This document shows positions 1 to 64,000 of a DNA stretch of 64,000 nucleotides, in pieces. The notes beneath the pieces are model-generated. The model did not search any database, was not told the DNA's origin, and saw nothing but the letters and a program-made list of their open reading frames with translations. The stretch is from an uncultured Lachnospiraceae bacterium (lineage in GTDB: Bacteria; Bacillota; Clostridia; Lachnospirales; Lachnospiraceae): contig CAMWXB010000002.1 of the NCBI GenBank assembly GCA_947178125.1, positions 1 through 64,000 on the forward strand, given 5' to 3'. Within the stretch, counting starts at the first letter, position 1, and each line of letters opens with the position of its first letter. The translations under genes and the position numbers were made by a program.

Positions 1-328
1 ATATGATAAAATTGAACTGTATCAGCATAATGATAATCAGAAAAATCTTACTGTATTTCAACTTTAATGGTTTTACAACGCCATCCTGATATCCGGTCTT
101 AACAAAATAAACAGCAATTCCAAGATAAATAAAGTCTGTCAGATCGAACAAAAGGAATATAATGATGCTGACAGAGTTATAAAATCCCTGCAGTCTGTTT
201 ATCGTATAGTAAAGCCCCGCAAACAGACAGGCAAGTGTAATGGATAGCAGCGTGATCTTATATGCCCGGCTAATGTAAACATCCAGCGCTGACATATTAT
301 CTTTTCCATAGTTCTTTTTCTTTTCCAT
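1..328 (-). CDS. N-terminal part of a multi-pass membrane protein (runs off left edge)
   Basis: An open frame starts at ATG 328 and stays open to base 1, giving the first 109 residues. It begins MEKKKNYGKDNMSALDVYIS. A purine-rich GAAAGGGAAAG lies just upstream as a ribosome binding site. Hydrophobic stretches at about residues 22-42, 52-78 and 95-109 look like three membrane segments. No catalytic domain is within view, so the function is unknown. N-terminal membrane parts of this kind often precede signalling domains in Clostridia, but that is only a guess. Confidence 0.6.
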   Translation of the reverse strand, partial: MEKKKNYGKDNMSALDVYISRAYKITLLSITLACLFAGLYYTINRLQGFYNSVSIIIFLLFDLTDFIYLGIAVYFVKTGYQDGVVKPLKLKYSKIFLIIIMLIQFNFII

Positions 329-383
329 AAACTGTCTTTCCCTTTCAATTTTTAAAATTTTTAAACTTGTAATCTAATCTAAA

Positions 384-429
384 TAATCTATGAAGATAAT
401 CTATGACTATGAATACCATGTAATCTATG
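384..429. repeat. Three direct copies of TAATCTATG in the leader of the left-edge membrane gene
   Basis: TAATCTATG occurs at 384-392, 397-405 and 421-429, between a possible minus-strand -10 (TATAAT, read at 439-444) and the start codon at 328. The spacing of 13 and 24 bp could suit a regulator that binds repeated boxes, but no regulator is identified. The rest of 330-590 is A+T-rich with no convincing gene. Confidence 0.4.
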
Positions 430-589
430 GATGAATGTATTATAATATCATATCCAACGCAGAATAAAACATCAATCGTTATGGTATAGTTCGCATTTTT
501 TGCGGTATATTTTGCTATGCCAACACCATAGCAGATGCAGCAGACAGCAAAAGAGCCGATAACGTAAAAGTTATCAGCTCCAGACTGTC

Positions 590-618
590 AAAAAAGGGCA
601 GCAAAAGCTGGCTTTTTT
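590..618 (-). terminator. Intrinsic terminator after the repeat lipoprotein gene
   Basis: A hairpin with arms GCCAGC and GCTGCC around TTTT is followed on the minus strand by a run of six T. It lies about 110 bases past the stop of the gene ending at 728. The other strand also carries flanking A/T runs, so it may work both ways. A second small hairpin, with arms GATAAC and GTTATC, lies at about 553-580. Confidence 0.65.
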
Positions 619-727
619 GATACAATAAAATCAACGGTAAGATATGCTGACCGCAAAGCACACGGGAAAGAGCCATTTGACAGCAATTCCGGCGGTGGAG
701 AGCGCCAGACAAGGGAAAGATTGATTT

Positions 728-2959
728 CTATATCCGAAACCTCCCACCCTCACCGGCATTCTTCCATGAAGTAACACCTCGCACGTCTTTTTGCCAGAAA
801 TCTTTTGCTGTGTTATCCCAAATAACATTTTCATAACAAACGGTTCCTGTAGAATCCCTCTCATCCGCCGGAATCACATAATTAATCGTCACGATATCAT
901 TTTCCCACCGGATGATCGTCTCTACCGTATATCCTTCCGCTTCTATCTCCCCGATAAGATTCGTCCCGCTAAGTTTCCCAAATTCCTCACCGGAAATGAT
1001 TTCTCCGCCATACGCTTCAATCCGGTCACGGCTGTAGTTATAATAATAAAAATACGGTTTGTAAGTATGCCCCGTCCACATATCATAAGCCGGCTCATAG
1101 AAATGATCGTATGTATCCATCCAGATTTCAAACGCATTTCCGCCGCGGTATACCACCTGTCCGATTTGAGAGAACTCATTTTCTACCGGTTTTCCGTCCT
1201 CCACCGTCCATAATTCACTGATATTCGCCGTCAAACTAAAATCCGTGTAAAAGAATAAATACTTCCTGTTCATGCCCAGTTTCATTTTCCCGTCTATCAT
1301 GCGGTAACACTGATCATCCCGCAGCAGAGTACAGCAGTCTGCCCCCGCAAAATAGAGTTCTCCTCTGTATCTTTCCTCCCCGTATTCATCATAACTGTCT
1401 CCACAGATCATAAATGCTTCACACTTGCCGTCCCTGTCATAATCATCATAATCCAATAACAGAATGTCGCTTTCCTGCGCGCCTGCCGCAATGAGCACAT
1501 TTTGTTTCAACGCTTCCTCCTGCGTCAGGAGCAGATTTTCCAGTTCTTCCGTCAGAGCGCTCTGCAGATTGCCGCCTTCCAGTGCCCGGCACATACCGTA
1601 ATCGATCACTCTGCATTCGCTCTCATTCCATTTGTCACAAACTTCCCGATATTGTTCTTCCGATACTTCTTTTCCATCTACCATATAAGCATACTGCACT
1701 TCTTCTCCCTCTGCCGAAAAATCACACCTTTCGCTGTAACTTTGCAGAAGCGTTTCCTCCTTTCCCTCTATCTGATACACACTGGAATATACATTGCCGC
1801 CCGTGTCGTAGTCATCAAATACGATTCCTTCTTTTTCCCGATATCCCATGGCTCCGTACTGTCCGTATGCTCCAACGGAAATTACCTCCCCTTTTTCAAA
1901 AGTATAAACTGCAGCGCCGCATGAATGCGCATATCCGTCTATCACAATGAGTTCCGGAACATCATCGCCGTCCAGATAAGTGAATGCAAAACCGGGAACT
2001 TCCCTGCTGTCACTCTCGTCCCTCTGCGATGCGTATTCTGCCAAAAAGGCCCCGTATCCTTCCAATACCTCCGACTGCTCCGCCACCATATCCGCAAGCT
2101 GCGGGGATTCCCTGTGCAAAAGCAAAGCATTTACGGCTTCGGCAAGCAAATCAGCCGGCTCCAATTCCTTTATAGCAAAAGCATCATCATATCCGATCAT
2201 GACATATTCGCCTGCTTCATACAGTTCATCCCATTTTTTATTATGTGCCTCCGCCGTAACGCTGACGCCGTCTATTCTATATATTTCTGGACGCCCATCG
2301 GGCGGCTGGTAAGACATCAGCGAGCAGACAAGCTTCACCTCTCCGTCTTTCACCTGATAAAAAGCAGAGTCACATTCTCCCATTCCCGAAAAACCGCTGC
2401 AGATCATCCCGCCTCTTTCTACATACTGCATACGCCCCATAGAACCGAATACGCCCAGTTCGATTACCGCTTCCTGACCGACCGCTTTCTGGTCATATGT
2501 ATAAACTTTTACTCCTGCTGCATGGATGCAGTCTTCTATCAATAACAATTCGGGAATATTATCATCATCAATAAAAGCCAGCATGGCTCTCGCCCAATTC
2601 ACATATTCGCTTTCTTCCACATACGTTTCCAGGAAACGCCGGTATGCCGCCGCATATGAATCGTCAGGCAGCAGCGCTTCTGTTTTATCGGACGTATCTT
2701 CCATTGATACCTCTTCTGCTGACACCGTTTCTCTTTCCATACCTTCCGCTGTTTGCTCTAACGCTTCCTCTCTTTCGTTTTCTTCCGCCGTCTGTCCAGC
2801 GGCTTTCCCGTTTTCTGCGCCTTCCGATACGGACTCCGCCGCTATATCTTCCGCCTGTAATTTCTGCAGGGAATCGTCCGTATTTTCCTTATCTGCGCCG
2901 CATCCTGCAAACACCAGGCAGATACCTGTGATAATTCCCAATAGCTGTCTTTTTTTCAT
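728..2959 (-). CDS. Large surface lipoprotein with repeated acidic 'DDD-PEL' domains
   Basis: A 743-residue lipoprotein. The start at 2959 (MKKRQLLGIITG) is set by an AAAGGAG site, and it gives a signal peptide with lipobox FAGC (Cys20). Residues 21-110 form a Glu/Ser/Ala-rich linker. A domain then recurs: FIDDDNIPEL at about residue 129 and YLDGDDVPEL at about 329, each followed by a Tyr/Gly-rich beta region. A third, looser copy, DYDRDGKCEA, lies near 506. The acidic cores look like EF-hand-type calcium loops. The same domain occurs in the lipoprotein at 47914-49161. Function is not recognised; an extracellular binding role is an inference. Confidence 0.8.
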   Translation of the reverse strand: MKKRQLLGIITGICLVFAGCGADKENTDDSLQKLQAEDIAAESVSEGAENGKAAGQTAEENEREEALEQTAEGMERETVSAEEVSMEDTSDKTEALLPDDSYAAAYRRFLETYVEESEYVNWARAMLAFIDDDNIPELLLIEDCIHAAGVKVYTYDQKAVGQEAVIELGVFGSMGRMQYVERGGMICSGFSGMGECDSAFYQVKDGEVKLVCSLMSYQPPDGRPEIYRIDGVSVTAEAHNKKWDELYEAGEYVMIGYDDAFAIKELEPADLLAEAVNALLLHRESPQLADMVAEQSEVLEGYGAFLAEYASQRDESDSREVPGFAFTYLDGDDVPELIVIDGYAHSCGAAVYTFEKGEVISVGAYGQYGAMGYREKEGIVFDDYDTGGNVYSSVYQIEGKEETLLQSYSERCDFSAEGEEVQYAYMVDGKEVSEEQYREVCDKWNESECRVIDYGMCRALEGGNLQSALTEELENLLLTQEEALKQNVLIAAGAQESDILLLDYDDYDRDGKCEAFMICGDSYDEYGEERYRGELYFAGADCCTLLRDDQCYRMIDGKMKLGMNRKYLFFYTDFSLTANISELWTVEDGKPVENEFSQIGQVVYRGGNAFEIWMDTYDHFYEPAYDMWTGHTYKPYFYYYNYSRDRIEAYGGEIISGEEFGKLSGTNLIGEIEAEGYTVETIIRWENDIVTINYVIPADERDSTGTVCYENVIWDNTAKDFWQKDVRGVTSWKNAGEGGRFRI

Positions 2960-3043
2960 ATCACGGAATTTCTCCTTTCTCTTACGAAAATTGCTCAATA
3001 ACAATAAATGCGTTTGTACTTCATTGATTCCCTTTACTTTTAT

Positions 3044-3078
3044 AAAAAAATCCCTGCACCTCTAACGGCACAGGGATT
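3044..3078 (-). terminator. Terminator of the murE/priA-to-rsgA gene string
   Basis: Arms AATCCCTG and CAGGGATT enclose a 14-base loop, followed on the minus strand by seven T. It lies 31 bases after the rsgA stop codon and closes the long minus-strand gene string. Confidence 0.85.
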
Positions 3079-3108
3079 GCTATCGTGTCGCAATAAAAAG
3101 ATATCGAT

Positions 3109-3987
3109 CTAGTATCTTTTGATATCCTTCAATTCCTGATACAATACTTTATAATTTTCATAGCGCACCCGGCTGATTTCTCCCTGTTCGACTGCCGCCT
3201 TTACGCCGCAGTCAGGTTCGCTGATATGAGCACAGCCGCCGAACCTGCAGGACGGCTCATACCGTTTAAATTCGGGGTAATAGCCGCTCAACTCTTCTTT
3301 CATGATTTCCGAAATATGCAGGGAAGTAAACCCCGGCGTATCCATGATATACGTTTCATCCCCGAGGGCAATGATCTCGGAATGTCTGGTCGTGTGCCGC
3401 CCTCTTTCTATTTTCCGGCTGATGCTCCCGGTCTCCATGCCAGCCTCCGGCGCAAGAGCGTTGATGAGCGTCGATTTGCCAACGCCGCTCGGCCCGGCCA
3501 GGGCCGTTGTTCTGCCGGTAAGCATGCTCCTTAATTCTTCCAGTCCTTCTTTCCTGTGTGCGCTGAGAAACAGTACCTGATAACCGCATGTTTCATAGGC
3601 CATGCGAAGAGCTTCCTTTTCTTCCTCCGATGCAATATCCTGTTTGTTAAAACAGATAATACTCGTCAGGCTCTGCTGCTCCATCCGGATCAGGAACCGG
3701 TCCAGCAGCCCGAAATCCGGATTGGGTTTGACGATTGCAAAAATCACGATTGCCTGGTCGATATTGGCCACCGCCGGACGCAGCAATTCATTCTTTCGTG
3801 GTAAAATCCCCGTTATCGTTCCTTCTTTATCCTGCTCATCCAATATCTCAACGGAAACATTATCCCCCACGAGCGGTTTCATATGCTGATTGCGGAAAAT
3901 GCCTCTTGCCTTGCACTCATAAATGCCTTTATCTTCTATATGCACATAATAAAATCCTGCAATTCCCTTTATGATCTTCCCTGTCAT
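3109..3987 (-). CDS. rsgA: Ribosome small-subunit-dependent GTPase RsgA
   Basis: A 292-residue circularly permuted GTPase that checks late 30S subunit assembly and releases after GTP hydrolysis. An N-terminal OB-fold region (about 1-70) is followed by the G motifs in permuted order: NKQD (G4), GPSGVGKST (G1) and DTPG (G3). A C-terminal zinc motif follows, CRFGGCAHISEPDC, in which the His and three Cys are present. The length is normal for the family. The start lies 7 bases from the stop of the PASTA kinase gene, so it is the last gene of that operon, as in many Firmicutes. Confidence 0.96.
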   Translation of the reverse strand: MTGKIIKGIAGFYYVHIEDKGIYECKARGIFRNQHMKPLVGDNVSVEILDEQDKEGTITGILPRKNELLRPAVANIDQAIVIFAIVKPNPDFGLLDRFLIRMEQQSLTSIICFNKQDIASEEEKEALRMAYETCGYQVLFLSAHRKEGLEELRSMLTGRTTALAGPSGVGKSTLINALAPEAGMETGSISRKIERGRHTTRHSEIIALGDETYIMDTPGFTSLHISEIMKEELSGYYPEFKRYEPSCRFGGCAHISEPDCGVKAAVEQGEISRVRYENYKVLYQELKDIKRY

Positions 3988-3993
3988 GCCTTC

Positions 3994-6192
3994 TCACTCT
4001 TCAACAAACGTGACGCCTCTCGTCACGGATTTTTCCGTCGAAGTTCCATCCATGATGACCGTATCTCCAGTATTGGGATCGGTCGTCGTCACAGGATTCG
4101 TCGTGACCGTAAAAATGAACTGAATCACACCGGTCTCCGCATGAATACCTGTATAATTCACAGGTAGCGGAAAAGACGCTGTCTGCGTATTCAACAGCTG
4201 TGTACCGTCCGCTGCCGTAACAATGACAGTGACCGGAAGACCGTCGTGATATTCGCTATCCTCAGTCGGTGCCGTGATATTATCGACGAATTTATAAGTG
4301 CGGGCTGTCGGCCCGATACTGACTTTTAAATCAATCACCGTTCCGCTGTCCACCCAGGAACCTTCGGAATAACTCTGATAACATATTTTATCCGTTAATG
4401 CCTCATCTTCATTATTGACCTGCGTAATCGTGCCGACGCTCAGACCGCTCTCTGTCAGCAGCGCCACACCGTCCATCTCTATCAATCCTGTCACATTGGG
4501 CACTCTGACCTTCGTGCTTTCCGCTCCCTGGCTTACCCAGATAGTAACAGAAGACCCCGCCGGTGCACCTTCGCCTGCCTTGGGCGACTGGGAAATGACA
4601 TTGCCGCTGCGCACAAGATCATCGTAACTCTCTGTTGCATTTACAACAAAACCTTCTTTTTCCAGAATCGAAGTCGCCTCTGCCTGCGTCTTACTCTGCA
4701 CATCGGGTACTTTAATGAGCTCATTCGCTTCCGCTACCGTCAGAATGACATTGCTGTTCCTATCCGTCATCGTACCGGCTTTGACGCTTGCCCTGATGAT
4801 AGTTCCTGCCTCATGAGCGTCCGTTATTTCATATTCAATTTCGGGTGTCAGACCGATCTCGAGCAAAGCGCGTTTCGCTTCATCCAGCGTTTTCCCCTCG
4901 ACTTCAATCATTTCCACCTGCTCCGCCTCTTCTTCCTGCTCCTGTTCCGTCTCTGTATCGGCATTTTCAAAAGGGAAAACGCCGAGCGTACGACCCACGA
5001 TGAAAAGAACGATACCGCCGATCAGGAGCGCGGCAACAACGGCGAGAATCGTTGTGATCCGCTCCATTTTGGGATCGTAATCATCGTCATCGTCGTCATC
5101 ATCTTCATCCTCATAGTACTCGTCATCTTCGTAGTACTCGTCATCGATGTCATCATCGTCTTCCTCATCATCCTCTTCGTCTTCATAATCTTCGTCATCT
5201 TCGTCTTCATAACGCTCATGCCGGTAATAATCCTCATTTTTCCGCAGGCGCATCGCCTCATCCATGGAATCTCTTCTGTCGGACTGACGCTTGATCTGCA
5301 CCATATCCCTGTCCGTGATCATTCTGGTCGATGCTTCCTCGTCGGGATCCACCACCTTGACGAAATCTTCATCCGGATTTATCAACGACTGCTTCAAGTC
5401 GATGACCAGTTCTCCCATCGACTGATACCGCCTGTCAGGACTCTTCTGACAACATTTGCATACAATCTGCTCGACACTGATCGGAATCTCCGCCACAAAC
5501 TCCCTCGGCGAAGGCAGTTCTTCCTGAATATGTTTGATGGCAATCGCCACCGTCGTTTCCCCATTAAAAGGAACACGGCCCGTCAGCATCTCGAACATGG
5601 TGACGCCAAGTGAATAAATATCACTCTTTTCATCGCTGTAACCGCCTCTTGCCTGTTCCGGCGATGTGTAATGTACCGAACCCATGACATTCGATGTAAT
5701 GGTATTGCTGGTCGCCGCCTTCGCAATCCCAAAATCTGTCACTTTAACTTTGCCTTCTTTGGAAATAATAATATTCTGAGGCTTGATATCACGATGGATA
5801 ATATGATTGTTATGTGCTGATTCAATTCCCATGGAAACCTGAATTGCGATACTGATAGCCTCTTTGGCAGAAAGCCTCGCCTTTTTCTCGATATATTTTT
5901 TCAGCGTAATGCCCTCTACCAGTTCCATTACGATATAGTAGATGCCGCCTTCTTCGCCAACATCATAAACGTTGACAATATTCGGGTGCATCAGGCCGGC
6001 GGCCGCCTGCGCCTCAATACGGAATTTGGAAACAAAATTCTCATTTTCGCTGAATTCCTGTTTTAAGACCTTGACCGCTACAAAGCGGTTCAGTTTATGG
6101 TCCTTTGCTTTATATACATCCGACATTCCACCGGTACCGATTTTTTCCAAAATCTCATACCGGTCGCCGATTATCATTCCAATTTTAATCAT
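3994..6192 (-). CDS. prkC: PASTA-domain Ser/Thr protein kinase (PrkC/StkP type)
   Basis: A 732-residue membrane kinase that senses peptidoglycan fragments or lipid II and phosphorylates cell-wall and translation targets. The start at 6192 (MIKIGMIIGDRYE) follows an AGGTAGGTG site; a longer reading upstream lacks one. The kinase domain (about 9-270) has GTGGMSDVYKA, VAVKVLK, HRDIKPQN and DFGIAK. A strikingly acidic Asp/Glu/Tyr tract at about 335-380 precedes one membrane segment (ITTILAVVAALLIGGIVLFIVG). Three PASTA repeats and an extra beta-rich tail lie outside the cell. The phosphatase that reverses it is encoded directly upstream. Confidence 0.95.
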   Translation of the reverse strand: MIKIGMIIGDRYEILEKIGTGGMSDVYKAKDHKLNRFVAVKVLKQEFSENENFVSKFRIEAQAAAGLMHPNIVNVYDVGEEGGIYYIVMELVEGITLKKYIEKKARLSAKEAISIAIQVSMGIESAHNNHIIHRDIKPQNIIISKEGKVKVTDFGIAKAATSNTITSNVMGSVHYTSPEQARGGYSDEKSDIYSLGVTMFEMLTGRVPFNGETTVAIAIKHIQEELPSPREFVAEIPISVEQIVCKCCQKSPDRRYQSMGELVIDLKQSLINPDEDFVKVVDPDEEASTRMITDRDMVQIKRQSDRRDSMDEAMRLRKNEDYYRHERYEDEDDEDYEDEEDDEEDDDDIDDEYYEDDEYYEDEDDDDDDDDYDPKMERITTILAVVAALLIGGIVLFIVGRTLGVFPFENADTETEQEQEEEAEQVEMIEVEGKTLDEAKRALLEIGLTPEIEYEITDAHEAGTIIRASVKAGTMTDRNSNVILTVAEANELIKVPDVQSKTQAEATSILEKEGFVVNATESYDDLVRSGNVISQSPKAGEGAPAGSSVTIWVSQGAESTKVRVPNVTGLIEMDGVALLTESGLSVGTITQVNNEDEALTDKICYQSYSEGSWVDSGTVIDLKVSIGPTARTYKFVDNITAPTEDSEYHDGLPVTVIVTAADGTQLLNTQTASFPLPVNYTGIHAETGVIQFIFTVTTNPVTTTDPNTGDTVIMDGTSTEKSVTRGVTFVEE

Positions 6193-6283
6193 GATCACAC
6201 CTACCTGCGCGTTGCGGCGCGCCTTAAAGTCAATGGGCCGAATACACATATTCAACCTTTGAATACACATTTTTATTCAACAT

Positions 6284-7021
6284 TTACATCTCATCTGCTG
6301 ACGGTTCAATAATGATCACAGAAATATTATCTTTCCCGCCGTTATCATTGGCCATCCTGACCAATGCTTCCGCCCTTTCTTTCAGGCTTCCCCCGCTCTT
6401 TAAAGTTTTTCGTATGTCTTCATCCTCTACCATATTGGTCAAACCATCTGAACAAAGCAGCACAATATCGCCGGCCTCCAGTTCCAGATTGAAAAAGTCC
6501 GCTTCGATCGTATTCCTTGCACCGAGCGCCCTTGTAATGATATTCTTATCCGGATGGTTCCTGGCCGACTTTCTGTCAATGCCGCCCCGCTGAATCATCT
6601 CTTCCACCAGAGAATGGTCTATCGTAACCTGCTCTATCCTGTCATTGATCAGATAGAGTCTGCTGTCTCCTACATTTGCCACTTCCAGATACTTGCCGAT
6701 ACAGGTCGCGATAACAATTGTCGTACCCATACCCATAAGCGCCTTGTCGCCGCCTGCTTTCTGCCTGATATAAGCATTGGCTTTGTTGATCGCTTTGCTC
6801 AAAATGATCGTAGGATTCTTTTCAAAAGAAGCCTTCACTTCCTCCACGATCGTCTCCACCGCGTATCTGGACGCAAATTCTCCCGCATTATGCCCGCCCA
6901 TACCGTCTGCGACAATAAAAATGTTCGGCAGATTACCGACGGGAGTCTCCGAAAGATAAACAAAATCCTGATTTATTTGTCTTCTATGTCCAATATCTGT
7001 AACTGCATAGGACCTCAGCAC
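6284..7021 (-). CDS. stp: PP2C-family protein phosphatase partner of the PASTA kinase
   Basis: A 245-residue PPM/PP2C phosphatase that removes phosphates from the targets of PrkC. Metal-binding motifs visible are NQDF near the N terminus, DGMGGH, SDGLT and the GGKDNIS box near the end. The start is a GTG at 7021, chosen because AGGAGG sits 8 bases upstream. It is 28 bases past the rlmN stop and 91 bases ahead of prkC. Confidence 0.95.
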   Translation of the reverse strand: MLRSYAVTDIGHRRQINQDFVYLSETPVGNLPNIFIVADGMGGHNAGEFASRYAVETIVEEVKASFEKNPTIILSKAINKANAYIRQKAGGDKALMGMGTTIVIATCIGKYLEVANVGDSRLYLINDRIEQVTIDHSLVEEMIQRGGIDRKSARNHPDKNIITRALGARNTIEADFFNLELEAGDIVLLCSDGLTNMVEDEDIRKTLKSGGSLKERAEALVRMANDNGGKDNISVIIIEPSADEM

Positions 7022-7048
7022 TGTATTTTCCTCCTATGGTCATTCCTT

Positions 7049-8104
7049 TCACTCAGCCTGCTTTATCATATGGCTCCTTCTGAGCTGTCCGCAGGCACCG
7101 TCTATATCTCTGCCCATTTCCCTTCTAATAGTAACATTTATTCCATTTTTTTCAAGTTTATTTTTAAATCCATCTACCGCCCGTCTGTCAGACTGCCTGA
7201 AATTTCGCTCTTTTACGGGGTTTATTGGAATCAGATTAACATGGCAGTTAAGCGGCTTTATCAGCGCTGTCAGTTCTTCTGCATCCTCTTTCGTATCGTT
7301 CACCCCATCCGCCAGACTATATTCAAATGTAATCCGCCGCCCTGTCTTTTCAAAATAGTATGTACAGGCATCCATCAATTCATCCAGCGAATACTTCTCG
7401 GCAATCGGCATCAGGCTGCGTCTCTTTTCGTCCGTCGCCGCATGAAGCGACAGCGCAAGCGTGATCTGAAGCCGTTCCTCAGCCAGCCGCCTGATGCCGG
7501 GCACGATGCCGCAGGTGGAAACCGTAACATTCCGCTGGCTGATATGAAGACCGTTTTCATCCGTCAGCAGCAGCAGGAAGCGGAGCAGATTCTCATAATT
7601 ATCAAGCGGCTCTCCGGTCCCCATCACGACCACATTGGAGACCCGTTCCCCCGTCAGTCTCGTAATGGCATAAATCTGGTCGAGCATCTCGGAAGGCAGC
7701 AGATTCCGCTCCCACCCGTTCAGTGTGGAAGCGCAGAAACGGCAGCCCATCCGGCAGCCTGCCTGCGAGGAAATACAGACCGAATTTCCATGCTTATAGC
7801 GCATCCATACGCTCTCCACCAGATTCCCGTCAGACAGCGCAAACAGAAACTTCTTCGTCCCGTCTATCCTGGATTCCTGCACCTTTACAGCCGTAAGTGC
7901 GGTATAAGTAAAATACTCCCTGCACTTTTCCCGGAATGCCCTGGGCAGATTCGTCATTTCCTCATAATCCGCCGCAAGCTTCCGGTGCATCCACTCATAC
8001 AACTGTTTCGCCCGGTAAGCGGGTTCGGAAAACTGTTTCACCTGTTCCTGTAACTGCGGCAGAGTCAAAGATTTGATATCTCTTTTTTCTTCTATATCCG
8101 TCAT
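7049..8104 (-). CDS. rlmN: Dual-specificity 23S rRNA/tRNA adenine C2-methyltransferase RlmN
   Basis: A 351-residue radical SAM enzyme that methylates C2 of A2503 in 23S rRNA and of A37 in some tRNAs. The cluster motif CRMGCRFCAS (CxxxCxxC) is at mid-protein. The conserved GTGEPLDNYEN and the late catalytic Cys of CGQLRRS are also present. AAAGGAAGG precedes ATG 8104. It lies between rsmB and stp in the operon. Confidence 0.96.
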   Translation of the reverse strand: MTDIEEKRDIKSLTLPQLQEQVKQFSEPAYRAKQLYEWMHRKLAADYEEMTNLPRAFREKCREYFTYTALTAVKVQESRIDGTKKFLFALSDGNLVESVWMRYKHGNSVCISSQAGCRMGCRFCASTLNGWERNLLPSEMLDQIYAITRLTGERVSNVVVMGTGEPLDNYENLLRFLLLLTDENGLHISQRNVTVSTCGIVPGIRRLAEERLQITLALSLHAATDEKRRSLMPIAEKYSLDELMDACTYYFEKTGRRITFEYSLADGVNDTKEDAEELTALIKPLNCHVNLIPINPVKERNFRQSDRRAVDGFKNKLEKNGINVTIRREMGRDIDGACGQLRRSHMIKQAE

Positions 8105-8173
8105 TTCAATTCCTTCCTTTGAATTGCAGAATGGCTCACCGGAAACATTCCGCAGGAAAAAGCTTCATTCCCT

Positions 8174-9529
8174 TCACGCTTTGCGCAGTCTTGCAAAGAA
8201 GAACCCATCCGATTCATGCACGCCCGGAAGCAGCTGCAGCATTCCCGTATCTGCGGCAGCAAGCAGTTCCTCCGGCAATTCTTCCGGCAGATGCCCCCGC
8301 ATACTCTCCGGCGCAAAAGAAAACTCCCGGCAGAGCCATTCCACCATTTTCCCGTTTTCCTGCGGAACGACCGTACAGGTACTGTACAGCAAAATACCGC
8401 CCGGCTTTACATAAGCTGCGGCATTTCGCAGAATTTCCTTCTGCAGCGCGGTAATCTCCGCAAGGGACTGTTCCGTCGCATGATATTTGATATCCGGTTT
8501 TCTTCCGATGACACCGAGGCCGGAACAGGGAACATCCGCCAGTACGACATCTGCCGCCTGGTGCAGTTCCTCTCTGTAAATGCGCGCATCCCCGATTGCA
8601 GTCTTCATATTCTCCCTGCGCATCCGCCGCCTGTTTTCTTCCATTCGCAGCAGCTTTGCTTCCGTAATATCAAAAGAAAGCACGCTTCCCGTATCAGCCA
8701 GTTTGGAAGCCGCATGAAGCGACTTGCCGCCCGGCGCCGCACAGAGGTCAAGAACAGTCTGCCCTTTGTCAATGCCCGCCGCCTCCACGGCCAGCATGGA
8801 ACTGACATCCTGTACTGCAAAAAGGCCCTCTTCATACCCCGGAAGATGCCGGATTCCTTCCGCTTTCTCTATCTGTACCGCATAGGGCAGATAAGGATGC
8901 TCTTTTACAGCAATTCCTTTCTGTTCCCAGGAAGTGAGCAGCGTATTCCGCTCGTCTATCGTCAGCCCCTCTTCCAGCCGGATTGTTACCGGCTTTCTTT
9001 CCAGAAAGGCCCGCAGCATTTTTTCCGTCGTTTCCAGACCATACAGCCGCAGGAAATATTCCGTCAGCCAGAGCGGCATGGAATACAACACTGAAAAAGC
9101 TTCCGCAACATTTTTTTCCGCATCGGGCCAGGCAATTGCTCCTTTCTGCCTGGAAAGATTTCGCAGAACGCCATTGACGTATCCCTGCAGCGAACCGAAT
9201 TTTCTTTTTTTCGCAAGCTTTACCGCTTCGTTGCAGACTGCCGCATCGGGAACCGCCTCCATAAATAGAAGCTGATATGCACTCATCCGCAAAAGCGCCC
9301 GGATAAAAGGCTTCATCTTCTTTACCGGTACTTTGGAAATCCCATTAAGCACATAGTCTATCTGTATTTTCCGTTCAACGCTTCCTTCCGTGACCCGCTT
9401 GATAAAAGCCTTCTCTCTGGGCTCTAAATAGTCGTATTTCTCCAACACATCCGCCAGCAGCAGATTCACATACCCATCCGTTCTCTCCAGCTCCAGCAGG
9501 ATTTCTATGATGATTTCTCTTAGATTCAT
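8174..9529 (-). CDS. rsmB: 16S rRNA cytosine(967)-C5 methyltransferase RsmB
   Basis: A 451-residue enzyme with an N-terminal NusB-like RNA-binding domain (about 1-140) and a C-terminal SAM-dependent methylase. Visible motifs are LDLCAAPGGKS (SAM site), ADVPCSG and YSTCTV, the last two carrying the two catalytic Cys. The length is normal. The ribosome binding site is weak (GGAAGGG), and the gene follows a 160-bp repeat-rich spacer after yugP. Confidence 0.95.
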   Translation of the reverse strand: MNLREIIIEILLELERTDGYVNLLLADVLEKYDYLEPREKAFIKRVTEGSVERKIQIDYVLNGISKVPVKKMKPFIRALLRMSAYQLLFMEAVPDAAVCNEAVKLAKKRKFGSLQGYVNGVLRNLSRQKGAIAWPDAEKNVAEAFSVLYSMPLWLTEYFLRLYGLETTEKMLRAFLERKPVTIRLEEGLTIDERNTLLTSWEQKGIAVKEHPYLPYAVQIEKAEGIRHLPGYEEGLFAVQDVSSMLAVEAAGIDKGQTVLDLCAAPGGKSLHAASKLADTGSVLSFDITEAKLLRMEENRRRMRRENMKTAIGDARIYREELHQAADVVLADVPCSGLGVIGRKPDIKYHATEQSLAEITALQKEILRNAAAYVKPGGILLYSTCTVVPQENGKMVEWLCREFSFAPESMRGHLPEELPEELLAAADTGMLQLLPGVHESDGFFFARLRKA

Positions 9530-9540
9530 TCTTACATGCC

Positions 9541-9690
9541 CTTCCCCGCTCTATCATAAAGCAAGCAAAACTTATGACAAACAAGTTTGTCAAGGAGAAT
9601 GCCTTTCCCACAACCTGCGATATTTGCGCCGCAGGCACAATATTCGCAAGACGAATAAATTCGTCTATGAAAAATCTCTGATTTTTCAAC
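9541..9690 (-). repeat. Intergenic mosaic of hairpins with leader-repeat copy 1
   Basis: No gene is seen between yugP and rsmB. On the minus strand it carries GAAAAATC-aga-GATTTTTC, then GACGAAT-tt-ATTCGTC, then a CCTGCG...CGCAGG hairpin followed by TTGTGGGAAAGGCAT, then GACAAAC-tt-GTTTGTC. The GAAAAATC hairpin recurs at 36838-36856, and the CGCAGG...GAAAGGCAT part recurs before the genes at 24718, 36774 and 58362. No terminator-like T run is present, so these may be processing or stability hairpins. Confidence 0.55.
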
Positions 9691-10410
9691 CTAGTCTCTT
9701 CTCCTACTGTTATTTCCGAACAAAAGAATGAGCCTGAGCAGCTGTAACACGGAAGAAGCCGCCGCTGCTACATAGGTAAGCGCCGCTGCGCTGAGCACTT
9801 TACGGCATCCGTTCGTCTCGTCTCTCTCCATCAATCCGTAGTCGCCGAGCATCCGAAGCGCCCTTCCCGATGCGTTGAACTCCACCGGCAGCGTAACGAT
9901 CTGGAACAAGACCGCAATAGCAAATACCCAGATACCGATCTGGATAAAAAGCTGATTCATGCCAAACAGCACTCCCAGCAGAATGATCGGGATTCCCAGT
10001 TTGGAGCCAATATTCGCCGCAGGTACAAGCGCCGTTCTGATCTGAAGCGGTGCATAACCCTTATTGTGCTGAAGAGCATGGCCGCACTCGTGTGCTGCAA
10101 CGCCGATTGCCGCAACGGAAGTCGAACCATAAGTGGCATCCGAAAGCCGGAGCACCTTATGCGACGGGTCATAGTGATCCGTCAGTTCTCCCCGGATATG
10201 TTCCACCCGTACATCATAGATACCCGAAAGTTCCAGAATCCGCTGTGCCGCCTGCGCGCCCGTCATACCGCTCCTGCTCCTTACTCTGGCATACTTTTTA
10301 AAAGTCGAACTCACTCGAATCTGTGCTATGATACAGAGCACAGCGCCGATAATGACCAGCCAGTAAGTAGGGTCAAAATACATTCCATAATACCCGCCGT
10401 AATATCTCAT
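9691..10410 (-). CDS. yugP: Membrane zinc metallopeptidase, YugP family
   Basis: A 239-residue protein of the neutral zinc metallopeptidase family (PF04298). It has an N-terminal membrane anchor (about 15-33), the zinc motif HECGH at about residue 108, and further membrane segments in the second half, followed by an Arg-rich end. The substrate is unknown. It lies between fmt and rsmB, its usual place in clostridial genomes. A GGAG-type site precedes ATG 10410. Confidence 0.9.
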   Translation of the reverse strand: MRYYGGYYGMYFDPTYWLVIIGAVLCIIAQIRVSSTFKKYARVRSRSGMTGAQAAQRILELSGIYDVRVEHIRGELTDHYDPSHKVLRLSDATYGSTSVAAIGVAAHECGHALQHNKGYAPLQIRTALVPAANIGSKLGIPIILLGVLFGMNQLFIQIGIWVFAIAVLFQIVTLPVEFNASGRALRMLGDYGLMERDETNGCRKVLSAAALTYVAAAASSVLQLLRLILLFGNNSRRRD

Positions 10411-10441
10411 ATTTCATTCGCTCCTTTCGTTCTTCCTCACA

Positions 10442-11413
10442 CTAGCTCAACAATTCTCCCGGTTTCATCTGACAGCCGAGCAGAAATGCTCTGACAGCCA
10501 TCCTTTTTTTGCCTTCCAGCTGCACTTCCGTAACCTTCAAAGTTCCTTCTCCGGTCTGTACATAAAAAGCATCCTTCTCCACCGCCGTTACAGTCCCCGG
10601 AAGGGGTCCTTTTCCATTCTCCAAAACAGTTTCCTGCTCTTCTTTCTGTAACTGCCGACAGTTCACAATATCACTTTCCCACACTTTCAACGTCTTTCCA
10701 TGAAAAGAAGTATACGCACTCGGCCAGGAATTTAATCCCCGCACCAGCCTTTCTATTTGAACGGCACTCTGCTGCCAGTCAATCTTCCCCATCGATTTGT
10801 CAAGCATCTTCGCATAACAGGATTCTTCATCGTTCTGCTTTTTTGGAACAAGTTCTCCCGCTTCCAGTTTCCGCAGCGCTTCTACAATCAGCTTTGCGCC
10901 CTCATCCGCCAGTTTATCATGCAGGCTGTCTCCCGTCTCTTTCTCCGCAATCGGCACGACGCTCTGCAGCAGCATATCGCCCGTATCAATCCCCTTATCC
11001 ATCTGCATGATCGTAATGCCGGTCTCCTTCTCACCGTCCAGAATCACACGCTGAATCGGTGCTGAACCGCGGTATTTCGGCAGGAGAGAGGCGTGAATAT
11101 TAATACAGCCATAACGGGGCATCGTCAGGATTTCTTCGGAGAGAATCTGACCAAAAGCCGCTACGACAAACACATCCGCCTCATAACCACGCAGCGTTTC
11201 CACCGCTTCCGGTGTCCTGACCTTCACAGGCTGGAATACCGGAATATCATACCGGAGTGCGCAGCTTTTGACCGGTGTCATCTGCATTTCCTTGCCACGT
11301 CCTTTTGGCTTATCCGGCTGGGTCACGACCGCCGCGACCTGATGTCCCGCCTCAATAATCGCCTGCAGCGCACCCACCGCAAAATCAGGCGTTCCCATGT
11401 ATACAATCCTCAT
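10442..11413 (-). CDS. fmt: Methionyl-tRNA formyltransferase
   Basis: A 323-residue enzyme that formylates the initiator Met-tRNA using 10-formyl-tetrahydrofolate. The signature HASLLPKYRGSAPIQ, with catalytic Asn/His/Asp context, is present, and the C-terminal OB-like domain is complete. CAGGAGG lies before ATG 11413. It sits 23 bases after def, the enzyme that later removes the same formyl group. Confidence 0.97.
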   Translation of the reverse strand: MRIVYMGTPDFAVGALQAIIEAGHQVAAVVTQPDKPKGRGKEMQMTPVKSCALRYDIPVFQPVKVRTPEAVETLRGYEADVFVVAAFGQILSEEILTMPRYGCINIHASLLPKYRGSAPIQRVILDGEKETGITIMQMDKGIDTGDMLLQSVVPIAEKETGDSLHDKLADEGAKLIVEALRKLEAGELVPKKQNDEESCYAKMLDKSMGKIDWQQSAVQIERLVRGLNSWPSAYTSFHGKTLKVWESDIVNCRQLQKEEQETVLENGKGPLPGTVTAVEKDAFYVQTGEGTLKVTEVQLEGKKRMAVRAFLLGCQMKPGELLS

Positions 11414-11436
11414 TTTATTTCCTCCTGTTGTCCGGC

Positions 11437-11925
11437 CTAGTCTTCGTCCTCTACATCCTCTACATCCTGCAGAGGTCCCTCTACTTTTTCTACATAAATA
11501 TGCCCTTCAAGATGGTCCAGTTCGTGCAGCATTGCCCGCGCAAGCAGCTCCGTTCCCTCGATTTCAAACGGTTCCAGATTTTCGTTATAAGCGAGTATCT
11601 TCGCATAGTTCGGTCTTGTTACGCGCCCGGTCTTTCCCGGCACGCTCAGGCATCCCTCATACCCGGTCTGTTCGCCGCTCGTTTCGAGCACCTTAGGATT
11701 GATCAGAAGAATCGGATCTTCTCCCGTCACATCTATCACGGCAATTCTTTTCAGAATGCCGACCTGCGGCGCAGCCAGGCCGACACCATCCGCCTCATAT
11801 AAGGTATCGAACATATCATTTATCAGATCCTGTACCCGCGGCGTGATTTCCTTCACTTCCTTACACGGCTTTCTCAACACAGAATCCCCAAACTCTCCTA
11901 CTTCCCTAATCTTTCTAATTGCCAT
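11437..11925 (-). CDS. def: Peptide deformylase
   Basis: A 162-residue metalloenzyme that removes the N-formyl group from new proteins. All three family motifs are visible: GVGLAAPQVG, EGCLS (metal Cys) and HELDHLEG (two metal His and the catalytic Glu). The acidic tail EDVEDVEDED is unusual but harmless. It lies between priA and fmt in the operon. Confidence 0.97.
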   Translation of the reverse strand: MAIRKIREVGEFGDSVLRKPCKEVKEITPRVQDLINDMFDTLYEADGVGLAAPQVGILKRIAVIDVTGEDPILLINPKVLETSGEQTGYEGCLSVPGKTGRVTRPNYAKILAYNENLEPFEIEGTELLARAMLHELDHLEGHIYVEKVEGPLQDVEDVEDED

Positions 11926-11958
11926 TTTTCTCTTCCCTTTCTGTCTTTTTCTTTTCTC

Positions 11959-14214
11959 TCAGTATGTATTCATCGGATCAAAATCAAACTGAATGCTCTG
12001 CTTTTTATAATCCTGCGCTTTGCTGTATGCTTCCAACATATCTTTTATCTGAACAAGCGCTTCGTAATCGGGATGCTTCAAATACAGCACATACCTGTAC
12101 AGATCATTTATTCTGGATACGGCCGCCGGTGCCGGTCCGATCATGAGCAGCGTCCTGTCGGCGCCGAACCGCTCTTTTATCAGACGGGTAAACGTTCCGA
12201 GCACGCGCTCTCCCTGTGCTTCCACCTCGGTAATTACGAGTATCGCCAGCATATGAGCCGACGGCGGATATTGCAATAACTCCCTGTATACGATTTCCTC
12301 TTCATAAAAACCTTCATAATCCTGATTGGCGGCATGAACGATGCTGTAATGCTCCGGCTGGTACGTCTGAATCACGACTTCCCCCGGTTTTTCTCCGCGG
12401 CCTGCCCGGCCTGCCGCCTGTGTCAGAAGCTGAAAAGTCCGTTCTCCCGCGCGGTAATCGTTCTGGTTCAGGGACAAATCCGCCGCCAGGATACCCACCA
12501 ATGTCACATTCGGAAAATCATGTCCTTTGACAATCATCTGCGTACCGACCAGTATATCGGCTTTTCCGTCCGCAAATGCCGACAGTATCTTTTCATAGCT
12601 CTCCTTACTTTTCGTGGAATCCGCATCCATCCGCAACACCCGCGCGCCCGGAAATTCCTTATGGACGGCTTCTTCTATCTGCTCCGTTCCCGCTTTGAAG
12701 CCGAGCAGATATTTGGAACCGCAGGAAGGACACAGTTTGGGCCGCATCACCTCATATCCGCAGTAATGACAGACCAGTTTTCCGTTCCGATGTTCCGACA
12801 GAGAAACATCACAGTGCGGACATTTCATGACATGGCCGCAGGCACGGCAGGAAATGAAGCCCGCATATCCTCTGCGGTTGAGAAAGAGCATAGTCTGCTC
12901 TCCCGCCGCCAGCCGCTGCTCCATCAGGCTTTTTAATTTCCGGCTGAAAATGGAACGGTTTCCTTCTTTCAATTCTTCCCGCAGATCGACAGTATATACC
13001 TGCGGCAATGCACCTCCTGTCAGGCGCCTTTTTAACTGATACTGCTTATACTCTCCTTTTGCCGCACGATAGCTGGCTTCCAGAGAAGGCGTTGCAGAGC
13101 CGAGCACCACGCTCGCGCCTTTCATTGACGCAATCTGTATCGCAGTCTCCCGTGCGTGGTATTTGGGCATGGATTCGCTTTTATAGCTGTTCTCATGCTC
13201 TTCGTCGATGATGATCACGCCAAGATTGGGAAAAGGCGTGAACAATGCCGAGCGCGGGCCGATCATGACATCCAGTTCTCCCCGTCTGGCACGTTCCGTC
13301 TGGTCATATTTTTCCCCCATGGACAGTGTTGAATTCATCACGGAGACCCGGTCTCCGAATCTTTTATAAAAACGAAGCAGCGTCTGATAAGTCAGTGCAA
13401 TTTCGGGAATCAGCATGATCGCCTGTCTTCCCATCGCGATCATCTGCTCGATGATTCCCAGATAGACTTCTGTTTTGCCGCTTCCGGTAATCCCGTGTAT
13501 CAGATAAGTTCCCGGTCTGCCTTCCCGGTACTCCTTCATCACATCTTCTATAATAAACCGCTGCTCTTCGCTCAATGCTCTGGCAGCTTCCTTCCCGGCA
13601 ATCCTTTTTACCGGATTCCGATAATAATTTTCTGTTTCTATCGCAATGATACCCTGCTTCTCCAGGCTGTTCAAAGTAGGCGCCGCCACGTTCAGCTTTT
13701 CCCGAAGAAGCGTATAAGGCAGTATTTCTTCTTCTAATAGCGCATTCAATACCCTGACTTTTGCCGTCTGATGCTTTCTGGTACATTCCGTTATCTGTCT
13801 CTCAATTTCCTCCCGGCCGCAACATCTCGTGATTTTCTTCTGTTCCGGCTGCTTCAGCTTCTGCTTGACCGGAAGCACCGTTTTCAGCGCCGTGATCATC
13901 GTGGATCCGTAATGGCTCTTCATCCAGTACGCCGTCTGAATCAGATCGCTCTCAAGCGTCGTTCCCTTTTCGTCGATACAGCGTATTTCCTTCATTTTTT
14001 CCACCGGATAATCCGCCTTTTCGGACAATTCGACCACATAGCCCGTCAAATCCTTATTTCCCTGACCGAACGGCACATGCACCCGCACACCGGGCTGCAC
14101 TTTCCCAATTAGTTCCTCCGGAATGATATACTGAAATGCCTTATCGACTTTCTCATGAGAGATTTCGACGACAACATCCGCATAACGCCTGTTTTCTATT
14201 GTATTTTCATTCAT
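11959..14214 (-). CDS. priA: Primosomal protein N' (replication restart helicase PriA)
   Basis: A 751-residue DExH helicase that reloads the replisome at stalled forks. Walker A GITGSGKTEVYL and the DEEH box are present. Between helicase motifs lie four CxxC pairs (CRACGHVMKCPHC and CHYCG...CPSC) that bind two zinc ions. The late motif QAAGRAGRGEKPGEVVIQT is intact. The N-terminal 3'-DNA-binding domain covers about the first 100 residues. It follows murE by 18 bases. Confidence 0.97.
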   Translation of the reverse strand: MNENTIENRRYADVVVEISHEKVDKAFQYIIPEELIGKVQPGVRVHVPFGQGNKDLTGYVVELSEKADYPVEKMKEIRCIDEKGTTLESDLIQTAYWMKSHYGSTMITALKTVLPVKQKLKQPEQKKITRCCGREEIERQITECTRKHQTAKVRVLNALLEEEILPYTLLREKLNVAAPTLNSLEKQGIIAIETENYYRNPVKRIAGKEAARALSEEQRFIIEDVMKEYREGRPGTYLIHGITGSGKTEVYLGIIEQMIAMGRQAIMLIPEIALTYQTLLRFYKRFGDRVSVMNSTLSMGEKYDQTERARRGELDVMIGPRSALFTPFPNLGVIIIDEEHENSYKSESMPKYHARETAIQIASMKGASVVLGSATPSLEASYRAAKGEYKQYQLKRRLTGGALPQVYTVDLREELKEGNRSIFSRKLKSLMEQRLAAGEQTMLFLNRRGYAGFISCRACGHVMKCPHCDVSLSEHRNGKLVCHYCGYEVMRPKLCPSCGSKYLLGFKAGTEQIEEAVHKEFPGARVLRMDADSTKSKESYEKILSAFADGKADILVGTQMIVKGHDFPNVTLVGILAADLSLNQNDYRAGERTFQLLTQAAGRAGRGEKPGEVVIQTYQPEHYSIVHAANQDYEGFYEEEIVYRELLQYPPSAHMLAILVITEVEAQGERVLGTFTRLIKERFGADRTLLMIGPAPAAVSRINDLYRYVLYLKHPDYEALVQIKDMLEAYSKAQDYKKQSIQFDFDPMNTY

Positions 14215-14232
14215 ACAGATATTTCCTCAACA

Positions 14233-15702
14233 TCAGTCCTTCGTCAGAAGAATGTCCCGAATCAGTTCCCGCTCATCCATCGGATATTTAACCCCTTTGA
14301 TTTCCTGATAGTCTTCGTGGCCCTTGCCCGCCAGCACGATGATATCGCCCGGCTCTCCATGCGCGATCGCATAGGCAATTGCCTCTTTTCTGTCACAGAT
14401 TTCCACATATTTGCCGTCTGTCCGGCCGATTCCCGTCTTGATATCCTCGATGATATCCTGCGGCTCCTCATACCGGGGATTATCAGAAGTAATGATCGTC
14501 AAGTCCGCCAGTTTCCCGCTGACCTCTCCCATCTCGTACCGACGCAGTTTAGAACGGTTGCCGCCGCAGCCAAAGACGCTGACGAGCCGGTGCGGCCGGT
14601 ATTCTTTCAAAGTAGAAAGCAGGCTTTGAAGCGCCATTGCGTTATGGGCATAGTCGATCATCAGCGTAAAATCATCCGATACCTTTACAAGCTCGATGCG
14701 CCCCTTTACTTTCGCACACAGAAGCGCTTTTTTCACCGCCTCTGCCGATACATCAAAATGCCTGCAGACAGCGATCGCTGTCAGCGCATTGTAAACGCTG
14801 AACCGGCCCGGCATGGAAAGTTCCGCCGAAAAATTCATCAGCCCTTTTACATCAAAAGAAACGCCCAGTTTTCCGCCGCCGGACAACAGCTGTAGATTTT
14901 CCGCCTTTAAATCGGCATCCGTCTCAATTCCGTATGTCTCCAGCCGGCATGTATGCCCCGCCGTTACTTTCTCCCAATGTTCGTCGTCTTTATTCACAAT
15001 ACCGACCCTGCACTGCCGGAACAGCAGCCCTTTGCAGTTCAGATAATCATCGAAATCCTTGTGTTCATTCGGCCCGATATGGTCCGGTTCTATATTGGTA
15101 AAAATACCGAGGTCAAAAACAAATCCCTGCGTTCTATGAAGCATCAGCCCCTGTGAGGATACCTCCATCACTACCGTATCGCATCCCGCATCCGCCATCT
15201 GTTTAAAATACTGCTGCACCAGATAGGACTCCGGCGTTGTATTATTGGCATGAATATGCGTATCGCCGATGATCACTTCAATCGTACCGATCAGCCCGAC
15301 CTTGCGGCCTGCCTGCTCCAGAATATTTTTTACCAGATAAGTCGTCGTCGTTTTCCCCTTTGTTCCGGTAATGCCGATGACCTGGAGCCTTCCCGCCGGA
15401 TGTCCGAAGTATGCCGCCGAAATAAAAGCCATCGCATACCGCGTATCCGCCACACGGATAACCGTCACTTCCGCCTGTGCCGGAAGCTCCACTTCTTTTT
15501 GCACAAGTAAAACGCGGGCGCCCGCTTCCACAACCTGCACGGCAAAATCATGCCCGTCTACGTTCGCGCCCGAAATGCAGATAAAAAGGCTTCCCTGCGT
15601 CACCTTTCTGGAATCGTAAACAACTTCCGTCACTTCAATCTCTTCCGTACCCCTGATGCACTCATACGCCAAATCCGCCAGTAATTCCTTTAATCTGCTC
15701 AT
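14233..15702 (-). CDS. murE: UDP-MurNAc-tripeptide synthetase MurE
   Basis: A 489-residue Mur ligase that adds the third residue of the peptidoglycan stem peptide. ATP motif GITGTKGKTTT and the DNPR motif are visible; DNPR is typical of enzymes adding meso-diaminopimelate rather than lysine. ATG 15702 is the start, as GGAGG lies 6 bases upstream; a GTG directly before it is too close. Its position ahead of priA suggests it begins the long minus-strand string. Confidence 0.93.
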   Translation of the reverse strand: MSRLKELLADLAYECIRGTEEIEVTEVVYDSRKVTQGSLFICISGANVDGHDFAVQVVEAGARVLLVQKEVELPAQAEVTVIRVADTRYAMAFISAAYFGHPAGRLQVIGITGTKGKTTTTYLVKNILEQAGRKVGLIGTIEVIIGDTHIHANNTTPESYLVQQYFKQMADAGCDTVVMEVSSQGLMLHRTQGFVFDLGIFTNIEPDHIGPNEHKDFDDYLNCKGLLFRQCRVGIVNKDDEHWEKVTAGHTCRLETYGIETDADLKAENLQLLSGGGKLGVSFDVKGLMNFSAELSMPGRFSVYNALTAIAVCRHFDVSAEAVKKALLCAKVKGRIELVKVSDDFTLMIDYAHNAMALQSLLSTLKEYRPHRLVSVFGCGGNRSKLRRYEMGEVSGKLADLTIITSDNPRYEEPQDIIEDIKTGIGRTDGKYVEICDRKEAIAYAIAHGEPGDIIVLAGKGHEDYQEIKGVKYPMDERELIRDILLTKD

Positions 15703-15931
15703 CACGAACCTCCATTAATGCTTTTACACCCATTAAAACCTCAATATATAAAATATCATGAAATACACTCTTTTTCAACTTTTCACATTTTCTTTATGGA
15801 ACTTTATGTTTTTATTAAGGTAAGTTTATTTTTTTATTAGAAAGAAAACACATTTTAGACACATTTACAATTTAAGATATTAATCAAGATAGTTGAATAA
15901 CTCACTATCTCCCCCCTCATAAGAAAATACG
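15703..15931. other. A+T-rich spacer upstream of murE
   Basis: About 230 bases without a gene. It should hold the murE promoter on the minus strand, but I cannot pick a clear -35/-10 pair among many A/T runs. No repeat or structured RNA was recognised. Confidence 0.4.
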
Positions 15932-15961
15932 AAAAAGCCTGAGAATTTCTCAGGCTTTTTC
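15932..15961 (-). terminator. Terminator after pfkB
   Basis: A near-perfect palindrome, AAAAAGCCTGAGA and TCTCAGGCTTTTT, lies 11 bases past the pfkB stop. The symmetric A and T runs make it able to work in both directions. Confidence 0.9.
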
Positions 15962-15971
15962 GGTGTGTTCC

Positions 15972-16904
15972 CTATCTCAATTTCTCCACCGTAATGCTCT
16001 CATACAATTCTTCTGCTGTACCGAACGGAACATCCACACATTTTAATGTCGTCGCATTTGCTGCGGAAATGGCCACCGCCCGCCTGACGGATTCTTCCTT
16101 CGAATCTTTTCTCAGGAATGACATCGCATAGGAAGCTACGACACAGTCTCCGCATCCTACCGTATTCAGGGCCTGCACATTTTCCGGCTTTGCATAATAT
16201 ACCACACCGCCGCTGCATACATATAATAAGCCGTTCTTACCCATTGAAACAACGACATGACCGATTCCTCTTTTATGAACCTCGATTGCGGCTTCTATGA
16301 CATCTTCCCTGTTTACCAGTTTATGCCCCACAATATATTCTAATTCCTTCTGATTCGGTTTAATAAAGTACGGCTTCGCTTCTATCCCGCTCCGCAGGCT
16401 TTCCCCGCTCGTATCGAGCATCGTTTTGATTCCCTTTAAGCGCGCCTTTTCAATTAACGTCTTATAAATATCTTCCGGAACGCCTCTGGCTGCGCTCCCG
16501 GATAAAACAACGATCTCGCATTGTGCGGCCAGTTCATCGAACAATACAAGAAATTCTTCCAACGCCTCTTCCCCAATGAGCGGACCCGGCTCTATGATTT
16601 CCGTCGCATAGCCGTTATCCGCCAGAATATTGATATTGCTCCTCGTTTCGCCCTCTACCCGGATGAACTGGCACTCCACCTGTTTATCGAGCAGGGTATC
16701 CTCGATAAAATCCCCCGCATAACCGCCCAGAAAACCGGTCGCGCATACGAGCTGCCCGTACTGCCGCAGCACCCTCGCCACATTGATGCCTTTTCCGCCT
16801 GCAAAAGACATTGCCGTGCGCATTCTGTTCACATGTCCCGTAATGAGTTCTCCGGCCGTATAAGTCTTATCCACTGCCGGATTTAAAGTTACCGTAAGTA
16901 TCAT
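15972..16904 (-). CDS. 1-phosphofructokinase family sugar kinase
   Basis: A 310-residue PfkB-family kinase of the FruK/LacC branch, phosphorylating fructose-1-phosphate or tagatose-6-phosphate. It has FAGGKGINVARVL near the N terminus and the late anion-hole motif NTVGCGDCVVASY with the catalytic Asp. Note GCGDC where most members have GAGDS. The start at 16904 (MILTVTLNPAVDKT) follows AAGGAAGG, and the recJ stop lies only 2 bases upstream, so the two are translationally linked. No PTS genes adjoin, so the substrate is uncertain. Confidence 0.88.
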   Translation of the reverse strand: MILTVTLNPAVDKTYTAGELITGHVNRMRTAMSFAGGKGINVARVLRQYGQLVCATGFLGGYAGDFIEDTLLDKQVECQFIRVEGETRSNINILADNGYATEIIEPGPLIGEEALEEFLVLFDELAAQCEIVVLSGSAARGVPEDIYKTLIEKARLKGIKTMLDTSGESLRSGIEAKPYFIKPNQKELEYIVGHKLVNREDVIEAAIEVHKRGIGHVVVSMGKNGLLYVCSGGVVYYAKPENVQALNTVGCGDCVVASYAMSFLRKDSKEESVRRAVAISAANATTLKCVDVPFGTAEELYESITVEKLR

Positions 16905-16906
16905 AT

Positions 16907-18745
16907 TCACACCTTCCTTCCGCCATCGGCGGCACAATAGTCCTGCATCACGATCTGCAGGCTTTCTTTTCCCTGATATACATTGATATCCGGATAGTAG
17001 ACCATTTGAATGACTATTTCCCTGCTGCCCTCGCGATACAGCTTTTCCCGCTCTTTCTCCCCGAACGTCTCTTCCAGAAAAGCATGCCACTTTGGCAGGT
17101 CTCCAAAATAAATCATCTCGAACAAATTTCCCTCTTCATCCTGTATCCGGTACTTTCCTACGTTTTCATTCTTCCCAAGAATCCTGCCATGTAGTATATG
17201 TATATTTTTCCGGGCAAAAACAGGCTTGGCATTCCCGTTTCCGAAAGGCTCCAGCACCTGAAGCTGCCTTACGAAGTCCATCCGGATATAGGATAGAGGC
17301 ATCGGTACATCGATCAGGATTTTCTCGATAAAATCTTCATCGGACAAACGGCAGTTCCGATTAAGCGCCAGCCGGAATTCCTCTATATTTTCTTCCGGCA
17401 TCGACAGCCCGGCCGCCATTTTGTGTCCGCCATACCGCGTAAAAAGATGCTTGCAGAGGGTCATCTCCTCATACATATGATAAGTTTCAATCGAACGCCC
17501 AGACCCCTTGACGCCTTCCTCTCCTTTTGTCAGCACAAAGACAGGCTTGTGGTATTTCTCTTTGAGCCTTCCCGCGATGATTCCCGCCAGACTTTCGTGG
17601 CAGTCCGGCAGATAAATCACAAGAACGCGGTCGTTCTTAAACGACCCGCTCTCTATCATGGCCGCGGCCTGTTCCGCGCCCTGTCTCGTCATTTCCTTCC
17701 TGCTGTCATTTAACTCTTTCAGTTCACCGGCAATCGTGACCGCCTGTGCAAAATCGCCGCTTTCGAACATCTGCAGCGCCTTCTTTGCCGTATCCAGCCT
17801 GCCCGTCGCATTCAGACAGGGGCCGAGCACGAAACCGATATGATAGGCCGACAACGGCTTGTCCTGCAGCCCGTTCACCTCAAGCAGCGCTTTCAATCCG
17901 AGATTCTTCGTATGCGCTATCTGGCGCAGGCCGTATTTGACAAGGATGCGGTTCTCATCCCGCAGTTCCATCACGTCCCCTACCGTGGCAAAAGCCGCAA
18001 ATTCCAGAAGTTCCGAAAGCAGCTCTTTACGCGCCGTTTCCATATCCTGCGCATTGCCGGCTCCCGCCTGCCGGGAAATTTGTCTTACCGCTTCTTCCGT
18101 CAATACCTGTACGAATTTATAAGCCACCACCGCACCACAGATACCATCAAAAGGATAGCTGCACTTTTCCTGCTTCGGGTCGATGACAGCCACCGCCGGC
18201 GGAAGGATTTCGCTCCGCTTCCCGTCCTCTGTCTCCTCGTAAGGCACTTCGTGGTGGTCCGTTACGATAACACTCATACCCAGTTCTTTTGCGTAGGCAA
18301 TCTGCTCTGCAGCCGCAATGCCGTTATCACAGGTAATGATCGTATCGATGCCCTCTTGATGCGCCTCTTCGATCAAATGGTCATTCAGCCCGTAACCGTC
18401 CCTGATCCGATGCGGTATGACCGTATCGACACTTGCACCACAGAAACGCAGGCCTCGCAGCAGGATATAAGCCGCACAGATACCGTCAATGTCATAATCG
18501 CCAATGATCCGGACGGATACCCCTTCCTCTATTTTGGACAGCATAAAAGCGACTGCTTTCTCCATATCGTAAAGCAGCCGCGGTTCATGCAGATTATCCA
18601 GTGTTCCGTGCAGAAACAAATCGATTTCCTTATCCCCGACAATATCCCGATTTCGTATGATGCGCGCAATGACAGGGTCTATCTGAAATGTCTCCGCAAT
18701 CTTCGCAAAGTCGGCTTTTTTCGCCGATATCATCCATTTTGCCAT
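16907..18745 (-). CDS. recJ: Single-stranded-DNA-specific exonuclease RecJ
   Basis: A 612-residue DHH-family 5'-3' exonuclease for recombination and mismatch repair. Motifs visible are DYDIDGICAAYIL, TCDNGIAA and TDHHEVP (DHH), with the DHHA1 part holding GRSIETYHM and GGHKMAAGLS. The C-terminal OB domain is complete. It lies 60 bases downstream of the tmRNA gene and is coupled to pfkB. Confidence 0.95.
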   Translation of the reverse strand: MAKWMISAKKADFAKIAETFQIDPVIARIIRNRDIVGDKEIDLFLHGTLDNLHEPRLLYDMEKAVAFMLSKIEEGVSVRIIGDYDIDGICAAYILLRGLRFCGASVDTVIPHRIRDGYGLNDHLIEEAHQEGIDTIITCDNGIAAAEQIAYAKELGMSVIVTDHHEVPYEETEDGKRSEILPPAVAVIDPKQEKCSYPFDGICGAVVAYKFVQVLTEEAVRQISRQAGAGNAQDMETARKELLSELLEFAAFATVGDVMELRDENRILVKYGLRQIAHTKNLGLKALLEVNGLQDKPLSAYHIGFVLGPCLNATGRLDTAKKALQMFESGDFAQAVTIAGELKELNDSRKEMTRQGAEQAAAMIESGSFKNDRVLVIYLPDCHESLAGIIAGRLKEKYHKPVFVLTKGEEGVKGSGRSIETYHMYEEMTLCKHLFTRYGGHKMAAGLSMPEENIEEFRLALNRNCRLSDEDFIEKILIDVPMPLSYIRMDFVRQLQVLEPFGNGNAKPVFARKNIHILHGRILGKNENVGKYRIQDEEGNLFEMIYFGDLPKWHAFLEETFGEKEREKLYREGSREIVIQMVYYPDINVYQGKESLQIVMQDYCAADGGRKV

Positions 18746-18805
18746 ATTAATTTCTACCGATTCTTAAATTTACTTAAATCCGTTACGCCAAGATGCGCAA
18801 ACCAG

Positions 18806-19152
18806 TGGACCAGACGGGAGTCGAACCCGTGTCCAAAAGCCCATTCCCTGTCCTTCTACTATCATAGTCTGCCGTTTCGGATTGCTCCTCATTCCCTCCC
18901 GTATCAGGAAGCAGACGCCCCGATACGCTCAGTAGCTTCATGTTACGCCCACAGGCTCAAAGCTTTGCCTGTGTCGTTTCCTGCATCGTCGATGCCCGGT
19001 TCTTAATGTGCAGGTGCACTAAGGCGGACAGCTGCCATTAGGCAGCGTATGCTAAATTATCTTCAGCGTTTATATTTAGGTTCGCGATTTGACGCATCGC
19101 CTGCGGATAGCTTCTCCAGCTGCAAGACCCCTGTCGAAACCTTGACTGGCCC
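18806..19152 (-). ncRNA. ssrA: Transfer-messenger RNA (tmRNA)
   Basis: Read on the minus strand, the RNA begins GGGCCAGTCAAGGTTTCGAC and ends with the T-arm GGGTTCGACTCCC and CTGGTCC, which pairs with the 5' GGGCCAG. The tag frame starts at a GCT resume codon and reads AEDNLAYAA then TAA, close to other clostridial tags. The bases after the discriminator are CTG, so the CCA end is probably added after transcription. About 347 nt. It rescues stalled ribosomes together with SmpB, encoded just upstream. Confidence 0.95.
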
Positions 19153-19260
19153 TTATATACGTTATTGATGCAGGAAAAACAAATGTCTGCTCCGCATCCG
19201 TCTGTTTTCTCCTGCTTCTGTTATATTATACCATATATCGGCTGATTATAGTATCTTTTT

Positions 19261-19725
19261 TTATAAATTTCTTATCTTAAAATCCCGCTCATGCTCTCTG
19301 CGCTGGTCTTTCTTCGCGATATCCTGGCGCTTGTCATAGAGTTTCTTACCTCTGGCAAGCCCAATCTCCAATTTGGCCCGGCCATCCTTGAAATAGACCT
19401 GCAGCGGAACGATGGTGTAGCCCTGTTCGGATATTTTGCCGTTCAACTTACGGATTTCTTCTTTGTGCATCAAAAGTTTCTTTGGCCGCAGCGGGTCTTT
19501 GTTAAAAATATTTCCCTTTTCATAGGGGCTGATATTCATGCCATAAACAAAAGCCTCCCCGTTCTCGATACGGATAAAGCCTTCCTTAATGCTGCATTTG
19601 CCGAGCCTTAACGATTTTACCTCCGTACCGTGCAGCGAAAGCCCTGTCTCATACTTTTCCTCTATAAAAAAATCATGATACGCCTTCTTATTATTGGCTA
19701 CTAACTTCATTGCTTCCTTTGCCAT
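19261..19725 (-). CDS. smpB: tmRNA-binding protein SmpB
   Basis: A 154-residue protein that carries tmRNA to stalled ribosomes. It has the OB-fold signature YETGLSLHGTEVKSLR and NISPYEKGN, and the basic C-terminal tail ending KKDQRREHERDFKIRNL, which enters the mRNA channel. GGAGG precedes ATG 19725. It stands 108 bases ahead of ssrA; a TATAAT box lies in that gap and may serve ssrA. Confidence 0.97.
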   Translation of the reverse strand: MAKEAMKLVANNKKAYHDFFIEEKYETGLSLHGTEVKSLRLGKCSIKEGFIRIENGEAFVYGMNISPYEKGNIFNKDPLRPKKLLMHKEEIRKLNGKISEQGYTIVPLQVYFKDGRAKLEIGLARGKKLYDKRQDIAKKDQRREHERDFKIRNL

Positions 19726-19788
19726 TTAAAACCTCCGTTCTTTCTCTGCATCATGCCGGCTTTGTGCCGCAAAACCCGCAGACGCCCA

Positions 19789-21927
19789 TTACGTCTCATC
19801 TTCCTCAAACGGAATGGAAAAATCGATGCTCCGCGTCATGCGCTCCACACCGTCAACGCAGACTTTCAAAGACTCGCCCAGCCGGTATTTCATGCCGGTA
19901 TCCTGTCCCACCATCTCGTAAGTGCTTTCATCATAATAAAAATAGTCTCCGGGCAGCTTCGACACATGAATCATGCCTTCCACCGTATTCGGCAGTTCCA
20001 CATAAACGCCCCAGCTCGTAATGCCGGAAATGACACCCTCGAAAATCTCGCCGATATGGCCTTCCATATATTCGGCCTTTTTCAGCTTATCCGTCTCCCG
20101 CTCCGCCTCTTCGGCACGGCGCTCCATCTTGGAAGAACGTTCCGCCACCGCCGGCAGTTTTTCCTGATAATGCTCCAGTCTTTTGTCAGACAGACGGCCC
20201 CGCAGCTGCTCCTTGATGATGCGGTGAATCTGTAAGTCAGGATAACGCCTGATCGGGGAAGTAAAATGGCAGTAATACTGGCAGGCAAGGCCGAAATGCC
20301 CGCTGCACTCCACCGTATATTTCGCCTGCTTCATGCTCCGCAGCGTCAGCCTGCTGATCAGCATCTCTTCCGGCGTCCCCTCCATCTTATCGAGCAGTTT
20401 CTGGATTTCCTTCGGATGTATCTCTTCCCTTGATGTCTTGATATAATAGCCGAAATTATGCAGGAATGTCGATAACTTCATGATCTTTTCCGGGTCCGGG
20501 TTATCGTGGGTACGATAGACAAAGGGAATCTCCAGCCAGAAAAAATGCTGTGCCACCGTCTCATTGGCGATCAGCATGAAATCCTCAATGATCTTCGTTG
20601 CCACATTCCGCTCATAGGGCCGGATATCCACCGGATGTCCTTCCGAATCCAGCAGAATCTTCGTTTCCGGAAAATCAAAGTCAATGGAACCTCGCTTATG
20701 CCTTTTCTCCCGTAAAAGCGCCGCCAGTTCCGCCATCTGTTCGAACATGGGGACAAGTGCCTCATATTCCCTGCACTCCTGTTCATCGTGGTCTTCCAGA
20801 ATCTTTTTGACGCTCGTATAGGACATCCGCCTGTCCACGCGGATGACGCTCTCGACAATCTGATAATCCGTCACATTGCCTCTGCTGTCTATCGTCATCA
20901 GACAGCTGAGCGCCAGCCTGTCCACGCCCTGATTCAAGGAGCAGATACCGTTCGACAGCTTATGCGGCAGCATGGGAATGACCCTGTCCACGAGATAAAC
21001 GCTCGTTCCCCGCTCCAATGCCTCCCAGTCCAGCGCGGAATTTTCCTGTACATAGTTGGATACGTCCGCGATATGGACGCCGAGATGATACAATTCTCCC
21101 TCTTTGGACAGGCTGACCGCATCATCAAGGTCTTTGGCATCCTCGCCGTCTATCGTCACCATCTGCACATCCCGCAGGTCCGTGCGTCCTGCTCTGTCCG
21201 CATCCGAAACCGTATCGGGAATCCGCTCCGCCTGATTCATGACCTTTTCACCAAAAGCTTCCGGCAGGTCATAGCCCCGGATGATCGACAGGATATCGAC
21301 GCCCGGGTCGTTGATATGGCCGAGGATTTCCACGATCTTCCCTTCCGGATTATGCCGTTCATCCCCGTAGCTTGTCAGCTCCACTACTACTTTATGCCCG
21401 TCAACCGCGCCTTTAGAACGCTCTTTCGGCACAAAAATATCAGTGCCGATCTTACCGTTATCTGGAATCACAAAACCAAAAGATGCCGACTGCTCGTAGG
21501 TTCCTACAATCTGGCGTGCGCCGTGCTCCAATACCTTGCGGACTACCGCCTCCTGCCTTTTGCCCCGTTTGCCCGGCAGCAGCTCCACCTGCACCCTGTC
21601 CAGATGAAAAGCATTGTTGACCATCGTTTCCGGAACATACAGATCTTCTTCCCGGCCTTCTATCTCCACAAAACCAAATCCTTTGGCATTACTGATAAAA
21701 GTGCCTGTCAAAAGCCGCTCATCCGGCTTGATATATTTGCCTTTCGCCGTGACCTGTACTTTTCCTTCCCGCAAAAGCGCGTCCAGCACTTTTCGAAATT
21801 CTTCCCTGTCCTCTTTTGCGACCTGCATGAATGCCGCAAGTTCTTTTTCCTTTAACGGCACATACATCTCGTCTTCCAGAAGCTCACAGATCAACTTTTT
21901 TCTTTTCTCAAATAATTCCTGACTCAT
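19789..21927 (-). CDS. rnr: Ribonuclease R
   Basis: A 712-residue RNB-family 3'-5' exoribonuclease that also works with tmRNA-SmpB to degrade faulty mRNA. It has an N-terminal helix-turn-helix, two cold-shock domains (about 60-220) and the RNB centre with DGEDAKDLDDAV (metal-binding Asp). A C-terminal S1 domain (VFEGVISGITSWGVYVELPN) follows. The usual Lys-rich tail is short. Gene order secG-rnr-smpB-ssrA is classical. Confidence 0.96.
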   Translation of the reverse strand: MSQELFEKRKKLICELLEDEMYVPLKEKELAAFMQVAKEDREEFRKVLDALLREGKVQVTAKGKYIKPDERLLTGTFISNAKGFGFVEIEGREEDLYVPETMVNNAFHLDRVQVELLPGKRGKRQEAVVRKVLEHGARQIVGTYEQSASFGFVIPDNGKIGTDIFVPKERSKGAVDGHKVVVELTSYGDERHNPEGKIVEILGHINDPGVDILSIIRGYDLPEAFGEKVMNQAERIPDTVSDADRAGRTDLRDVQMVTIDGEDAKDLDDAVSLSKEGELYHLGVHIADVSNYVQENSALDWEALERGTSVYLVDRVIPMLPHKLSNGICSLNQGVDRLALSCLMTIDSRGNVTDYQIVESVIRVDRRMSYTSVKKILEDHDEQECREYEALVPMFEQMAELAALLREKRHKRGSIDFDFPETKILLDSEGHPVDIRPYERNVATKIIEDFMLIANETVAQHFFWLEIPFVYRTHDNPDPEKIMKLSTFLHNFGYYIKTSREEIHPKEIQKLLDKMEGTPEEMLISRLTLRSMKQAKYTVECSGHFGLACQYYCHFTSPIRRYPDLQIHRIIKEQLRGRLSDKRLEHYQEKLPAVAERSSKMERRAEEAERETDKLKKAEYMEGHIGEIFEGVISGITSWGVYVELPNTVEGMIHVSKLPGDYFYYDESTYEMVGQDTGMKYRLGESLKVCVDGVERMTRSIDFSIPFEEDET

Positions 21928-22080
21928 TCTTCACCTGTTCTTTCCATATAATCGGGCAGGAAAGATTTCTTCCCCTGTCCCGCCGGCGTCTGCCAGCCTG
22001 TTTTTCTATTTCCCCTGGACGCACACGGCACGCATGCCGCTTTAGCGGCAAATTTCCTAACGCGGACCTGTGCATAATAT

Positions 22081-22110
22081 AAAAAAGCACTCTTTTGCAA
22101 GAGTGCTTTC
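22081..22110 (-). terminator. Terminator or attenuator between secG and rnr
   Basis: Arms AGCACTCTT and AAGAGTGCT flank a short loop, followed on the minus strand by six T. It lies 8 bases after the secG stop and before rnr, so it could end the secG message or let only part of transcription through to rnr. Confidence 0.8.
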
Positions 22111-22117
22111 ACATCGC

Positions 22118-22357
22118 CTAAAAGACATTGAGGTTCAGAATGACCGCTAACAGCATGAATCCTACGGCAAGGCCCGTTGTGATCTTGACGAGTTTCCCTT
22201 CCATGGAACGCCCTTTATTCTTTCCCCAATATGTTTCCGCTGCACCGCTGACAGCCCCGAGGCCCGCGGTCTTTCCCTCCTGCATCAGCACCAGTATAAC
22301 GAGTGCAATACAAATGATAATATATATAACAGTTAATGCAATCCTTAACGCTCCCAT
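22118..22357 (-). CDS. secG: Preprotein translocase subunit SecG
   Basis: A 79-residue protein with two membrane segments (about 5-25 and 56-76) joined by the loop EGKTAGLGAVSGAAETYWGK, typical of SecG. It stimulates SecYEG protein export. AAAGGAG lies before ATG 22357, and a TTGCAT-N17-TACACT promoter is just upstream. Confidence 0.93.
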   Translation of the reverse strand: MGALRIALTVIYIIICIALVILVLMQEGKTAGLGAVSGAAETYWGKNKGRSMEGKLVKITTGLAVGFMLLAVILNLNVF

Positions 22358-22394
22358 TCGAAATCTGCTCCTTTCCCTATATCAAGCAGAATTT

Positions 22395-22423
22395 AGTGTA
22401 ACACAGAAATGCGCAGGATGCAA
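22395..22423 (-). promoter_or_regulatory. Probable sigma-A promoter of secG
   Basis: On the minus strand TTGCAT (22418-22423) and TACACT (22395-22400) are 17 bases apart, about 40 bases ahead of the secG start. A tandem 13-bp duplication (TCTGTTTTAGCTG, twice at 22434-22459) lies upstream. Confidence 0.55.
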
Positions 22424-22496
22424 GGGGAATTTTTCTGTTTTAGCTGTCTGTTTTAGCTGCAACCGAGCGCTGCTCCCTCTAACAGCTTTCATAACC

Positions 22497-23330
22497 TCAA
22501 ACTCCATAATATCTCCGTATGGCTTCCGCCATATATCTTGTCGTTCCCGCACCGTATTGCTCGTCCTGCACTTCCGCAATTTTTCCATTCCGCAGGTATT
22601 CTTCTGCCAGATCCAGCAGATAATTCCTCGCATTGTCCATGTTCAGCATCCGCTTATACAAATCGGCCAGTTCCTCCACCATTTCCTGTTCCCTGTCATC
22701 CCCGCCGCATCCAATACGCGCGGCAAATTCCCGAAGAAGCGCATCAAATGCCTTCCGCAGTTCCTCCATATTTTGAATCGGTGTATATGCCTCAATGACC
22801 TTCTCTTTACTGCCATACCATTTTAGCAGAGATGCCTTATTGTTTTCTTCATTCAATCCCCGCTCCAGTCTTTCCTGATAAGCCTCAACGCTTCCGCCGC
22901 CGTATTCTTTCATAAACCGGTCAAACTCCTCTTCCGGTAATGCTTTTTTCATCTTTTCAATGATGATTGTAACGTCATTTTGGTTAAACTCACTAAAACT
23001 CATCGTATTGACTCCTTTCATCCTGTCGGTTATCAACTCAATAATGCTGTTCAGACGGTTACGTTTCTTTTCGAGCATGGACTTTTGTGCACGAAGAATC
23101 TGTTCTTTATCAAGAGACGGATTTTCCATGATTTTCTTAATATCGCTAAGCGGAATTTCCAGTTCCCTGAAAAACAGGATTTCCTGCAGCTTTTCCAATG
23201 CCCTGTCGTCGTACAGACGATAACCAGCCTCCGTCAGCCTAGCCGGTTTTAGCAGACCGATTTCATCATAATACCGCAATGTCCTGATACTCAGTCCGCT
23301 TATCGCAGATACTTCTTTTATCGTCTTCAT
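22497..23330 (-). CDS. MerR-family regulator with TipAS-like C-terminal domain
   Basis: A 277-residue regulator. The N-terminal winged helix (ISGLSIRTLRYYDEIGLL then GYRLYDD) is followed by a coiled coil and a C-terminal helical region of about 130 residues, including MKEYGGGSVEAYQERL and YGAGTTRYMAEAIRRYYGV. The latter resembles TipAS ligand-binding domains, which sense peptide antibiotics. The start at 23330 fits a GGAGG 10 bases upstream; an earlier ATG overlaps that site. Its targets are unknown. Confidence 0.88.
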   Translation of the reverse strand: MKTIKEVSAISGLSIRTLRYYDEIGLLKPARLTEAGYRLYDDRALEKLQEILFFRELEIPLSDIKKIMENPSLDKEQILRAQKSMLEKKRNRLNSIIELITDRMKGVNTMSFSEFNQNDVTIIIEKMKKALPEEEFDRFMKEYGGGSVEAYQERLERGLNEENNKASLLKWYGSKEKVIEAYTPIQNMEELRKAFDALLREFAARIGCGGDDREQEMVEELADLYKRMLNMDNARNYLLDLAEEYLRNGKIAEVQDEQYGAGTTRYMAEAIRRYYGV

Positions 23331-23410
23331 CCTGCCTTTTCCTCCTTCCGACTTCATCTTAAACCGTCACGCTGCGGGAGAGTCAATCCCTGAATATAAA
23401 TTTCTCATCA

Positions 23411-23446
23411 CACAAAAAGAGCACATAGACTGCTTTCTATGCGCTC
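23411..23446 (-). terminator. Terminator of the 56-residue membrane peptide gene
   Basis: Arms GAGCGCATAG and CTATGTGCTC (one mismatch) with a short loop are followed on the minus strand by TTTTTG. It lies about 37 bases past the stop at 23483, which supports that small gene being real. Confidence 0.75.
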
Positions 23447-23482
23447 CAAATTCTGCTTTGCCGCTTCTGTTTCGACATTTTC

Positions 23483-23653
23483 TCACTTTGCCATTTTCCT
23501 TCTTCCAATCATGAGCAGGCAGCTCAAAAACAATACGTCCACTGCTATTTGGGAAAATATCTCCGCACTCCTCCAGCCAAATACATAAGATAACCCCATC
23601 TGTACTGCGATGATTCCTGCCATTGCGCCGGCTGCCATTACTATTTTCTTCAT
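23483..23653 (-). CDS. Small membrane peptide, 56 residues
   Basis: An open frame from ATG 23653 to TGA 23483 begins MKKIVMAAGAMAGIIAVQMG and ends GRRKMAK. Two hydrophobic stretches (about 4-25 and 35-48) are flanked by Lys and Arg, so it should span the membrane twice. AAAGGGG lies 9 bases before the start and an intrinsic terminator follows. It is not a shadow of another gene. Function unknown; the nearest genes are a MerR regulator and a leucine-rich-repeat protein. Confidence 0.65.
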   Translation of the reverse strand: MKKIVMAAGAMAGIIAVQMGLSYVFGWRSAEIFSQIAVDVLFLSCLLMIGRRKMAK

Positions 23654-23750
23654 TTTGATATCCCCTTTTCTTTGTTTTTTATTTTCTGATATCAGGATAT
23701 CAAATAACAGCGGTCTGCTCCATCGATTTTCCTTACATTTTTGTGCCGTA

Positions 23751-23772
23751 TCTTACAATCCTGTAAGATAGC
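23751..23772. promoter_or_regulatory. Perfect 9-bp inverted repeat, possible operator
   Basis: TATCTTACA and TGTAAGATA are separated by ATCC. No T run follows on either strand, so a protein-binding site seems likelier than a terminator. It stands between the leucine-rich-repeat gene and the small membrane peptide gene, upstream of the latter. Confidence 0.45.
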
Positions 23773-23776
23773 ATTC

Positions 23777-24718
23777 TCACAATTCAAACGCCAGCGCCGC
23801 GAACGCATCTTCCATCTTCGGCTGCGTACTCCGCGCATTCATCAAAAACGCCTTCATCTCCGTATGGCGTTCTCCCATATCCTCTAACACGGCGCTGAAA
23901 TTTCCGTCATGAATACAGCCGTTATCCAATAAGAACTGATAATATGCCCGCTCGTCGCCGTATTCTTCCAGAACCACCTTCCATGTCTCTTCCGAACTTT
24001 CCCCTTTCGCATGGGCGCGCAGATAAGAAAGCAGTTCTTCCTTTGTATCCGGCGCAAGGCCGATATCGTTCATGAGCCGCAGCATCGCGAGACGGACTTT
24101 GAACCGCCGCCGCTGTTCAATATAATAGTCCAGATTATTCTCTTTGCTGCCGTAATCTTCCTCCCCGCACAGAAGCATTTTGGAAAAACCCTCTTCATCC
24201 GCCTGTGCCATCAGCGACTGCATCCGCGCATCCCACTGTTCCAGCCAGCTTTGGCTCCCCGCCGCGAGCGGTTCAAATAAATAAAAAGCATCCAGACTGC
24301 CCATCACCGCCGCGAGCAGACGGGAAATTTCCGCTTCCGGACCGGTGATATCGTCCGGGGACACGGAAAGAATATCCTCTCCGTTTATCGTCAGAATCTG
24401 CTGCAGCCGAAAACAGTCTTTCAAAATACCCTGTCCGACAACCAGCGTCTTTCGTGGCAAAATAAGCGCCCGCAGCGCACTACAGCAGGCAAAGGCCCAG
24501 TCCTGTATTTCTGTAACGCTTTCCGGCAGATTCATCTGCTGTAGTTCTTTTGCTCCAAGAAAAGTCTTTTTTCCGATGACCGTTACCGGCTTTTCCTCTA
24601 TCCGTTCCGGTATTGCCAGCGTGATATCCCGTCCCCGGTATCCGGTCAGGATAATGCTGTCTTCCCGTATTTCATATTGCAAAATACCATGTGCCGTTTC
24701 CATTTCCCCTGTCTGCAT
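23777..24718 (-). CDS. Leucine-rich-repeat (BspA-type) protein
   Basis: A 313-residue cytosolic protein with no signal peptide. Residues about 15-110 hold BspA-like repeats (IPERIEEKPVTVIGKKTF, then NLPESVTEIQDWAFACC). The rest is a mostly helical acidic region with no recognised domain. Two start codons are possible, ATG 24730 and ATG 24718; the second is preferred because the GGGAAAGG site would sit too close to the first. It shares direction with the AAA/VWA pair upstream and may belong with it. Function unknown. Confidence 0.75.
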   Translation of the reverse strand: MQTGEMETAHGILQYEIREDSIILTGYRGRDITLAIPERIEEKPVTVIGKKTFLGAKELQQMNLPESVTEIQDWAFACCSALRALILPRKTLVVGQGILKDCFRLQQILTINGEDILSVSPDDITGPEAEISRLLAAVMGSLDAFYLFEPLAAGSQSWLEQWDARMQSLMAQADEEGFSKMLLCGEEDYGSKENNLDYYIEQRRRFKVRLAMLRLMNDIGLAPDTKEELLSYLRAHAKGESSEETWKVVLEEYGDERAYYQFLLDNGCIHDGNFSAVLEDMGERHTEMKAFLMNARSTQPKMEDAFAALAFEL

Positions 24719-24790
24719 TATGATAACCATGCCTTTCCCACAACCTGCGATATTTGCGCCGACGCTGAAAGCGTCCCATTCCCGCCTGCA
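24719..24790 (-). repeat. Leader repeat copy 2
   Basis: Minus strand: GACGCT-ttc-AGCGTC hairpin, then GGCGCAAATATCGCAGG, TTGTGGGAAAGGCATGGTTA and the start codon. The last 35 bases match copy 1 (9541-9690) nearly exactly, and copies 3 and 4 closely. Confidence 0.6.
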
Positions 24791-24819
24791 AAATAGATTC
24801 CTGCTGCCCTGTGCATCCC

Positions 24820-26409
24820 CTACAGAACGAGGTCGATCTGCTGCATCAGCATATCGCTTCGCTCGGATACCATCATTTCCTCATGATGCCGCTTATAATC
24901 CTCACTGCCATACATACTGATAAATTTCGCGCAATCCTGGTTGACCGTACATTCTGTTAACAGAATCAGCATTTCATTGCCCGCTCCAAACGTATCTTCC
25001 ACAAAAGCGAACAGATAATGCAGCTTCTGTCCGACCTCGCCCGTTTCCTGTCTGTAACCGGCTACCTCATGATCGTAACGGTCTTTTAAAAGTTGTACCG
25101 CCTCATCTTTATCCTGCACGTCACGCAGACGAAATTCCTTCTCGCAGTCCTGTAAAAAGCGGATGACCTTCCGCTGTTTCCGTTTCTCCCGTTCGGATAA
25201 GGAACCGGCCTTCTGCAAAGCCTCCATTCCTTTCTGCCTGCCTTCTATCTGCTTTTCGAGCAAAATACGCATCTTGCCGGACACAGACACCGTATCCTGT
25301 ATATGCTTATCCTGCCCGTCTATAGCATTGCCCTCCATACGGGTGTCTTCCGCCCTGTCATTCTCCTGCGCGGCATTCCTGAGCGCCTTCATATGCACCA
25401 GCAGATTGTTCAAATAGTCGAGTTTCTCCATATTCTCCCGGATATCGTGCTGTACCCGCTCGGTCAGCATCCCCATCAGGGAAAGACGCTCATCGAAATC
25501 GGCCTTTCTTGCTTTTTCTCCGGCGCTTGCAGGATTTTTCCCCGCAAGAATCTCTTCTACATGATAATCTTTTTTATACTTCTGATACAGGTCATAATAA
25601 GCGGTAAATTCTTTGACCACGCGGGGATTCCGCAGATATTGCTCCACCAGCGTTTCTTCCACCTTCATGCCTTCCTCTTCATAGAGCAGTATCATCTCGG
25701 ACAAATCTTCCCAGCCTCTTGCCGTAATGTAATTTTTGCCCCGCACGGTCGTCTCGACCAGATAGAAATCCTCTTTTTTCAAATCCAGATAATTCAGAAT
25801 GGCGGTATGCAGGTTCCGGTTTCTGGCATACTCTTTCCAGACGCCGTAATCCGCTTCCACCTCCAGAATCTTCATCCTGTCCAGCGTGACCACGTCGAAC
25901 TCCCGCACCGATTTATTATATTCCGGCGGATTTCCCGCGGTAACGATGACCCAGCCTTCCGGCACCTTATGACGGCCGAATACCTTATACTGGAGAAATT
26001 GCAACATGGACGGCGCCAGTGTTTCCGACACGCAGTTGATCTCGTCCAGAAAAAGAATCCCCTCTTTGATACCGCTGTCCTTCATCACATCATAGACCGA
26101 AGCGATGATCTCGCTCATCGTGTACTCGGAAACATCATAAGAAAGCCCGTCGTATTCCTTATGCGCGATAAAAGGAAGCCCTAACGCCGACTGTCTCGTA
26201 TGATGCGTCATGGAATAGGATACGAGCGCAATGCCGAGTTCCTGCGCAATCTGTTCCATAACGGCCGTTTTGCCGATTCCCGGCGCGCCCAGCAGAAAGA
26301 TCGGCCGCTGTCTGACCACCGGAATCCGGTACTCTCCTTCCTCGTCTTTCTTCAAATACAATTTAACGGAATCCTTAATATATTCCTTCGCCTGTTTAAT
26401 GTTCAGCAT
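24820..26409 (-). CDS. MoxR-type AAA+ ATPase
   Basis: A 529-residue ATPase. Walker A GAPGIGKTAVMEQ lies at about 40-52 and Walker B GILFLDEINC at about 117-126, with a following sensor-type TAGNPPEYN. The C-terminal 200 residues are helical and charged. MoxR proteins act as chaperones with a von Willebrand factor A partner, and such a protein is encoded immediately upstream. GGGAGAAG precedes ATG 26409. The client of this pair is unknown. Confidence 0.9.
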   Translation of the reverse strand: MLNIKQAKEYIKDSVKLYLKKDEEGEYRIPVVRQRPIFLLGAPGIGKTAVMEQIAQELGIALVSYSMTHHTRQSALGLPFIAHKEYDGLSYDVSEYTMSEIIASVYDVMKDSGIKEGILFLDEINCVSETLAPSMLQFLQYKVFGRHKVPEGWVIVTAGNPPEYNKSVREFDVVTLDRMKILEVEADYGVWKEYARNRNLHTAILNYLDLKKEDFYLVETTVRGKNYITARGWEDLSEMILLYEEEGMKVEETLVEQYLRNPRVVKEFTAYYDLYQKYKKDYHVEEILAGKNPASAGEKARKADFDERLSLMGMLTERVQHDIRENMEKLDYLNNLLVHMKALRNAAQENDRAEDTRMEGNAIDGQDKHIQDTVSVSGKMRILLEKQIEGRQKGMEALQKAGSLSEREKRKQRKVIRFLQDCEKEFRLRDVQDKDEAVQLLKDRYDHEVAGYRQETGEVGQKLHYLFAFVEDTFGAGNEMLILLTECTVNQDCAKFISMYGSEDYKRHHEEMMVSERSDMLMQQIDLVL

Positions 26410-26435
26410 TTCACTTCTCCCTTCAATCTCCTCAC

Positions 26436-26491
26436 GGAAAGAATGCCCTTGATGAGCATTCTTTCGATTGAAAAAGACTCAGTCTTTTTCA
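26436..26491 (-). repeat. Two hairpins, one centred on a stop codon
   Basis: On the minus strand GATTGAAAAAGAC-tga-GTCTTTTTCAATC is a perfect 13-bp inverted repeat. Its 3-base loop is the stop codon of the VWA gene and its left arm encodes the last residues, IEKD. Directly after it comes GAAAGAATGC...GCATTCTTTC (10 bp). A similar GAAAGAATG hairpin is at 53029-53062. There is no T run after either. Confidence 0.6.
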
Positions 26492-27750
26492 ATCTCGTCC
26501 AGTACGACCTTGATCGCCCAGGGCGGCACCGCCGGCGCCTCCCCATCCTCCCGCAGAAAAACAAATGCGGTATCGTAATCCGGCATCCGCTCAGGGTAAA
26601 TACCATAACCATCCGTAAAATAAAGCAGTCCTTTCAAATCCGCAAATTCACCTGCCTGCTGCAGCGCTTCCACATATTGAAAGACCGGCCGGAAATCCGT
26701 AGAGCCGAAGCCACGCAGCTTCCCGCTCTGCATAAATGCGTCAAATTCCTCTTTGCAGGTTATTTTCGTATCGCTCTGCACCTCATTATCGCATTGTATG
26801 ATGTGCACATTGATCTTCTGAAAAAAATTCTCTTTCTGCTGCATGATCTGATACGTCTTATTCAGAAAAGCCTGTACCACTTCCCCGCGGCATGAGGCCG
26901 AAGTATCGACCGCTATCACAAAATCCCTGATCTTATTGGCATCTTTATACTCTAACGGCTCGACGAGCGGCATATTTCCATAACGTGACAGCCCATAGGT
27001 GTAATAGATATAATCAAATTCATCGTCATTGACCTGTATCGTCTCGCCCATCGTCATGAAACGCCGCAGGAAATCGCTGTAATCGTATTTTTCCCTCGTG
27101 GCCTCTTTCAGATTCTCTTCCATGCTCTGCGCATTGTTCTTATCTTTGGAAAAAGACTTTAAATCCGCCTTTACCCGTTCGCTGACTTTGCGCCACTCTT
27201 CCTGCGACAACACCAGTTCTTCTCTTCTGTCCCAGTACAGGTGTTCGTCATAATGGCACAGTTCCCGCCATTCTTTCAGCGCTTTGTTTGACGGCGGCTC
27301 AATCCGGAAATGTCTGTAAAGTTTTTCCGCCGTCAGCCCGCCGGCCTGCTTTCTCAGAATATCAAGCCGCCCCCGCAGAACGGCATCTGACTGCATCGCG
27401 GCAAGATGCAGATTGATTTCCAGAATCGTATTCTCCACCGCAATGTCGGTCGCCAGATCCCACAATTCCCGTTCCAGCTTGTCGGTCTGAAAACTATGAT
27501 AAAAAATACAATGCAAAAGCACATGCAGATAGAGTCTGACCATAAAATGCGGCTCTTTCCGATAGCGGGCGAGCAAAACCGCCGGGTCATAAAAGAGCGT
27601 GCTCCCGTCATAAGCGAACGCGCCCATCTGTTCTCTTTCTTCCAGTTTCAGCCTTGCCAGCGCCACATCCAGAAAACGCATATTGATCAAAATACCGTCA
27701 TGCGCCAGCCGGATGACTTCACGGGCAAGCGATGATATCTGTTCCGTCAT
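26479..27750 (-). CDS. DUF2201-type protein with VWA domain, partner of the MoxR ATPase
   Basis: A 423-residue protein. The N-terminal part matches the putative-metallopeptidase region that precedes VWA domains (DUF2201-like), with HVLLHCIFYH at residues 76-85; the Glu expected in HExxH is Val here, so peptidase activity is doubtful. The C-terminal VWA domain has the metal motif DTSAS (282-286) and FTDGYG. The start at 27750 follows TGGAG with 6-base spacing. With the downstream AAA+ gene it should form a chaperone-like pair. Confidence 0.85.
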   Translation of the reverse strand: MTEQISSLAREVIRLAHDGILINMRFLDVALARLKLEEREQMGAFAYDGSTLFYDPAVLLARYRKEPHFMVRLYLHVLLHCIFYHSFQTDKLERELWDLATDIAVENTILEINLHLAAMQSDAVLRGRLDILRKQAGGLTAEKLYRHFRIEPPSNKALKEWRELCHYDEHLYWDRREELVLSQEEWRKVSERVKADLKSFSKDKNNAQSMEENLKEATREKYDYSDFLRRFMTMGETIQVNDDEFDYIYYTYGLSRYGNMPLVEPLEYKDANKIRDFVIAVDTSASCRGEVVQAFLNKTYQIMQQKENFFQKINVHIIQCDNEVQSDTKITCKEEFDAFMQSGKLRGFGSTDFRPVFQYVEALQQAGEFADLKGLLYFTDGYGIYPERMPDYDTAFVFLREDGEAPAVPPWAIKVVLDEIEKD

Positions 27751-27759
27751 GTTATTCTC

Positions 27760-27900
27760 CATTCCGGAGCGTTTACGCGACGGGGCGGCGCAAATCTCAA
27801 ATCTGCGTCTGCCGTCAGCAGAATTTGTGACGCTCCGACACAAATTCGCGGCTGAAAGAATCCTCTCTTCCAACCGCCATTGTTTCCATACTTCTTTCCG
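27760..27900. other. Structured-looking spacer
   Basis: No gene is seen. Arms CGGAGCGT and ACGCTCCG close a region of about 70 bases that contains further short pairings (AAATCTGC with GCAGAATTT). Its end, CAAATTCGCGGCTGAAAGAATC, resembles part of leader repeat copy 3 at 36822-36850. Confidence 0.35.
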
Positions 27901-27905
27901 CCCTT

Positions 27906-28535
27906 TTAGACAAAGGGATTATGCTTCTTCTCATATCCGATATCCGTCGTTTCTCCGTGCCCCGGGTATACTTTTACCGCATCCGGCAAAACGAACAGCC
28001 GCTCTTTTATAGAGCGCACGAGCGCGCTCATACTGCCCGTCGCCAGATCCGTTCTTCCCACGGATTCCTGAAACAGCGTATCACCGCTGATCAGAATACC
28101 GTCCTCTTCAAAGTAGTAACAACAGCTGCCGACCGTGTGGCCCGGTGTCGCGATCAGTTTACAGGTCATGCCCGCAATCGTGATTTCTTCTCCGTCCTTC
28201 AAATATCTGTCCGGCACGACCGTATAGGGTCTGCCAACCTGCTCCGATACATTGGTAACGGCATCTTCGCACAATGCCTTTTCTTCTTCATACGCATAAA
28301 TCGGTGCGCCTGACAGTTCCCGCAGCTTATTTGTCCCCCATATATGGTCAAAATGTCCATGCGTCAGCAAAATACCTGCTACCTGAAAACCTTTTTCTTT
28401 TAAGGCTTCATAAATATAATCGCCCTTATCCGCCGGGTCAAAAAAGATAACATCTTTTTCGCCCTCCTGATACACAAAATAACAATTTGTCTGGCAGATG
28501 CCGAGCATCAGCCTGCCGACCTTCAAATTTGCCAT
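27906..28535 (-). CDS. Metallo-beta-lactamase fold hydrolase (glyoxalase II-like)
   Basis: A 209-residue hydrolase. The zinc motif THGHFDH, a later PGHT, SGDTLF (bridging Asp) and the final GHGETT give the full metal set of the glyoxalase II-like group. The short length fits the YcbL type, which lacks the C-terminal glutathione-binding domain. GGAGG sits before ATG 28535. It lies downstream of the RelA/SpoT gene, a common arrangement in Clostridia. The natural thioester substrate is uncertain. Confidence 0.9.
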   Translation of the reverse strand: MANLKVGRLMLGICQTNCYFVYQEGEKDVIFFDPADKGDYIYEALKEKGFQVAGILLTHGHFDHIWGTNKLRELSGAPIYAYEEEKALCEDAVTNVSEQVGRPYTVVPDRYLKDGEEITIAGMTCKLIATPGHTVGSCCYYFEEDGILISGDTLFQESVGRTDLATGSMSALVRSIKERLFVLPDAVKVYPGHGETTDIGYEKKHNPFV

Positions 28536-28610
28536 GTTCCTCCGCTCCTTTTCTTCCACCGCTCTGCCGCGATGCGCCAAATCTGCCTTAGCAGTTCCTG
28601 TGGCAGTCCG

Positions 28611-30923
28611 TCAGCCCGTCGTCCGCTCGATATCGAGAACGCTGCTTATCGTACGGATTTTGTCAATGATCCGGTTCAATTCTTCCCTGCTCCGAATCTC
28701 AAAGCTGACGTTTATCGTCGCCGTTCCCTGCTTATTGATTCTTGTATTCAACGCCAGGATATCGATATCCTTCTCGGTCAATGCCCTGGAAATATCCGCC
28801 AAAAGGCCGTTCCGGTTGTTGGCATAAATACTGATCTCCGCCAGATATTTCTCGTCTCCGTTATCCGCCGCCTCCTGCTGCCATTCCGCATCGATCAGTC
28901 TGACACAGTCGATTTCCGGTAAATGCAGGATATTGATACAGTCCGTACGATGAATAGAAACGCCGCGCCCTCTCGTGACAAAGCCCACAATCTCGTCTCC
29001 CGGCACAGGGCTGCAGCATTTGGAGAATCTGACCGCCACATCGTGAATGCCTTTTACGACGATGCTGCTCGTGCCTTTTTTGGGCTGCATCCTGCTATAC
29101 TGGGCATTCTCTTTAACCTCGGCAAGCACTTCTTCATCGGACATCTCTTTTTTGTGGTCATGATCATACTGCTCCTGCATCCGGTTGATGATCTGGCCTT
29201 CTTTCAGCCCGCCATGCCCGACCGCCGCCAGTACGGAATCCCAGTCCCGGAATCCGTATTTCTTCATGATTGCCTCTTCATACTGAGGAACCAGAATATC
29301 CTGCGTATTAATAGCTTTTGCCTTACAATAGTTCAAAAGCAGTTCTCTGCCCTTAACAATATTATCTTCTTTTAATTCCTGTTTAAACCACTGATTGATC
29401 TTATTTTTGGCCTGTGTGCTCTTCACCAGATTCAGCCAGTCACGGCTCGGCCCTTTGGAATTCTGGGAAGTCAGGATTTCAATCCTGTCGCCGTTCTTGA
29501 TCTCATAATCGATGGTCACGAGTTTGCCGTTCACTCTGGCACCGATCATTTTATTGCCGACCGCACTGTGAATGCTGTATGCGAAATCAATCGGTGTTGA
29601 GCCCGCCGGAAGATTTTTGACATCGCCCGTTGGGGTAAAACAGTATACATGATCGGAAAAAAGGTTCAGATCGCTCTTTAAAAGTTTCATGAACTCTTTA
29701 TTATCTTCCGCCGTCTGCTGCCACTCCAGTATCTGCCGCAGCCAGACGAGTTTTTCTTCTTCCTGCGCCTCCACTTTCTTTCCATCGGAAGCTTCTTTAT
29801 ATTTCCAGTGCGCAGCAATACCGTATTCTGCCGCCTTGTGCATCTCATAGGTACGGATCTGTATTTCAAACGGCTGCCCGGAAGAGCCGATCAGCGTGGT
29901 GTGCAGAGACTGATACATATTTGCTTTCGGTACCGCGATGTAGTCCTTGAAACGGCCCGGAATCGGTTTATACATCTCATGGATCACGCCCAGCGCCGCA
30001 TAACAGTCCAGGACCGTATCCACGATAATACGCACCGCGAACAGATCATAAATCTGGTCGATGGTCTTGTTCTGATTCTTCATTTTCTTGTAAATGCTGA
30101 AAAAATGCTTGATGCGCCCGTCAATCTGCGCCTTGATACCGGCGTGTGCAATATGCTCGCCTACTTCATCTACGATTGTCTGAATATATTTTTCACGGAC
30201 GCTCTTTCGGACTGCAATCGTATCCACCAGTTCATAATAAGCCTCCGGTTCGAGATATTTTAAAGATAGATCATCCAGTTCCACCTTAATTTTGGAAATA
30301 CCGAGCCGCTGGGCGATCGGTGAATAAATATCCAGCGTTTCCCGCGCAACTTCTTTTTGTTTTTCGGCATTTCGGTACTGCAGGGTACGCATATTGTGCA
30401 GTCTGTCCGCCAGTTTGATCAGGATCACACGGATATCCCTTGCCATTGCCAGAAACATCTTCCGCAGATTCTCCGCCTGCCGCTCCAGCTTCTCCGCATC
30501 TTTATCGCTGCCCTTTTCTCCGTGGAAACTCAATTTATCCAGTTTCGTAACGCCATCCACAATTAAGGCAACGTCTGCGCCGAATTTCTCCGCAATCTCC
30601 TCATCCGTTATCGGCGTATCTTCCACCACGTCATGCAGCAGCCCTGCAACGATCGTTTCCTTATCCAGTTCCAGATCTGCCAGAATGATCGCCACACACA
30701 GCGGATGGATGATATAAGGCTCCCCTGATTTGCGGACCTGATCCTTATGCGCCTCATATGCTACCGCATATGCTTTTTCGATCAGCGAAATATCATCGGA
30801 AGGATGATATCTGCGCACGCGCGCGATCAACTCCTGATACAACGCTTCAGGACTCTGGAATTCTTCTATCGATTCGATTCTTCCGTCATCAAAAACAACT
30901 TCTTTCTTTTCTTCTGTTGCCAT
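28611..30923 (-). CDS. relA: Bifunctional (p)ppGpp synthetase/hydrolase (Rel)
   Basis: A 770-residue stringent-response enzyme. The HD hydrolase domain (LLHDVVEDT and RLHNMRTL) is intact, as is the synthetase domain (KDYIAVPKANMYQSLHTT). TGS (CFTPTGDVKNLPAGSTPIDFAY), a zinc-finger-like CCSPVPGDEIVG and a C-terminal ACT domain follow. Both activities should be present. A TTGACT-N17-TATTCT promoter lies upstream. Confidence 0.96.
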   Translation of the reverse strand: MATEEKKEVVFDDGRIESIEEFQSPEALYQELIARVRRYHPSDDISLIEKAYAVAYEAHKDQVRKSGEPYIIHPLCVAIILADLELDKETIVAGLLHDVVEDTPITDEEIAEKFGADVALIVDGVTKLDKLSFHGEKGSDKDAEKLERQAENLRKMFLAMARDIRVILIKLADRLHNMRTLQYRNAEKQKEVARETLDIYSPIAQRLGISKIKVELDDLSLKYLEPEAYYELVDTIAVRKSVREKYIQTIVDEVGEHIAHAGIKAQIDGRIKHFFSIYKKMKNQNKTIDQIYDLFAVRIIVDTVLDCYAALGVIHEMYKPIPGRFKDYIAVPKANMYQSLHTTLIGSSGQPFEIQIRTYEMHKAAEYGIAAHWKYKEASDGKKVEAQEEEKLVWLRQILEWQQTAEDNKEFMKLLKSDLNLFSDHVYCFTPTGDVKNLPAGSTPIDFAYSIHSAVGNKMIGARVNGKLVTIDYEIKNGDRIEILTSQNSKGPSRDWLNLVKSTQAKNKINQWFKQELKEDNIVKGRELLLNYCKAKAINTQDILVPQYEEAIMKKYGFRDWDSVLAAVGHGGLKEGQIINRMQEQYDHDHKKEMSDEEVLAEVKENAQYSRMQPKKGTSSIVVKGIHDVAVRFSKCCSPVPGDEIVGFVTRGRGVSIHRTDCINILHLPEIDCVRLIDAEWQQEAADNGDEKYLAEISIYANNRNGLLADISRALTEKDIDILALNTRINKQGTATINVSFEIRSREELNRIIDKIRTISSVLDIERTTG

Positions 30924-30980
30924 ACACTCACCAGTCGCTTTGTTTGAATTTCACCTGTTACATTTTTTGAAGATATTTTA

Positions 30981-31009
30981 AGAATACATGAACCGCTTTG
31001 CTTAGTCAA
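30981..31009 (-). promoter_or_regulatory. Probable sigma-A promoter of rel
   Basis: On the minus strand TTGACT (31004-31009) and TATTCT (30981-30986) are 17 bases apart, about 60 bases before the rel start codon. Confidence 0.6.
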
Positions 31010-31180
31010 TATAAATAATGCCAATTTCTTAGTCGCGACCCGCTTCTGACACCATCAATTTTATTGACGCAGGCGGATATCAATGATACCATTTTAAGAA
31101 AAACCGTACGCAATTTTTCATTCATTACAGCAGATTATATTCTATATATTATATAATATGTGCTGAAATCAGGAAAGGGA

Positions 31181-33391
31181 ATGGGCGCTCACATGAAGCA
31201 GACAGAAATTGATCTTCTGAATTTTGAAAACGATTTATTACAAACGCGAAAAAAACTGAATGACCTGATCTATCAATTCTCCCATAATCCGCAGCCACCG
31301 GAGAACAAGGCTATTTATCAGGAAAAAATTTTTTATCTCGAAACAGAATTAAAGTATATGAATGAGCAGTTCCAAATGCTGAAGAACAGGCAGCTTCAGG
31401 CGCAGAACGCTGCACAGCCTATGCCTGCAGAAATGCGGCCACAACCGCAGATGAACAGCCCACAGCAATCGTTCGGACAGTATCCTCCGATATCCGGGCA
31501 ATATTCCCGGAAACCAGAATCCCCGAATCCGGCCGGGCAGTATCCGCCGCCATCGGCCATTATCCGTCCTGATTCACCGCACAAAGACTATGAAAAATTA
31601 TTCGGCAAGAGTTTCATGGGCATTTTTGCTTCCGTGCTGATTTTTATCAGCCTGATCATATTTGCCACCCTGATGATGCCCTATCTGACCGATACGATAA
31701 AGCTGCTCGGCCTGTATATCCTAAGCTTCGGGCTGTTAACGGCCGGTTTTCTGCTTTCCCGGAAGAATCCGGCGAACAGATTCTATCTCGCGGTCATTGG
31801 CTGCGGCATCGGTTCGCTGTATATCTCTCTGTTATTAAGCGATCTCTACTTTAAAGTGATCGGAGATATTTTGTTGTATGCCTTTATTCTGATATGGGCA
31901 GTTTTCGTCCGTTATCTGTCCCGCTTAAAAAGCCTTGTCTTCCATGTGATCGGACAGCTCGGCATTTTCATCTCTACCATACTGGGCACCGTTCTCTGTG
32001 TCCATGACGAAGATATCGCCAAATTCCTTGTATTGACGGTCTTTTACTTTATTTCCGCCGTTGTTTTCTCGAATGCCGTCTTTTTCATAAAAGAGAAAAA
32101 ATTCCTGCCCCATAAGGCTTATGAAGATAATTTCTGTAATCATCTTTTCAAGACCCTGAATCTGCTCGTACTGACCATCGGCATTTGCCTTTTGGACATA
32201 ACGGACATCCGAACCGTGACGATACTTCTCGTCCTGTTATTCATGCTGTCCGAATACTGTTTTTCCTACCGGGAAGAATGCAGACACGGCATCGCTTTTC
32301 AGTTCCTTACGATCGTCAATTCCTACCTCTTTCTCTGCCTTTTCCAACAGCTGGAACTTTGGCCGGAAGCGATTTCTCCCCTATTGACGTATCTTCTGTA
32401 CATCGCCTTATTATTTTATATCACCAGAAAGGCTGCCGGATACCGGATTGTTTCGGAAATTTACTGCTTTCTCATTCTTTTCCTGAACTGCTGTAACAGT
32501 TCCGTCATCAGCAGTCACCTTTTTGCCTATCTGACGGCGATTCCGTTCATGCTCTATGGCGGGCTGAAGCAGAAAAAGCCGTACCTCTATGCAGGTATCG
32601 CCTTTCTTGGCGCCTTTTTTACGCTGGACACCGACCCGGAACACCTGATCATGGCAATTCTTTCCTATGCCGTATTTCTATACCTCTGTCCCAAAGTGGA
32701 TGACCTGTACTTTAAACTGCCCGGTTATCTCATGCTGACGCTTGTCATGATGCTCCTCGTGCATGACTGCACCTTTACCTTCTTCAGGCAGCTTGACTTC
32801 GAGAAACAGCTTGCAATCGAGTTTATAGGCATCAAAACGAATCTGATCACCTTTTTCGTCATTGCCGCCCTGCATCTTATTCTGTCCAAACTGGAATACC
32901 TCGGAACACAAAAGCCCATCCAGATCATGATGTACTTCATCAACGGCGTGCTGATGTTCGAGGGCTGCCTCTTTCTATACGATTCCGTCTGGCAGATTCC
33001 GCTCATTCTGGTGACAATACTGTTGTTTACGGTCAATTCCGGAAAACTTTTACAAAAAGATGTCAGGACAGGTTACTATGTCGCCTTCAAATATACGGTG
33101 CTGATGGTCTGCATCCTGAACTCCTATGATGCCGCCAGTTATTTTATCAGCATCTGCCTGCTGTTATTCTCCATCCTGAGCATCATCATCGGCTTCTATA
33201 AAAATACGATCACCTTCCGTTTATACGGCCTGATCCTGTCCATGGTCAGTGTCTTTAAATTAATTATGATCGACATCAAATACGACAGCACCCTTGAAAA
33301 CGCCGTCAGCTTCTTCGTCAGCGGCATCCTATGTTTCATCATCAGCTTCCTCTACAACAAGATCGACCACAGCTTCAAGAAAGATAAATAA
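31181..33391 (+). CDS. Large multi-pass membrane protein, DUF2339-like
   Basis: A 736-residue protein. The N-terminal 55 residues form a coiled coil, followed by a Pro/Gln/Met-rich linker (about 70-130) and then some 18-20 hydrophobic segments to the C terminus, ending in a basic tail. This layout matches DUF2339-type proteins of unknown function. AGGA lies 6 bases before ATG 31181 (MGAHMKQ); ATG 31193 (MKQTE) is the alternative. It diverges from rel and has its own terminator at 33414. Confidence 0.75.
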   Translation: MGAHMKQTEIDLLNFENDLLQTRKKLNDLIYQFSHNPQPPENKAIYQEKIFYLETELKYMNEQFQMLKNRQLQAQNAAQPMPAEMRPQPQMNSPQQSFGQYPPISGQYSRKPESPNPAGQYPPPSAIIRPDSPHKDYEKLFGKSFMGIFASVLIFISLIIFATLMMPYLTDTIKLLGLYILSFGLLTAGFLLSRKNPANRFYLAVIGCGIGSLYISLLLSDLYFKVIGDILLYAFILIWAVFVRYLSRLKSLVFHVIGQLGIFISTILGTVLCVHDEDIAKFLVLTVFYFISAVVFSNAVFFIKEKKFLPHKAYEDNFCNHLFKTLNLLVLTIGICLLDITDIRTVTILLVLLFMLSEYCFSYREECRHGIAFQFLTIVNSYLFLCLFQQLELWPEAISPLLTYLLYIALLFYITRKAAGYRIVSEIYCFLILFLNCCNSSVISSHLFAYLTAIPFMLYGGLKQKKPYLYAGIAFLGAFFTLDTDPEHLIMAILSYAVFLYLCPKVDDLYFKLPGYLMLTLVMMLLVHDCTFTFFRQLDFEKQLAIEFIGIKTNLITFFVIAALHLILSKLEYLGTQKPIQIMMYFINGVLMFEGCLFLYDSVWQIPLILVTILLFTVNSGKLLQKDVRTGYYVAFKYTVLMVCILNSYDAASYFISICLLLFSILSIIIGFYKNTITFRLYGLILSMVSVFKLIMIDIKYDSTLENAVSFFVSGILCFIISFLYNKIDHSFKKDK

Positions 33392-33413
33392 AAGAAGAGA
33401 ATAGAAAATAGAA

Positions 33414-33449
33414 AAGAGACACAGGTATCCGCCTGTGTCTCTTGTTTTT
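33414..33449. terminator. Bidirectional terminator between convergent membrane-protein gene and groEL
   Basis: Arms AGAGACACAGG and CCTGTGTCTCT with a 6-base loop. On the plus strand GTTTTTC follows; on the minus strand TTTTC follows. Confidence 0.85.
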
Positions 33450-33459
33450 CCGATATCCC

Positions 33460-33512
33460 GTACAATTTGCCCTGGCAAATTGTACCGTTTTAATTTGCAA
33501 AGCAAATTTAAA
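33460..33512. repeat. Two short-loop palindromes after groEL
   Basis: GTACAATTTGCC-ct-GGCAAATTGTAC is a perfect 12-bp inverted repeat (33460-33485). AATTTGC-aaa-GCAAATT follows (33492-33508). Both lie between the groEL stop and its terminator and may stabilise the message end. They belong to the window-wide set of short-loop hairpins. Confidence 0.55.
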
Positions 33513-33516
33513 CTTT

Positions 33517-35178
<1,662 letters not shown>

Positions 35179-35185
35179 TTACCCT

Positions 35186-35473
35186 TTACCCTTCGCAAAC
35201 TGCAAGAATATCATTCTGTCTTACGATGATATATTCTTCTTCCTCGATTTTTACTTCCGTGCCGGAATATTTGGAATAGATGACCTGATCGCCGACCTTT
35301 ACTTCCATCTTCACTTCCTTGCCGTCTACCACGCCGCCCGGTCCTACTGCGATAACCTCTGCCTGCTGCGGTTTCTCCTTGCTCTGTCCCGGAAGAACGA
35401 TACCCGATTTGGTCGTCTCCTCAGCTACTAACTGTTTCAATACAACTCTGTCGCCAAGTGGTACTAATTTCAT
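35186..35473 (-). CDS. groS: Co-chaperonin GroES
   Basis: A 95-residue protein that caps GroEL. The signature [10 protein letters not shown] and the mobile-loop segment [17 protein letters not shown] are present. GGAGG lies before ATG 35473. First gene of the groES-groEL operon. Confidence 0.98.
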
Positions 35474-35574
35474 ATTTTCTGCCTCCTTAATATAATGTTC
35501 CTTTTCTTCTACGACCGTCTCATATGTTTTGCATATGCTTCATTTTATACGGCCGCCATCCTTTTGTTATTCTG

Positions 35575-35601
35575 TTAGCACTCAATCATGTCGAGTGCTA
35601 A
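35575..35601 (-). promoter_or_regulatory. CIRCE operator (HrcA binding site) of groES-groEL
   Basis: TTAGCACTC, nine bases, GAGTGCTAA: a perfect match to the CIRCE consensus, 102 bases before groES. Heat-shock repression by HrcA follows from established knowledge; hrcA itself is not in the window. Confidence 0.97.
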
Positions 35602-35612
35602 TCGTTAAGCAT

Positions 35613-35641
35613 ATATTAGTTTTATCACTATCACTTTGCAA
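35613..35641 (-). promoter_or_regulatory. Promoter of groES-groEL
   Basis: On the minus strand TTGCAA (35636-35641) and TAATAT (35613-35618) are 17 bases apart, placing the transcription start next to CIRCE, as expected. Confidence 0.7.
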
Positions 35642-35769
35642 GCGTAAACAAAGTACTATTTCTCCTGTTTTCATATAATTATCTCTTTTTTACTCTATTT
35701 ATCTCCTATTTTCTTATCATCTCCCAAAAAATAGAATTTAATACTTTTTTTAGAATTACCCATTATTGA

Positions 35770-35812
35770 CACAAAAATACCGGACCACTCGATTTAAACG
35801 GCCCGGCATTCT
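35770..35812 (-). terminator. Terminator after the degenerate GGDEF gene
   Basis: On the minus strand AATGCCGGGCC pairs with GGTCCGGTATT over 11 bp (with G-U pairs), followed by TTTTTG, 18 bases past the stop at 35830. Confidence 0.8.
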
Positions 35813-35829
35813 TTTCTTCTGTGTCGTTA

Positions 35830-36774
35830 TCACGCCTCTTCTGGCGTCGGTTTTTTCTTTTCCAGACGCGCGCGGTACCCCGGCGCATTTTTTATATCAA
35901 ACTTATTATTGAACATCTCATATTCGGCATCCGCCAGTTTATCCGTAATTTTTTCTTCCACATTCGTCTTATAGACAATGCCGCAGGCCACAGAAGGCGC
36001 AAGTTTTTCATCTTCAAAAGCGAGGCATGCCGCCTGTACTCTGCTGCAGTAACCTTCCGCTTCGCCGTCCTCCGCCATCGGTATCAACACAATGAATACA
36101 TCGCCGTCCACGCGGCCGATCACATAGTCCGACTTCGCTTCCTTCTGTAAAAATCCGGCTATCGTCCTGATCAGACGGTCGCTTTCCTCATCTCCAAAAT
36201 GGTCGTTGACATATTTCCAGTCGTTGATATTGGCATTGATGACCGCGACCGGAACGACCTCGGAATCATCCATTGCCCTCATGCGCTCTTCAAAATAAAA
36301 TTTATGGTAAACGCCGGTCAACGCATCTTCTGTCTCTCCGTTCACCGTCTGGATATGCTTCTCGCCCAGTTTTTCTTCCAGTTCATCCATATAAATAGCG
36401 TACTCTCTATGACGGTAGGCCTCCTCACCAAGACAGGAAAACATCTTTACTTCCGCATCCAGCATATCTTCCACGACCTGCTCTTTGCCCGCTTCCACGC
36501 CTTCCATCTTCACATAAAGATGCGCTATCGTCCGGTTACAGACCCGTACTTTTTTCCCCGGTTCTCCGACTACGTCCGGCAGAAATCCGGCAAAATTCCC
36601 GACAGAAACGACCTTCTCCCCGTGTCTGTCCGTCAGCAGAAGTTCCGCCCCCGTTATTGCCGCAAGCGCTTTCAAATGTTCTCTTAAATAGTCCACCGGA
36701 TACAGATTATCCATCGCATAATTCTTAATGTTCTCTTTGATTCTCTTTTCAAAAGGAACCGCTCCATACTCCAT
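35830..36774 (-). CDS. Degenerate GGDEF-domain protein
   Basis: A 314-residue soluble protein. The N-terminal half (about 30-120) looks like a small sensory domain (AAITGAELLLTDRHGEKVVSVG), followed by a helix and a GGDEF fold (about 145-290) starting at DALTGVYHKFYFEERM. The active-site loop reads GRVDGDVFIV instead of RxGGDEF, so it is probably not a diguanylate cyclase; it may bind nucleotide or act as a partner. ATG 36774 is preferred over ATG 36786 because of the leader-repeat spacing. Confidence 0.85.
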   Translation of the reverse strand: MEYGAVPFEKRIKENIKNYAMDNLYPVDYLREHLKALAAITGAELLLTDRHGEKVVSVGNFAGFLPDVVGEPGKKVRVCNRTIAHLYVKMEGVEAGKEQVVEDMLDAEVKMFSCLGEEAYRHREYAIYMDELEEKLGEKHIQTVNGETEDALTGVYHKFYFEERMRAMDDSEVVPVAVINANINDWKYVNDHFGDEESDRLIRTIAGFLQKEAKSDYVIGRVDGDVFIVLIPMAEDGEAEGYCSRVQAACLAFEDEKLAPSVACGIVYKTNVEEKITDKLADAEYEMFNNKFDIKNAPGYRARLEKKKPTPEEA

Positions 36775-36862
36775 ACCAATAACCATGCCTTTCTCTCAGC
36801 CTGCGAACTTTGGGCCGCAGGCGCAAATTCGCGGTCGAAAAATCTCTGATTTTTCAACCTGT
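36775..36862 (-). repeat. Leader repeat copy 3
   Basis: Minus strand: GAAAAATC-aga-GATTTTTC hairpin, GCGAATTTGCGCC, then GCCTGCG...CGCAGGC (7-bp stem), GAGAAAGGCATGGTTAT and the start codon. Closely matches copies 1, 2 and 4. It lies directly before the degenerate GGDEF gene. Confidence 0.6.
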
Positions 36863-36967
36863 ATACCTCTCCTATCCCCTTTGATGCTATTTCAAATCTG
36901 CATTTAGTATACCTTTTTTATGGGCGTTTGTCCAGCAGGAACCGCCCGCACATATCATATACGGAAA

Positions 36968-37025
36968 TTCTGAAAAAGTACTTCTGAAATACTACCTGAA
37001 GGAGTATGGTATTTTTCAGATTTTC
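36968..37025 (+). promoter_or_regulatory. Long leader hairpin, possible attenuator
   Basis: TCTGAAAAA and TTTTTCAGA form the outer stem and ATACT-ACCTGAAGG-AGTAT forms an inner stem; TTTTC follows on the plus strand. It ends about 70 bases before the MotA-like gene and could stop or modulate transcription into it. Nothing else was recognised between 36863 and 37095. Confidence 0.4.
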
Positions 37026-37095
37026 ATTGTAAAGTTATCTTGTAAATGCAATCGTGTACTTTATAAAAAGCATGCACATCAAAAGGAGGGTTCTT

Positions 37096-37602
37096 ATGTA
37101 TTTTGTTTCTATCATTGCCATCGTCCTCGTCACGGCCATTTTGACCTTTTCGGTATCCATCCAGAGTTTTATCGATCCGCCGAGCCTGCTGTTAGTTCTG
37201 CTGCTCGCAGTCCCCATTCTGATATCCTCCGGGCTTTTCAGAGACTTTAACAATGCCTTCCGCATTGCACTCAGCAAAAAGAAAAACAACAGCCTGATCG
37301 AGATTAAACGGGCGCTGGAAGTCATCAATATGATGATCCGGGCTTTTCTGTGCATCGGCCTCTTTCTGTTTCTGGTATCGATGATCACAGTACTCCACAT
37401 GCTGGCTACACCCGAAAGCCTGGGACCATCCCTTTCCGTTTCCCTATTATGTTTCATCTATGGAACGGCAATGGCTCTTCTGCTGCTCCCCATCAAGGCT
37501 ATTTTACAGGTTCGCATCATCGAATTTATGCCGGAACAGGAAAATGAAATTCCAATGGAAAAAGAAAAAGATATACAGGAAGAAAATGCGGAAACCGAAT
37601 AA
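37096..37602 (+). CDS. MotA/TolQ-like small membrane protein
   Basis: A 168-residue protein with four predicted membrane segments. The stretch FIDPPSLLLVLLLAVPILI and the later LGPSLSVSLLCFIYGTAMALLL resemble the MotA proton-channel family, but the protein is much shorter than MotA (about 260-290) and lacks the large cytoplasmic loop. AAAAGGAGGG precedes ATG 37096. A LuxR-type regulator follows 25 bases later, and flagellin is nearby, so a motility link is plausible but unproven. Confidence 0.65.
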   Translation: MYFVSIIAIVLVTAILTFSVSIQSFIDPPSLLLVLLLAVPILISSGLFRDFNNAFRIALSKKKNNSLIEIKRALEVINMMIRAFLCIGLFLFLVSMITVLHMLATPESLGPSLSVSLLCFIYGTAMALLLLPIKAILQVRIIEFMPEQENEIPMEKEKDIQEENAETE

Positions 37603-37627
37603 AAGTGGGTCAAATGGGGGAATAATT

Positions 37628-38272
37628 ATGAAAAACGTCACAAGAGCTGCCGCTGTATTTCTCTATATTGTCATGTTATCAATTTTATTACATTTCGAAC
37701 TGACGCAGCTGTTTGACATCAGGCAGCTGTGCCTCGTCCTGTTCGGAACGCTCCTGCTCTTCCTGCCGGGTTTCAGGCGCGGAGAAGACAGACAGAGCTA
37801 CGCCGGCCAGCTTTCGTCCTGCGCACTTTTTGCAAGCTACATCCAGACATTCATCCTGCTTTTTTCCGTTCTGTCAGCAGAGACCCGGCAGGAGCATCTA
37901 TTGAAAGAGATTGCCCTAAGCTGCCGCCCCATTCTGTACGGCATCTGTCTATGGGGTATTTTTTCAATCGAACGCAAAGGGCCTTCAAAAGATAAGGAAA
38001 TACCGGAAAAAGACACAACGCAGGTACCCATTCCAGAACAAACGGAAAAAAGAACCTGCATGACCGCAACGGAAACTTTCGAAGCTTACCGAAGACTTGG
38101 ATTGACGAACAGAGAAGCAGAGCTTTCCATACTCATCGAACAGGGCTTTCGTAACGCTGAAATCGCCGCAGAACTGAACATTTCTGAAACGACGGTCAAA
38201 AAACATATTGCAAATATCTTTGAAAAACTGGAAGTAAACAAACGGGAACAGATCAGAGAAAAACTTTATTAA
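37628..38272 (+). CDS. Membrane-bound LuxR-type transcription regulator
   Basis: A 214-residue protein. The N-terminal half has about four hydrophobic segments (residues 8-115). The C-terminal 65 residues are a LuxR/GerE helix-turn-helix: GLTNREAELSILIEQGFRN, then AEIAAELNISETTVKKHIAN. It has no receiver domain, so the membrane part may sense the signal, perhaps together with the MotA-like neighbour. GGGGG lies before ATG 37628. Confidence 0.85.
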   Translation: MKNVTRAAAVFLYIVMLSILLHFELTQLFDIRQLCLVLFGTLLLFLPGFRRGEDRQSYAGQLSSCALFASYIQTFILLFSVLSAETRQEHLLKEIALSCRPILYGICLWGIFSIERKGPSKDKEIPEKDTTQVPIPEQTEKRTCMTATETFEAYRRLGLTNREAELSILIEQGFRNAEIAAELNISETTVKKHIANIFEKLEVNKREQIREKLY

Positions 38273-38370
38273 AAGCCGCCATATGCTTTCCATCCTCTTT
38301 TTTATGTGTTAAAATATCAATATATCATATTATTTTGTTTAAAGTTACATGAAACACGGAGGAAGATATC

Positions 38371-40122
38371 ATGACGCATAAAGAAAAAGCCGTACAGCTT
38401 CTGCATCAGCAGTATCATTGCTCACAGGCACTATTCGGGGCCTTTGCGGAAGATTTCGGTCTGGATCTTAAGACCGCATTCAAGATCAGCACTTGTTTTG
38501 GCGGCGGCATGCGCCAGGGCGGAACCTGCGGCTGTATCACCGCATCTTTGCTGATACTCGGAATGGCGCTCGGCTTCTATGATTCCCAGGACCGGGAGCA
38601 GGAAATATACGGCAACAAGAAGACGGAAGAATTTATACGCCTTTTTACGGAGAAAATGAACGGCGCCGTCAACTGCCGGGATATTCTGGGCAAAGATATC
38701 TCCAAACCGGAAGAAATGGCAGTCATCCGTAAAGAAGGACTGATTCTTCAAAAATGTCCGAGGGCGTTGAGCCTCAGCATCGATATTCTGGAAGAAATGC
38801 TGGCAGAAGTGCTCAAGGACAAAACGGAAAGCGCGCTCTCTTCGGAAGATATTCCCGAGGATGACGAAATGCAGAGCATCCTGAAAGGACTTGCCAAATT
38901 AAAACACTTTCGGAGAAATATCAACAATCTTCTGTATGCCTCCGCAAAGGAGATTGCCTTCATCCAGTTCGATATTTCCAAATTTAAAATCGTCAATGAT
39001 CTATACGGTGAAAGATTCGGCGATGAAATCCTGGACTTTATCAGACGGCAGCTTTCGGAAATCTGTCGTCCCGAACAATACTTTATCAATCTGCGCAGCG
39101 ATGTCTTTATGGTCGTAACAGAATACGACAATGACGAAGAACTGATACGGTTCATCCGCCAGATAGACGAACGGATCAACTGTTTTAAAGATATTAAGCT
39201 TCACATTACCTTCGGCGTGTATACAGTAGAGGATAAGGTCGCAGAACTGCGGCAGATGGAAGACCGGGCGGCCATGGCAAGAAAAGCGGCCAAGAACAAC
39301 ATCCTGACCAATATCCTTTTTTATAAAGAGCAGTTCAAGGAAACTTTATATAACAGAAAATTTATTGAGGAAAACATGGAGACAGCCATCGAAGAAGAAC
39401 AGTTCATGATGTATCTCCAGCCCAAATACAGCATAACCAAAAATGAAATCATTGGTGCGGAAGCCCTTGTCAGATGGCGTCATCCGAAGCGCGGCATGAT
39501 CTATCCGGACCAGTTCATTCCCATCATAGAAGAGAATGGTTTCATTAAGAAAGTAGACTACTACATATGGAGAAAAGCATGTCATTTTATTAAAAAGTGT
39601 GCAGAAATCGGCATCCACTCCTGCCCCATCTCCGTTAATGTATCAAGAATCCATCTGCGCGATAATGAATGTATTCAGGTACTTTCCGATTTGATCGCAG
39701 AAAGCGGCATTTCCAAGAAGCTTCTGGAACTGGAAATCACGGAAACAGCCGATAACCAGCAGGTCAGCATGAAAGCATTTCAATTAAAAGACGAAGGCTT
39801 TACCCTGTTGATGGATGATTTCGGAAGCGGCTACTCATCTCTGAACATCCTTCTGGAAACGCCTTTTGACGTCATCAAGCTGGACCGGAAATTTATAGAG
39901 AACATGATGGTATCAGGAAAAGGAAGAATGATACTGGAGCAGGTCGTTTCCATGGCGGACAAACTGGAGCTCGGACTCCTCGCAGAAGGCGTCGAAACGA
40001 AAGACCAGATTGATCTGCTGCAGCGCATCGGCTGTGACCAGGTGCAGGGTTACTATTATGCAAAACCTATGCCGGAAGATGCTTTTTTTGAACTGCTGAA
40101 GGAACAAACTGTAAAACAATAA
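38371..40122 (+). CDS. C_GCAxxG_C_C redox domain fused to GGDEF-EAL (cyclic-di-GMP phosphodiesterase)
   Basis: A 583-residue fusion. Residues 1-135 match the C_GCAxxG_C_C family: Cys17 (HCSQAL), FGGGMRQGGTCGC (Cys53, Cys55), NCRDILG (Cys102) and KCP (Cys129). A GGDEF fold (about 185-320) has NLRSDVFMVV in place of the active site and is likely inactive. The EAL domain (about 340-575) keeps the catalytic set: EALVRW, NVSRIHL, ELEITET, DDFGSGYSSL, AEGVET and QGYYYAKP. So it probably breaks down cyclic-di-GMP, with the Cys domain possibly sensing redox state. GGAGG precedes the start. Confidence 0.9.
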   Translation: MTHKEKAVQLLHQQYHCSQALFGAFAEDFGLDLKTAFKISTCFGGGMRQGGTCGCITASLLILGMALGFYDSQDREQEIYGNKKTEEFIRLFTEKMNGAVNCRDILGKDISKPEEMAVIRKEGLILQKCPRALSLSIDILEEMLAEVLKDKTESALSSEDIPEDDEMQSILKGLAKLKHFRRNINNLLYASAKEIAFIQFDISKFKIVNDLYGERFGDEILDFIRRQLSEICRPEQYFINLRSDVFMVVTEYDNDEELIRFIRQIDERINCFKDIKLHITFGVYTVEDKVAELRQMEDRAAMARKAAKNNILTNILFYKEQFKETLYNRKFIEENMETAIEEEQFMMYLQPKYSITKNEIIGAEALVRWRHPKRGMIYPDQFIPIIEENGFIKKVDYYIWRKACHFIKKCAEIGIHSCPISVNVSRIHLRDNECIQVLSDLIAESGISKKLLELEITETADNQQVSMKAFQLKDEGFTLLMDDFGSGYSSLNILLETPFDVIKLDRKFIENMMVSGKGRMILEQVVSMADKLELGLLAEGVETKDQIDLLQRIGCDQVQGYYYAKPMPEDAFFELLKEQTVKQ

Positions 40123-40137
40123 AGAAATGTTGCCGGA

Positions 40138-40174
40138 AAATCGGCCGCACCCCCTTCGGGAATGCGGCCGATTT
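40138..40174. terminator. Hairpin between the convergent EAL and flagellin genes
   Basis: AAATCGGCCGCA and TGCGGCCGATTT make a perfect 12-bp stem. T runs on either side are short, so it is a moderate bidirectional terminator. Confidence 0.7.
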
Positions 40175-40267
40175 GGCAATACACGCTGCAATGAACTCTG
40201 AAAAAAACATATATCACGGTACTTACTTGACCATTTTCTGTACCACTGTGATTTACTGCCGGAAAGA

Positions 40268-41347
40268 TTATCCGAGCAGCGACAGCGCCAGCTGATTGCT
40301 CTGATTTGCCTGGGACAGCATGGACGTACCAGCCTGCTGCAAAATGCTGTTGTTCGAGTATTTGACCATCTCGGTAGCGATATCCGTATCACGAATCGCG
40401 GATTCAGCCGATGTGGTGTTCTCAACGATATTATCCAGGTTATTGATCGTATGTTCGAGCCTGTTCTGAATTGCACCGAGGTCGGAACGCTGCTGGGATA
40501 CTAAGGACAATGCCCCCTTGACGAATGCGTTCAGAGAGTTGAAATCCTGTGCTGTAGCAACTCTGTCAGCAGCACCGGGAACAAGTCTCATAAATGTATT
40601 CATGATCTTTATAGCCAAGTCACTATCAAGAGTTTTTGTATTATAACCAGTCGCACTGATTACCTTCCATGTCTGCACAGTTTTAGTTGATGCACTGCCG
40701 ATAATTCCCGTTGTCTTTTTATCTGCGGTTGCATCTGTTTTTCCTGTAGTCGTTACCAACTTATAAGTTGACAATGTACCCGTAACTGTACCCTCTTTCA
40801 GATTTCTAAAAGTAACCTTTGTATACAGCTTAGTGTCAATATTATTGGCAAGACCAAACATACTCATATTCGCAATACTGATATTGATATGCTGACCAGC
40901 TTCTGCTCCGACCTGAAGGCCCTTGATAAAGGAACCGTCTAACAGATTCATCTCGTTAAAGGTCGTTGTACTCTGAACACGGTCAATTTCACTCATCAGC
41001 TGTCCGATTTCAGCCTGAATGGATGCGCGGTCTGTCGTCGTAAGCGTTCCGTTCTCGCCCTTAACAGCCAGTTCGTTCATTCTCTGTAACATGTCCTGAA
41101 CTTCCGCCAATGCGCCTTCTGCTGTCTGCACGGTAGAGATACCATCCTGTGCGTTTGCAGATGCCTGTGTAAGACCTCTGATCTGACGTCTCATCTTCTC
41201 GGAAATCGCAAGACCCGCTGCATCGTCTGCTGCACGGTTGATCTTATAACCGGAAGACAGTCTCTCTGTTGATTTTGCCTGTGCACTTGTTGTAAGACCA
41301 AGCATTCTGTTAGAATTCATCGCTGTAATGTTGTGTTGTACTACCAT
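40268..41347 (-). CDS. hag: Flagellin
   Basis: A 359-residue flagellar filament protein. The N-terminal D0/D1 region (MVVQHNITAMNSNRMLG, ERLSSGYKINRAADDAAGLA) and the C-terminal one (AESAIRDTDIATEMVKYSN, LSQANQSNQLALSLLG) are conserved; the Thr-rich centre (about 180-260) is the variable surface part. AAGGAGGTAACTAT precedes the ATG, a very strong site. A sigma-28 promoter lies just upstream and csrA ends 110 bases before, as is common for hag-csrA control. Confidence 0.97.
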   Translation of the reverse strand: MVVQHNITAMNSNRMLGLTTSAQAKSTERLSSGYKINRAADDAAGLAISEKMRRQIRGLTQASANAQDGISTVQTAEGALAEVQDMLQRMNELAVKGENGTLTTTDRASIQAEIGQLMSEIDRVQSTTTFNEMNLLDGSFIKGLQVGAEAGQHINISIANMSMFGLANNIDTKLYTKVTFRNLKEGTVTGTLSTYKLVTTTGKTDATADKKTTGIIGSASTKTVQTWKVISATGYNTKTLDSDLAIKIMNTFMRLVPGAADRVATAQDFNSLNAFVKGALSLVSQQRSDLGAIQNRLEHTINNLDNIVENTTSAESAIRDTDIATEMVKYSNNSILQQAGTSMLSQANQSNQLALSLLG

Positions 41348-41383
41348 ATAGTTACCTCCTTGTTTTGTGCCGCCGCAAATCCT

Positions 41384-41410
41384 TTTACGGCATTGTTAAT
41401 TTAATTTTTA
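41384..41410 (-). promoter_or_regulatory. Sigma-28 (sigma-D) promoter of flagellin
   Basis: On the minus strand TAAA, 15 bases, GCCGTAAA; the consensus for flagellar sigma factors is TAAA-N15-GCCGATAA. It is 37 bases before the flagellin start. The same bases could pair as GCCGTAAA-AGGA-TTTGCGGC in a message read through from csrA, giving a GGA loop as CsrA prefers. A second GGA is in the ribosome binding site. Confidence 0.85.
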
Positions 41411-41457
41411 TAATAAACCCAAAGCCCCCAGGACAGCTCCGGGTCATTATCTTCTTT

Positions 41458-41748
41458 TTATCTCGTACCGGCTGCTTTTTTCGGCTTTCTCTGCGCCGCA
41501 TCGTTTACGACAATCTTCTTTTTCCGATACCGTTCCGGCAAATCCGGCACCGCCTGATAATGCGGCAATTCTGCCTTCTCTTCCGGATTCTTTACACTGT
41601 TTTCCACGACCTTGCTCCGGACAACATTCAATTCCTTCGGTATATCCAGCATGATGCGTGTGTGATTTTTACTGCCGCCGAGAAAAATGATCTTAATATC
41701 GTCGCCGATCATCAGATAATCTTCCGGCCCTACAGTCAGTCTTAACAT
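41458..41748 (-). CDS. csrA: CsrA-like translational regulator with a C-terminal extension
   Basis: A 96-residue protein. Residues 1-50 fit the CsrA fold (MLRLTVGPEDYLMIGDDIKI, then IMLDIPKELNVVRSKVVEN), with the RNA-contact Arg of the VxRxxV motif kept. The N terminus lacks the usual LSRK and the protein is about 25 residues longer than normal, with a basic tail (RYRKKKIVVNDAAQRKPKKA). GGAGG lies 7 bases before ATG 41748. It probably represses flagellin translation, by analogy with Bacillus CsrA-Hag; no fliW is in view. Confidence 0.85.
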   Translation of the reverse strand: MLRLTVGPEDYLMIGDDIKIIFLGGSKNHTRIMLDIPKELNVVRSKVVENSVKNPEEKAELPHYQAVPDLPERYRKKKIVVNDAAQRKPKKAAGTR

Positions 41749-41794
41749 AATGAAACCTCCCTGCTTTCCCCGGCTGCTCCGGGTGCTTCCCTGC

Positions 41795-41826
41795 AATGCA
41801 ACTCTTTGTATAAAAATGTTGCATTT
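41795..41826 (+). repeat. Left recombination site of the invertible segment
   Basis: A 32-bp site built as AATGCAAC, two bases, then TTTGTATAAAAATG and TTGCATTT. Arms ATGCAACTCTT and AAATGTTGCAT flank a 7-bp spacer TGTATAA. The right site at 42603-42634 is its inverted copy, with 30 of 32 bases the same. This is the normal form of a tyrosine-recombinase crossover site. It lies between csrA and the recombinase gene. Confidence 0.8.
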
Positions 41827-41906
41827 GATAATTGAAAACTTCCAATCGTCACCTGTTGTTTATCCTGTATGATCACAACAGAACAAATGTAAAGGAGAAA
41901 AAAACG

Positions 41907-42488
41907 ATGAGCGTAACTTATCCAATTAAGAACAGAAAACTGCTGGAACTATTTAAAGACTACTATGTTTCCACCAAACCCAATCCCCGCAATTACACGA
42001 TGATCGTCATGGGCCTGAACACAGCATTCAGGATTGGAGACCTTTTGCAGCTTCGATGGGACGATGTATATGATGAAAAGAAACGGGAATTTCGCAGACA
42101 CATCTGTATTACAGAACAGAAGACAGGAAAAGAACGAATTGTTGCAGTCAATCAGAACGAACAACAGGCGTTGGAACAATATTATAAAATACGCAGGCCG
42201 TCTGCACAGACAGATTATCTTTTTCAGAGCCAAAAATCAAAAGGAGCTCCGCTCTCCCGCTTTCAGGCCTATCGCATTATTAAGGAAGCCGCGAAGAACA
42301 CCGGCCTTGAAGAACATATCGGCTGCCACTCTCTCCGAAAAACTTTTGGCTATCATGCCTGGAAGCAGGGCACACAGCCAGCCATGCTGATGAATCTCTA
42401 CAACCACTCTTCCTATCAGGTGACACAGCGATATCTTGGCATCGAGCAGGACGAGCGGGATCATGTTTATCTTCATATCGAATTGTGA
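41907..42488 (+). CDS. Small tyrosine recombinase (FimB/FimE-like invertase)
   Basis: A 193-residue recombinase made only of the catalytic domain. The catalytic residues are visible: Arg in AFRIGDLLQLRW, Lys near QKTGKER, HSLRKTFGYH (HxxR), His in NHSSYQVT and the nucleophile Tyr in QRYLGI. It lacks the N-terminal core-binding domain of XerC/D, and its size matches FimB/FimE, which flip the fim promoter. AAAGGAG precedes ATG 41907. It sits inside the segment it would invert. Confidence 0.9.
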   Translation: MSVTYPIKNRKLLELFKDYYVSTKPNPRNYTMIVMGLNTAFRIGDLLQLRWDDVYDEKKREFRRHICITEQKTGKERIVAVNQNEQQALEQYYKIRRPSAQTDYLFQSQKSKGAPLSRFQAYRIIKEAAKNTGLEEHIGCHSLRKTFGYHAWKQGTQPAMLMNLYNHSSYQVTQRYLGIEQDERDHVYLHIEL

Positions 42489-42559
42489 TGTATTTCTGGC
42501 TGCTCTATGTTCTAATGGAAAAGTTTTTGAAAAAATTTGAAATTTTTTAAATTCGGCTA

Positions 42560-42586
42560 TAAAGTATCCTCAAATAGGACCGATAT
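42560..42586 (+). promoter_or_regulatory. Sigma-28-like promoter at the edge of the invertible segment
   Basis: TAAA (42560-42563), 15 bases, ACCGATAT (42579-42586), against the flagellar consensus TAAA-N15-GCCGATAT; one mismatch in twelve defined bases. It points right, towards the right recombination site 17 bases away and, beyond it, antisense into the 3' end of the dCMP deaminase gene. After inversion it would read into csrA. Confidence 0.65.
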
Positions 42587-42602
42587 ATAAAGTGTAACTA
42601 AA

Positions 42603-42634
42603 AAATGCAACATTTTTATACAAAATGTTGCATT
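42603..42634 (-). repeat. Right recombination site of the invertible segment
   Basis: Inverted copy of the site at 41795-41826. Here the arms ATGCAACATTT and AAATGTTGCAT are a perfect 11-bp pair around the spacer TTATACA, which reads TGTATAA on the minus strand. Because the arms are perfect, the region (42601-42637) would also fold as an A/T-rich hairpin followed by T, and may end the recombinase message. Confidence 0.8.
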
Positions 42635-42752
42635 TTTATTATGCCAAAAAACTTCTCAAATATACACTGGCTGAAAATATCAATGTATTAAATGTGTTAA
42701 AAGAAGAAATCAACGGCGCAGCCTGGGAAACTGCCTCAGCACAAAACAAATT

Positions 42753-43268
42753 CTATTCTCTGGATAACGGAACGGTTTCTGCGGCTTCCTTATACCATTC
42801 AAGCTCCGCCGCGGGAATCGTCAGAAAATTATCCTCACCTTCCCCCACCCGCAGAATCACATTCCGGATACCGGCCTGAATGATCATTCGGGCGCATAAA
42901 GGACAGGGCTTCGCTTTATGCACCGAACAGTCCTCCGGATTGATGCCTGCCAGATACAAATCGGCTCCAAGTGTCTGTTCTCTGGAACAGTTCAGCAGTG
43001 CATTTGCCTCCGCATGAATCGCGCGGCAGATTTCATATCCTTCTCCCTGGTGCATATTTCTGGGAATCCTTGGACATATGCCGGTATCGCAGCAATTCTC
43101 GAATCCGCGCGGTGAACCGTTATATCCTGTAGAAATGACCGCGTCATCTTTGACAATGACCGCGCCATATTTTCGTTTGATACAGGTACTCCTATATGCA
43201 AAAGCTTCCGCGCAGTTCAGATAAGTATCGCTCTTGGAAATTCTTTTATTCGCCTGTGGTTTTACCAT
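42753..43268 (-). CDS. dCMP deaminase
   Basis: A 171-residue zinc enzyme that converts dCMP to dUMP, the substrate for thymidylate synthase. Zinc motifs HAEANALLNC and CPLCARM are present, with the substrate loop TGYNGSPRGFENC. The start at 43268 (MVKPQANKRISK) lies 10 bases after GGAGG; an ATG between them is too close. ThyX, the next enzyme in the pathway, is encoded about 1.2 kb away on the same strand. Confidence 0.93.
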   Translation of the reverse strand: MVKPQANKRISKSDTYLNCAEAFAYRSTCIKRKYGAVIVKDDAVISTGYNGSPRGFENCCDTGICPRIPRNMHQGEGYEICRAIHAEANALLNCSREQTLGADLYLAGINPEDCSVHKAKPCPLCARMIIQAGIRNVILRVGEGEDNFLTIPAAELEWYKEAAETVPLSRE

Positions 43269-43348
43269 AAAAAACATGCCTCCATTTGTAACAGCACTGC
43301 CCTGCCGCCGAACTATTACTTCCATTTCAAAAACACAATAGCAAACGA

Positions 43349-43400
43349 TAGACAGATTGTCAAGTTACGCTTATAATGATAATGTCTGCCATACAGACAT
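43349..43400 (+). promoter_or_regulatory. Promoter and possible operator of yeiH
   Basis: TAGACA (43349-43354) and TATAAT (43372-43377) are 17 bases apart. Directly after comes ATGTCTG-ccata-CAGACAT (43382-43400), a perfect 7-bp inverted repeat at the expected transcription start. It may bind a regulator. Confidence 0.5.
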
Positions 43401-43428
43401 AAAATAATAAGGAGGCATTGTTATCAAA

Positions 43429-44466
43429 ATGAAATTTTTAGAAAAAAACTGGAAAGGAATCCTGCTCTGTCTGGCTATCTCAATACCCTCATGGTTCCTC
43501 GGAAAACAGTTCCCCATCATCGGCGGCGCTGTCATCGCCATTATCGCCGGCATGGTCATCACACTATTCATTAAAAACAAAACGCCCTTCGAACAGGGCA
43601 TCAAATTTACTTCCAAAAAAGTATTACAATGGGCTGTCATCCTGCTGGGTTTCGGCATGAACCTGACCGTTATCTTACAGACCGGAAAACAATCGCTGCC
43701 CATTATCATCAGCACGATTGCAGCTTCCCTCGTTATCGCATACGTTTTACATAAGGCAATGCACATTCCGGGTAAGATTTCCACACTGGTAGGCGTAGGC
43801 TCTTCTATCTGCGGCGGTTCCGCCATCGCGGCAACTGCTCCCGTCATCGACGCGGACGATGAAGAAGTCGCACAGGCCATTTCCGTTATCTTTTTCTTCA
43901 ACGTACTGGCGGCATTACTTTTCCCGACCTTCGGAAAACTGGTCGGCTTTGCCACCAATACGGGAGAAGCATTCGGCATCTTTGCCGGAACGGCCGTAAA
44001 CGACACCTCTTCCGTTACGGCGGCGGCTTCTACCTGGGACAGCATGTGGGGACTCGGCTCTGCGACACTCGACACTGCAGTCACCGTTAAGCTTACCCGT
44101 ACCCTCGCCATCATCCCGATCACCCTCGTGCTTGCCATGCTCCGCACAAGAAAGGAAAAACAAAGCGGCGAGGAAGGAAAAAAGGTCAGCTTAAAACAGA
44201 TATTCCCCTTTTTCATCCTCTACTTCATCGCTGCCTCCATCATTACCACCATCGCGGTCTCCGCAGGCGTAGATGCGGGCATATTCAATCCGGTAAAGGA
44301 ACTGAGCAAATTCTTTATCATCCTCGCCATGAGCGCCATTGGTTTAAATACCGATATCGTCAAACTGATCAAAACGGGCGGAAAGCCGATTGTCATGGGC
44401 TTTTGCTGCTGGGTAGGCATCACCGGCGTCAGTCTGCTGATGCAGCACCTGCTCGGAATATGGTAA
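43429..44466 (+). CDS. yeiH: YeiH-family putative sulfate exporter
   Basis: A 345-residue inner-membrane protein of the UPF0324/YeiH family (PF03601), with about ten membrane segments. Family-typical stretches are [19 protein letters not shown] and [15 protein letters not shown]. In other bacteria members are linked to sulfur-compound export, but the substrate here is not shown by the sequence. The spacing between GGAGG and ATG 43429 is unusually long (13 bases). Confidence 0.88.
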
Positions 44467-44472
44467 AACCGA

Positions 44473-44500
44473 TAAAAAGCGCAGACTCCACAGCCTGCGC
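44473..44500 (-). terminator. Terminator of thyX
   Basis: On the minus strand GCGCAG and CTGCGC close a loop and are followed by TTTTTA, 15 bases past the thyX stop. Confidence 0.7.
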
Positions 44501-44514
44501 GATTACCGCCCTTT

Positions 44515-45189
44515 TTATGTACGTTTACCTTTTCTGCCGCAGGACCTTGCCTCCGTACAATAGCCGTATTCCTCGCATTTCGGCACAAAATAATGTTCTG
44601 TCAGGTAACGCCATTCCTCAGAATAGGCACCAAGTGCCGCTGTCATATCGTTCATCAGTTTCCTATATTCCCAGTATGCCCGCATACAAAGGCGCTGATG
44701 CGCCATATCGATCAGGTTTCTGAGATTCGTGCGGAATACCACCTTGCTTTCCATTCCAAGCGGAAGGAGCATTGCAATGTCCTCTCCCGGTATTCCCAGT
44801 TCTTCCAGTTTCTGCATCGCCTTTAAGATTTCATCCATTGCACCATTATAGATTTCATTCGCTTCGCTGCTATTTTCAATCTGCGGCGGAACGATATAAG
44901 GGAACCCCTTCCGATAATTGATATATCTGGTAGACGCCTGTAATCTTGTGGGACCGCCGCCGATATGTGTATACAATTCCCGGATGACTCTCGCAGAATA
45001 GCCGTCTATGACCATATATACCTGCGGATATTCCCAGGTCCTTCCATGCCCGGATGTCAGGCAGTTCATACCCCTTTTATAATTCTTGTCCGCGTCTGAG
45101 ATATCCGCTCCCCAACAGACGCCTGCCTCTCTTCCGATCAGGCTGATCGGGTCGATGGTCGTTTCATTTTGTATGATTATTTTACTCAT
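44515..45189 (-). CDS. thyX: Flavin-dependent thymidylate synthase ThyX
   Basis: A 224-residue FAD enzyme making dTMP from dUMP. The substrate region RLQASTRYINYRKGFPY corresponds to the family's RHR-xxS motif region, and the C-terminal half has HQRLCMRAYWEYRKLM. The N-terminal SLIGREAGVCWG is typical of the clostridial branch. The start at 45189 (MSKIIIQNET) follows AAAGGA. Works downstream of the nearby dCMP deaminase. Confidence 0.9.
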   Translation of the reverse strand: MSKIIIQNETTIDPISLIGREAGVCWGADISDADKNYKRGMNCLTSGHGRTWEYPQVYMVIDGYSARVIRELYTHIGGGPTRLQASTRYINYRKGFPYIVPPQIENSSEANEIYNGAMDEILKAMQKLEELGIPGEDIAMLLPLGMESKVVFRTNLRNLIDMAHQRLCMRAYWEYRKLMNDMTAALGAYSEEWRYLTEHYFVPKCEEYGYCTEARSCGRKGKRT

Positions 45190-45364
45190 GCTATAGTTTG
45201 TCCTTTCTTTTACTGCTATCATATCACATAAATCACAGACACAAACGTCCGTAATCATTATTCGTCATTCACCAAATATACGGGCATTCCCCGCTAAAGC
45301 CCATTATACCTCATGGAACTATGTAAAGCAAAGATATTTCAGTTTTTATTTTTCTTTATTTCAG

Positions 45365-45429
45365 TTGCAAAAATCGAACAAATGTTTTAATATATTCTAT
45401 ATCGGTCAGAAAACTGCCTTTCTCTGACC
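45365..45429 (+). promoter_or_regulatory. Promoter and inverted repeat before the amino-acid ABC operon
   Basis: TTGCAA (45365-45370) and TAATAT (45388-45393) are 17 bases apart. GGTCAGA (45404-45410) and TCTGACC (45423-45429) form a perfect inverted repeat just past the likely start site. It could be an operator or a 5' hairpin. Confidence 0.5.
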
Positions 45430-45460
45430 CGAACATCGAAACACAGAAGGAGAACTGATT

Positions 45461-46342
45461 ATGAAAAAATGGATCTGTTTGTTTTACGTCTTATTACTCA
45501 CTTTCATGCTGTCCGGCTGCGGCGGCAGCGAAACTGCAGGCAATACGAATACTGCAGGAACAACAGGGGAAAATACCACAGAAGATACTGTAAAGAACAA
45601 TACCCCCGAAACGGGGAAAACATTGACAGTCGCAATGGAACTCGCCTATCCGCCTTTTGAAACAAGGGACGATGCCGGAGAACCGACAGGCATCAGTGTC
45701 GATTTAATGAAAGCTTTCGGTGAATACAGCGGATATGATATCCGAATTGAAAATACTTCATGGGACGGGCTGATTCCTTCCCTGCAGACAGGCGCCGCGG
45801 ATATCGTGATCTCTTCCATGACGATAACGGAAGAACGCAAGGGGCTGGTCGATTTTTCAGACCCTTATGCCAATGCCCTGCTGGCAATCCTTGCCAATGC
45901 GGACTCCGATATCGCTTCCATCGATGACTTAAATCAATCCGGCAAAGTAGTTGCCGTAAAATCCGGCTCCACCGGACACATGTATGCGGAAAAAAATCTC
46001 CCGGAAGCCAAGCTTCTTGTCCTGCCGGATGAAAGCGCCTGCGTAACGGAAGTCGCTCAGGGACGTGCGGACGGTTTTATCTACGACCAGCTCACCATCT
46101 ACCGCAACTGGCAGAATAACCCGGACACCACGAGCGCTGTCTTTATCCCCTTCCAGGATGTTGAACAATGGGGAATTGCCGTGCAGAAGGGAAATGAAGA
46201 ACTGTTAAGTCAGCTCAATGCGTTTCTTGCGGAATTTCAGGCAAACGGCGGCTACGAAGAATTGACCGAAAAATATCTTGCGGAAGAGAAAAAAGCTTTT
46301 GATGAACTCAATTTCCAGTGGTTCTTTGATATGAAAGAATAG
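45461..46342 (+). CDS. Amino-acid ABC transporter substrate-binding lipoprotein
   Basis: A 293-residue lipoprotein with signal peptide and lipobox LSGC (Cys20), then a Thr/Asn/Glu linker and a type-II periplasmic-binding fold (about 50-280). It has AMELAYPPFETRDDAGEPTGISVDLMKAF and the signature SSMTITEERKGLVDFSDPY typical of polar amino-acid binders. AGAAGGAG precedes ATG 45461. Permease and ATPase follow. The exact amino acid is not predictable. Confidence 0.93.
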   Translation: MKKWICLFYVLLLTFMLSGCGGSETAGNTNTAGTTGENTTEDTVKNNTPETGKTLTVAMELAYPPFETRDDAGEPTGISVDLMKAFGEYSGYDIRIENTSWDGLIPSLQTGAADIVISSMTITEERKGLVDFSDPYANALLAILANADSDIASIDDLNQSGKVVAVKSGSTGHMYAEKNLPEAKLLVLPDESACVTEVAQGRADGFIYDQLTIYRNWQNNPDTTSAVFIPFQDVEQWGIAVQKGNEELLSQLNAFLAEFQANGGYEELTEKYLAEEKKAFDELNFQWFFDMKE

Positions 46343-46344
46343 CG

Positions 46345-46360
46345 GTCCGCCGAAGCGGAC
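46345..46360 (+). other. Small hairpin between binding-protein and permease genes
   Basis: GTCCGC-cgaa-GCGGAC, a perfect 6-bp stem with a tetraloop, immediately after the binding-protein stop and with no T run. Such hairpins often protect the upstream message so that the binding protein is made in excess. Confidence 0.55.
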
Positions 46361-46373
46361 AAGGGGTATACAC

Positions 46374-47192
46374 ATGAAACGATTAAAACAACTATTTTGG
46401 ATATCCGAAGACAGCAGGCGGAATGCTCCCCTTACGTCTAAAAAAAAGATAAACCGTTTTGCGGCGCTTCTGAATCTGCTGCTTGTCACAGCGCTGTGGG
46501 TCGCGCTGTTCTGGTTCTCGCTCAGAGCGATTCATGTACAGCTTGATTTTGCTTTTTTGGGACAATTCCGTATCCGCATATGGGACGGCTTCCTTGTCAC
46601 ATTAGGACTGAGTGTGTGCAGTTTGATCCTAAGTCTGATCATCGGCATATTGAGCGCTGCAGGACAAAGTTCACCGCTTCTTTTTATCCGTTTCTTCTGC
46701 AGCGTCTATGTAAAATTCATACGCGGGACGCCGCTGATCATGCAGATTTACCTGTTTTTTTATATCGTTGGAACAGCATGGGGCGTGAATAACCGCTTTG
46801 TCGCCGGCGTTTTAATCCTATCCATTTTCGAGGGAGCTTACATTGCAGAGATCATCCGCGGAAGCCTGCTTTCGCTGGATGAATCCCAACTGGAAGCAGC
46901 ACGGTCGGTAGGTTTCACCCGCCGGCAGACCTGGCGTTTTGTTATCCTTCCTCAGATGATAGCGCGCACCCTGCCGGCGCTTACCGGACAATTTGCATCC
47001 ATCATCAAAGATTCTTCCCTGCTTTCCATAATCGCTGTTATTGAATTAACACAGGCCATGCGCGAGATCAGCGCCGTAAACTTCCGGCTGTTCGAATGCT
47101 ACCTGTTCCTCGGTATCCTATATTTATGTCTGACGCTGCCCATTTCGCTGATCAGCGAACGCTTAGAAAGAAGGTTCCAGTATGAAAGTTGA
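46374..47192 (+). CDS. Amino-acid ABC transporter permease
   Basis: A 272-residue HisM/GlnP-type permease with about five membrane segments. The ATPase-contact loop EAARSVGFTRRQTWRFVILPQ is intact, and FIRGTPLIMQIY fits the family. The N-terminal 45 residues are an unusual charged cytosolic extension. It overlaps the ATPase gene by 11 bases. Confidence 0.95.
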   Translation: MKRLKQLFWISEDSRRNAPLTSKKKINRFAALLNLLLVTALWVALFWFSLRAIHVQLDFAFLGQFRIRIWDGFLVTLGLSVCSLILSLIIGILSAAGQSSPLLFIRFFCSVYVKFIRGTPLIMQIYLFFYIVGTAWGVNNRFVAGVLILSIFEGAYIAEIIRGSLLSLDESQLEAARSVGFTRRQTWRFVILPQMIARTLPALTGQFASIIKDSSLLSIIAVIELTQAMREISAVNFRLFECYLFLGILYLCLTLPISLISERLERRFQYES

Positions 47193-47919
47193 ATTTCAGA
47201 ATCTTTCCAAACAGTATGAATCGGGACGGATTATCTTAAAACCCATGGATTTTGCGGACGATGTCCACACACTCGCGGTCATCGGCCCCTCCGGCGGCGG
47301 GAAATCCACGCTGCTACGCATTATCGGCGGCCTGATTGCCCCTACCACTGGGAAGCTTTGGGTGAACTCCGAAGAAATTGAACAAAACGAATCCTCTCTG
47401 CAGCAGTACCGTAGAAAAATCGGTTTTGTCTTTCAGCAGGGAGGTTTATTCCGCCATATGAACGCCCATGATAATATCGCAGTCCCTCTGGAACAGGTTC
47501 ATGGGTTCAGCCGCACGGAAGCATCCGGCCGCGCCATGGAACTGTTGGAACGCTTTGGTCTGAAGGACGACTGGAAGAAAAAACCGGCAGCGCTCTCCGG
47601 CGGCCAGCAGCAGCGCGTTGCCATCGCACGCGCAATCGCCGCAAAGCCCGGTCTCCTGCTTCTGGACGAGCCCACCAGCGCATTAGACCCGGAATACACG
47701 ACCGAAGTACTGGACGTGATTCAGGAGCTCAAAGAAGACGGCCTGCATTTTATCATCGTAACACACGAAATGGGCTTTGCCCGTCATGCCTGCGATAAAG
47801 CGGCTTTTCTCTGCGAAGGCTCGCTCATGGAATACGGCGAAAGCGCCCAGCTTTTTGGGCAGCCGGAAACAGAGCAGTTACAGCGGTTCCTGGGAAAACT
47901 CTTAGAATGGAATCTATGA
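47182..47919 (+). CDS. Amino-acid ABC transporter ATPase
   Basis: A 245-residue ATPase of the GlnQ type. Walker [10 protein letters not shown], signature [14 protein letters not shown], Walker [13 protein letters not shown] and the switch His in VTHEM are all present. The last gene of the operon; its end overlaps by 6 bases the convergent lipoprotein gene. Confidence 0.96.
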
Positions 47920-49161
47920 ATCATATTCACAGATATAACCGATTCTTCCGGAATAAGAAGGCGCTACGGATAAAAAATCGTCCGGTACCGCCTTTATATA
48001 ACATCTGTTATTAGTTTCCTGATAAAAAAGAACCACATAATCCTGATCTATTTCCACACCGTCTTCCGTCAGTCCCGTGTAATTTGGCTCTTCTTCCAGC
48101 CAGAAATGATGTAGTGCATTATACCAATAAAATATACTATAAACAGAGCCACTCTCCGGTTCATTCCACCGATATCCCAGTTCACCGTGTTCATGGCTGG
48201 CGCCGACGAAGAACATAATGTCCGTTTTTCCTTCCGAAATTATCTGTTCCTGAATCCGTTCAAGCTCCTCCCACGAAGTGACTGCCGCCAGATAACCGCC
48301 TTTTTCCCGGCATAAGGCCTCCGCTTCTTTCCATGTCAGGTTCTCCACCAGTAACTCATAACGGTGTCCTGCGGAAGCCACATCTCCCGTCCGTAAAAGA
48401 GAAGTGATTTCACCCGGAATATAATATCGCTCCGGTCGTACGGCCAAATCACATGGATAAATTTGATTTAAACGCTCCTCGTATTCTTCGCCGCTCACAT
48501 CTTCTTCGTTCCATTGGTACACATAAATATCATAACCGTTTTCATCCAGCTGTATCCCTTCCGGATTGTCACCAAAGGTACCACCGCCGACATAACTCCA
48601 TTTTCCATCCTGAATCGTATATACGTTATCATAATAGTGCCCCATATTACCGTCCGAATTGCAAATGAGATTCCCTTTTTCAATATAACTGAAATTCCGC
48701 CGGCTTGACTGCCATCCATCCAGAGTCCCGTCATGAAAAGTCAAAATCATACATCCGCCTGCCGCATAGCCGGTATCTATTACCAGTTCAGGAATATCAT
48801 CTTCATCTATATAAATAAGACTATAAGTACAGGCATCCACGCCCTCAAATGTATCTAAATAAGATAGATAAGCGTCTTTCCATTCCTCCCGTTCCAAATC
48901 GGCTGGCTGGCTGTCATCATCCGCATTTTGTTCCTCTATGGATGGTTCCTTATCATCCGGTAAAACTGCAATCTCACTTTTCTCTTCGTCCATCTGCTCC
49001 TGAACACCGCCATCCTGTACGAAATCGTCTGTGTTCTCGCCGTCTTCTCTTCTTTCTTCCGTACTGGCATTTTCATGAAAAGAATCGTTCTTCCCACACG
49101 CGCATAAGATTGCTGCACAACCATATATAAAAATAACGAATATTATCTTTTTTATGTTCAC
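47914..49161 (-). CDS. Lipoprotein with acidic repeat domain and C-type-lectin-like domain
   Basis: A 415-residue lipoprotein. The start is a GTG at 49161 that shares its first G with the TAG stop of upp; no clear ribosome binding site, so it is probably coupled. Signal peptide with lipobox LCAC (Cys22) is followed by a Glu/Asp linker to about 95. Residues 96-235 hold one copy of the domain seen in the lipoprotein at 728-2959 (YIDEDDIPELVIDTGY). Residues 265-415 resemble a C-type lectin: LTWKEAEALCREKGGYLAAV, the EPN triplet, EDGVEI and GYICEY. The EPN triplet suggests mannose-type sugar binding, as an inference. Confidence 0.82.
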   Translation of the reverse strand: MNIKKIIFVIFIYGCAAILCACGKNDSFHENASTEERREDGENTDDFVQDGGVQEQMDEEKSEIAVLPDDKEPSIEEQNADDDSQPADLEREEWKDAYLSYLDTFEGVDACTYSLIYIDEDDIPELVIDTGYAAGGCMILTFHDGTLDGWQSSRRNFSYIEKGNLICNSDGNMGHYYDNVYTIQDGKWSYVGGGTFGDNPEGIQLDENGYDIYVYQWNEEDVSGEEYEERLNQIYPCDLAVRPERYYIPGEITSLLRTGDVASAGHRYELLVENLTWKEAEALCREKGGYLAAVTSWEELERIQEQIISEGKTDIMFFVGASHEHGELGYRWNEPESGSVYSIFYWYNALHHFWLEEEPNYTGLTEDGVEIDQDYVVLFYQETNNRCYIKAVPDDFLSVAPSYSGRIGYICEYDS

Positions 49162-49790
49162 TATTTTGTACCGAAAATCCTGTCTCCGGCATCTCCCAAT
49201 CCGGGAACGATATAGCCGTGCTCGTTCAGTTTTTCATCTAATGCCCCTATATACAAATCAACATCCGGATGAGCCTCCTGCATTTTCGCAACACCTTCCG
49301 GAGCAGCAAGAATGCACATGAAATGGATTTTCTGGCAGCCTCTTTCCTTCAACATACGGATTGCCGCCACGGAAGAACCGCCGGTAGCGAGCATGGGATC
49401 GGTCACAAAGATTTCCCTCTCCGCACAGTCTGCCGGAAGCTTGCAGTAATATTCGACCGGTTCCAGCGTTTCCGGGTCGCGATACAACCCGATGTGCCCG
49501 ACTTTGGCAGTCGGTATCAGTTCCAGAATGCCATCTACCATGCCAAGACCTGCACGGAGAATCGGCACTACCGCCATCTTTTTGCCACACAGTTCTTTTA
49601 CCGTGGCCTTACAGATTGGCGTCTCAATCTCCACATCCGCAAGCGGCAGATTTCTGGTCGCTTCATAACAGATGAGCATTGAAATTTCCTTAATCGTCTG
49701 ACGAAAATCCTTTGTTCCTGTTTCAATACGCCTGATATAGCCAATCTTGTGCTGTATCAGGGGGTGTTCCATAATCAATGTTTCAGCCAT
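49161..49790 (-). CDS. upp: Uracil phosphoribosyltransferase
   Basis: A 209-residue salvage enzyme making UMP from uracil and PRPP. The PRPP loop [12 protein letters not shown] and the uracil-binding C-terminal [16 protein letters not shown] are present. The length is standard. It probably shares a message with the lectin-like lipoprotein gene downstream. Confidence 0.97.
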
Positions 49791-49850
49791 AATGTGTTTT
49801 CTCCATTCTCCTTTTGGTATATAGAATGATAAAATTCTCCCTGTAAAAAT

Positions 49851-50411
49851 CTAACTGGATAAGTGCTGCTTTCCATCATCTTCCAATCGTTCAATACAGC
49901 TTTGCGCCCATTCTATGAGCATACGCATATTTCTGCGCCCATAATCCACCGTCATTTCCCAATAGAGCGCCTTATCCTTATCCGGAAGATAACTGCCATA
50001 AGCCGCGATATATTCCGGAATGGGTTCCAGGCCTTTTAAGAAGATTTCACAGTATTCTATCAGACTATGAAAATAACGGATATTCTCTTCTCTGCTTCTT
50101 TCTCCCATAAAGAAGGTCTTCATCAGCAGCGGAGATTTTGTCCGAAGCCCCAGGTCATCATCGGCAAGCCACTTGAGCAGTTCCGCTTTCCCCTCTTCTG
50201 TAATGGCATAGACGTTTTTATCCGGTTTGCCCTGTTGGGGCACATAGGTCTTATTCACCCAGTTTTTTTGCTCCAGCCCCTGCAGTTCCCGATAAATCTG
50301 ACTGGTCTGGGCATTCCAAAAAAAACGCAGGGAATCTCTGAATACTTCCATGATTTCATAGCCCGTCATATCGTGATAATTTAACAATCCCAAAATGCCG
50401 TGTTTTAACAT
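49851..50411 (-). CDS. PadR-family transcription regulator
   Basis: A 186-residue regulator. The N-terminal winged helix (ILGLLNYHDMTGYEIMEVF, then SQIYRELQGLEQKNWV and the wing DKNVYAITEEGKAEL) is typical of PadR. The C-terminal 90 residues are the long helical dimer domain of the Vir-type PadR subgroup. The ligand and targets are unknown; it is 100 bases upstream of nothing obvious and near traX. Confidence 0.93.
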   Translation of the reverse strand: MLKHGILGLLNYHDMTGYEIMEVFRDSLRFFWNAQTSQIYRELQGLEQKNWVNKTYVPQQGKPDKNVYAITEEGKAELLKWLADDDLGLRTKSPLLMKTFFMGERSREENIRYFHSLIEYCEIFLKGLEPIPEYIAAYGSYLPDKDKALYWEMTVDYGRRNMRMLIEWAQSCIERLEDDGKQHLSS

Positions 50412-50511
50412 TCGCGTATTCCTTCTTCCCCGCTTTTATTCTATTTTAACTGATATGCAGATCATATGTAAATAGCTTCTTTTGCTTTATCCGCTAATGA
50501 ATCCGTCCATT

Positions 50512-51270
50512 TCATCCCCCGATCATGACACCGGTATTTCCATGAAGCAGAACGCGTATGATACCGCAGATGACCAGATGCAGCGGATAGTAGAGATAGA
50601 AAAACCACTTCATTCCTCTCCATTTTCCTCTCTCCCCGTTATAATTTTTCAGGAAGGGAATCGCCAGCACGACAAACAGCTGAATAATGCCATATATCTT
50701 ATTGATAAACAGAAAATAGACGATTGTATAAAAAAACACCCAGATTACCATACCCGCCATCTGCTTTTTAAAATCGCCCCGGTTCTGCCCGATTGAAATG
50801 ATTGCCATGACCGCAATACAGCTCCAATCAGAGCAAAAAGTAATCACACAAATGACGATCAACAGCAGCATCTTCATCCATGCTTTCAGTTTCGGGCTGT
50901 CCATGACCACCAGTCCCACGAGCCCCCATGCCAGAGACCAAATCACGCTTGTCTGATTAAATATGGTAGTCTGAAAAGGAATGAAAGGAATCCCAAATGC
51001 GAAATTATAGGCAAAATGAGAAATCAGTGCAAACAGAAATAATCTGGAAGCATATTTTTTGACATCATGCGTATAATGATAGCCTTCTGCAATAAAAAAC
51101 CACATGATGGGCGCTGTCAGTCTGCCGATGATATGAAGAAGGATGAGCCACCAGTCTGTCGGATAATTCGGAAATATCACGGATATGACATGGTCTATCG
51201 TCATCGCTGTAATGGCGATGACCTTTAGCTGATTGGCATTGAATCCCTGTGCTCTTTTCGTCTGTTCCAT
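50512..51270 (-). CDS. TraX-family membrane protein
   Basis: A 252-residue protein with about eight membrane segments. LKVIAITAMTIDHVISVIFPN at the start, GRLTAPIMWFFIAEGYHYT and YLYYPLHLVICGIIR match the TraX family. The namesake acetylates F pilin, but chromosomal members are of unknown role and no conjugation genes are here. The start at 51270 (MEQTKRAQGF) has GGTGGAGG 8 bases upstream; a longer start at 51306 lacks one. Confidence 0.88.
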   Translation of the reverse strand: MEQTKRAQGFNANQLKVIAITAMTIDHVISVIFPNYPTDWWLILLHIIGRLTAPIMWFFIAEGYHYTHDVKKYASRLFLFALISHFAYNFAFGIPFIPFQTTIFNQTSVIWSLAWGLVGLVVMDSPKLKAWMKMLLLIVICVITFCSDWSCIAVMAIISIGQNRGDFKKQMAGMVIWVFFYTIVYFLFINKIYGIIQLFVVLAIPFLKNYNGERGKWRGMKWFFYLYYPLHLVICGIIRVLLHGNTGVMIGG

Positions 51271-51405
51271 AGCTTCTACCTCCACCTGCAAATCTTTCTG
51301 CTCCATTTTTAAGAATATATTTATTAGATATTATATTCCACTTATGGAATATAGTCAAGCGATGGATAGATTGATTTCAAAAGAATATATAAGAAATCCA
51401 AATGG

Positions 51406-51433
51406 TTGAAAATCAAACAAAACATGATATAAT
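51406..51433 (+). promoter_or_regulatory. Promoter of the 185-residue membrane protein
   Basis: TTGAAA (51406-51411) and a perfect TATAAT (51428-51433) with a 16-base spacer, about 40 bases before ATG 51475. Confidence 0.7.
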
Positions 51434-51474
51434 TCCCTTAAACATATCAGTATTTGCAAAGGAGAGAAAGTTAT

Positions 51475-52032
51475 ATGGCAAAACAGCTGAAAAAAAGACC
51501 AATTGAAAAAGAACTGAAATTCTTAACCATTTTCGAACTGCTGGGCGTGCTAATGTTTATAGGATTGTATTTCGCAGTAAAGTATATTATCGACATGGAC
51601 TTTGGGAAAAACGCATTCAGATTAAATTGGATTTCGTTTTATCCATTGCTGGTATTTTCTATTATCGTAATAGAGGGCAGTTTCTATTGGCGTAATAAGC
51701 TGAAAATGGTCAAAAGGCAAAAGGCTTTAAGTAATATTGAAATTGGCAGGATTTACAATAAATTAAGATGGTTGAATGTGATTTTATTAACAGCCTATCT
51801 GCCGGTAATCATCATAGCTGCTCTTGCAAAAGCAGATTTATCCGGGATCATTGTTGGGATTTTACTGTATTTTATGGCAATCATAGAACAAATTAACTAT
51901 TTTCACATCAGGCTTTCTTATGAGACGGTAAATGGCACCCTCTTAGTAATTGAACCTCTTAAAAAGCTTTTTACCGGAACCGGAAAACGTTCACAATTGC
52001 GAAAGGATATTGACACTTATTTAGGTGTTTAA
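51475..52032 (+). CDS. Four-helix membrane protein of unknown function
   Basis: A 185-residue protein with about four hydrophobic segments (near 23-42, 60-75, 108-122 and 128-145), a basic N terminus (MAKQLKKRPIEKELK) and a basic C-terminal tail. AAAGGAG precedes ATG 51475. It has its own promoter and terminator. The base composition is more A/T-rich than most neighbours, which may point to a separate origin. No family is recognised. Confidence 0.75.
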   Translation: MAKQLKKRPIEKELKFLTIFELLGVLMFIGLYFAVKYIIDMDFGKNAFRLNWISFYPLLVFSIIVIEGSFYWRNKLKMVKRQKALSNIEIGRIYNKLRWLNVILLTAYLPVIIIAALAKADLSGIIVGILLYFMAIIEQINYFHIRLSYETVNGTLLVIEPLKKLFTGTGKRSQLRKDIDTYLGV

Positions 52033-52093
52033 CTTCCAGTTCAACCCGTCTCTAAAAAACTATCTCCGCCCAACGATATCGGTCAAAAAGCAA

Positions 52094-52136
52094 AATGGGA
52101 TATCAAAGGAATTTATTCCCTTGATACCCCTATTTT
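52094..52136. terminator. Bidirectional terminator between the membrane protein gene and tpiA
   Basis: GGGATATCAAAGGAAT pairs with ATTCCCTTGATACCCC (G-U pairs included), followed by TATTTTA on the plus strand and preceded by AAAA, giving TTTT on the minus strand. Serves the convergent genes ending at 52032 and 52176. Confidence 0.8.
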
Positions 52137-52175
52137 ACTGCATTTTCTAACTATCAGATTTTTGTGAAAAACCTA

Positions 52176-52925
52176 TTATTTATAATTCACGATTTTTCCA
52201 AAATCCGCCTTCAAAGACGCGCCGCCAACCAGGCCGCCGTCGATATCCGGCTGTGCGAACAACTCTGCCGCGTTGCCTGCATTTACGGAACCGCCGTACT
52301 GAATGCGGACTGCCTCTGCTGTTGCTTCATCATATATCTCAGCGATGCAGTCACGGATGCCTTTACATACTTCCTCAGCCTGCTCCGTGGTCGCCGTCTT
52401 ACCTGTTCCGATAGCCCAAATCGGCTCATATGCAATGACCATGCCTTTCACCTGATCAGCGGTAACTTCTGTGAGGTCAGATTTGATCTGTAATCTGATC
52501 CAATCCATTGTTACGCCCATTTCTCTCTGCTCTAATGTCTCGCCACAGCACAAAATAGGTGTCAGACCTGCCTCCAGAGCCTTCTTTACTTTCTTATTCA
52601 GAAGCGCATCGTCTTCCTTGAAATAATCACGTCTCTCGGAATGTCCGATGATTACATATTTTACGCCTGCATCCTTTAACATCGCTGCGGAAATCTCGCC
52701 CGTATAAGCGCCTTTTTCCTCAAAATACATATTCTCAGCGCCGACTTCTACATTGGTGCCCTTTACAGCCTCTACGACCGAAACGATATCAATCGCGGGT
52801 ACGCAGTATACAACGTCTACATCATCAGATTTTACCAAGTCTTTTAATTCCTCGCACAAAGCAACTGCCTGACTGGGTGTCATATTCATTTTCCAGTTTC
52901 CGGCTACAATTTTCCTTCTTGCCAT
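52176..52925 (-). CDS. tpiA: Triose-phosphate isomerase
   Basis: A 249-residue glycolytic enzyme interconverting dihydroxyacetone phosphate and glyceraldehyde-3-phosphate. Catalytic regions GNWKMNM (Lys), IGHSERR (His) and [15 protein letters not shown] (Glu and loop 6) are intact. The start at 52925 is preferred since TGGAG lies about 9 bases upstream. It follows pgk and gapA on the same strand. Confidence 0.97.
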
Positions 52926-52940
52926 TTTTCCATTCTCCAT

Positions 52941-53134
52941 TCATCTACTTACTTTTATACTTTTACATATCTTTTTCTTTTACTTACTTTTATTCTTTTG
53001 CTTACTTTTATTCTCTTGCTTATTTTCCACCTGGAAGAATGGCTCCAAAGAGCCATTCTTTCCGGAATAACTTAGTACATCTTAGCTGATGTTTTCTATC
53101 AGCTTAGATGTACTTTATTCCGTTTTATTCCGTT
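52941..53134 (-). other. Hairpin-rich spacer between pgk and tpiA
   Basis: No gene is seen. On the minus strand: GTACATCTAAGCTGAT and ATCAGCTAAGATGTAC (16-bp stem, one mismatch; 53074-53114), then GAAAGAATGGCTC-tttg-GAGCCATTCTT (53029-53062), then a purine-rich run of degenerate AAGTAAAAG units up to tpiA. No T run follows either hairpin, so they look like processing or stability elements that could set the pgk:tpiA ratio. Confidence 0.5.
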
Positions 53135-54358
53135 TTATTTGTCATCTGCAGCCACAACGCCCGGTAACTCCTTGCCTTCCAAAAATTCAAGGGAAGCGCC
53201 GCCGCCTGTGGAAATATGGCTCATCTTATCTGCGAAACCGAGCTGGTTAACTGCTGCCGCGCTGTCTCCTCCGCCGATGATCGTTGTTGCATCTGTCTCA
53301 GCAAGAGATTTCGCTACTGCAATCGTACCTGCTGCCAGTGTCGGATTCTCGAATACGCCCATCGGTCCGTTCCATACAACAGTCTTAGCAGATTTTACGG
53401 CATCAGCATACAATTTCGCTGTTTCTGTACCGATATCAAGACCTTCTTTATCAGCAGGAATCTTGTCTGCTGCTACGACCTCAACATCGATCGGTCCATC
53501 GATCGGATCCGGGAAATGGTCAGCAATCGTCGTATCAACAGGAAGTAACAGCTTCTTGCCAAGTTTCTCTGCCTTTTCCATCATTTCTTTACAATAGTCG
53601 AGTTTCTCATTATCTACAAGAGAGTTTCCGACTTCCATTCCTTTTGCTTTCAGGAAAGTAAATGCCATACCGCCGCCAATGATCAATGTATCACATTTCT
53701 CTAACAGGTTATTGATAACGTTCAGCTTATCAGCAACTTTTGCACCGCCGAGAATCGCTACGAACGGTCTGACCGGATTTTCTACTGCATTTCCAAGGAA
53801 ATCAATTTCTTTCTGCATCAGATAACCAACTGCATTTTCTCCGCCTTTTTCGGAAATGAATTTCGTAACACCTGCTACGGAAGCATGTGCTCTATGAGAG
53901 GAACCGAAAGCATCGCATACATAAGCGTCTGCCAGATCAGCCAGCTCTTTGCTGAATTCTTCGCCGTTCTTCGTCTCTTCTTTGCCGCGGAAACGGGTAT
54001 TCTGAAGCAGCACGACATCGCCTTCCTTCATCGCTTCCACTGCTGCAGTAGCCGCTTCGCCTGTTACATTATAATCTGCAACAAAGTTTACTTCTTTTCC
54101 AAGCTTTTCGGACAGTCTTTTTGCAACCGGTGCAAGAGATTCTTTCTCATTGGGGCCTTCTTTTACCTTGCCGAGATGAGAGCAGAGAATAACTTTCGCG
54201 CCGTCACCGATCAGTTTGTTAATTGTCGGCAAGGCTGCAACAATACGAGTCTCGTCTGTAATCTCGCCATTTTTCAACGGTACGTTAAAGTCACATCTTA
54301 CAAGAACGCGTTTTCCTTTCACATTGATATCATCTACGGATTTCTTATTTAATCCCAT
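53135..54358 (-). CDS. pgk: Phosphoglycerate kinase
   Basis: A 407-residue glycolytic kinase. The substrate motif [12 protein letters not shown] and the nucleotide-binding [13 protein letters not shown] near the C terminus are intact, as is [14 protein letters not shown]. The start at 54358 ([10 protein letters not shown]) follows GGAGGAAAG. A few residues longer than typical. It lies about 105 bases downstream of gapA. Confidence 0.97.
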
Positions 54359-54463
54359 TTTTCTTTCCTCCATTCTGCCGCTCCAGCGGTAATTTAATAA
54401 GGCCCGGCCCAACGAGGCCGGACCTTAACAGATCTTAGCTTAAAATTTTCAAAACTTCATGAA

Positions 54464-55465
54464 TTACTGTAATTCAGCAAAGTATTTGATTGTTCTAACC
54501 ATCTGGCTTGTGTAGCTGTTCTCATTGTCATACCAGGAAACAACCTGTACCAGATTGTCAGCGCCAACCATTGTCTGAGTTGCATCGAAGAGTGAACCAT
54601 ATCTCATACCGATAACATCAGAAGATACGATTTCTTCCTCGTTGTAGCCGAAGGACTCATTAGCTGCTGCTTTCATAGCTGCATTGATTTCATCCTTTGT
54701 TACGGACTTCTCAACAGTTGCTACAAGGATTGTTGTAGAACCTGTCGGAGTAGGAACACGCTGAGCGGAACCGATCAGTTTACCATTCAGTTCAGGAATA
54801 ACAAGACCGATTGCCTTAGCAGCGCCTGTGCTGTTCGGAACGATGTTGATAGCGCCTGCGCGGGATCTTCTCAGATCGCCTTTTCTCTGAGGACCGTCAA
54901 GAATCATCTGATCGCCTGTATAAGCGTGAATTGTGCTCATGATACCGGATTTGATCGTAGCCAGGTCGTTCAGAGCTTTTGCCATAGGAGCCAGGCAGTT
55001 TGTTGTACAGGATGCTGCGGAAATGATCGTGTCATCCTTCGTCAGTGTTGTGTGGTTTACGTTGTAAACGATTGTAGGAAGGTCATTTCCTGCAGGAGCA
55101 GAGATAACAACTTTCTTAGCGCCGGCATTGATGTGTGCCTGTGCTTTTTCTTTGGATGTGTAGAAACCGGAGCACTCCAGAACTACATCTACTCCAAGTT
55201 CACCCCAAGGACAATTGTTAGCATCGGGCTCTTTGTAAATTTTCAGAGTCTTGCCGTCAACTGTAATGGAATCTTCTCCAGCTGAAACCGTATCGCCTTT
55301 CTCATATCTGCCCTGTGAAGAATCATACTTCAACAAGTGAGCCAGCATCTTAGGGCTTGTTAAATCGTTAATTGCTACTACTTCGTATCCCTCTGCACCG
55401 AACATCTGTCTGAATGCAAGACGACCGATACGACCAAAACCATTGATTGCTACTTTTACTGCCAT
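54464..55465 (-). CDS. gapA: Glyceraldehyde-3-phosphate dehydrogenase
   Basis: A 333-residue enzyme. NAD-binding [12 protein letters not shown], the catalytic SCTTNCLAP (Cys with later His) and [13 protein letters not shown] are present. TAGGAGG precedes ATG 55465. First gene of the gapA-pgk-tpiA set; a palindrome upstream may be its operator. Confidence 0.98.
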
Positions 55466-55545
55466 TTTCGTTTCCTCCTAATAAAATAAAATATATTTTA
55501 TATTATTTTGCCAAACTGTAATTATAAAATACATAAAATACAGAT

Positions 55546-55561
55546 TGACAAAATTTTGTCA
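55546..55561. promoter_or_regulatory. 16-bp perfect palindrome over the gapA promoter
   Basis: TGACAAAATTTTGTCA. On the minus strand its second half supplies TTGTCA, a -35 candidate, with TTTATAAT-like -10 sequences 17-19 bases further on, so a bound repressor would block gapA. It does not match the Rex consensus. The regulator is unknown. Confidence 0.55.
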
Positions 55562-55658
55562 GCACAATCATTTTACCTAATTTGTCCATAAAATTCAAGG
55601 TGTAAATCGAAAATAATTGGAAATTTATAACTATTTTATAATTTTATAAAACTTGCTG

Positions 55659-55851
55659 CTGTCCGTTCGAAGCCATGCCGCCGCGGGCGGGAGTCATATC
55701 CCCTTGTCACCACGCTTCCGCTCCGCGAAAAATCGTAGCGGTACTAAGTTCAAAGGCCGCAAAGCAGCCTTTTCACTAAGTGCCGACGTTTTTCAAGGGG
55801 CTCCGCGGGGATATGACTCCCGCCCGCGGCGGCATGGCTTCGAACGGACAG
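55659..55851. other. Long-palindrome structured element, copy A
   Basis: A perfect 45-bp inverted repeat (55659-55703 with 55807-55851) encloses a 103-nt core. Core pairings: CCCTTG with CAAGGG, GAAAAA with TTTTTC, CGGTA with TGCCG and AAAGGC with GCCTTT. Unpaired stretches TACTAAGTTC, CGCAAAGC and CACTAA are identical in copy B (59799-59987), although the outer arms are unrelated in sequence. A promoter downstream (55863-55891) serves the next gene, so the element is not simply its leader. Nature unknown: structured RNA or folded single-stranded DNA. Confidence 0.75.
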
Positions 55852-55862
55852 TACTGACGCAC

Positions 55863-55891
55863 TTGCCATTTTCCCCCAAATGCACTATACT
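55863..55891 (+). promoter_or_regulatory. Promoter of the PHP phosphatase gene
   Basis: TTGCCA (55863-55868) and TATACT (55886-55891) are 17 bases apart, downstream of element A and about 65 bases before the start codon. Confidence 0.6.
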
Positions 55892-55957
55892 GATACGGCA
55901 CCGGCGGCAATGCCCGATTGTCTGCCGAAATCAGTAAATCACAAAAGGAGACATACC

Positions 55958-56776
55958 ATGCCGATCACAGCCGATTATCACTTACATTCTTCTTTTTCGG
56001 GAGATTCCGATACACCGATGGAGGAAATGGTCTTACAGGGAATCAGAACAGGTCTGGAGAAGATGTGCTTCACGGAACATCAGGACTTCGACTATCCCGT
56101 TTCGGCGGGAACGCCTGCCGGAACGTTCGATGTAAATCCTGACTCTTATCTTTATGAATTTCTGAAATGCCGGGAAAAATATGCGAATAAAATAACACTC
56201 GTTTTTGGCGTAGAACTCGGTCTGCAGCCATACCTCGCTAAAAAAAATGCCGCCTTTGCAAAAGCGCATGAATATGACTTCATCATCGCATCTTCCCATC
56301 TCTGCAATGGAAAAGACCCCTATTATCCCGCTTTCTACGAGGGAAGAGCGCAGGAAGAAGCCTACCGCGAGTATTTTGAATCCATTCTGGAAAATCTGAA
56401 AAGTTTCAGCAATTTCGATGTTTACGGCCATCTGGACTATGTTGTCCGCTATGGCCCGCAGAAAGACGACGGATATACTTATGAGCAATACCGTGATATC
56501 CTCGATAAGATTCTGGAAAAGCTGATTCAGGACGGAAAAGGTATTGAACTCAACACCGGCGGACTGGCAAACGGTCTGCGGGAAGCCAATCCCTGCACAG
56601 CCATTCTCCGCCGCTATAAAGAACTCGGCGGTGAGATCATTACGGTCGGTTCCGATGCCCATAAGCCCGAACGCATCGCGGCTTATTTTGAACAGGCTGC
56701 CGAGATATTAACCGACTGTGGTTTCCGCTATTACAGCACGTTTGAAAGGCGGAACGTTTCCTTTCATAAGATATGA
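55958..56776 (+). CDS. PHP-domain phosphatase, histidinol-phosphatase (HisJ) family
   Basis: A 272-residue PHP phosphoesterase. Metal ligands are visible in ADYHLHSSFSGDS (HxH), FTEHQDF, a Glu in VFGVELGLQ, ASSHL, YGHLDYVVRYG and VGSDAH. By family it would remove phosphate from histidinol phosphate, the penultimate step of histidine synthesis, but no other his gene is in view and broader substrates are possible. AAAAGGAG precedes ATG 55958. Confidence 0.88.
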   Translation: MPITADYHLHSSFSGDSDTPMEEMVLQGIRTGLEKMCFTEHQDFDYPVSAGTPAGTFDVNPDSYLYEFLKCREKYANKITLVFGVELGLQPYLAKKNAAFAKAHEYDFIIASSHLCNGKDPYYPAFYEGRAQEEAYREYFESILENLKSFSNFDVYGHLDYVVRYGPQKDDGYTYEQYRDILDKILEKLIQDGKGIELNTGGLANGLREANPCTAILRRYKELGGEIITVGSDAHKPERIAAYFEQAAEILTDCGFRYYSTFERRNVSFHKI

Positions 56777-57037
56777 GCCGTCAAAAAAATTAACGATGTC
56801 CTTTGCGTGAGGTACTTTTCTGAGAATCGCAGTCTTGGCAGTACCGCGCTGACTGCTGTTGACACAGATGATAAACCTGCCTTCTTTGCCGGGAGCCGCC
56901 TTTTTGAATTTGATGAAAAAGGAGACTCCCGCGCCGAAGAAGGCTTTTTTTACCTTTTCCTTTGTTTCCTTATCATAAACTTCGCATAACTCTATCTCAT
57001 TATTTACTTTCACATGTGCATATTTTGATTCTACCAT
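56708..57037 (-). CDS. Hypothetical protein, 109 residues
   Basis: A small basic protein beginning MVESKYAHVKVNNEIELCEV with no membrane segment or known motif. The start at 57037 has GGAGG 7 bases upstream. Its last 69 bases overlap, tail to tail, the end of the PHP phosphatase gene. The clean ribosome binding site and ordinary composition argue that it is real. Function unknown. Confidence 0.65.
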   Translation of the reverse strand: MVESKYAHVKVNNEIELCEVYDKETKEKVKKAFFGAGVSFFIKFKKAAPGKEGRFIICVNSSQRGTAKTAILRKVPHAKDIVNFFDGSYLMKGNVPPFKRAVIAETTVG

Positions 57038-57162
57038 TTTCATGCCTCCGTTCTTTCCCCTTTATCCCCCTGTTATATTATGTTCCTAGCATAAAGTGTA
57101 TCACAGAAGCTGTGAAAATATCGTGAAGGAAAACAGTAGATTTTCTTAAAATTTTCTTACTT

Positions 57163-58260
57163 TTATTTCCGGGTATCCCCATTCCTCATAATGGTACCGC
57201 CGCCGAGCACATATCCCTTTTCATAAAAAACGACCGCCTGCCCCGGCGTAATCGCTCTGACAGGCCTGTGGAAACTGCATTTTATCCTGTCCTCCCCTGC
57301 CTTTTCGATCATACATCTCTCCCCCGGATGCGCGTATCGTATTTTGGCTAGCACCTCCCTTTGTCCGGTCAAGTCTTCCATTCCCATAAAATTCAGTTCG
57401 CTGCACAGCAGTGTATCACCGAAAACATCCTCCGCTTCGCCGATGACGACCTCATCGCTTTCCGGCCGGATTTCGGTCACAAAAACGGGATGCCCCATCG
57501 CGAGGTTCAGACCCTTGCGCTGCCCGACCGTGTAATGGGTAATGCCGAGATGTTCTCCCAATACGACGCCTTCTTTTGTTACATACTTTCCTTTTCCCGG
57601 TACCCGGCCTGCCGCCTCCCGGTCGATAAATGCCGCATAATCGTTATCGGGAATAAAACAGATTTCCTGACTGTCCGGCTTATGAGCGACCGGAAGCCCC
57701 TCCCTTTCAGCAATCTTCCTGATTTCTTCTTTTGTATGATCTCCCACCGGCATCAGCGTATGAGCCAGCTGGTACTGGGTCAGACCGTACAGTGCATAAG
57801 TCTGGTCTTTCGCGGCTGTCTCCGCATTTCCGACAGCATATCTTCCGTTCGGGAGCTTTATGATTCTGGCATAATGCCCGGTAGCGATATAATCCGCTCC
57901 GATTTCCATGCTTCTCTGTAAAAGGGATTCCCATTTCACATAACGGTTGCAGGCAATGCAGGGATTAGGCGTACAGCCTTTCAGATAGGCCTCCGTAAAA
58001 TAATCTATGACCTTCTCCTGAAACTCCTTTTTAAAATTCATCACATAGTGCGGAATCTGAAGTACCTGTGCCACCTGCCTTGCATCTTCCACAGCAGATA
58101 AACCACAGCATCCGCCGTTTTCCGCCTGCACTGCGGCCTCTTCATCCTGCCAGATCTGCATGGTGACACCGATGACATCATAGCCCTGTTCTTTTAAAAG
58201 ATAAGCTGCTACCGAAGAATCCACCCCGCCTGACATCCCTACGACTACTTTCTCTTTCAT
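57163..58260 (-). CDS. mnmA: tRNA 2-thiouridylase MnmA
   Basis: A 365-residue ATP-dependent enzyme that thiolates U34 of tRNA-Lys, Glu and Gln. The PP-loop GMSGGVDSSVAA, first catalytic Cys in TPNPCIACN and second Cys in SQEICFIPD are intact. GGAGAGG precedes ATG 58260. The cysteine desulfurase partner is not in the window. Confidence 0.96.
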   Translation of the reverse strand: MKEKVVVGMSGGVDSSVAAYLLKEQGYDVIGVTMQIWQDEEAAVQAENGGCCGLSAVEDARQVAQVLQIPHYVMNFKKEFQEKVIDYFTEAYLKGCTPNPCIACNRYVKWESLLQRSMEIGADYIATGHYARIIKLPNGRYAVGNAETAAKDQTYALYGLTQYQLAHTLMPVGDHTKEEIRKIAEREGLPVAHKPDSQEICFIPDNDYAAFIDREAAGRVPGKGKYVTKEGVVLGEHLGITHYTVGQRKGLNLAMGHPVFVTEIRPESDEVVIGEAEDVFGDTLLCSELNFMGMEDLTGQREVLAKIRYAHPGERCMIEKAGEDRIKCSFHRPVRAITPGQAVVFYEKGYVLGGGTIMRNGDTRK

Positions 58261-58330
58261 ATTCTGTTACCTCTCCTGCATACTATAAAATAATAATGAA
58301 CCTCTCCACAGGTATACTGTAAAAAATTTT

Positions 58331-58361
58331 TCGCAGTCTGTGAGAAAGGCATGGTATTTAT
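58331..58361 (+). repeat. Leader repeat copy 4
   Basis: TTCGCAGTCTGTGAGAAAGG followed by CATGGTATTTAT just before ATG 58362. It matches the end of copies 2 and 3. Here the first ATG (in GGCATGG) opens only four codons and stops in TGA, overlapping the true start as ATGA. Confidence 0.55.
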
Positions 58362-59723
58362 ATGAAGCGCAAAAATCCCCTGTTGATCGGAACCGCTATT
58401 TTGACCGTCACCGGATTACTCAGCCGTTTTATCGGCTTCTTCTATCGTATTTTCCTGTCAAAAGTATTTGGCGCGGAAGGCATGGGCATCTACCAGCTCA
58501 TCTCCCCGGTACTGGCGCTTTCTTTTTCCCTGACCGTATCGGGTATGCAGACAGCTATTTCCAAATATGTAGCGAGCGAGACTACGACTCATGACTACAA
58601 GACCTCATTCCGTACCCTGTGGACCGGCTTTCTTTTGTCGATGGCTCTTTCCTTCGGCTGCATGGCCTATATCTACAAATATTCTGACTGGATCGCCGTT
58701 TCCTTTCTGTTAGAAGCGCGGACTGCGCCGCTGCTGCGCATTATCTCGCTGTCGATTCCGATGGCAACCGTGCATTCCTGTATCAACGGCTATTTTTACG
58801 GCATCAAAAAGACCGCGGTCCCTGCTCTGACACAGCTGTCGGAGCAGATTGTGAGGGTTGGCTCCGTCTACCTGATCTATTACCTGTGTGCCAGACAGAA
58901 CATGGCGCCTACCATCAACTTTGCAGTCGTCGGCCTCGTCATCGGAGAAGGCGCTTCCATGATTGTTTCCATTGTCGCCATCATCAGCCGTTCTTTTCAG
59001 GTATTCGACGACGCCTCCCGCCTGCGTGTGTCACCGCCCTGCGGATATCAGCTCCGCTCTTATGGCCAGATTGCGGAAAACCTCCTGCGCCTTGCCGTTC
59101 CGCTGTCGGCAAACCGCATTATTATCAATATCCTGCAGAGCATCGAGGCAATTTATATACCCAATAAGCTGATGGCTTACGGACTGAATAATGCAGATGC
59201 CCTGGGTGTTTATGGTGTCCTGACCGGTATGAGTATGCCGCTCATCCTGTTTCCATCCGCCATCACCAATTCTATCTCTGTCCTGCTTCTGCCAATCGTT
59301 TCAGAAGCGGATGCCAGCGGCAACCAGAGTGCTGTTACGAGAGCGATATGGAAATCGATCAAATACTGTCTTCTGCTCGGCTTTGGCTGTACTGCAGCAT
59401 TCCTTTTGTTCGGCCGGCTCGCCGGAAAGCTCCTTTTTAACAGCGAACTCGCCGGAAGTTTCATTCTGACGCTCAGTTTCATCTGCCCTTTCCTGTATAT
59501 TGCCAGTACCCTGAACAGCATCCTGAATGGACTGGGAAAAACCGCACTCACATTTTTCTACAGCATTTTAAGCCTGCTCGTCCGCCTGCTGTTCGTTTTC
59601 TACGCCATCCCCGTCTACGGCATCAAAGGCTATCTATGGGGTATGCTCGCAAGCCAGATAGTACAGACTCTCCTCTGCACCTTCTCTTCCCTGCGCGTCT
59701 GTAAGCGGAATCAGACCGCATAA
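58362..59723 (+). CDS. SpoVB/MurJ-like lipid flippase
   Basis: A 453-residue membrane protein of the MVF/polysaccharide-export superfamily with about twelve to fourteen segments. The N-terminal GTAILTVTGLLSRFIGFFYR and YQLISPVLALSFSLTVSGMQTAISK match stage V sporulation protein B-like flippases, which move lipid-linked wall precursors. A coding position after mnmA and before aroF gives no further hint. The start is set by overlap with the small leader frame. Confidence 0.88.
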   Translation: MKRKNPLLIGTAILTVTGLLSRFIGFFYRIFLSKVFGAEGMGIYQLISPVLALSFSLTVSGMQTAISKYVASETTTHDYKTSFRTLWTGFLLSMALSFGCMAYIYKYSDWIAVSFLLEARTAPLLRIISLSIPMATVHSCINGYFYGIKKTAVPALTQLSEQIVRVGSVYLIYYLCARQNMAPTINFAVVGLVIGEGASMIVSIVAIISRSFQVFDDASRLRVSPPCGYQLRSYGQIAENLLRLAVPLSANRIIINILQSIEAIYIPNKLMAYGLNNADALGVYGVLTGMSMPLILFPSAITNSISVLLLPIVSEADASGNQSAVTRAIWKSIKYCLLLGFGCTAAFLLFGRLAGKLLFNSELAGSFILTLSFICPFLYIASTLNSILNGLGKTALTFFYSILSLLVRLLFVFYAIPVYGIKGYLWGMLASQIVQTLLCTFSSLRVCKRNQTA

Positions 59724-59738
59724 AGCGCATATTCGCGC

Positions 59739-59767
59739 TTGCGGTTCTTCTTCTAATATACTATAAT
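59739..59767 (+). promoter_or_regulatory. Promoter upstream of element B and aroF
   Basis: TTGCGG (59739-59744) and a perfect TATAAT (59762-59767) are 17 bases apart. Transcription would start about 25 bases before element B, so the element should be transcribed with aroF. Confidence 0.65.
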
Positions 59768-59798
59768 ATACATGTTTTCGCCAGAAAAACGAAAAATG

Positions 59799-59987
59799 AA
59801 ATGCGGCAGCGTTACCTCCGGCCGGGCAGGATATCGTTCCCTTGGAGGCACGCTCTCGCTCCACGAAAACCAGTAGCGGTACTAAGTTCAAAAGCCGCAA
59901 AGCGTCTTTTTCACTAACTACCGACGGTTTTCCAGGGCCTCCGCAGGAACGATATCCTGCCCGGCCGGAGGTAACGCTGCCGCATTT
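59799..59987. other. Long-palindrome structured element, copy B
   Basis: A perfect 42-bp inverted repeat (59799-59840 with 59946-59987) encloses a 105-nt core matching that of copy A (55659-55851). Core stems again form, with changed but paired bases: GAAAACC with GGTTTTC, CGGTA with TACCG, AAAAG with CTTTT. It lies 35 bases before aroF, downstream of a promoter. Confidence 0.75.
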
Positions 59988-60022
59988 AAATCTACAGACA
60001 AAAGAAGGGAGTCTGAATATAT

Positions 60023-61051
60023 ATGTCATTTCAATTTATCAGTCATCTTCCGACACCGGATGAAATAAGAAGTCAATTTCCGGTTCCGGTACATCTTGCC
60101 GAACTGAAAAAGGAACGGGATAAGGAAATCAGCGATGTACTCACCGGAAAAAGCAACAAATTTCTGGTCATCATCGGTCCCTGCTCCGCCGATAACGAGG
60201 ACGCCGTATGCGATTACATCGGCCGGCTCTCCAAAGTCAATGAAAAAGTAAAAGACAAGCTGATCCTGATTCCGAGAATCTACACGAACAAGCCGCGGAC
60301 GACCGGAGAAGGATATAAAGGCATCGTCAGCCAGCCCGACCCGGAGAAAAAACCGGATTTTACCGCAGGGTTGATTGCCATGCGTAAAATGCACATACGC
60401 GCTATGGAAGAATCCGGTTTAACAGCTGCGGATGAAATGCTCTATCCCGATAACTGGGGATATGTGGAAGATATCCTCTCCTATGTTGCCATCGGCGCAC
60501 GTTCGGTAGAGGACCAACAGCACCGTATGACCGTAAGCGGTTTTGATGTTGCCAGCGGTATGAAAAATCCGACCAGCGGCACGCTTTCCGTCATGCTGAA
60601 CTCCGTCTATGCGGCACAGCATCCTCATTCCTTCATTTACCGCGGTTATGAGGTAAAAACAAGCGGCAATCCGCTGGCCCATACAGTACTGCGCGGTGCG
60701 GTCAACAAACACGGGCAAAGCCTTCCCAACTATCACTATGAAGACCTTGTCAGACTGCTCACCCTGTATCAGGAGCAGGATCTTGTCAATCCAGCCTGCA
60801 TCATCGATTCCAATCACAGCAATTCCAACAAGGAATACGCACAGCAGATCAGGATTGTCAAAGAAGTGCTGCACAGCCGGAAATTGAGTCCCGATATCCA
60901 CAAACTCGTAAAAGGCGTCATGGTCGAAAGCTATCTGGAAGAAGGCTGTCAGAAGATCGGCGGCGGTGTTTACGGCAAATCCATCACCGACCCCTGTCTC
61001 GGCTGGGCCGACTCCGAAAAACTGATCTACGATATCGCCGAACTATGCTAA
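60023..61051 (+). CDS. aroF: DAHP synthase (3-deoxy-7-phosphoheptulonate synthase), class I
   Basis: A 342-residue enzyme that starts the shikimate pathway from phosphoenolpyruvate and erythrose-4-phosphate. Family motifs IIGPCSADNE, RIYTNKPRTT, GARSVEDQQHR, GMKNPTSG and DSNHSNSNK (metal His) are intact. It is the AroF/G/H type with the N-terminal extension used for feedback control by an aromatic amino acid; which one cannot be told. Element B and a promoter lie directly upstream. Confidence 0.95.
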   Translation: MSFQFISHLPTPDEIRSQFPVPVHLAELKKERDKEISDVLTGKSNKFLVIIGPCSADNEDAVCDYIGRLSKVNEKVKDKLILIPRIYTNKPRTTGEGYKGIVSQPDPEKKPDFTAGLIAMRKMHIRAMEESGLTAADEMLYPDNWGYVEDILSYVAIGARSVEDQQHRMTVSGFDVASGMKNPTSGTLSVMLNSVYAAQHPHSFIYRGYEVKTSGNPLAHTVLRGAVNKHGQSLPNYHYEDLVRLLTLYQEQDLVNPACIIDSNHSNSNKEYAQQIRIVKEVLHSRKLSPDIHKLVKGVMVESYLEEGCQKIGGGVYGKSITDPCLGWADSEKLIYDIAELC

Positions 61052-61087
61052 TTCCAGCAGTGTATAACGATAGTTATTTATCAAATC

Positions 61088-61117
61088 AAAAGGCTCATCC
61101 TCTTGGATGGGCCTTTA
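61088..61117 (-). terminator. Terminator overlapping the xerD stop codon
   Basis: On the minus strand AAAGGCCCATCC pairs with GGATGAGCCTTT and TTGATTTG follows. The stem contains the final codons and the TGA of xerD. The convergent aroF message may also end here. Confidence 0.7.
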
Positions 61118-61976
61118 CATATACTTCTCTGATGTGGTTGTGGTTCAAATGGGCATAAATCTGGGTTGTCGAAATATCCGAATGCCCCAGCATTTCCTGT
61201 ACGCTTTTTAAATCGGCCCCGTTCTCCACAAGATGCGCGGCAAACGAATGACGCAGCGTATGCGGTGTAATATCCGCTTTTATATCCGCCTTCTGGGCAT
61301 AGTACTTGATCAACTTCCAAAATCCCTGTCTGCTCATAGGCTGGCCGGAGCAGTTCGCAAATAAAATGTCCGACTTCTTATCCTCTATCATGGAATCCCT
61401 GACCCCGTCAAGATATCTGTCCAGCGCTTTTTTCGCCGCACCGCCAAACGGGATGATTCGCTCTTTTCCCGCATGGCAGATTAAAAAATTCATCTGCAGA
61501 TTGATATCCGAAATTTTTAATGTGATCAGCTCGGATACGCGGATTCCTGTCGCATATAAAAGTTCCAGCATCGCCTTATCCCGAATCTCTTTGGGAGAAT
61601 CGCCGTTTGGCTGTTCCAAAAGCCGCACCACCTCTTCGGGCGACATCACTTCCGGCATCTTCTTCTCTATTTTGGGTGCCTTCAGATTCCCGGATACATC
61701 CTTTTTCACGATTCCCTCGCGTAATAAAAAATGATAGAAAGCCTTGATGGATGCAACATTTCTGGATATTGTGGCCGTTGCGAAATGATTATCCTCCAGG
61801 TATTGTATATACCCGTCCAAAGCTTCTTCCGTCACATCTTCGACATTCTGAATACCTTTTTGCACCATAAAGTGCTCCATTTTCTCCAAATCCCTTTTAT
61901 ATGACATCTCCGTATTGTTTGAAGTTTTCTTTATGTTATGTAAATAAGATATAAATGCCGTAATTTCTTTTTCCAT
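61095..61976 (-). CDS. xerD: Tyrosine recombinase XerD
   Basis: A 293-residue site-specific recombinase that resolves chromosome dimers at dif. It has a SAM-like core-binding domain (1-95) and a catalytic domain with ATGIRVSELI (Arg), HAGKERIIP (Lys), HTLRHSFAAH (HxxR), GHSDISTTQIYAH (His and Tyr). The length is standard for XerD. It carries its own TTGCTT-N17-TATAAT promoter. Confidence 0.94.
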   Translation of the reverse strand: MEKEITAFISYLHNIKKTSNNTEMSYKRDLEKMEHFMVQKGIQNVEDVTEEALDGYIQYLEDNHFATATISRNVASIKAFYHFLLREGIVKKDVSGNLKAPKIEKKMPEVMSPEEVVRLLEQPNGDSPKEIRDKAMLELLYATGIRVSELITLKISDINLQMNFLICHAGKERIIPFGGAAKKALDRYLDGVRDSMIEDKKSDILFANCSGQPMSRQGFWKLIKYYAQKADIKADITPHTLRHSFAAHLVENGADLKSVQEMLGHSDISTTQIYAHLNHNHIREVYVKAHPRG

Positions 61977-62033
61977 GAATCCGGAAGCCTTTCCCCTCTG
62001 GTTTTATGTTAATGAAACCAATGTCCTTTTAAC

Positions 62034-62062
62034 ATTATAAGCAGAATTTTTCAGAAAAGCAA
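62034..62062 (-). promoter_or_regulatory. Promoter of xerD
   Basis: On the minus strand TTGCTT (62057-62062) and TATAAT (62034-62039) are 17 bases apart, about 58 bases before the start codon. Confidence 0.65.
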
Positions 62063-62173
62063 ATGGATTTTTTGCCGATTTTTCGGGCATTTCCGTCTCT
62101 TTTACGCATAAGTACAACATATCGTCCGACTATATTTTATGTCTACTATATATTGAGAAATTATTAAAAAATA

Positions 62174-62779
62174 TTAAAAAATTTTTAAGAAAAATTGTAA
62201 AATCTTTGGATTTACATAACTTTCGATGAGACACCCGAGAATAACGATCATAAGGATTCCCGCAAGCTTTATTCCCTTCGTGAGCATGAATTGCTTTCCA
62301 ATCAGGTAACGCCCTTCCAGCCCGTCAATTTTTCCGTAAAGGCTCCTATTGCAATCCAGTCCCCATCGAAACAGCAAAAAATACCCCGGTATCAGCAGCA
62401 GGCCCTGTGGAAAAATGCTCGCCGCCATGAAAAAAAGACCTCTGATACCATAGCGGATAACTGCTATCGAGAGGATACAGCCCGCGCTGGCCCCCAGATA
62501 GCAGACATATCCGCATACAATCGGAAGTCCTATCATTGTAGATGCAAGCATACTGATGATCAGTATGGTAGAAATTCTGCTTCGAACAATATAGCCGAAC
62601 AGATAATTTCCGTCAAATTCGCTGTTCTGCAGCTGCTTTATCATCGCAGCATTTAAAAGACCGTCTTCTTTCACCCAGACATCGTGTCTGATATTCACCA
62701 GTAAGATTCCGAGGAAAAGACCTGTCATGAACAAATACAGCAGATAATAACCACTCTTATTCATTTGTCGTGTTATCAT
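62174..62779 (-). CDS. spoIIM: Stage II sporulation protein M
   Basis: A 201-residue protein with about five membrane segments and the family pattern FIGxxxG-like GLFLGILLVN near the start, plus MAASIFPQGLLLIPGYFLL. In sporulation SpoIIM works with SpoIID and SpoIIP in septal peptidoglycan breakdown during engulfment. The start at 62779 (MITRQMNKSGYYL) follows AGAAGG. Its position beside xerD is usual in Firmicutes. Confidence 0.9.
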   Translation of the reverse strand: MITRQMNKSGYYLLYLFMTGLFLGILLVNIRHDVWVKEDGLLNAAMIKQLQNSEFDGNYLFGYIVRSRISTILIISMLASTMIGLPIVCGYVCYLGASAGCILSIAVIRYGIRGLFFMAASIFPQGLLLIPGYFLLFRWGLDCNRSLYGKIDGLEGRYLIGKQFMLTKGIKLAGILMIVILGCLIESYVNPKILQFFLKIF

Positions 62780-62904
62780 ATATACGCCTTCTTTCCAACT
62801 AACTAAATATATGATGGTCAAAACGTATATATACACGGTAAAAATTTATTCCTGCAGGCAATGCGTCAAGTACCGTACCTGCAGCAGGCCCTTTAACTTC
62901 GGGA

Positions 62905-63441
62905 CTACTTACAGTATTTATTCTTATAGGCCATCAAAGCAGCTACGGTCTTGCCATCCTGAATTTTACAATCGTAGACCATCTGCGCCAGTTCTTCGAT
63001 ATCATATGCCTCCACATTGATAAATTCGTCCTCATCCAGATGCTGCCTGCTCGGCTGCAAATCGGTCGCTACATAGACATCTATCTTTTCATTGCAAAAA
63101 GCTACCGTTGTCCGAATCGTCATCAGCAGTTCCAGCTTACCGGCCTTATAGCCTGTCTCCTCTTCCAGTTCCCTTACCGCTGCCACATCCGTCGGCTCCT
63201 CTGTGCTTTCCAGCCCGCCCGCAGGTATTTCCAATGTCTCTCTATCCAACGCATTGCGGTACTGCCTTACCATCAGGAGCTTCCCTTCCGCATTGACCGC
63301 TACGACAGCAGCCGCGCCTTTATGGCCGATAAAATCCCATTTTACAATATTCCCGTTTGGAACCTTGACCGTATCCTGATAATAATCAATGATTGCCCCT
63401 TTATGAATCAAGGTTCTTTCCAGGCGTTCAAATTTTTCCAT
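62905..63441 (-). CDS. Nudix hydrolase, ADP-ribose pyrophosphatase type
   Basis: A 178-residue hydrolase. The Nudix box GGLESTEEPTDVAAVRELEEETGY is complete (GX5EX7REUXEEXGU), preceded by QYRNALDRETLEIPAG, as in ADP-ribose pyrophosphatases. It would cut ADP-ribose to AMP and ribose-5-phosphate. The start at 63441 (MEKFERLERT) lies 26 bases past the stop of the upstream aminotransferase gene. Confidence 0.92.
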   Translation of the reverse strand: MEKFERLERTLIHKGAIIDYYQDTVKVPNGNIVKWDFIGHKGAAAVVAVNAEGKLLMVRQYRNALDRETLEIPAGGLESTEEPTDVAAVRELEEETGYKAGKLELLMTIRTTVAFCNEKIDVYVATDLQPSRQHLDEDEFINVEAYDIEELAQMVYDCKIQDGKTVAALMAYKNKYCK

Positions 63442-63466
63442 ACAAATAACCTCTCTCAATTTCTGT

Positions 63467-64000
63467 TTATAAAGCTTCTCCAAGTAATTTCTTCACACTG
63501 ACCAGTTTCACGCAGAGCACGAACAGGTCTGTTGCTGCCGCCATTTCTTCCGGTGTCGGGAACGTCGGTGCAATTCGGATATTGCTGTCTTTCGGGTCCT
63601 TTCCATAAGGATAAGTGGCACCTGCACCGGTCATGACGACCCCCGCCTCTTTACATTTGGCTACAATAGCTTTTGCACAGCCCTCCAGCGCTTCAAAAGA
63701 AATAAAATAACCGCCTACCGGCTTATTCCATTCGCCAATACCGAGACCACCGATTTCCTTATCCAACACCTGCAATACTGCCTCGAACTTAGGCCGGATA
63801 ATTTCAGCATGTTTCTTCATATGCTCTTTTATACCGTTGATGTCCTTAAAATATTTCACATGGCGAAGCTGATTAACTTTATCGTAACCAATCGTCCGCA
63901 CGGTCATGCCCTCCCTGATATAATCGAGATTCGCAATGGAAGCCGCCATTCCGGCGATGCCGCCGCCCGCAAAACTAACTTTGGAAGTCGAGCAAAATTC
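63467..64000 (-). CDS. C-terminal part of a MocR-like aspartate aminotransferase (runs off right edge)
   Basis: The last 177 residues of a PLP-dependent aminotransferase. The PLP-binding lysine is in STSKVSFAGGG near the right edge, and NIRIAPTFP carries the substrate-binding Arg near the end. The sequence fits the MocR-like aminotransferase family (PF12897), which includes aspartate aminotransferases of Actinobacteria and Clostridia. The start lies outside the window. Confidence 0.85.
   Translation of the reverse strand, partial: EFCSTSKVSFAGGGIAGMAASIANLDYIREGMTVRTIGYDKVNQLRHVKYFKDINGIKEHMKKHAEIIRPKFEAVLQVLDKEIGGLGIGEWNKPVGGYFISFEALEGCAKAIVAKCKEAGVVMTGAGATYPYGKDPKDSNIRIAPTFPTPEEMAAATDLFVLCVKLVSVKKLLGEAL

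Follow-up and report, generated by a model that had tools for sequence, protein, structure and literature searches.

A probable self-contained invertible cassette, with its own tyrosine recombinase and a flagellar promoter, beside csrA and a second flagellin gene in a Lachnospiraceae bacterium

Background

The Hin/H segment of Salmonella (fljBA, fliC) is an invertible segment that has its own recombinase and an outward flagellin promoter, and hin sits within the inverted DNA, according to PMC2784873. The Salmonella promoter reads a second flagellin gene and a post-transcriptional regulator of flagellin, and the other flagellin has a fixed promoter. In gut Firmicutes, a Hin-type inversion of a FliA promoter beside csrA has already been published for Flavonifractor plautii, and at hin-associated csrA-tldR loci CsrA was found enriched on the 5' UTR of the alternative fliC, with a stem-loop motif (PMC13418256). 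In E. coli fimS, a small catalytic-only tyrosine recombinase works with inverted repeats and a promoter in the segment (PMC2784873). Recombinase-driven inversion in Clostridia is known from the RecV switches of C. difficile (cwpV, flg), RecV being a tyrosine recombinase (PMC2784873 and PMC7446863).

The locus analysed here lies in a 64,000-nucleotide stretch of DNA from an uncultured Lachnospiraceae bacterium, and this whole stretch is called the window. As in the Hin type of working, a recombinase gene and an outward flagellin promoter both lie inside a segment bounded by repeats, and the promoter would read a second flagellin gene and a regulator. Unlike Hin, the recombinase is of the tyrosine and not the serine type and the sites are others; the regulator is a CsrA paralogue and not FljA, its gene precedes that of the flagellin, and there is an orientation-specific hairpin at the distal site. 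That such a Hin-like layout has been built from a recombinase unrelated to Hin is a clear example of convergence. The csrA-tldR loci are alike in having an invertible FliA-dependent promoter by csrA and flagellin genes in gut Clostridia but differ in their serine recombinase, in an inversion of ~120 bp that lies downstream of hin and does not contain it, and in the RNA-guided TldR (PMC13418256). In fimS, FimB and FimE are encoded beside the segment, not inside it. The C. difficile switches, likened here by description, differ in that recV is not near cwpV, RecV serves several switches and the cwpV promoter is outside the segment. We found no description of a tyrosine-recombinase csrA-hag cassette in the open-access literature, as far as its accessible text goes, and a 2019 survey of invertible promoters in the gut may already list some of these segments.

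Results and Discussion

Anatomy of the locus

The features of the locus, in positions of the window, are as follows.

41795..41826, plus strand: csrA-side recombination site, with TGTTGCA as its inner half and an imperfect outer half (TGCAACTCT)
41907..42488, plus strand: tyrosine recombinase gene, 193 aa, catalytic domain only
42560..42586, plus strand: sigma-28/sigmaD promoter TAAA-N15-ACCGATAT, at present directed away from csrA-hag
42603..42634, minus strand: distal recombination site, a perfect palindrome
42601..42637, plus strand: hairpin, proposed OFF-state terminator; 16-bp stem, 5-nt loop, A tract 5' and T tract within and after the stem
41458..41748, minus strand: csrA2, divergent CsrA paralogue of 96 aa with an extended C-terminus
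41371..41392, minus strand: CsrA-type stem-loop with GGA in the loop, in the hag2 leader
40268..41347, minus strand: hag2, the second flagellin gene, for which a separate sigmaD-like promoter was not found
42753..43325, minus strand: dCMP/cytidine deaminase-like gene, distal-side flank, outside the cassette

An earlier note on this DNA had proposed a pair of inverted 32-bp sites identical at 30 of 32 positions, a catalytic-only tyrosine recombinase of 193 residues as the one gene between them, and an outward sigma-28-type promoter at the right edge. All three were confirmed: the sites at 41795-41826 and 42603-42634, PF00589 as the only Pfam family in the protein, and TAAA-N15-ACCGATAT at 42560-42586 on the plus strand. 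The sites enclose a segment of 776 bp that holds the recombinase gene and the outward sigmaD promoter. Two details needed correction. The 11-bp arms ascribed to both sites hold for the right site, which is a perfect palindrome, but the outer arm of the left site is imperfect (AATGCAACTCT), and this asymmetry turns out to matter through the hairpin described below. The distance of 78 bases from the csrA start to the left site is true when measured to the inner edge of that site, whereas the outer edge is 46 nt away.

The recombination sites

The assembly (4.14 Mb, 131 contigs, 93% complete) was scanned for the site core. With up to 3 mismatches there were two matches in the whole assembly, both at the cassette, and none with the reversed control. 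With 600 bp searched to the left and right of the recombinase, an inverted repeat scoring at least 17 was present in 67 of 83 csrA-linked loci, one of the 84 having been dropped for its short flank, and so the sites are conserved alongside the recombinase as the earlier note had expected. When the right-hand window was shifted by 1.2 kb, 2 of 48 loci still gave a repeat (L066 and L109, which are real cassettes with long segments), and viral relatives gave 0 of 79. The site-core scan together with the viral and shifted controls rules out chance repeats. The arms TGCAAC..GTTGCA are common to many loci, and a divergent subtype (L102, L111, L113) has other arms (GTAACA..). The central 7 bases were equal in both sites of a locus in 75 of 79 cases and between loci in 2.8%, there being 42 versions. 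Central bases that match within a locus and vary between loci are the signature of strand exchange by homology, in which a matching overlap is needed.

The recombinase and its descent

The 193-aa protein matched PF00589 over residues 27-177 at 101 bits (cut-off 27.1) and is thus a member of the tyrosine recombinases; among the Pfam matches no other family was listed, so that it falls outside the serine recombinases of the Hin type. The residues R42, K72, H141, R144, H167 and Y176, which we take to be catalytic, were invariant in all 30 aligned members. Since the csrA-side site ends 80 nt upstream of the open reading frame, there is no room for a core-binding domain. The likeness to FimB that the earlier note had drawn is valid for size and chemistry but does not extend to descent: identity is 30% over 159 positions to FimB and 28% over 155 positions to FimE, and a grouping with these two was rejected because the tree puts FimB and FimE on a separate long branch (100/100). 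A FimB/FimE-type assignment was likewise rejected with the NCBIfam models PRK09871 and PRK09870, both of them models of tyrosine-type DNA invertases, where the scores of 61.2 and 51.9 bits were below the cut-offs of 222 and 221. In the same tree, the 56 csrA-linked representatives and 20 other rows formed one branch of 76 rows (100/100), far from FimB and FimE, which comprises switch representatives, a sugar-locus class, a single viral sequence and orphans.

Phages and plasmids often carry relatives of the recombinase. Plasmids searched with the DNA of the locus gave no match, and neither did a scan of viral contigs with the Roseburia faecis recombinase as query; scanning viral contigs with the recombinase alignment gave phage relatives of ~37-45% identity, and the 79 that were usable had no flanking repeats. 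Contig C63 of this genome has another recombinase (L002/L134), 39% identical, which grouped with the viral relatives in the tree; no flanking repeat was found around it, its upstream sequence being only ~780 nt. The window itself holds a second tyrosine recombinase at 61116-61583 (open frame 302 aa), 28% identical to that of the cassette. Two human fecal 'Bacteriophage sp.' records, L136 and L137 (MT837633, MT837916), have the recombinase adjoining csrA, L137 also with hag, and look like bacterial contigs.

Distribution among relatives

The recombinase had a match at E <=1e-20 in 40 of 77 same-genus genomes, its own genome included, and in two of these 40 the match was only of a class 46-48% identical. 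Within the genus, 49 of 57 recombinase places were at most 1.7 kb from a divergent csrA, and the other eight were six of the 46-48% class elsewhere, one fragment and the C63 paralogue. Conversely, 7 of 56 csrA2-like genes were more than 1.7 kb from a recombinase: one in G076, which has no recombinase, and six extra copies in G001, G065, G069 and G072. Counted by genome, 38 had both recombinase and csrA2, 2 the recombinase only, 1 csrA2 only and 36 neither (p 2e-18, uncorrected for kinship). In a scan of named genomes 142 relatives were obtained, and the best 80 of these 142, which were examined, were mostly Lachnospiraceae by record title. Cultured commensals are among the carriers of the cassette: Bacterium 0.1xD8-71 (L046), Eubacterium sp. 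14-2 (L090), Lachnospiraceae bacterium 3-1 (L110) and Roseburia faecis M72 (L056). After identical recombinase genes were removed there were 95 loci, 84 of them with csrA beside the recombinase. As only loci with exactly the same recombinase DNA were merged, near copies such as L091/L095 remain in the counts.

Homologues at other loci were without a recognisable site pair in L055, L065, L075, L076, L087, L092 and L100, and one site was visible in L059. Those of L055, L065 and L076, which are Eubacterium-labelled, lie by the ATP synthase operon, where no repeat or csrA was found, and are possibly stand-alone enzymes.

Promoter and orientation

The perfect pattern TAAA-N16-CCGATAT has 14 matches in 4.14 Mb, the cassette promoter among them, and 3 when it is reversed. 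A FliA/WhiG sigma factor is encoded in the same genome (266 bits, cut-off 189.6). Of the 95 loci, the 87 that have csrA or hag were used to count orientation, and 8 of these gave no site pair. The earlier note had looked to related genomes for the opposite orientation, and it was found there: of the 79 loci in which the site pair could be resolved, the promoter pointed away from csrA-hag (OFF) in 70 and towards it (ON) in 6, and no promoter was found in 3. By a stricter rule, an outward sigmaD-like match with at most one mismatch ended 14-24 nt (median 20) from the site edge in 76 of 79, and inward sigmaD-like matches at the segment ends of these 79 loci numbered zero. In L066, L086, L089 and L093 the first promoter match was intragenic; the stricter scan gives a match at the end of the segment and the states are unchanged. 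L085 is scored as OFF with respect to its left flagellin, from which the promoter points away; there it is aimed at a second flagellin. Outside the counts stand L030 and L056, with sites recognised by eye, and L063 and L109, with long segments; all four are OFF. In L063 and L109 the distal site is 1.7-1.9 kb past the recombinase gene and an outward sigmaD match is present. No site pair was found in L064, L070, L081 and L083, and in L064 and L070 the recombinase is near csrA nonetheless. The recombinase gene is directed away from csrA in 79 of 84 loci and towards it in 5. In the divergent subtype the promoter is at the other segment end, divergent from the recombinase, with two loci ON and one OFF.

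Eight pairs were aligned, and in seven of them the segment matched in the orientation opposite to that of the csrA/hag flank; this is inversion between related species. In six of these pairs (L061 with L068, L069, L072 and L074, L106 with L099, and L102 with L111) the matching stretches stop at the sites or no more than ~60 nt from them, and the clearest, with boundaries at the sites, are L061 with L072 and L074, L106 with L099, and L102 with L111. L067/L094 is an inverted pair in which the hag flank alone aligned, and in the eighth pair, L067/L092, the alignment was confined to the recombinase gene. The recombinases of the closest opposite-orientation pair are ~85% identical. Some contigs end close to the segment, which could hint at mixed orientations, but this evidence was too weak to be used. 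Site conservation, the two orientations and the inverted relatives support the proposal of the earlier note that a flip would aim the promoter at csrA-hag, and its view that the present orientation is OFF for this promoter is likewise supported. The great excess of OFF over ON means that flipping may be rare in some copies.

The switched genes

The genome has eight PF00669 matches, one of them FlgL-like by eye. On contig C3 there are fliW, a canonical csrA of 72 aa and hag1, which has its own perfect sigmaD promoter. Hag1 and Hag2 have 309 residues in common of 354/359, the differences lying mostly in the middle. On the csrA2-hag2 strand, a search of a 3.4-kb stretch (L116) that allowed 2 mismatches gave no sigmaD-like promoter, and a sigma-70 scan of 41300-42600 listed none. 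CsrA2 belongs to the CsrA family (PF02599, 53.5 bits, cut-off 27), and since its scores of 29.8 and 25.1 with the NCBIfam CsrA equivalogs are below the cut-offs of 73 and 70.1, it is a divergent paralogue. A hag gene is downstream of csrA2 in 78 of 84 loci; in the six where hag was not found, L056 and L111 have other genes, L029 has masked bases, and L022, L082 and L101 are on short contigs. At L056:4567-4866, in Roseburia faecis M72, csrA2 has no flagellin behind it, and the switch there would control the regulator alone. A stem-loop with GGA in the loop and a stem of at least 6 is present in 69 of 78 hag2 leaders, against 1.3% of shuffles, and the stems vary in sequence with the pairing kept. 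By eye, GGA stem-loops are also in hag1 here and in three sigmaD-preceded hag genes of other genomes. We infer that CsrA2 would act on hag mRNA. As the switched flagellin is a second copy beside one with a fixed promoter, variation of flagellin is more likely than loss of flagella.

A direction-specific hairpin

When the sequence was folded in the outward direction of the promoter, the distal-flank junction was more stable than the csrA-flank junction in all 76 loci (median -17.7 against -9.3 kcal/mol), and the next 8 nt were richer in U at the distal-flank junction in 75 of 76. All six ON loci keep this preference: the best partner of their promoter end is the distal flank, although in their present state it lies at the opposite end of the segment. 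The pairing goes beyond the sites: promoter end and distal flank paired at 7.63 of 10 positions, against 6.66 with the flanks dealt among the loci, and 0 of 2000 permutations were as good (also 0 of 2000 with 56 and with 36 representatives). For the other three combinations of end and flank the full set gave 567, 161 and 1091 of 2000, and the lowest value in a subset was 65 of 2000, for the recombinase-start end with the csrA flank. In L102, L111 and L113 the difference in hairpin energy tracks the promoter end and not the recombinase end. The distal site and its flank are therefore probably an orientation-specific terminator or insulator, predicted to form only in OFF. For C. difficile cwpV, a terminator at a repeat junction has been proposed for OFF only (PMC2784873 and PMC7446863). 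The hairpin has few G-C pairs, a simple terminator scanner did not list it, and in L079, L091 and L095 the longest stems are without a U tract after them, so that we infer rather than observe termination. A search of 40000-43500 against Rfam at gathering thresholds gave no match. The earlier note had the OFF promoter reading antisense into the dCMP deaminase gene; the direction is as it said, but the transcript probably stops short of going far into that gene because the hairpin is in its path.

Proposed mechanism and alternative explanations

Very probably, the locus is a self-contained invertible cassette that flips a sigmaD promoter for csrA2-hag2. The recombinase would act on the two palindromic-armed sites, exchanging their matched central bases, and the 776-bp segment, with recombinase gene and outward promoter inside, would flip. 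In ON the promoter would read csrA2-hag2, giving the second flagellin and the CsrA paralogue; in OFF, the present state, it would fire into the hairpin made by its own segment end and the distal flank, and the transcript would probably be terminated. This reading draws on the anatomy of the locus, its conservation, the two orientations, the inversion between the sites in relatives, the asymmetry of the hairpin and the separate promoter of hag1. On this DNA evidence, it is most likely that the cassette turns a spare flagellin gene and a regulator on and off, and flipping would take place in this strain with the cassette recombinase as catalyst.

If the segment were instead a small mobile element inserted upstream of csrA, which moves and does not flip in place, it would fit that recombinase relatives are common in phages and plasmids and that the central site bases differ between loci as target sites do. 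Against it, the assembly has no second copy of the sites and 49 of 57 recombinase places in the genus are beside csrA2; moreover, 76 of 79 loci have an outward sigmaD promoter, and ON and OFF relatives have common flanks with the segment alone inverted. We consider this explanation very improbable. Somewhat less remote, but still unlikely, is that the cassette is an inherited relic, with a segment that once flipped but is now essentially locked OFF in this strain and with hag2 silent. The 70 OFF loci among 79, and L064 and L070, whose csrA-linked recombinases are without a recognisable site pair, speak for such decay; against it, the catalytic residues, the matched central bases, the promoter consensus and the csrA2 and hag2 frames are intact here, and the ON loci are scattered over the recombinase tree, only L111 and L113 being together in one small clade.

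The role of the hairpin is a separate matter. It could be a site made palindromic by hairpin template switching, or a terminator of the recombinase gene, and not an OFF-state terminator, and its weak G-C content, its absence from the scanner's list and the long perfect stems without U tract in L079, L091 and L095 would agree with that. Template switching should hit both junctions, however, and clear covariation is seen only between promoter end and distal flank; in the divergent subtype the energy difference follows the promoter end and not the recombinase end, and loci in the ON state have retained the extended pairing. These explanations of the hairpin are the less likely ones, though they deserve clearly more weight than the two above. 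The preferred reading of the locus is still the flipping cassette.

Related cassettes and unusual loci

Five loci (L128, L129, L131, L132 and L133) have a related recombinase class, ~45-49% identical, with a different flanking inverted repeat that carries AAATGTTATCTT at its inner end, or AAATGTTTTCTT in L129. By eye their neighbours look like genes for surface sugars, among them glycosyltransferase and NeuB-like ones; those that flank the segment are divergent in four loci and in the same direction in L133, and no sigmaD match was found inside the segment in any of the five. The cassette has probably been put to a second use in this class. The related L130 has no repeat. At L085:4350-6310 the segment lies between two outward flagellin genes whose leaders and N-termini form an inverted, near-identical stretch of 288 bp, and a two-way alternation of flagellins is possible there. 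Segments of 1.8-2.6 kb with extra sequence inside occur at L112:5600-6650, L066:5823-6872, L063:4943-7495 and L109:633-2969, and by eye L112 encodes a choloylglycine-hydrolase-like protein there and L066 an Rpn/transposase-like one.

Conclusions

Lachnospiraceae flagellins are major immune antigens of the gut. A broader reading, which we offer tentatively as a real possibility, is that there is a portable family of self-flipping cassettes in which one element is both site and one-orientation terminator; that it gives the Lachnospiraceae an antigenic switch between two flagellins independent of that of Salmonella, in which a co-switched CsrA paralogue represses the fixed flagellin; and that the same lineage flips promoters of surface-sugar genes (L128, L129, L131-L133). 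A recombination site that doubles as an orientation-specific terminator would be a simple and testable design. A promoter flip in dozens of genomes would explain differences in flagellin version from cell to cell, and flagellin expression in the gut would become readable from the orientation of the DNA in metagenomes.
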